DNA of 19,907 nucleotides from NCBI GenBank assembly GCA_018260755.1, contig JAGTWP010000022.1, forward strand, positions 1-19,907, given 5' to 3'. The stretch comes from Candidatus Altarchaeum sp. (lineage in GTDB: Archaea; Altiarchaeota; Altiarchaeia; Altiarchaeales; Altiarchaeaceae). Shown here in pieces: positions 1 to 19,907 of the stretch; position 1 is the stretch's first letter, and every line of letters begins with the position of its first letter. The notes beneath the pieces are model-generated. The model made no database searches and was not told the DNA's origin. It worked only from the letters and a program-made list of their open reading frames with translations. A program made the translations under genes and the position numbers.

Positions 1-2
1 AT

Positions 3-1214
3 CCAGGCGTGACAGAAAAGATAGGATACTCTTATATAATAATTGGTAACACTACTAACACCACCTATTATACATCCTCTGATCATATAGATAATGATTG
101 TGATGGAATTATCGATGAACAATGTGATAGGGATGCTGATTGTGAAAGTAATTATGGAAGTAATTATTATTGCCGTAGTGACCATACATGTTATAAGAAA
201 GAATCAACAACAGGATACACAGGAGTAGTTAATCCATCTTCAAGCCCTGCACAACCCACAACACTTAATGAATTTTCAGGTGTTCCAGTTCCAGGAGAGG
301 CAGAAGGTTTAACCCTTACTTTTAATTTAGGAAAAGATGCAAAAGGTGCATCAGTTACTGCAACTGTTGGAAATAAAACAAACACAGCAATTGCTAATAA
401 TAATGGAGATGTAACTATTGCTCTTCCAGGATATGGACAAGGAGAAATAACTGCAAGCAAAACAGGATTTAGTTCATTAACAAAAACAATTAATGTTTAT
501 GCCGGAACTTTAAATATAACTAAAATAAGCGGTGAGAAATATGGAGATGAATTTAAATTTAAAGTAACGACAAAGGATAGAACTCCAGTAAAAGATGCAA
601 AAGTTGTAATTTATGGACAAACATTAAAGACAGGTGCAGATGGAATTGTTAAAACGACAATTAAAACAATACAGGCAGGTTTAGAGGCATCTGCATCAGC
701 AAAGGACTACAAAGGTTCAAGTATTTCATTTGATGTCCAAGCAATAGGAAAGATAACTATTGATACTCCTAAAAAAGTGACACAAGGTGACACAATTACA
801 ATTATCGTAAGAGATGAGAACAAAAACCCGGTACCAAATGCAAAGGTTACAATTAATAGTGTTGAACATACAGCAGATGCAAATGGAAAGATTGAATACA
901 AAGTTACAACAACATCATTAACTCTTAAAGCAGAAAGCGAAGGATATATTCCATCTGAACAGACATCTGTTACAGTTGAAGCAAAGATTGAATGCGGAAA
1001 CGGAAAATGCGAATCTGGAGAAACAAAGGAAAATTGTGCAAAGGATTGCATAGTTTGCGGAGATAATGTCTGTGATAAAGGTGAAGATTATAAGACCTGT
1101 TCAGGAGATTGCCATAAACCAGCAGAGTTTCAATGGCTACTAATTATATTGGTTGCGATAATGCTGTTGATATTAGGATATTTCTTAATTTTTAGAAAGA
1201 ATAAAAAACAATAA
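3..1214 (+). CDS. Cell-surface protein, Cys-rich, C-terminally anchored (5' partial)
   Basis: This is the 3' part of a secreted or surface-exposed protein. The frame is open to the left edge. The first codons read PGVTE, which matches the PGATE-like start of the MopE-type metal-binding motif (Pfam PF11617 style) that continues as [10 protein letters not shown], so the GTG at 9 is an internal Val and not a start. Residues here are numbered from that GTG. After a second Cys/Asp-rich patch (about 40-63) come Thr/Ser-rich linker and roughly 250 residues of beta-rich, Ig-like or carboxypeptidase-regulatory-like repeats (about 100-325). Two [10 protein letters not shown]-like Cys modules follow (about 329-369), then one TM helix (about 376-395) and a basic RKNKK tail. 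The topology is outside-in with a C-terminal membrane anchor. Ligand and role are unknown; adhesion or cell-wall interaction is inference. No neighbour suggests a pathway. Confidence 0.85.
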
Positions 1215-1243
1215 AAATTAAATATCTACTTACAATCAACACT

Positions 1244-1459
1244 TCTGATTATGTTGTTGTGAAAATTCCAAGATGGCCGTTTGATAAATTTAGAACTGCA
1301 AATAAACAAATCGGAACGCAGATGAAAAGCACGGGAGTGGTTGTGGCTATTAAATTTTGAAGAAGCATTCCAGAAAGCAATAAGGGACATGGATATAAAA
1401 AATATGGGCTTGAAAATATAAGCAGCGATATTGACAAAATACGGAAAAATTTAACCTAA
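1244..1459 (+). pseudogene. carB: carB remnant (carbamoyl-phosphate synthase large chain, internal piece)
   Basis: No intact gene is present, but the three frames together read as an internal piece of CarB. The first frame (from 1244) gives [16 protein letters not shown], then [15 protein letters not shown], which is the conserved CarB block [10 protein letters not shown]...FxxaDxxLGTQMKSvGEVMAIG. It stops at TGA just after AIKF. A frame change then gives [14 protein letters not shown], matching the FEEAlqKAlR block, and a second change gives ENISSDIDKIRKNLT before a TAA at 1457. At least two frameshifts and loss of both ends mean the gene is dead. The piece is about 70 codons of a protein normally near 1060 residues. 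The CarB assignment rests on remembered family motifs and is strong. Confidence 0.85.
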
Positions 1460-1773
1460 ACTACGTACAAATTAGGGAATAGTTCTTGATTTTCTTTTAT
1501 TACTTCTTTCCAAAATTCACTTTTTAAACTAAAAATCTTTTTATTCTTTATTACCTAATTAGGTAATATTAAAATAATACAACAAGTTGTAAGGAAACTA
1601 AAATTTTTGGACTTCTTATATATTATAACAATATATATGCATAAATTCCAACTTTAAAAATTGTCTAAAGCTTACCCTTTTATATATTGTCACAATAGCG
1701 GGGGGTTCATTTTGGTAATTCTCTTACAGCCTGTCAAGAGATGTTATAGAGGTGATAGGAATACTTATTACCT
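1460..1773. other. Gene-free stretch between the carB remnant and the IS remnant
   Basis: About 310 nt with no credible gene. It holds a perfect 20-bp palindrome (1549-1568), AT-rich TATA-like runs near 1616-1636 and 1679-1690, and a G-rich spot near 1698-1705. A short minus-strand open stretch (about 1456-1542) looks protein-like at its end but has no start codon. The stretch is probably decayed sequence. Confidence 0.5.
1549..1568. repeat. Perfect 20-bp palindrome
   Basis: The sequence tattacctaattaggtaat plus a final a equals its own reverse complement over 20 bases. No loop is needed, so it looks more like a dimeric protein-binding site than a hairpin. No intact gene lies within 200 nt for it to control. 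Function is unknown. Confidence 0.6.
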
Positions 1774-1786
1774 TAGGACTTACGCA
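1774..1786 (+). repeat. Left terminal inverted repeat of the IS remnant
   Basis: taggacttacgca; the mate at 2491-2503 differs at one position. The transposase stop codon (complement of 1780-1782) lies inside it. Confidence 0.65.
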
Positions 1787-2428
1787 AGACAAACACGAAC
1801 CTTTGGGTTTTTAAGTTCGTTTATCAGATAATTACGCAAAAGACCTTTTTTGAGTTGGTATATTGTCTTTTTAACTTTATATGGATAATCTTTCAAAGTA
1901 ACACAAACCGCCATACAACAGGCATTCTTTTTTGCATACCAACTATCCATCAATACATTTTTAAAAGGCAATTTCTTTTGAAAAGCTACACCCTTAAGCA
2001 TTTCTTCTACATGTTCTATCTTACTTTGTCCATCTCCATCAGGATCATAAATACGAAAATCTATTATCCAAAATTGCCCAGTATCTGGATTCACATAAAC
2101 ACAACTTATAACACCAATGCCCTTAATAACGCCGTGCTCGTTTCCAATCTATTGTCTTCTAACAAATTCTATTTTGTTTAATATCTTTTGCCCATAACAG
2201 AGTCATCAAATATAATACATCCATTTTCAGATACAACAATTTTGTTCTTTACATTCTCCCAAACGACTTTAGGCGTAATTTTTCCTTACCCAATTGCCTA
2301 TTTATCGCGTCGTGATTGATCCCTTCAACATGTTCAGCGAAATTCGTCAAGGTGTAATTTATTTGGCTGCTTAAAAGATATTGGCAATATTGTAGTATAA
2401 GATTTTGCCTTCCTATTTCACCTAACAT
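1780..2428 (-). pseudogene. DDE transposase, frameshifted, stop-interrupted and internally deleted
   Basis: Read from an ATG at 2428, the frame gives a DNA-binding-like N-terminus containing HVEGINHDAINRQLGKEK. A frameshift near 2284 leads to TPKVVWENVKNKIVV and IIFDDSVMGK. A second frameshift near 2180 leads to KIEFVRRQ, a TAG near 2152, then GNEHGVIKGIGVIS, NPDTGQFWIIDFRIYDPDGD and LPFKNVLMDSWYA. The DD catalytic blocks are recognisable, as in IS4/IS701-like DDE transposases. Right after DSWYA the protein jumps to a block like the family's last 45 residues (KTIYQLKKGLL...LKNPKVRVCLA). The region holding the catalytic Glu is therefore missing. It cannot encode an active enzyme. The exact IS family is uncertain. 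Confidence 0.85.
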
Positions 2429-2490
2429 TTTACATAGAATTTTAGGATTTTTTTATTTTTAATTACAATCCTAATACTTTATATTAAAAC

Positions 2491-2503
2491 TGCGTAAGTA
2501 CTA
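2491..2503 (-). repeat. Right terminal inverted repeat of the IS remnant
   Basis: tgcgtaagtacta on the plus strand, the inverse of the left end with one mismatch. It lies outside the transposase start, as expected for the 5' end of the element. Confidence 0.65.
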
Positions 2504-2513
2504 ATCTTATTAA

Positions 2514-2522
2514 TTTATAAAA
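2514..2522 (+). promoter_or_regulatory. TATA-like box, candidate gltX promoter
   Basis: tttataaaa, centred about 42 nt before the gltX ATG and just outside the IS right end. An archaeal start about 25 nt downstream would leave a leader of roughly 15 nt. No Shine-Dalgarno sequence precedes the ATG. Confidence 0.45.
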
Positions 2523-2559
2523 GATTTAATTCAAATTAAATATCAATAAATTTAACAAA

Positions 2560-4038
2560 ATGATTGAAATTCCAAACGCAGAAAAAGGGAAAGTAGTTGT
2601 CAGATTTGCACCTAATCCGTCGGGATATTTGCACATAGGACATGCACGAGCGGCAGTATTAAACGATGAAATAGCAAAACAATACAACGGAAAACTCATA
2701 TTGCGAATTGAAGACACGGATCCCGGAAGGGTTGATGAAGAAGCATACTCTGCAATTGAATACGATTTAAAATGGCTGGGAGTTGAGTGGGATATGAAAA
2801 TAATACAAAGTGACCGCCTGATGACTTATGAAAATTTTGCGGAACAATTAATTGAGCAGGGAAATGCTTATGTATGTAATTGCGAACAGGAAAAATTTAG
2901 GGCATTAAAATCAGGGAAGATGCCGTGTCCGCACAGAAATTTAAGCATTGAAGAAAATTTAAAAAATTTTGAGAGAATGCACACAGAGGATGGATGGACA
3001 GTCAGAATCAGAACAAATTTAAACGAGCCGAATCCTTCTTTGGTGGACTTTCCTTTGTTAAGGGCATCAAAAGAAATTCATCCTCGTCTAAAAAACAAAA
3101 ATTTAACACTTTATCCTTTAATGAATCTTTCCGTTGCGGTAGATGACCATTTGCTGGGAATTACGCATGTTTTAAGAGGTAAAGACCACCTTACAAATAC
3201 GGAAAAGCAGAAATTTATTTATAAATATTTTGGATGGAATGAACCAAATTTTATTCATTACGGAATAATGAGTATAGGTTCGGAAGGAAAAATCAGCAAG
3301 AGCGAGATAAAGAAAGGTATTGACGAAGGAAAATTTATCGGGTGGGATGATGTAAATTTATTGACTTTGAGAGCATTGAAGAGGCGGGGAATAAATCCTC
3401 AGGCAATAAGGAATTATATGCTAAATTTAGGAATAAAAGATGTTGACATTGAATTTAGCGAAGAAGCGCTGTATTTTGAAAATAAAAAATTTATTGAATC
3501 ATCTTTCAGGTATTTTTTCATTGAGGATCCGGTAGGTCTTACAATTGAAAATTTTCCGAATATGCTCGTTAAATTTCCACTGCATAAGGAGCACACTTAC
3601 GGATTCAGGACCTTTAATTTAGTGCCGGAAAATAACAAAATTGGCTTATTGATTCAAAAGAGTGATGGAAAAAAATTAAAAGAAGGTGATGAAATACGAT
3701 TGATGAATACCTGTAATGTCCGAATTAAAAAAACAGATGTTACAACAGGAAATATTGTTGCCGATTATGTTGAGGATTCCCACGGGCCGATGGTTGAAAT
3801 TAATGGAAAAAAAGGGGAGAAGAAGAAATTTCATAATATTCTAAAGGTTTTGTGGCTTCCTGAAAAAGAGAACCTTCCTGTTAAAATTTATCTTCCTAAA
3901 AGAACTGCTGCAGGAGTTTGCGAGCTCGTCTGTAAAAATTTAAAAGAAAACGCCCTTATCCAGTTTGAGACATTTGGATTTTGCAGGGTGGATAAAATCA
4001 AGGATAATATGATTGAGTTTTATTTCACACAAAGATAA
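2560..4038 (+). CDS. gltX: Glutamyl-tRNA synthetase, archaeal type
   Basis: This enzyme charges tRNA-Glu (and in many archaea tRNA-Gln, later amidated by GatDE) in the cytosol. Class I signatures are clear: RFAPNPSGYLHIGHAR with HIGH at 25-28, RIEDTDPGRVDEEA, and KISKS (the KMSKS loop) at 244-248. The C-terminal half is beta-barrel anticodon-binding sequence of the archaeal GluRS/GlnRS kind. At 492 aa it is shorter than usual archaeal GluRS (about 550-570), because the N-terminal domain of about 80-100 residues is absent and the protein begins just before the catalytic fold. An in-frame TAA lies a few codons upstream of the ATG, so the domain cannot be recovered in frame. An IS remnant ends 55 nt upstream. 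It is first in a tight cluster, with dut 2 nt behind. Confidence 0.95.
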   Translation: MIEIPNAEKGKVVVRFAPNPSGYLHIGHARAAVLNDEIAKQYNGKLILRIEDTDPGRVDEEAYSAIEYDLKWLGVEWDMKIIQSDRLMTYENFAEQLIEQGNAYVCNCEQEKFRALKSGKMPCPHRNLSIEENLKNFERMHTEDGWTVRIRTNLNEPNPSLVDFPLLRASKEIHPRLKNKNLTLYPLMNLSVAVDDHLLGITHVLRGKDHLTNTEKQKFIYKYFGWNEPNFIHYGIMSIGSEGKISKSEIKKGIDEGKFIGWDDVNLLTLRALKRRGINPQAIRNYMLNLGIKDVDIEFSEEALYFENKKFIESSFRYFFIEDPVGLTIENFPNMLVKFPLHKEHTYGFRTFNLVPENNKIGLLIQKSDGKKLKEGDEIRLMNTCNVRIKKTDVTTGNIVADYVEDSHGPMVEINGKKGEKKKFHNILKVLWLPEKENLPVKIYLPKRTAAGVCELVCKNLKENALIQFETFGFCRVDKIKDNMIEFYFTQR

Positions 4039-4040
4039 AA

Positions 4041-4526
4041 ATGTCTGTTAAAAACGGTAATTTCGTAGCAGGTTGTATTTCTCAAAGTATAAATAAAGAT
4101 ACTCAGACGCAGCCGTGTGGTTTTGATTTGACGCTCAAAGAAATTTATGAAATTACAAGTGCAGGAACTATTGGCTTTTTAAACAAAAATTTGCCGGAAT
4201 ATAAAAAGATATTTGACAACAATGAGGCAGTTCAAAATTTTTTGAATAAAGGCGCATACAAAATTATTTTCAATGAAATTGTTAAGATTCCGAAAAATTG
4301 TATCGGACTGGTTTTTCCGCGCTCCACTTTATTAAGGATGGGATGCGAAATTCACACAGCAGTTTGGGATGCCGGATATGTCGGAAGGGGCGAGGCACTT
4401 TTGAATGTATTTAATGAGCACGGAATTTATATAGAAAAGAATACGAGAATTTGTCAGATGATTTTACTGGAAGCAGATAATCCTTTAAGGGTATATAACG
4501 GGGACTATCAATATTCCAATATGTAA
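4041..4526 (+). CDS. dut: dUTP diphosphatase, archaeal type (dCTP deaminase/dUTPase superfamily)
   Basis: It hydrolyses dUTP to dUMP and pyrophosphate, which keeps uracil out of DNA and supplies dUMP for dTMP synthesis. The 161-aa length fits the archaeal dUTPase group. Visible motifs are QPCGFDLTL (24-32), IPKNCIGLVFPRS (83-95), AVWDAGYVGRGEALL (107-121) and FNEHGIYIEKNTRICQM (124-140), with the PRS and VWDxGYxGR nucleotide-binding blocks intact. A dCTP deaminase from the same superfamily is the main alternative. The VWDxGYxGRxE block and the NGDYQ tail favour dUTPase. The ATG follows the gltX stop by only 2 nt, so co-transcription and perhaps coupled translation are likely; aroK follows after 16 nt. 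Confidence 0.85.
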   Translation: MSVKNGNFVAGCISQSINKDTQTQPCGFDLTLKEIYEITSAGTIGFLNKNLPEYKKIFDNNEAVQNFLNKGAYKIIFNEIVKIPKNCIGLVFPRSTLLRMGCEIHTAVWDAGYVGRGEALLNVFNEHGIYIEKNTRICQMILLEADNPLRVYNGDYQYSNM

Positions 4527-4542
4527 AATTAAAATAATAAAA

Positions 4543-5046
4543 ATGAATATCATATTAATCGGATTTAGAGGTACCGGAAAAAGCACTGTTGGCAAAATTT
4601 TAAGCAAAGAAACAGGTTGGAAATTTATCTCGTCTGATGATGAAATTGAAAATAAGTATGGAAAAATTTCAAATCTCGTGAGCGATAAGGGCTGGGAATA
4701 TTTCAGACGACTGGAAGAAGATGTGATTGGAAATATAGCCAAAGAAGATAAGACAATTATTGCGACGGGAGGCGGAGTGGTAATGAATAGTAACAATGTT
4801 CAAAATTTAAAGAAGAACGGAAAATTTATCCTTCTTACGACAAGCAAAGAGCTCATAATAAACCGCATAAAAAATTCGGACAGGCCACGATTAACTACCA
4901 GCACTTGCATTGAAGAGGAAGTTGATAAAATTTTAAATGAAAGAATGCCTGTTTATCTTTCAATTGCCGATTATATGATTGACACATCCTCTTTAACTCC
5001 CAAGGATATTGCAGAGAAAATAATAAAAATGGTAAAAATGCTCTAA
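4543..5046 (+). CDS. aroK: Shikimate kinase, P-loop (AroK) type
   Basis: It phosphorylates shikimate to shikimate 3-phosphate with ATP, the fifth step of the chorismate pathway. The 167-aa length is normal for the nucleoside-monophosphate-kinase family. Walker A is GFRGTGKST (7-15). The shikimate contacts are the acidic pair D32/D33, R55 in FRRLE and GGG at 76-78 in ATGGGVV, and the lid arginines lie in RPRL (114-117). Most archaea use an unrelated GHMP-type shikimate kinase, so this bacterial-style enzyme is notable and may reflect transfer. It is the third gene of the gltX-dut-aroK cluster. A second pathway gene, aroD, lies about 9 kb away on the other strand. Confidence 0.93.
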   Translation: MNIILIGFRGTGKSTVGKILSKETGWKFISSDDEIENKYGKISNLVSDKGWEYFRRLEEDVIGNIAKEDKTIIATGGGVVMNSNNVQNLKKNGKFILLTTSKELIINRIKNSDRPRLTTSTCIEEEVDKILNERMPVYLSIADYMIDTSSLTPKDIAEKIIKMVKML

Positions 5047-5152
5047 ATTTTAATTTGCCGATAATTTATACAGCTGAAAGAATTAATGAACAAATAACAA
5101 TCTATAATATTAATTTATCCTGTATTTTAAATTTAATTTTAATATCGTCAAA

Positions 5153-7378
5153 ATGTATGTATGCCCAAAATGCGGGAAGGAATATAAAAAGAATGTGTTA
5201 AGAAAATGTGATTATTGCAAAAAGGTAATCGGATGCGATTATTGTTTAACTTCGGGGACATTAGAATACCGTTATTGTGATGACCACAATCCGAAGCCGA
5301 AAAAAAATAAAGGTGAAGAAATTTTGAAATTTATAAAAATTTTTAATGGTGATGTTGCTCCTGATGAACCATTATACAAACATGCTGTATTGCAATTAAC
5401 AAAAATTGCTAATGAGGAAGAAGGTGAAGGTCTGAATAAAATCATTAATATTTTTAAGGATAGCACAAAAGTGGATGTTTCAGAGGTCTTAATTGAGGGC
5501 CTGATTGATGTGTTTAAGAATGTTCGTAGTGATGAGATAATTGAACCTATTGCAGAATATATTGATAATTCCTACTTAAATGATGAATTTGTATACTTGC
5601 CCGAATGTATTGAATTGTTATTTAAAATTAAAACAAACAAGGCGGTTGAAAAAATCAGAGAACTTTCAGAGTATCCTTCCGTTGAGATAAGAAAACAAAT
5701 ATTAGATGTGCTTTCTGAAATTTCACAGGAGGGTGAAATAAACCTCGAATCGGAAATTTTAAAAATTTATGATGAAATTCTTGCCGGCAGGCCGGAGTAT
5801 GCTGTCGGGGAAATTTACGATTTGATTGCTCTTTTTACAGATATTGATTATCGTGTCAGGGATAATTCAGTTAGAGAATTGGCTGATAAGGACTCTAAAA
5901 AAGAACTGCTCGGCTTTCTTAATAGTTCAAATCCACAGATAATTGGATATACTATTAGAACATTGGCCTTAAAGAACGAGTTAAAAAACAATGATGAAAA
6001 AAACAATGATGGGAATATAAAAGAGGATGAAGAAATCAAAGAACACAATATTAATGAGAGTGAAGAAATCAAAGAACACAATATTAATGAGAGTGAAGAA
6101 ATCAAAGAACACAACATTAATGAGGATGAAGAAATCAAAGACCTTGATGTTGATAGTAAAGAACCAAAGGACATTAATGAGGATGAAGAAATCAAAGACC
6201 TTGATGTTGATAGTAAAGAACCAAAGGACATTAATGAGGATGAAGAAATCAAAGACCTTGATGTTGATAAAAAAATTTCCGAATATATAAAGCATGAAGA
6301 TGGGTTTGTAAGGGAAAATGTAGTATCGTATCTGAAAAGCAAAGGTATGTATGACAAAATTTTTGAGGCAATATCGGATGATTCAACAAATGTCCGAATT
6401 TCTGCATTAGATGCTTTACTTGAAGGAGGAGAGCATGCAAAGGAATATATTGATAAAATACAGGGAGGTGACAATGAATATGCAAAGAATTATATAACTA
6501 ATGAAGAGATGAGATATGCCGAAAATGTAAAAAGAGAGATTGACTTACATAGTAAATATGCAAAGGATTTTGCAAATTATAGTGAAGATGAAGAAGCAAT
6601 TGAGGAATACAAAGAAATTTTAAAAATAGACAAAAATAATGCTTATGCGTATTTAAATTTAGGGGAAATTTATTCTAAAATTTATCGCTACAAAGAGGCA
6701 GAAGAATATGCAAAGAAACACTTGGAAATAAGTAAGGATTCCGAAGGATGGAATTTGCTTGGAAGAATTTATAATAGCAAAGGTATGGAAAAAGAGGCGA
6801 TTGATGCGTTTAAGAAATCCCTTGCTATTGAAAACAATTTTTTATCTCATCGGTTTTTAGGAGAAATTGAGCAAAGGGCCAAAAATTTTGATGAAGCAAT
6901 TAAGGAATATAATGCTCTGTTGAAAATTAATGATATTGCATCTATTAGGTCAAGAATATCTGAAATTTTGCGCGAACAGGGCAAAAAAGAGGATGCAATG
7001 AATGAACTGCAAAAAGGAATTGACGCATTTCCTGATGAAATTGAATTTTATAAAGACCTTTCAATGATGCTGATGGATGTGCAAAAATTATCAGATGCGG
7101 AAAAATTACTTAGAACAGCGTACCGGAAATTTCCTTATGATGCCGAAACAGCAGGAATGTTGGCTTCTATATTATTTCAATTGCATAAATACAGCGAATC
7201 GGAATACCTCATTAGAAAGGTATTTGCTGAAAATCCAGATGTGGTAAAATCAGAGGAGCATGCAATACTTCATGAAATTTTGGGTATGAGTTTAGGCGAG
7301 CAGGGAAAGATGACCGAGGCAACAAAAGAATTAAAGACAGCGCGCCATCTTAATCCTTCATTAGGAAAAAGGCCCTAA
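5153..7378 (+). CDS. Zinc-finger / HEAT / TPR repeat protein with acidic tandem-repeat linker
   Basis: A 741-aa cytosolic scaffold-like protein. Residues 1-45 form a Cys/His module: C4, C7, C19, C22, C28, C31, C42 and H45 could bind two zinc ions. Residues about 50-280 and again about 370-440 look like helical HEAT-type repeats (for example SNPQIIGYTIRTLAL, DDSTNVRISALDALLEGG). Between them (291-372) is an acidic, Lys/Glu-rich tandem-repeat linker encoded by a minisatellite. From about 480 to the end there are six or seven TPR units, recognisable as YLNLGEIYSK, WNLLGRIYNSKGMEKEA and similar. There is no signal peptide or TM helix. Such proteins mediate protein-protein contacts; partner and process are unknown. 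It stands alone, 106 nt after aroK, with no Shine-Dalgarno sequence. Confidence 0.85.
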   Translation: MYVCPKCGKEYKKNVLRKCDYCKKVIGCDYCLTSGTLEYRYCDDHNPKPKKNKGEEILKFIKIFNGDVAPDEPLYKHAVLQLTKIANEEEGEGLNKIINIFKDSTKVDVSEVLIEGLIDVFKNVRSDEIIEPIAEYIDNSYLNDEFVYLPECIELLFKIKTNKAVEKIRELSEYPSVEIRKQILDVLSEISQEGEINLESEILKIYDEILAGRPEYAVGEIYDLIALFTDIDYRVRDNSVRELADKDSKKELLGFLNSSNPQIIGYTIRTLALKNELKNNDEKNNDGNIKEDEEIKEHNINESEEIKEHNINESEEIKEHNINEDEEIKDLDVDSKEPKDINEDEEIKDLDVDSKEPKDINEDEEIKDLDVDKKISEYIKHEDGFVRENVVSYLKSKGMYDKIFEAISDDSTNVRISALDALLEGGEHAKEYIDKIQGGDNEYAKNYITNEEMRYAENVKREIDLHSKYAKDFANYSEDEEAIEEYKEILKIDKNNAYAYLNLGEIYSKIYRYKEAEEYAKKHLEISKDSEGWNLLGRIYNSKGMEKEAIDAFKKSLAIENNFLSHRFLGEIEQRAKNFDEAIKEYNALLKINDIASIRSRISEILREQGKKEDAMNELQKGIDAFPDEIEFYKDLSMMLMDVQKLSDAEKLLRTAYRKFPYDAETAGMLASILFQLHKYSESEYLIRKVFAENPDVVKSEEHAILHEILGMSLGEQGKMTEATKELKTARHLNPSLGKRP
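6023..6268 (+). repeat. In-frame coding minisatellite (33-bp and 57-bp units)
   Basis: Three 33-bp units (6023, 6056, 6089) encode E(D/S)EEIKEHNIN. Two identical 57-bp units (6122, 6179) follow, encoding EDEEIKDLDVDSKEPKDIN, and then a partial third (6236-6268). All begin with the same GARRRTGAAGAAATCAAAGA block, so the 57-bp unit looks like an enlarged 33-bp unit. All lengths are multiples of three. Copies are almost identical at the DNA level, which points to recent slippage or recombination. Confidence 0.95.
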
Positions 7379-7393
7379 AACATACCTCAAATT

Positions 7394-7465
7394 TGGACTG
7401 GTCGGGATTTGAACCCGAAGCCTCTGCCGTGCGAGGGCAGCGATCTACCGTTGATCTACCAGCCC
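7394..7465 (-). tRNA. tRNA-Ala (anticodon CGC)
   Basis: A 72-nt cloverleaf reads on the minus strand. The acceptor stem GGGCTGG/CCAGTCC contains the G3:U70 pair that marks alanine tRNA. The D stem is GATC/GATC, the anticodon stem CTGCC/GGCAG with loop CTCGCAC gives anticodon CGC (codon GCG), and the T arm is TCGGG-TTCAAAT-CCCGA. The discriminator is A73 and CCA is not encoded. It lies 24 nt downstream of queD on the same strand, so it may be read from the queD transcript. No intron is seen. Confidence 0.97.
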
Positions 7466-7489
7466 GAAAATTTTTCTATAATTTATTTA

Positions 7490-7945
7490 CTATCCCGAAA
7501 ACGACGCACCTTGTTCGTCTCTTTCATTAACTATAACTTCCAAACCACATATGTTTGTGAAATTTTTTAAAATTTCTTTTAATTCATTATAGATAAGTAT
7601 AGACAGATTTTCACAGGTTACATTAGCAATCGGAACAATAACGCAATCTTCTTTCGGAAACGAATATTTCTTTGAATTTGCGATAAAATTTAAATTTCCA
7701 GTTATACTATTTTCGTTATAACTTATTGAATTTGGCAGCAGCATTTTATGGTCATACCTGTTCAGCAATTCATCAACAACTTTTTTTAAGACAGTAAAAT
7801 CTATAACCCAGCCATGTTCTTCCAATTCACCTTCAACAATTACTTTTACCTTCCAGTTATGTCCGTGAATCCTTCCGCATTTCTCATGTCCAATCAAAAA
7901 ATGTGCAGATGAAAAATTTTTGACGATTGAAATTTTTATACTCAT
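7490..7945 (-). CDS. queD: 6-pyruvoyl-tetrahydropterin synthase / QueD-family protein
   Basis: This is a T-fold enzyme of 151 aa. In archaea the family makes 6-carboxy-5,6,7,8-tetrahydropterin on the way to preQ0 and archaeosine, or acts in pterin synthesis. Zinc ligands are H15 in FSSAHF and H27/H29 in GRIHGHNW. The catalytic Cys is C23 in EKCGRIHGH, YDH is at 64-66, and the family's C-terminal NERDEQGASF block is present. An in-frame TTG four codons upstream exists. I choose the ATG at 7945 because it is preceded by the window's usual aag/aaa context and stands about 26 nt from a TATA-like box. Whether the product is preQ0-directed cannot be told without finding queC/queE. tRNA-Ala follows directly; lysS is divergent. 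Confidence 0.88.
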   Translation of the reverse strand: MSIKISIVKNFSSAHFLIGHEKCGRIHGHNWKVKVIVEGELEEHGWVIDFTVLKKVVDELLNRYDHKMLLPNSISYNENSITGNLNFIANSKKYSFPKEDCVIVPIANVTCENLSILIYNELKEILKNFTNICGLEVIVNERDEQGASFSG

Positions 7946-7965
7946 CTTGTAATTCAATTAAATTT

Positions 7966-7976
7966 AAAGTATAATT
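7966..7976 (-). promoter_or_regulatory. TATA-like box for queD
   Basis: aattatacttt on the minus strand, centred about 26 nt from the ATG at 7945. This is the spacing expected for a leaderless archaeal transcript. Confidence 0.5.
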
Positions 7977-8045
7977 AATTTTATCCTTAAAAATTAGTTT
8001 TGAAACAAAATTTTATTGATGTTTTAAATTTTATTGTTTTCGTAA

Positions 8046-8055
8046 TTTATTTATT
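8046..8055 (+). promoter_or_regulatory. TATA-like box for lysS
   Basis: tttatttatt, centred about 27 nt before the lysS ATG. There is no ribosome-binding site between box and start, so transcription probably begins at or next to the ATG. Confidence 0.45.
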
Positions 8056-8076
8056 AACTAAATGTAACAACTAAAA

Positions 8077-9762
8077 ATGTTCTGGGCAGATCAATTAGCA
8101 AATCAGGCAGTCGTAAGGGTTGAAAAGGACTTTGCAGAAGGAAAAATTAATGAGAAATGTGCAGTAATACGATGCGGTCAAACACCTTCAGGGGGAAAGC
8201 ATATTGGAAATTTAAACGATGTTATCAGGGCATACTTCGTTTATAAGTCAATAAAAGAAAAGATAGAAAACAAAGAGTGGAACGGAAAGGTAAAATTTAT
8301 TCACACAAGCGATGACAGAGACCCGCTAAAGGATATTCCAATTAAGATTATGGATTTAAACGGGAAATGGCATGAAAGCAAAGATTTAGGACTTGAAAAA
8401 TTTTTGGGAATGCCTTTATGCAGAGTTCCGGATCCCTTTGGTTGCTGTCCGTCGTGGAGCGAGCATTTCACAAAGGTCTGGGTAGAAGGAATAAAAATGC
8501 TCGGAATTGAAGATATAGAAATTTATTACAATAATGATTTATATAAGCAGGGAAAATTTGATCCCTACATAAAAACAATTTTTGAAAACAGGGAAAAAGT
8601 AAGCGAAATAGTTAAAAAATTTCAGGAGACAAAGCATGAAAATTACATTCCTTTTGATGCGATTTGTCCGGATTGCGGAAGATTGGCAAATATAGATGGT
8701 TTTCACATCACTTCGTTGACAGATTTTCAACGAGTTGAAAATGATTTGAACAGCAATACGGTAAAATTTAAATGCGGTGGAAAAGAAATAAAAAAGAAGA
8801 AAACAGAGGGCTGCGGATATGAAGGTGAAGTTAAAATCAGCGAAGGAAAATTGCAGTGGAGGTACGAATGGCCCGCACAGTGGGGAATCTTTAATACGAC
8901 ATTTGAGCCGTTCGGAAAAGACCACTTTGAAGGAAGCTGGAAGAGTGGTCAGGTCATTGCGAGAGAAATTTATAATATTGAGCCGCCAATCCCGTTTGTT
9001 TATGAATTTTTCCTTGTAAACGGAGAAAAGATGTCGGCAAGTAAAGGAAATGTTTATGTTACTCAGGATGTTTTAAAAATTTTAGAGCCAGAAGTTTTGC
9101 TTTACTTTTACACGAAAAAGCCCGAGAAGCAGAGGGACTTAACTTTGGGGGAAATTTTTCGCTTAGTTGACGAATTTGACAATGTTGAGAAAATTTATTA
9201 TGGTGCTGAAGAAGGAAGGACAGAGCACGAAACAGAGGATGCAAAAAGGATGTATGAAATGTGCATAAACAAAAAATTTTCAGCCATCCCGAAACGGCTG
9301 CCGTATGTTTTTGCTTCAACACTATCGCAAATTTACGGGGAAAAGGCAATTGAAAAGGTACAGGAAATGAATAAAAAGGCAGGGCAAATATTGTATGATG
9401 ATGACCTGGCAAAAATACGGCTTGAAAAGGCAGGCAACTGGGCAAATTTATACATTCCCAATAGTGAGCGGATTAAAATAATTGCTCATGAAGAAGCACA
9501 AAAAATTTATCTCAGGCTTGATAATAAGACCAAGGAATTATTAAATAAATTTGTAGAAATGTGTGAGGAAAATTTAAGCGGAAAAGAAATAACTTTAAAA
9601 ATAGGGGAATCGATAAAAGCGTCAGGGGATAAGGAGTTATTCATAAAATTTTATAAGGCGTGCTATATGCTCTTGTTCGGCAAAGAGAAAGGCCCGAAAT
9701 TGGCAGGTTTTATAGATACATTAGATAAAGATTTCATAATTAAGAGATTTAAAGCGGAGTAA
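8077..9762 (+). CDS. lysS: Lysyl-tRNA synthetase, class I
   Basis: It charges tRNA-Lys. This is the class I form found in most archaea and a few bacteria, unrelated to the class II enzyme. The 561-aa length is normal. The HIGH-like signature is TPSGGKHIGN (HIGN at 42-45) and the KMSKS loop is GEKMSASKGN (KMSAS at 318-322). A zinc-ribbon insertion shows CPDC at 197-200 and a second Cys pair around CGGKEI...GCGYEG about 30 residues later. GKDHFEGSWKSG and EFFLVNGEKM are also typical. The C-terminal third is helical anticodon-binding sequence. It is divergent from queD over a 131-nt gap and stands as a single gene before the eL21 cluster. Confidence 0.97.
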   Translation: MFWADQLANQAVVRVEKDFAEGKINEKCAVIRCGQTPSGGKHIGNLNDVIRAYFVYKSIKEKIENKEWNGKVKFIHTSDDRDPLKDIPIKIMDLNGKWHESKDLGLEKFLGMPLCRVPDPFGCCPSWSEHFTKVWVEGIKMLGIEDIEIYYNNDLYKQGKFDPYIKTIFENREKVSEIVKKFQETKHENYIPFDAICPDCGRLANIDGFHITSLTDFQRVENDLNSNTVKFKCGGKEIKKKKTEGCGYEGEVKISEGKLQWRYEWPAQWGIFNTTFEPFGKDHFEGSWKSGQVIAREIYNIEPPIPFVYEFFLVNGEKMSASKGNVYVTQDVLKILEPEVLLYFYTKKPEKQRDLTLGEIFRLVDEFDNVEKIYYGAEEGRTEHETEDAKRMYEMCINKKFSAIPKRLPYVFASTLSQIYGEKAIEKVQEMNKKAGQILYDDDLAKIRLEKAGNWANLYIPNSERIKIIAHEEAQKIYLRLDNKTKELLNKFVEMCEENLSGKEITLKIGESIKASGDKELFIKFYKACYMLLFGKEKGPKLAGFIDTLDKDFIIKRFKAE

Positions 9763-9828
9763 AAATAGAAAAATTTAAATTTTAATATTATTGTAAATCT
9801 AATTAGTTATAAATTTTAAACAATAAAT

Positions 9829-9838
9829 TTTATAAAAT
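9829..9838 (+). promoter_or_regulatory. TATA-like box for the eL21 cluster
   Basis: ttataaaatt, centred about 23 nt before the eL21 ATG within an AT-only run. A second candidate (gttataaattt) lies about 25 nt further up. The position suits a leaderless or very short-leader mRNA. Confidence 0.4.
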
Positions 9839-9855
9839 TTTAAATTTAAGGTAAA

Positions 9856-10152
9856 ATGGTTTATGGTTCGCATGGGTTTTTGAGGAGATCAAGAAACACA
9901 TTAAAAGGAAAACCGCGGGATAGAGGAAAAATAAGTATAAGGAGGTATTTTCAGGAATTTGAAGTTGGAGAAATAGCAGGAATAAGTATAGATGTACAAT
10001 ACCGGAATATTCCGTATCCGAAATTTAACGGCAAGCTTGGAAAAATTACAAAGCAGCAGGGAAGGGCATACTACATCAACATAAATGATAACGGAAGAAA
10101 AAAAAATGTCCTTGTCAGTCCGGAACACTTGCAGAAGATTAACAAGGGCTAA
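9856..10152 (+). CDS. rpl21e: Large ribosomal subunit protein eL21 (L21e)
   Basis: A structural protein of the archaeal/eukaryotic 50S/60S subunit. The 98-aa basic protein starts with the conserved run SHGFLRRSRNTLKGKPRDRGK. It continues with a FEVGEIAGISID beta-strand block and ends in the SH3-like segment YPKFNGKLGKITKQQGRAYY. The length matches archaeal members. It heads the cluster eL21-rpoF-DUF655, a gene order conserved widely in archaea. rpoF follows after 29 nt. Confidence 0.97.
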   Translation: MVYGSHGFLRRSRNTLKGKPRDRGKISIRRYFQEFEVGEIAGISIDVQYRNIPYPKFNGKLGKITKQQGRAYYININDNGRKKNVLVSPEHLQKINKG

Positions 10153-10181
10153 AGAAAGGATAAATTTATATTTAAATTAAG

Positions 10182-10526
10182 ATGAAAATAATAGAAAAGA
10201 AATTAACAACTCTTTCTCATGTAAGGGAAATTTTATTGAAAAGAGAAAAAGAGGCAATAGACGGTGAGCCAATGACTGATGAACAAAAAAAACTGTTAAA
10301 TTATATAGGTAAATTTTCAACATTATCTACAAAAGATGCGGAGGACTTACAAAAGAACTTATCGGGTTTAAATTTGGGACTTTCCGAGGCTCAAATTGTA
10401 AAAATTACAGATATACTTCCAAAAAATGTTGATGAGATAAGGGCCATATTTTCAAAGGATGAAAAATTTGCACATAATGCAGATGAGCTCAAACAGATTC
10501 TTGATTCTATTGCGCAATATGTATAA
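10182..10526 (+). CDS. rpoF: DNA-directed RNA polymerase subunit F (Rpb4 homologue)
   Basis: With RpoE it forms the RNA polymerase stalk, which helps open-complex formation and elongation. The protein has 114 aa, usual for RpoF. It is all-helical with the family features: an N-terminal LTTLSHVREILLKREKE helix, an MTDEQKKLLNYIGKFSTLS segment and a C-terminal HRDC-like LPKNVDEIRAIF block. Assignment rests on these and on its place directly behind eL21. The ATG lies 29 nt from the eL21 stop. A purine-rich agaaagga about 20 nt before the ATG is too distant to be a good ribosome-binding site. Confidence 0.93.
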   Translation: MKIIEKKLTTLSHVREILLKREKEAIDGEPMTDEQKKLLNYIGKFSTLSTKDAEDLQKNLSGLNLGLSEAQIVKITDILPKNVDEIRAIFSKDEKFAHNADELKQILDSIAQYV

Positions 10527-10610
10527 TTTTATAAATTTTTTTAAATAAAAACTGGACAAAAAATCAAACATTTGAAAAATTTAGAGAAAAATTTAATTTG
10601 TATTTTTAAA

Positions 10611-11246
10611 ATGGAAACTAAAAGAGATAACTATGTAAGGGTTTTGGACTTAAAGGAAGTTAACAAAGGTAATGCACCTTTTAAGACAATTCCCACTGTT
10701 CAGGTAATCGGAGAAGAATATTATACTTTACTTGAAGTTGCTCCGAGAGATGATGTGAAATTAGAAGTTAATGAAAGAGTATATATCGGTGATGAAAAAA
10801 GAGACAAAGTGGACCATATTGTCCGAAGAATAAGCTATAACGACCTTACAAATAGTGCAAAAAATGCATTAATTGAAGTGCTTTCTCTGATTGTAATAAG
10901 CAGGGAAAAATATTTTATTCAGTTTATGAATACAATCGGCCCTCTCAATGTTCGTATGCACTCGTTGGAAACATTTCCCGGAATTGGAAAAAAACTTACA
11001 TCTGAAATTATAAATGAAAGAAACATTAAACCGTTTGATGATTTCAAAGACCTTCAGAAAAGAGTTAAAAGTGTCGGCGATCTTTCGGTTCACATTGCAG
11101 AGAAAATTGTTGAAGAATTAAAAAGAGAAAGCACACATTATTTCTTTATAACAGAAGAAACGGGCAGGATCGCAGGAGAACAAACAAAAACGGAAAGAGG
11201 TAGAAGAGAAGGATATAATCGTAAGTTTGGATCCGGAAGGAGATAA
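10611..11246 (+). CDS. DUF655 family protein (helix-hairpin-helix, RNA-related)
   Basis: A 211-aa archaeal protein of the DUF655 family, expected to bind nucleic acid; its exact role is unestablished. The N-terminal half contains VRVLDLKEVN and VQVIGEEYYTLLEVAPR with an S1/OB-like beta pattern (about 1-70). The C-terminal half has a helix-hairpin-helix: LETFPGIGKKLTSEIINER, then PFDDFKDLQKRV. The tail is basic and Arg/Gly-rich (ERGRREGYNRKFGSGRR), apt for RNA. An in-frame TTG 13 codons upstream is possible. I choose the ATG at 10611 because it has the aaaATG context and the family begins near there. In many archaea DUF655 sits between rpoF and the rRNA methylase ksgA; here fibrillarin follows after 16 nt. 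Confidence 0.85.
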   Translation: METKRDNYVRVLDLKEVNKGNAPFKTIPTVQVIGEEYYTLLEVAPRDDVKLEVNERVYIGDEKRDKVDHIVRRISYNDLTNSAKNALIEVLSLIVISREKYFIQFMNTIGPLNVRMHSLETFPGIGKKLTSEIINERNIKPFDDFKDLQKRVKSVGDLSVHIAEKIVEELKRESTHYFFITEETGRIAGEQTKTERGRREGYNRKFGSGRR

Positions 11247-11262
11247 AAATAAAACCGAAAAG

Positions 11263-11904
11263 ATGAATCAAATATTTGACGGGGTATATAAAGAAGGCAG
11301 GAACATAGCAACAAAAAATAAATTTAAGGGAAATACAGTATATGGTGAAAAAATCATATCTGAAAAAGGTAACGAGTATAGATTGTGGGACCCCGAAAGA
11401 AGCAAATTAGCAGCGGCAATACAAAACGGACTAAGAAACTGGACAATAAAAAAGGACTATAATGTTCTCTATCTTGGTGCATCTTCGGGAACAACGCCGA
11501 GTCATGTATCAGATATATCAAATCTGGTTTTTGCCGTTGAAATTTCAAAAAGAATGATGCGAAATCTCATACAGGTATCCGAAATAAGAACAAATATAAT
11601 TCCTGTTTTGGCAGATGCATTAAAGCCGGAGACATACATGGACAGAATACTGTCTGTTGATTTTATTTATCAGGATGTTGCACAGCCGAATCAGGCGGAA
11701 ATTTTAAACAAAAACGCTGAAATTTTTAAGCCGAAATTTGCCATGCTCGCAATAAAGGCAAGAAGTATAGATGTTCTAAAAAATCCGTCCCAGATATTTA
11801 AAAGAGAAATAGCAAAACTGAAAAATTTTGAGGTTCTTGAAATTATAAAATTGTATCCTTATGACAAGGATCATGTTTTAGTGAATTTGAGATATAAGGG
11901 CTAA
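11263..11904 (+). CDS. flpA: Fibrillarin-like rRNA/tRNA 2'-O-methyltransferase
   Basis: This is the catalytic subunit of box C/D sRNPs. With Nop5 and L7Ae it transfers methyl from S-adenosylmethionine to ribose 2'-OH sites chosen by guide RNAs. The 213-aa length is normal. The family start is seen as IFDGVYKEG, then VYGEKI and YRLWDPERSKLAAAI. The SAM site is VLYLGASSGTTPSHVSD, then FAVEIS, ADALKPETY and DFIYQDVAQPNQAEI; the catalytic Lys is in AMLAIKARS. The frame is open to a TTG at 11227 that overlaps the DUF655 end. The ATG at 11263 matches the family start and is preferred. Nop5, its usual neighbour, is not in the window; instead it ends the eL21-rpoF-DUF655 string. Confidence 0.95.
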   Translation: MNQIFDGVYKEGRNIATKNKFKGNTVYGEKIISEKGNEYRLWDPERSKLAAAIQNGLRNWTIKKDYNVLYLGASSGTTPSHVSDISNLVFAVEISKRMMRNLIQVSEIRTNIIPVLADALKPETYMDRILSVDFIYQDVAQPNQAEILNKNAEIFKPKFAMLAIKARSIDVLKNPSQIFKREIAKLKNFEVLEIIKLYPYDKDHVLVNLRYKG

Positions 11905-11945
11905 ATAAATTTTAAAAAATTTAAATTTTAGATGAACATCACCGC

Positions 11946-11960
11946 CATGTTGCGAAATAA
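11946..11960 (+). repeat. Dispersed 15-bp motif, copy 1
   Basis: catgttgcgaaataa, found again identically and in the same orientation at 15069-15083. At the second site it lies just outside a transposase remnant, so it may be the edge of a lost insertion sequence. Confidence 0.6.
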
Positions 11961-11984
11961 TTTTCAATCTATTGTTATTTTAAA

Positions 11985-12000
11985 GTAACTATTCAGAGGG
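11985..12000 (+). repeat. Solitary MITE/IS-end motif
   Basis: gtaactattcagaggg is identical to the inner-facing right end of the MITE at 15260-15360 (read on the minus strand) and nearly identical to the motif at 19848. No inverted mate is present before the next gene, so this is a lone end or a decayed element. Confidence 0.65.
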
Positions 12001-12061
12001 AACGAAGTGAGTGTAAAAAATAGCAAAATCAAATTAAAATGAACAAATTTTTTATAATTTT

Positions 12062-12130
12062 AAAAACGAAGTTTTTGAAATATCCGAGCGTTAGCGAGGT
12101 TAAAACTCTTTTTCACCAACAGAGTTTTAA
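12062..12130 (+). other. Two hairpins upstream of the transketolase gene
   Basis: A 6-bp stem aaaaac/gttttt with a GAA loop lies at 12062-12076. A 10-bp stem ttaaaactct/agagttttaa with an 11-nt loop lies at 12100-12130, ending 29 nt before the transketolase ATG. They could be a terminator, mRNA structure or element debris. The rest of the 255-nt gap (11905-12159) holds only the two dispersed motifs and degenerate gaacgaagtgag / gagcgttagcgag segments. Confidence 0.4.
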
Positions 12131-12159
12131 ACGGTCTCAAATTAATTATTTAATTTCAG

Positions 12160-13110
12160 ATGGATATTGATAACTTAAAGAAAACTTCAGCTCAAATAAG
12201 GGCTTATGTTATATTAAGCACAACAATTGCACAAAGCGGACATCCAGGAGGAAGTTTGTCGTCAGCAGATATAATTACAACCCTGTACTTTCATAAATTA
12301 CGGCATGACCCGAAAAATCCAAAGTGGAAGTATAGAGACCGTTTTGTGTTAAGTAAAGGACATTCCTGTCCAGCTGTGTATGCTGCTTTGGCATTAAACG
12401 GATATTTTGGTCTTGACGAATTAAAATTTTTAAGGAAATTTAACACAAATAATCCTGAACTGCCGCATTTGCAGGGGCATCCGAATGCTTTACTAACTCC
12501 GGGGATTGAGGCATCAACCGGATCATTGGGACAGGGACTTTCTATTGCCGTCGGAATGGCACTTGCCGAAAAAATTGACAGAAAGGAAGATGATAAGCAG
12601 CAATACGAAATTTATACCTTGTTAGGTGATGGAGAATGTGATGAAGGACAAATCTGGGAGGCGGCAATGTCTGCGGGACATTATAAGTTGGATAATCTTA
12701 CAGCAATTGTTGACAGAAATCGTTTGCAGATAGATGGAAATACGGAAGAAGTTATGTCTTTAAATTTAATCGGAAAAAAATTTGAGACATTCGGAGGGGA
12801 TATAATTGAGATTGACGGACACGACTTTGAGCAAATAATTGATGCCCTTGCTCATCAGCACATACAAAATAAACCAAAGGTCATTATTGCAAATACAACA
12901 AAAGGAAAAGGTGTTAAATTTATGGAAGATAAAGCGGAATGGCACGGGAAAGCACTTAATTTTTCACAATGTATTGAAGCATTGAAGGACTTAAATTTTG
13001 TTGCCGAAAACGATGAAATTTACAAAAACAAAGACAGCGAAGAATACAAAAATAAAGAAAAACAAAAAGAAATTTATTTAAATTTGTTTGATAAAATTTC
13101 AGGATTATAA
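12160..13110 (+). CDS. tktA: Transketolase, N-terminal subunit (split type)
   Basis: This is the TPP-binding half of transketolase, which moves two-carbon units between sugar phosphates. In archaea the enzyme is often split, and it supplies pentose and erythrose phosphates. The 316 aa cover the Pyr/PP half only. Visible are QSGHPGGSLSSAD (25-37), SKGHSCPAVYAAL, the TPP/metal site GDGECDEGQIWEA (156-168) and VDRNRLQIDG. The sequence ends after KGKGVKFMED...WHGKAL, where the one-piece enzyme would enter its middle domain. The C-terminal subunit gene usually follows at once; here the next gene is convergent after 27 nt. The partner must therefore be elsewhere or missing. The ATG is preceded by ttcag, not a ribosome-binding site. 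Confidence 0.93.
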   Translation: MDIDNLKKTSAQIRAYVILSTTIAQSGHPGGSLSSADIITTLYFHKLRHDPKNPKWKYRDRFVLSKGHSCPAVYAALALNGYFGLDELKFLRKFNTNNPELPHLQGHPNALLTPGIEASTGSLGQGLSIAVGMALAEKIDRKEDDKQQYEIYTLLGDGECDEGQIWEAAMSAGHYKLDNLTAIVDRNRLQIDGNTEEVMSLNLIGKKFETFGGDIIEIDGHDFEQIIDALAHQHIQNKPKVIIANTTKGKGVKFMEDKAEWHGKALNFSQCIEALKDLNFVAENDEIYKNKDSEEYKNKEKQKEIYLNLFDKISGL

Positions 13111-13137
13111 ATTTTAAGATTATAAAAATTTAAGTTT

Positions 13138-14094
13138 TTATCTTTTGCATTCCTTTATCAGATAATTCGCAATCTTTTCATAAACATTGAGCTTTGTTGC
13201 CTTTTGAAATCCGTCAAAAGCAGGGGAACAATTTACTTCAAGAACCCTGTAGTTATTACTTTCTTTGTCTTCCATAATATCAACCCCTGAAATTTTGCAT
13301 CCTAACGAATTGCTCGCCTTAACTGAAATTTCCTTTAATTCATCGCTAACCTTAAATGCAACTGCCTTTCCGCCGGTACTTATTCCGTTCTTATTCATTC
13401 CCTTACCGGCAATACGTTCAATTCCACCTATAACTTCATCCCCTACAACAATAATTCTCATATCTTTGTTATTTTTCACAAATTTTTGAAATATTGCAAC
13501 TTTATTATTTAAAGCAAACATAGAAAGTATATCTCCTGCCGTTGATTTTTCTTTTGTAATCACAATTCCAATTCCACCTTTTCCGCTCATTGGCTTGAAT
13601 ACAAATTTGTCTTTATTGTCTTTGCTTTTCTTTGCATTAAGAATTTGAAAATATGTGCTCATTTCATCATTACTTGCGTATGTTTCGGGGATGTTGATCC
13701 CTTTCTTTTTCAGATAATAATATCCCAAATACTTGTCCTTTGAAATTCTTATCCCGTCTGTTGGATTTATGACATTCATTCCTTCATTTTCAAGCATCTC
13801 AATCGTATCAAAGAGAAATTTATCCTTCTCGTTCAAAATTTCATTTTGTCGCAAAAAAATCAGGTCAAAATTTAATAAATTTACACCCTCCGAATTAGAG
13901 TATATTTTAATGTGCCGTGCTACATAGCGAAAATTTCTTCCCTCATTGAAGTATGTCCATTTAAATCCGCTCTTATCATCAAATTTTGCAGATATAAAAT
14001 TTTGAGCAATAATTGTTACTTCCACGCCCTTACTTTTCAAAGCAGCTCCAAAGCCCTTGTCCCTTTCATCCTTCGGAATTATTGCAATTTTCAT
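13138..14094 (-). CDS. RimK-like ATP-grasp ligase
   Basis: This is an ATP-grasp enzyme of 318 aa that forms amide bonds between a carboxylate and an amine through an acyl phosphate. The N-terminal pre-ATP-grasp domain spans about 1-105, with DLIFLRQNE comparable to the LRxD block of RimK. INPTDGIRISKDKYLGYYYLKKKGI (about 109-134) and FVFKPMSGKGGIGIV (164-178, K167 and the Gly-rich loop) bind ATP. The C-terminal segment GVDIMEDK...VLEVNCSPAFDGFQKAT carries the Mg2+-binding E-x-N site. Relatives include RimK, the MptN and CofF glutamate ligases and LysX. The substrate cannot be chosen from sequence alone. Its ATG is 6 nt behind the aroD stop, so the two form an operon. It converges with the transketolase gene. 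Confidence 0.85.
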   Translation of the reverse strand: MKIAIIPKDERDKGFGAALKSKGVEVTIIAQNFISAKFDDKSGFKWTYFNEGRNFRYVARHIKIYSNSEGVNLLNFDLIFLRQNEILNEKDKFLFDTIEMLENEGMNVINPTDGIRISKDKYLGYYYLKKKGINIPETYASNDEMSTYFQILNAKKSKDNKDKFVFKPMSGKGGIGIVITKEKSTAGDILSMFALNNKVAIFQKFVKNNKDMRIIVVGDEVIGGIERIAGKGMNKNGISTGGKAVAFKVSDELKEISVKASNSLGCKISGVDIMEDKESNNYRVLEVNCSPAFDGFQKATKLNVYEKIANYLIKECKR

Positions 14095-14100
14095 CCTTAC

Positions 14101-14799
14101 TTACTTTAAAATTTTTAAAATTTCCCCAAACTCATCAACACTCAATTGTCCCTCCGCTGTCTTTTCTTCAAGACACACATAAGTCAAAAATCCGAAATAA
14201 TGATTTAAAACCCTGCTCAATTTTCCGTATTTTCCCATTCCGAGCATTATTACATTTCCGAAATTTTTTTCTTCTGTCAAAAATGGCAAAATTTTATAGT
14301 TATCCTCAAAGGAGTTAAATTTAACGGCAATCTTCTTTATGACTTTTCCTTTGCATTTCGCTTTGATTTTTTCCATATCGTCAATAATTTTTTCTGTCTC
14401 TTTCCTGTTAGGGCATTCCGTAAAGTTATGTTCCGAAAGGATTAAATTTGTATTTAGAAAGTCCTTCATTTTATCAGGTTCTTGCTGAAAACTCTTTACT
14501 TCAATTGTGAGATAATCGGAAAATTTTGCTGCATGCTTTAAAATTTCAATCCGTTCATCTTCGCTACCGCTAAAATTTCCGCCTTCCTGTTTCAGCATAC
14601 AGGTTGCAATCTTTGTTTTGTTTTTGATTCCATCCATTTTGCTTATGTTATTGCCAAATTCATTTAAATTTTTAAATTCTGCAATATCCAGATAATCAAG
14701 ACGGAATTCAATTGCATCAACGATTTTTAAATTTCCGATTTTTTTGGCTAAATCTATCACATCCTTAAAATTTTTCTTTGCTATTACGGCACAAAGCAT
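14101..14799 (-). CDS. aroD: 3-dehydroquinate dehydratase, type I
   Basis: It dehydrates 3-dehydroquinate to 3-dehydroshikimate by a Schiff-base mechanism, the third step to chorismate. The 232-aa length is typical. The substrate site is EFRLD (31-35), the catalytic His is H124 in LSEHNF, and the Schiff-base Lys is probably K156 in KKIAVKF. The family blocks CMLKQEGGNFSGSEDER (67-83), GKYGKLSRV (189-197) and TAEGQLS (214-220, replacing the usual APGQ) are present. It is the first gene of an aroD-ATP-grasp pair on the minus strand. The other shikimate gene in the window, aroK, is in a separate cluster. Its upstream side borders a decayed-element zone, so its promoter may include foreign sequence. 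Confidence 0.93.
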   Translation of the reverse strand: MLCAVIAKKNFKDVIDLAKKIGNLKIVDAIEFRLDYLDIAEFKNLNEFGNNISKMDGIKNKTKIATCMLKQEGGNFSGSEDERIEILKHAAKFSDYLTIEVKSFQQEPDKMKDFLNTNLILSEHNFTECPNRKETEKIIDDMEKIKAKCKGKVIKKIAVKFNSFEDNYKILPFLTEEKNFGNVIMLGMGKYGKLSRVLNHYFGFLTYVCLEEKTAEGQLSVDEFGEILKILK

Positions 14800-14823
14800 T
14801 TTAAATTTTTTATTGCAAATTTT

Positions 14824-15057
14824 TTAGGCATTGTAAAAAGTACAAAAAATTAATGATTGCATTAAATTAATGATTGCCTTGATATCTTGCAACACTATTT
14901 CAATAGAATTATGAGATTGTAATCTTGTATTGAAAAAGAATTGGAAGAGATTTGCGTAAGATTGTAAATTGTACTTTAATACTCCTCGCCTGATTATGAG
15001 AAAAGGTCTAAGTAGAGAATGTCGATTTTCGCAGTTATTTATGTGAATATTTCCATC
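14824..15057 (-). pseudogene. C-terminal transposase remnant (unrelated to the first IS)
   Basis: The minus strand is open for 77 codons without a start codon, beginning DGNIHINNCENRHSLLRPF and continuing RRGVLKYNLQSYANLFQFFF to a TAA at 14824-14826. The pattern (D/N)G-x-IHxNxCENRHS-LR-FL followed by RGVxKxxLQxY is typical of the last part of small DDE transposases of archaeal IS families (IS1595- or IS6-like). The E in CENRH would be the third catalytic acid. Upstream, the frame closes at a TAA at once, so the catalytic domain's first two Asp blocks are gone. The exact family is uncertain and no intact ends were found. A copy of the catgttgcgaaataa motif lies just outside. Confidence 0.7.
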
Positions 15058-15068
15058 TATATATTAGA

Positions 15069-15083
15069 CATGTTGCGAAATAA
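15069..15083 (+). repeat. Dispersed 15-bp motif, copy 2
   Basis: catgttgcgaaataa, identical to 11946-11960. Read on the minus strand it precedes the transposase remnant by about 12 nt, so it may mark the edge of that decayed element. Confidence 0.6.
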
Positions 15084-15107
15084 CTTAAACTCATAAATCG
15101 TTTATTT

Positions 15108-15210
15108 TTTATTTATTCTAATTTACTAATTTATTTATTCATTTATTTAATTTATTTATTCTAATTTACTAATTTATTTATTCATTTATTTAATTTATTC
15201 ATTTATTTAA
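15108..15210 (+). repeat. 43-bp tandem repeat, G-free AT-rich tract
   Basis: Two identical, adjacent 43-bp copies (15108-15150 and 15151-15193), built of ttta/ttaa-like words, are followed by a third that keeps only the last 17 bp (15194-15210). From 15101 to about 15238 the plus strand has no G at all. There is no coding potential. The identity of the two copies suggests recent duplication. Confidence 0.9.
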
Positions 15211-15259
15211 TTAATTAATTTATTCATTTATTAAATATGTTTAAATACTAATTAAAAAC

Positions 15260-15360
15260 GTAACTATTCAGCCACCCAAAAAATTACGAGTAAATTTTTT
15301 GATTTTTTGGTATTTTTTGAAATTTTCGCAGGTAAATTTTTGTACCCTCTGAATAGTTAC
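15260..15360. mobile_element. 101-bp MITE with 12-bp inverted ends and 8-bp target duplication
   Basis: The ends gtaactattcag (15260-15271) and ctgaatagttac (15349-15360) are perfect inverted repeats. The flanks carry a perfect 8-bp direct repeat, ttaaaaac, at 15252-15259 and 15361-15368, as expected for a target-site duplication. The inside is AT-rich with a quasi-palindrome near 15277-15301 and no ORF. Ends starting GTAA with 8-bp duplications are known for IS66-type elements, so a parent of that kind is a reasonable guess. Related ends are at 11985 and 19848. It sits directly in front of the promoter of the small gene at 15398. Confidence 0.88.
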
Positions 15361-15369
15361 TTAAAAACC

Positions 15370-15378
15370 TTATAAATA
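15370..15378 (+). promoter_or_regulatory. TATA-like box for the small gene at 15398
   Basis: ttataaata, centred about 24 nt before the ATG. The A-rich segment just upstream, where the BRE would be, is the right copy of the MITE target duplication. Confidence 0.5.
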
Positions 15379-15397
15379 AAAATTTAAAAGCAACGAA

Positions 15398-15628
15398 ATG
15401 GCCAGTGTTAGTAAGATGTCTAAAAGGGAGTATGAAATTTTAAAAGCTTATGAAAACGGAAATTATATTAAAAATGAAGAAGTAGAAAAAGTTCTTTTAG
15501 ATTATGCGTCAACAGGGGATGTATCTTTTGGATTCTTAGCTAGTACTGCAAGATTAACTGAAATGGGGAAGAAAACATTAAGGAATGCAGAAAGATTAGA
15601 AAGATTAGGGTTTGCTGAGGGCCAATAA
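15398..15628 (+). CDS. Small protein of unknown function, winged-helix-like
   Basis: A 76-aa soluble, charged protein that I do not recognise as a named family. It contains KREYEILKAYENGNYI, then an acidic helix (EEVEKVLLDYA), a short beta-like stretch and LTEMGKKTLRNAERLERLGF. The LTEMGKKTL segment resembles the last helix and wing of winged-helix DNA-binding proteins such as MarR- or PadR-like small regulators. That makes a regulator plausible but unproven. The ATG at 15398 fits the TATA spacing; the ATG seven codons later is an alternative. It follows the MITE by 37 nt and precedes the unknown membrane protein by 77 nt, which has its own TATA-like box. Confidence 0.6.
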   Translation: MASVSKMSKREYEILKAYENGNYIKNEEVEKVLLDYASTGDVSFGFLASTARLTEMGKKTLRNAERLERLGFAEGQ

Positions 15629-15670
15629 AATAAGGGTTTTTAATCGTAAAGTATAAGATTTCTTTTCTTT

Positions 15671-15680
15671 TTTATATTTT
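15671..15680 (+). promoter_or_regulatory. TATA-like box for the membrane protein at 15706
   Basis: tttatatttt in a T-rich run, centred about 31 nt before the ATG. It suggests a separate transcript with little or no leader. Confidence 0.4.
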
Positions 15681-15705
15681 TTAATGTTAATATTTTGAGT
15701 TAAAA

Positions 15706-16716
15706 ATGGATAATTCTAATTCTCATTATTATGCTTGGATTCCCACACTAACAAATGGTTTTTCTCTTGAAAAAGGTTTAGAACATATCAACGAATACTA
15801 TAATAAAAAAGACAATAGTTATATATCTAAGGAACCACATATAGAAAAGGATATAAAAAACAGAGCAGGACTAAAATTTTATATAGAAATAATTCTTGAT
15901 GCCAGCGGTAAAAAAATTGAGGGTGTACAATTTTTTAATCAGGACAATAAGACGGACAATAAGACAATAATATGCAGTGGGGATATAAAGTTTTTCCCAA
16001 ATTTGCATAATACGTTAACGGGACTAATAGAAATACATAATATAAAGATTAATGAAGAATATATTGAAAAATCTGTTGAAAACATAGAAAAAGATGAAAT
16101 TATAAAAACACTTGAAAAAAAAAATTTCATAAGGGAAATTTATGTTTGTGTTAGAGATATCTATCATAAACACACACATCACGATGATTCCCATGATTTA
16201 CAACTCGATATAGTTGAATCGAGTGACATAGAAGGTGCAATTAAAGAGATAATAAACCAATACGAAAACAAACTCAATAAGCATATTTTACAAATGAAGG
16301 ATATCTACGAAATTTATAAATACACAGATGCATCCTTATCAGATGTCGATTGGTATGACAAGTTTATTTTTGTAACTGGAGAAATGATATACGCCCAAAG
16401 ATTCATAGAATTACATGAAGGTAAATTGCCTGCAGATAAAGAATATTTAACATTCCAGTTTAAACACGGCGAGACAATCCTTAACAATTATAAAGAAGTG
16501 ATTAATGAAAAAATAGAATCTCAAAGAAATAAACAAATTTTAAAATTAACATATATTGGCACAATTATGGGTGCAATCGTAGGAACTATTTTATCTGTGG
16601 ATGCTTTACATAATCTTGGTTTCTGGGAGCCGACACCGTTACAAATAATGTTAGTGATATCAACACTCATAGTATTTTCCTTAGTTTTTTTACGGAGCAC
16701 ATCTATAAAGCAATGA
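15706..16716 (+). CDS. Unrecognised membrane protein with His cluster and two C-terminal TM helices
   Basis: A 336-aa protein with no family I can name. There is no signal peptide. Residues 1-275 are soluble, with an N-terminal alpha/beta part (about 8-115), a lysine/glutamate-rich helical part and a striking VRDIYHKHTHHDDSHD motif (His at 154, 156, 158, 159 and 163; Asp at 160, 161 and 164) that could bind metal. Two hydrophobic helices close the protein (about 280-298 and 312-329), giving a large cytosolic head on a C-terminal hairpin anchor. Codon use is richer in ATA/AAT than in the core genes, so acquisition is possible. It lies between a small possible regulator and a glycosyltransferase 28 nt downstream, in the accessory region that ends with an AbiE pair. 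A sensor or defence effector is speculation. Confidence 0.75.
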   Translation: MDNSNSHYYAWIPTLTNGFSLEKGLEHINEYYNKKDNSYISKEPHIEKDIKNRAGLKFYIEIILDASGKKIEGVQFFNQDNKTDNKTIICSGDIKFFPNLHNTLTGLIEIHNIKINEEYIEKSVENIEKDEIIKTLEKKNFIREIYVCVRDIYHKHTHHDDSHDLQLDIVESSDIEGAIKEIINQYENKLNKHILQMKDIYEIYKYTDASLSDVDWYDKFIFVTGEMIYAQRFIELHEGKLPADKEYLTFQFKHGETILNNYKEVINEKIESQRNKQILKLTYIGTIMGAIVGTILSVDALHNLGFWEPTPLQIMLVISTLIVFSLVFLRSTSIKQ

Positions 16717-16744
16717 ATTCTGAAACTACTGAAAAAAATTTAAT

Positions 16745-17872
16745 ATGAAAATCGGCTTTTTCACGGATACATATTTTCCGCAGGTAAATGGAGTAACCTA
16801 CACATTGAGTTTGTGGAAGAATGAACTCGCCAAAATTTACGGAAAGGAAGGCATTTTTGTTTTTTATCCGAAGAGCGAATACAAAGGAAGCATGAATGAA
16901 ATTTCCCTCCTGTCAGTTAAATTTCCCCTTTATGAGGGCTATAAAATTTCCCTCCCGTCCACAAAACTGCTGAACATAAATTTGGATATCGTGCATATTC
17001 ACGGATTATATTCTTCGGCGGTCTTTGGAATATCAGTAGCAAAACAACTAAAAATTCCCTGTATAATTACCTATCATACCCCAACTCACCTTTACACCCA
17101 TTATGCAACAAATTTAATATCCCGGCATTTTTCCGAATCATCAACAAAAAAAATTTCCGGTATTTTACAGAAAGGACTTATGAAGTGGGAGAAATTTGTC
17201 CTGAAATCGTGCGATTTAATAACAGTTCCATCAAATGTAATTGCAGAATATCTAAAAGAGCAGGGCATTGACAATGTAAGGGTTATAAGCAACGGAATTG
17301 ATATAAATTTGTTTAAAGAAGATGGCATAAGGAAAAAATTCTGGCAGAAAAAAAATGAAAAATGTATCGGATATTGCGGAAGGATAGGACTGGAAAAGCA
17401 TCTTGAGGACCTGATATATCTGGCGGATAAATTTAAAGGAGAAATTTTAATAGCTGGAGAAGGTCCTGCTAAAAAATATTATGAAAAATTAGCAGATAAA
17501 ATAAGCAATAACATTAAATTTTTAGGGAGAATTCCGCACGAAGAACTTCCGAAATTTTATTCAACTCTTGACTTTCTCGTTTTTCCTTCTGTCGTTGAAA
17601 CACAGGGATTAGTTGCTTTGGAATCAATGGCATGCGGAACACCGGTAATCGGAGCGGATGCACTGGCATTAAAGGAAACTATTATAGATGGAAAAACCGG
17701 CTATTTATACAAACCAGGAGATGTTGATGAATTATTTATGAAGTTAGAAATAGCATACCAGAACAGAGAAATTTTAGCCGGGAATTGCGTTGTGGAAGCA
17801 AGGAAACACTCTGTTGAAAATACAGTAAATGCATTAAGGAAAATTTATGAAGAAATAAAAACAGGAAAATAA
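16745..17872 (+). CDS. Glycosyltransferase family 4 (GT-B fold)
   Basis: A retaining glycosyltransferase of 375 aa that would move a sugar from a nucleotide-sugar donor to a lipid or glycan at the inner membrane face. The N-terminal acceptor domain begins FFTDTYFPQVNGVT and includes DIVHIHG and TYHTPTHLYTHYA. The C-terminal donor domain contains GYCGRIGLEKHLEDLI, IAGEGPAKKYYE and the EX7E pair in ETQGLVALESMACGTPVIG. The layout is like enzymes making glycolipids or phosphatidylinositol mannosides, including archaeal glycolipid synthases, but acceptor and donor are not determined. It begins 28 nt after the membrane protein gene and might be in its transcript. The tail is followed by a 92-nt gap before the AbiE pair. 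Confidence 0.9.
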   Translation: MKIGFFTDTYFPQVNGVTYTLSLWKNELAKIYGKEGIFVFYPKSEYKGSMNEISLLSVKFPLYEGYKISLPSTKLLNINLDIVHIHGLYSSAVFGISVAKQLKIPCIITYHTPTHLYTHYATNLISRHFSESSTKKISGILQKGLMKWEKFVLKSCDLITVPSNVIAEYLKEQGIDNVRVISNGIDINLFKEDGIRKKFWQKKNEKCIGYCGRIGLEKHLEDLIYLADKFKGEILIAGEGPAKKYYEKLADKISNNIKFLGRIPHEELPKFYSTLDFLVFPSVVETQGLVALESMACGTPVIGADALALKETIIDGKTGYLYKPGDVDELFMKLEIAYQNREILAGNCVVEARKHSVENTVNALRKIYEEIKTGK

Positions 17873-17964
17873 GAAATTTAATTGCTCCATGAACGAAATC
17901 TCATAACATTTAAGTTCCAATATTTAGATATTTTTAGTAAGATAATACTAATTATTAGCATAAG

Positions 17965-18753
17965 ATGGAAAAAAATATCTATTTAACACATTATGAGCAA
18001 CATGTATTTAACTTGCTGTTCAAGAAAAGTGGAAATATAATATCTCTTGAAAGTATCAGGTGTTTGTTCCCGGAACTTACAGTAGGAAAAATTAACAAAA
18101 TTTGCTCGGGGCTTTCAAAAAAAGGATACCTTCATAGAATAAAAAAAGAAATTTACCTGATACAGAGTGATCCCTCACAAAAGCCACTGATATCAGATCC
18201 CTCTAAAATTGCGCTGCAAATCTATCCAGGATATTTGGCATTTCATTCCGCTCTCAGGATTTACGATTTAACCGAATACGAACCATTTACTATATTTATT
18301 GCAACAGCGGGGAAATCACATACTATAAAAATAGGAGAGTATATTTTCAAATACATCTCTGTAAAAAACACCGAAGGTGTGGAGTTCTATAAAAATGTTT
18401 ATGTTTCCTCAAAAACAAAGACATTCTACGACTGCTTTTCCAAACCACAGTACTGTGGAGGATACTCTGTAATTGCAAAGGCATTATATTTGAATAAAGG
18501 ATGTGATTGGAATAAATTAAAGGCGTATTTTGAAAATTTTGCATCCGATACATTATGTCAGCGAAGCGGATATGTTATTGAACTTATAAAAAAAGCAAAT
18601 ATTGTGGAAATCCCGGATTTTATTATATCCTATTTCAAATCAAGAATAAAGACGACCGCACGATTAATTCCTCAAAATAAATCAGGGGGAAAATACATTA
18701 AGGAATGGCATATCCTTGACAATCTCGGAGGGGAAAACATAGTTTCAATATAA
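17965..18753 (+). CDS. abiEi: AbiEi-like antitoxin, winged-helix regulator
   Basis: A 262-aa protein that fits the AbiEi-type antitoxin of type IV toxin-antitoxin systems. Such proteins repress their own operon and counter the toxin without binding it. Residues 1-65 form a winged helix (LTHYEQHVFNLLFKK, SLESIRCLFPELTVGKINKI, GLSKKGYLHRIKKEIYLI). The rest is the AbiEi C-terminal type region, seen in GYLAFHSALRIYDLTEY, FKYISVKN and SKTKTFYDCFSKPQYCGG. The product is longer than the shortest bacterial antitoxins and similar to the larger AbiEi_4/transcriptional-regulator relatives. The toxin gene follows after 13 nt. The ATG is preceded by cataag with no ribosome-binding site. Autoregulation is expected but no inverted-repeat operator is obvious in the gap upstream. 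Confidence 0.75.
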   Translation: MEKNIYLTHYEQHVFNLLFKKSGNIISLESIRCLFPELTVGKINKICSGLSKKGYLHRIKKEIYLIQSDPSQKPLISDPSKIALQIYPGYLAFHSALRIYDLTEYEPFTIFIATAGKSHTIKIGEYIFKYISVKNTEGVEFYKNVYVSSKTKTFYDCFSKPQYCGGYSVIAKALYLNKGCDWNKLKAYFENFASDTLCQRSGYVIELIKKANIVEIPDFIISYFKSRIKTTARLIPQNKSGGKYIKEWHILDNLGGENIVSI

Positions 18754-18766
18754 ACCAATATCTAAA

Positions 18767-19564
18767 ATGGATATAGACATCTTACGGCTGATCGCCTTAA
18801 AATCAGGCCTCGGAATAAAATATGTATCCAAGAATGAGCGACTAAACACTTTGCTCGGACAGATTGATAAGATTTTTGGTGACTCTGTGATATTAAAAGG
18901 AGGCACGGCATTAAGCAAGGCATATCTTCAAACAAAGGGTGTTGACAGATTTTCGGATGACATAGACCTTGACTTTATACCTTCTGAGGGCATGAATTTA
19001 AATGAAAAAATAAATTTTATCAGGGAAAAAATCAAAGAAATCAACGGATTTGAAATTTCAATGCCCCGGCTTTTGCACAGAACCATGCGATTTGATACCA
19101 CTTATGTGAACGAGATTAACGAAAAAGACACCATAAGGATTGAATTTTATCTGAGCCATAATACACCATTATGCTGCAAACCTCCTCAAAAGCAGATGCT
19201 TGTATCTTCGTTTATGTCTGTAAATCCCGTAATGTTCCTCACCTATTCTTTTGAGGATTTATTCTCAAGAAAATTCGTTGCGTTATACTCCCGCACAGAA
19301 GGCAAGGATATTTATGATGTGTACCACTGCACAATGCTTGAATATGACCACGAAAAATTTAAGGGAGCGTTAGACCTAATGCTGAAGTTTTATAAGATTG
19401 AGAAAGAGACCTTCTTTATAAACTTGGTTGAAAAACTGAAAAAAGCTAACGAAAATTACAGATACATCCAAAATTCAACTAACCACTATGTTCCCACCCG
19501 TATGAGACCTGACTGGAGAATTATAATTAAAGAACTGCTTGTGTATATGAAAAAACACACTTAA
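18767..19564 (+). CDS. abiEii: AbiEii-like nucleotidyltransferase toxin
   Basis: A 265-aa nucleotidyltransferase of the AbiEii/DUF1814 (MenT) group, the toxin half of type IV AbiE systems. Known members act with NTPs, and some modify tRNA ends to stop growth. The catalytic signature is complete: VILKGGTALSKAYL (41-54) with the GG(S/T) loop, RFSDDIDLDF (61-70) with the metal-binding Asp pair, and KDIYDVYH with its conserved KDxxD pattern about residue 181. No frameshift or stop is present, so it should be active. It forms an operon with the antitoxin upstream (13-nt gap). Converging tiny genes lie 25 nt past its stop. Related domain proteins occur without toxicity, so activity remains inference. 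Confidence 0.85.
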   Translation: MDIDILRLIALKSGLGIKYVSKNERLNTLLGQIDKIFGDSVILKGGTALSKAYLQTKGVDRFSDDIDLDFIPSEGMNLNEKINFIREKIKEINGFEISMPRLLHRTMRFDTTYVNEINEKDTIRIEFYLSHNTPLCCKPPQKQMLVSSFMSVNPVMFLTYSFEDLFSRKFVALYSRTEGKDIYDVYHCTMLEYDHEKFKGALDLMLKFYKIEKETFFINLVEKLKKANENYRYIQNSTNHYVPTRMRPDWRIIIKELLVYMKKHT

Positions 19565-19588
19565 AAATAAATTTGTCTTATTCTCCGT

Positions 19589-19663
19589 TTAAAATAAAAA
19601 AAATTTTGCAGCGAAAATTAAAGCAACAATCACCACAATTACTATCAACAAAAATTTGAGCAT
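19589..19663 (-). CDS. Tiny single-TM protein, 24 aa
   Basis: An ATG at 19663 opens a 24-codon frame ending in TAA: a start MLKF, then an unbroken hydrophobic run LLIVIVVIVALIFAA and KFFLF. It would be one membrane-spanning helix and little else. The coding strand is unusually rich in G and GTN/GCN codons for an otherwise AT-only gap, which argues for real coding. Low-complexity chance remains possible in such a short frame. It follows the other tiny gene by 24 nt on the same strand, so the two could be co-transcribed. I recognise no family. Confidence 0.4.
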   Translation of the reverse strand: MLKFLLIVIVVIVALIFAAKFFLF

Positions 19664-19687
19664 ATTAAAAATTTAAAAGATTTTTGA

Positions 19688-19792
19688 CTATCTCAAAAAT
19701 GCAACGCATTTTTGTGATGGCTTAATAGCGAGTTTCCATAATACTCCCAATATTAATAATGCTACAATTCCCAAAATAATAATTTCCGGCAT
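19688..19792 (-). CDS. Small single-TM protein, 34 aa
   Basis: From an ATG in aaaaATG context (19792) the frame reads MPEIIILGIVALLILGVLW, then KLAIKPSQKCVAFLR and a TAG. It is one strong TM helix with a short acidic N-terminus and a basic cytosolic tail, the usual positive-inside pattern. Glycine and valine codons stand out from the AT-rich background. A hairpin (aaaaatgc/gcattttt, 19695-19713) lies inside the tail codons. It leads the second tiny membrane gene. The function is unknown; small membrane proteins often regulate larger complexes, but nothing here shows which. Confidence 0.5.
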   Translation of the reverse strand: MPEIIILGIVALLILGVLWKLAIKPSQKCVAFLR

Positions 19793-19847
19793 TTTTGAAA
19801 TTTATGAATTTGATGCGCGTATTTTTGGATATTACTAATTAAATTTC

Positions 19848-19907
19848 GTAACTATTCGGAGGGTATTTTCAAAATGAAATTTTGAAATACTGAAATCTTT
19901 TGATTTC
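19848..19907 (+). repeat. Third MITE/IS-end motif, running off the window edge
   Basis: gtaactattcggagggta matches the MITE right end (as read on the minus strand) with one change. It is followed at once by a hairpin with a 12-bp stem and one bulged base (19863-19890). The rest of the element, if any, lies outside the window. Confidence 0.55.

What the first reader, a model, noticed from the sequence alone, without database searches (positions are those of the whole stretch)
15252..15368. A clean, apparently young 101-bp MITE with an 8-bp target duplication
Perfect 12-bp inverted ends and a perfect 8-bp flanking direct repeat are seen directly. The size and lack of ORF make it a miniature inverted-repeat element. 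GTAA ends with 8-bp duplications suggest an IS66-type parent. It may be an undescribed archaeal MITE family.
Basis: partly seen in the sequence, partly recalled or inferred. Interest (0 to 1): 0.62.

Follow-up and report, generated by a model that had tools for sequence, protein, structure and literature searches.

The report
IS66-derived mini-transposon family in Altiarchaeum

Summary
Window 15260-15360 is a 101-bp element with perfect 12-bp inverted ends (GTAACTATTCAG) and a perfect 8-bp duplication, TTAAAAAC. Its genome (an 85%-complete Altiarchaeum MAG) holds eight 101-bp copies, one other identical to it, plus 89-374 bp relatives. Of 40 facing end pairs, 21 carry a perfect 8-bp direct repeat (20 different sequences) against 0 of 440 control comparisons. 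Two insertions, one in each of two species, have one-copy empty sites in the other; the window's own site has a weaker one. A 1,725-bp element with the same ends in a sister species encodes a broken IS66-family transposase (single-ORF ISBst12 type), and two 361-bp copies in the own genome are internal deletions of such an element. No IS66 transposase was found in the own MAG and no intact parent was seen. Unexpected: larger members contain, and all four Altiarchaeum genomes also scatter elsewhere, a two-hairpin unit (TAC-TGAAA..TTTCA-ATCTT-hairpin-AATAC) whose stems differ between copies yet stay paired. That repeat is the more novel lead.

The parts
15252..15259 (.). left 8-bp target-site duplication TTAAAAAC
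   Evidence: one of 21 perfect 8-bp repeats around family members
15260..15360 (-). 101-bp MITE; strand given as that of the parental transposase (its CAGAGG end, next to the transposase start, lies at 15360)
15260..15271 (+). terminal inverted repeat GTAACTATTCAG; with the next 6 bp identical to 18 bp of the parent's transposase-3' end
15349..15360 (-). terminal inverted repeat, the same 12 bp inverted; with the next 3 bp identical to 15 bp of the parent's transposase-5' end
15361..15368 (.). right 8-bp target-site duplication TTAAAAAC
11985..11996 (+). unpaired family end GTAACTATTCAG followed by AGGGAACGAAGTGAGTGTAAAA, a family-type interior; the other end is not recognisable (relic)
19848..19907 (+). 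start of another family member (GTAACTATTCGG, one mismatch) running into a hairpin-unit array and cut by the contig end

Best explanation
The feature is a non-autonomous mini-transposon (MITE) of an IS66-family parent of the single-ORF ISBst12 type. A transposase made elsewhere bound the two ends (GTAACTATTCAG-AGG and GTAACTATTCAG-CCACCC) and joined them to an AT-rich intergenic target with an 8-bp stagger; gap filling left TTAAAAAC on both sides. Shown: ends, 8-bp duplication, multiple copies at different AT-rich sites, one-copy empty sites, and an element with the same ends and an IS66 DDE domain. Inferred: mobilisation in trans by that type of transposase, and the staggered joining. The parent copy seen is disrupted and no IS66 transposase is found in the own MAG, so present-day activity is not shown. 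Some relatives (361 bp) are internal deletions of the parent. The 101-bp form keeps only 15 and 18 parental bases at its ends, with an unrelated AT-rich interior. Longer members (158-374 bp) carry extra hairpin units.
For: Ends and TSD. Copies in the own genome: eight full 101-bp copies, and 120 end matches against 8 control. TSD statistics: 21 of 40 facing pairs with perfect 8-bp repeats, 0 of 440 controls, 20 distinct sequences, 96% AT against 68% background. Empty sites: C13:9067-9440 against G003:C113 (89.5% over 296 bp, single target); G003:C113:22740-22840 against G000:C13; window site against G001:C48. Parent: G001:C134:3594-5318, 1,725 bp, perfect ends, PF03050 E=8e-26, NF033517 (IS66) E=1e-34. 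Deletion derivatives: C4:1435-1795 and C8:5733-6093 match both parental ends at 82-84%. Genus-wide: the 101-bp query matches all four genus genomes; outside the genus there is one weak match, G026 at E=1e-4. An active ISBst12-group element, ISDge4, has ends GTGACTACTCAGCA/GTAACTGCTCAGCA and an 8-bp duplication (PMC12898284).
Against: No IS66 DDE domain in the own MAG (85% complete). The G001 parent has internal stops and frame changes, and its own flanks (CTTTATTT / TAAAAATT) are not a duplication. The 101-bp interior is not parental. The window's own empty site is aligned on the left over only about 32 bp of AT-rich DNA.
Confidence: 0.93

Rival explanations
1. A stationary intergenic structure (terminator, regulatory hairpin or small RNA) that only looks like a transposon.
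For: The terminal stem folds (-25.3 kcal/mol for 101 nt) and most copies are intergenic.
Against: Exact 8-bp duplications of different sequence and one-copy empty sites in a congener; no Rfam match at this site.
Confidence: 0.02
2. A MITE moved by a transposase of a different family that also makes 8-bp duplications.
For: No IS66 transposase in the own MAG. The 101-bp interior is not parental.
Against: A full-length element with identical ends encodes an IS66 DDE protein, the 361-bp copies link both, and ISBst12-group ends have the same motif.
Confidence: 0.04
3. A repeat family that spread by homologous recombination or gene conversion rather than by transposition.
For: No intact transposase seen; 19 of 40 facing pairs lack a perfect duplication.
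Against: Identical copies with different intact duplications and species-specific presence/absence with one-copy empty sites.
Confidence: 0.01

Closest known systems
IS66 family, ISBst12 group (e.g. ISDge4 of Deinococcus geothermalis)
   Same: GTAA-type ends with the GTAACT..TCAGC motif, 8-bp duplication, single IS66-type transposase gene in the parent
   Different: The element itself has no gene; the host is an uncultivated archaeon; the only parent copy seen is broken and without a duplication
Archaeal MITEs (Sulfolobus, Haloquadratum and others)
   Same: Short, non-coding, multicopy, ends shared with an IS
   Different: Host lineage: neither Altiarchaeota nor IS66 occurs in the 2024 review of prokaryotic MITEs (PMC10969869)
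Modular bacterial repeats: pneumococcal BOX, Porphyromonas BrickBuilt
   Same: A MITE whose interior grows by repeat modules (BrickBuilt: PMC4596501; BOX modularity from general knowledge)
   Different: Here the modules are paired hairpins with fixed connectors and interchangeable stems, and more than half lie away from listed MITE ends
IS200/IS605-related palindromic elements (REP, PATE), considered for the hairpin units only
   Same: Small hairpin units, constant TAC before the unit, some units in loops; comparison from general knowledge
   Different: No Y1 transposase domain in any of four Altiarchaeum genomes

Membership tests
MITE | short, non-coding, with terminal inverted repeats | tested here: met
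   101 bp, 12-bp perfect ends, no ORF
MITE | target-site duplication of fixed length | tested here: met
   21 of 40 pairs with perfect 8 bp; no perfect repeats of length 5-7; 0 of 440 controls
MITE | multicopy, with insertion polymorphism or empty sites | tested here: met
MITE | ends shared with an autonomous element | tested here: met
   15 and 18 bp identical to the ends of G001:C134:3594-5318; that copy is broken, so autonomy is inferred
MITE | mobilised in trans | not testable with these tools
   needs a transposition assay
IS66 family (parent) | DDE_Tnp_IS66 transposase inside the element | tested here: met
   PF03050 8e-26, above cut-off; NF033517 1.1e-34 on a fragment, 120 bits against the full-length cut-off of 180
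IS66 family (parent) | GTAA ends | tested here: met
IS66 family (parent) | 8-bp duplication around the full-length copy | tested here: not met
   flanks CTTTATTT / TAAAAATT in the only copy; the feature is met by the MITEs
ISBst12 group | single transposase ORF, no tnpA/tnpB | tested here: met
   1,725 bp filled by one broken IS66-type gene
ISBst12 group | intact transposase | tested here: not met
   stops and frame changes in the G001 copy; an intact relative with other ends exists in G012
IS200/IS605 (considered for the hairpin units) | Y1 HUH transposase in the host | tested here: not met
   PF01797 absent from four incomplete genomes

The most novel reading that the evidence does not exclude
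The MITE family is one carrier of a separate repeat system of Altiarchaeum for which no description was found: two-hairpin units (TAC-TGAAA..TTTCA-ATCTT-hairpin-AATAC) with constant connectors and freely varying but paired stems. They stack in tandem, sit in each other's loops and in the interiors of MITEs, and so may spread by a single-strand or hairpin-guided mechanism that is not IS66 and whose enzyme is not recognised.
Probability: 0.3. Interest if true: 0.68.

Novelty: new member of a known kind. Interest (0 to 1): 0.45.

Why it matters
It gives Altiarchaeum, an uncultivated and ecologically important subsurface archaeon, a well-documented mobile-repeat family with a named parent type. 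It helps explain why its assemblies break (many contigs end inside these elements) and points to ISBst12-type transposition in an archaeal lineage. The hairpin units inside the larger members are a testable case of a structured repeat whose stems change while pairing is kept, which would bear on how palindromic repeats arise and move.

Tried and rejected
Chance inverted repeat: rejected. RNA family: no Rfam match except a tRNA elsewhere. Viral carriers: the two IMG/VR hits with the 18-bp end lie inside a GC-rich coding gene and are unrelated. IS66 transposase in the own MAG: none. G012's intact IS66 as direct parent: its ends are GTAACTACCAACCC, so it is a cousin. IS200/IS605 transposase for the hairpin units: none in four genomes. 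No paper describing these repeats was found; most subscription papers are not in that library.

Full report
Observation. The element is exactly as described: TTAAAAAC (15252-15259), a 101-bp element (15260-15360) with perfect 12-bp inverted ends GTAACTATTCAG, and TTAAAAAC again (15361-15368). In the whole window it is the only place where a perfect 8-12 bp inverted repeat within 400 bp is bounded by a perfect 8-bp direct repeat.

Family in the own genome. The window is contig 55 of a 78-contig, 85%-complete genome, G000. The 101-bp sequence has eight full-length copies there including this one, one of them identical to it (C27:13921-14021), and dozens of partial matches. The 12-bp end occurs 120 times at <=1 mismatch against 8 for the reversed pattern. 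Pairing the ends gives elements of 89, 101, 115, 132, 156, 158, 199, 243-245, 252, 287-288, 361 and 374 bp. Of 40 facing pairs in the 344 kb sampled, 21 have a perfect direct repeat of exactly 8 bp; none has a perfect repeat of 5, 6 or 7 bp, and 0 of 440 offset controls match at 8 of 8. The 21 duplications are 20 different sequences, 96% A+T against 68% background, so the family is found in AT-rich targets. In most cases no long reading frame crosses the rejoined site.

Empty sites. For the 374-bp copy at C13:9067-9440, the rejoined flanks align with the sister species G003 over 296 bp at 89.5%, with a single copy of the target. In the same region G003 carries its own 101-bp copy (C113:22740-22840) whose site is empty and single-copy in G000, next to a further indel (which is why the mechanical two-copy score is slightly higher there, 667 against 651). 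For the window's copy, G001 has the orthologous 76-aa gene, about 32 bp of recognisable sequence on the left side and no element; the one-copy join scores slightly better than the two-copy join (261 against 252), so this site is consistent but weaker.

Parent. The 361-bp copies (C4, C8) contain both ends of a broken reading frame. Searching the genus with one of them led to a 1,725-bp element in G001 (C134:3594-5318; the contig corresponds to MTER01000134, Candidatus Altiarchaeales archaeon A3) with perfect GTAACTATTCAG ends. It contains an IS66-type transposase gene interrupted by stops and frame changes: PF03050 8e-26, NF033517 IS66 1e-34, and an N-terminal part matching DUF6444. The 361-bp copies match its first 154 and last 138 bp at 82-84%, so they are internal deletions. 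The 101-bp element shares 15 and 18 terminal bases with it and nothing inside. A 101-bp copy lies 283 bp from this parent on the same contig. The single-gene layout is that of the ISBst12 group; the active ISBst12-group element ISDge4 has ends GTGACTACTCAGCA/GTAACTGCTCAGCA and an 8-bp duplication (PMC12898284), close to GTAACTATTCAGCC. An intact IS66 protein in another family of the class (G012, about 50% identical) has ends GTAACTACCAACCC.

Distribution. All four genomes of the genus carry the family; among 27 other genomes searched only one weak match appeared, in G026 of the same class (E=1e-4). The host is therefore Altiarchaeum, by the names of its congeners' records. The two IMG/VR hits are chance matches within a coding gene.

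Mechanism. Shown by sequence: inverted ends, fixed 8-bp duplication, AT-rich targets, one-copy empty sites, a parent-type element with a DDE transposase. Inferred: an ISBst12-type transposase acted in trans on the ends. Not shown: that any active transposase exists today. The own MAG has no IS66 domain, and the G001 parent is broken and lacks a duplication. Many contigs end inside these elements, so an intact repeated copy could have been lost in assembly.

Unexpected structure. Aligning the size classes shows that the interiors differ by whole modules: 158 differs from 101 by a 57-bp segment between TTTAC and CTGCG, and 199 and 244 by segments that each consist of a hairpin plus ACACGAACGAAGTGAGCGT. 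The 57-bp segment is a two-hairpin unit, TGAAA..TTTCA-ATCTT-hairpin-AATAC. The pattern TGAAAN{6,18}TTTCAATCTT occurs 96 times in G000 and 40, 212 and 209 times in G001-G003, twice in G026 and not in G012, against 0-2 for the reversed control. Fifty-four distinct first hairpins extend the five pattern-imposed pairs by 2.85 further pairs on average, against 0.71 for shuffled interiors (maximum 1.20 in 2,000 trials), with CG, AT, TA and TG replacing one another at the same stem positions. At 55 of 93 places in G000 no listed family end lies within 330 bp, and tandem arrays with a period of about 53 bp exist (C53:16727-17068). In several places a whole unit sits in the loop of another hairpin, e.g. 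L207 and L215. I looked for an IS200/IS605 Y1 transposase as the agent and found none in four genomes. Slippage and template switching at hairpins is the plain alternative. This is a separate finding and I do not claim a mechanism for it.

Verdict. A new MITE family of a known kind, with a well-supported IS66/ISBst12 parent type. The modular hairpin units are the part worth following.

Noticed in passing
G000 genome-wide, e.g. L207 (C53:16300-17500), L208, L209, L215; window 19848-19907: Two-hairpin repeat units with constant connectors (TAC-TGAAA..TTTCA-ATCTT-hairpin-AATAC) and interchangeable, still paired stems; tandem arrays of about 53-bp period, units inside loops of other units; 40-212 pattern matches per Altiarchaeum genome.
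   Followed up: partly
G000, inside the 199-288 bp elements; L211, L216: A constant ACACGAACGAAGTGAGCGT segment follows hairpins of different stem sequence, also outside the MITEs.
   Followed up: no
window 1780-2094 (-): Remnant of an IS701/IS4-type transposase, 104 aa, NF049921 E=1.2e-20, below its curated cut-off.
   Followed up: partly
window 17965-19564: AbiEii-type nucleotidyltransferase toxin gene (PF08843, 9.6e-23) directly behind a 262-aa ORF without a Pfam match, the place where an AbiEi-type antitoxin would be expected.
   Followed up: no
window 15116-15235: Very AT-rich run of repeated TTTATTTA-type words immediately left of the insertion.
   Followed up: no
window 5981-6295: In-frame direct repeats (EDEEIKDLDVDSKEPKDIN and EEIKEHNIN) inside a 741-aa predicted protein.
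   Followed up: no
many G000 contig ends (C3, C12, C16, C43, C47, C54, C58, C63, C65, C66, C78): Contigs end within about 50-200 bp inside family members, so the repeats fragment the assembly and could hide an intact parent.
   Followed up: partly
L155 (G012:C1:564500-570000): Intact 509-aa IS66 transposase between ends GTAACTACCAACCC in another family of the class, without a visible duplication.
   Followed up: partly
G000 C58:12180-12280 and C32:4419-4705: Rejoining the flanks leaves a stop-free frame of 301 and 268 aa across the site, so these two copies may interrupt or abut genes.
   Followed up: no
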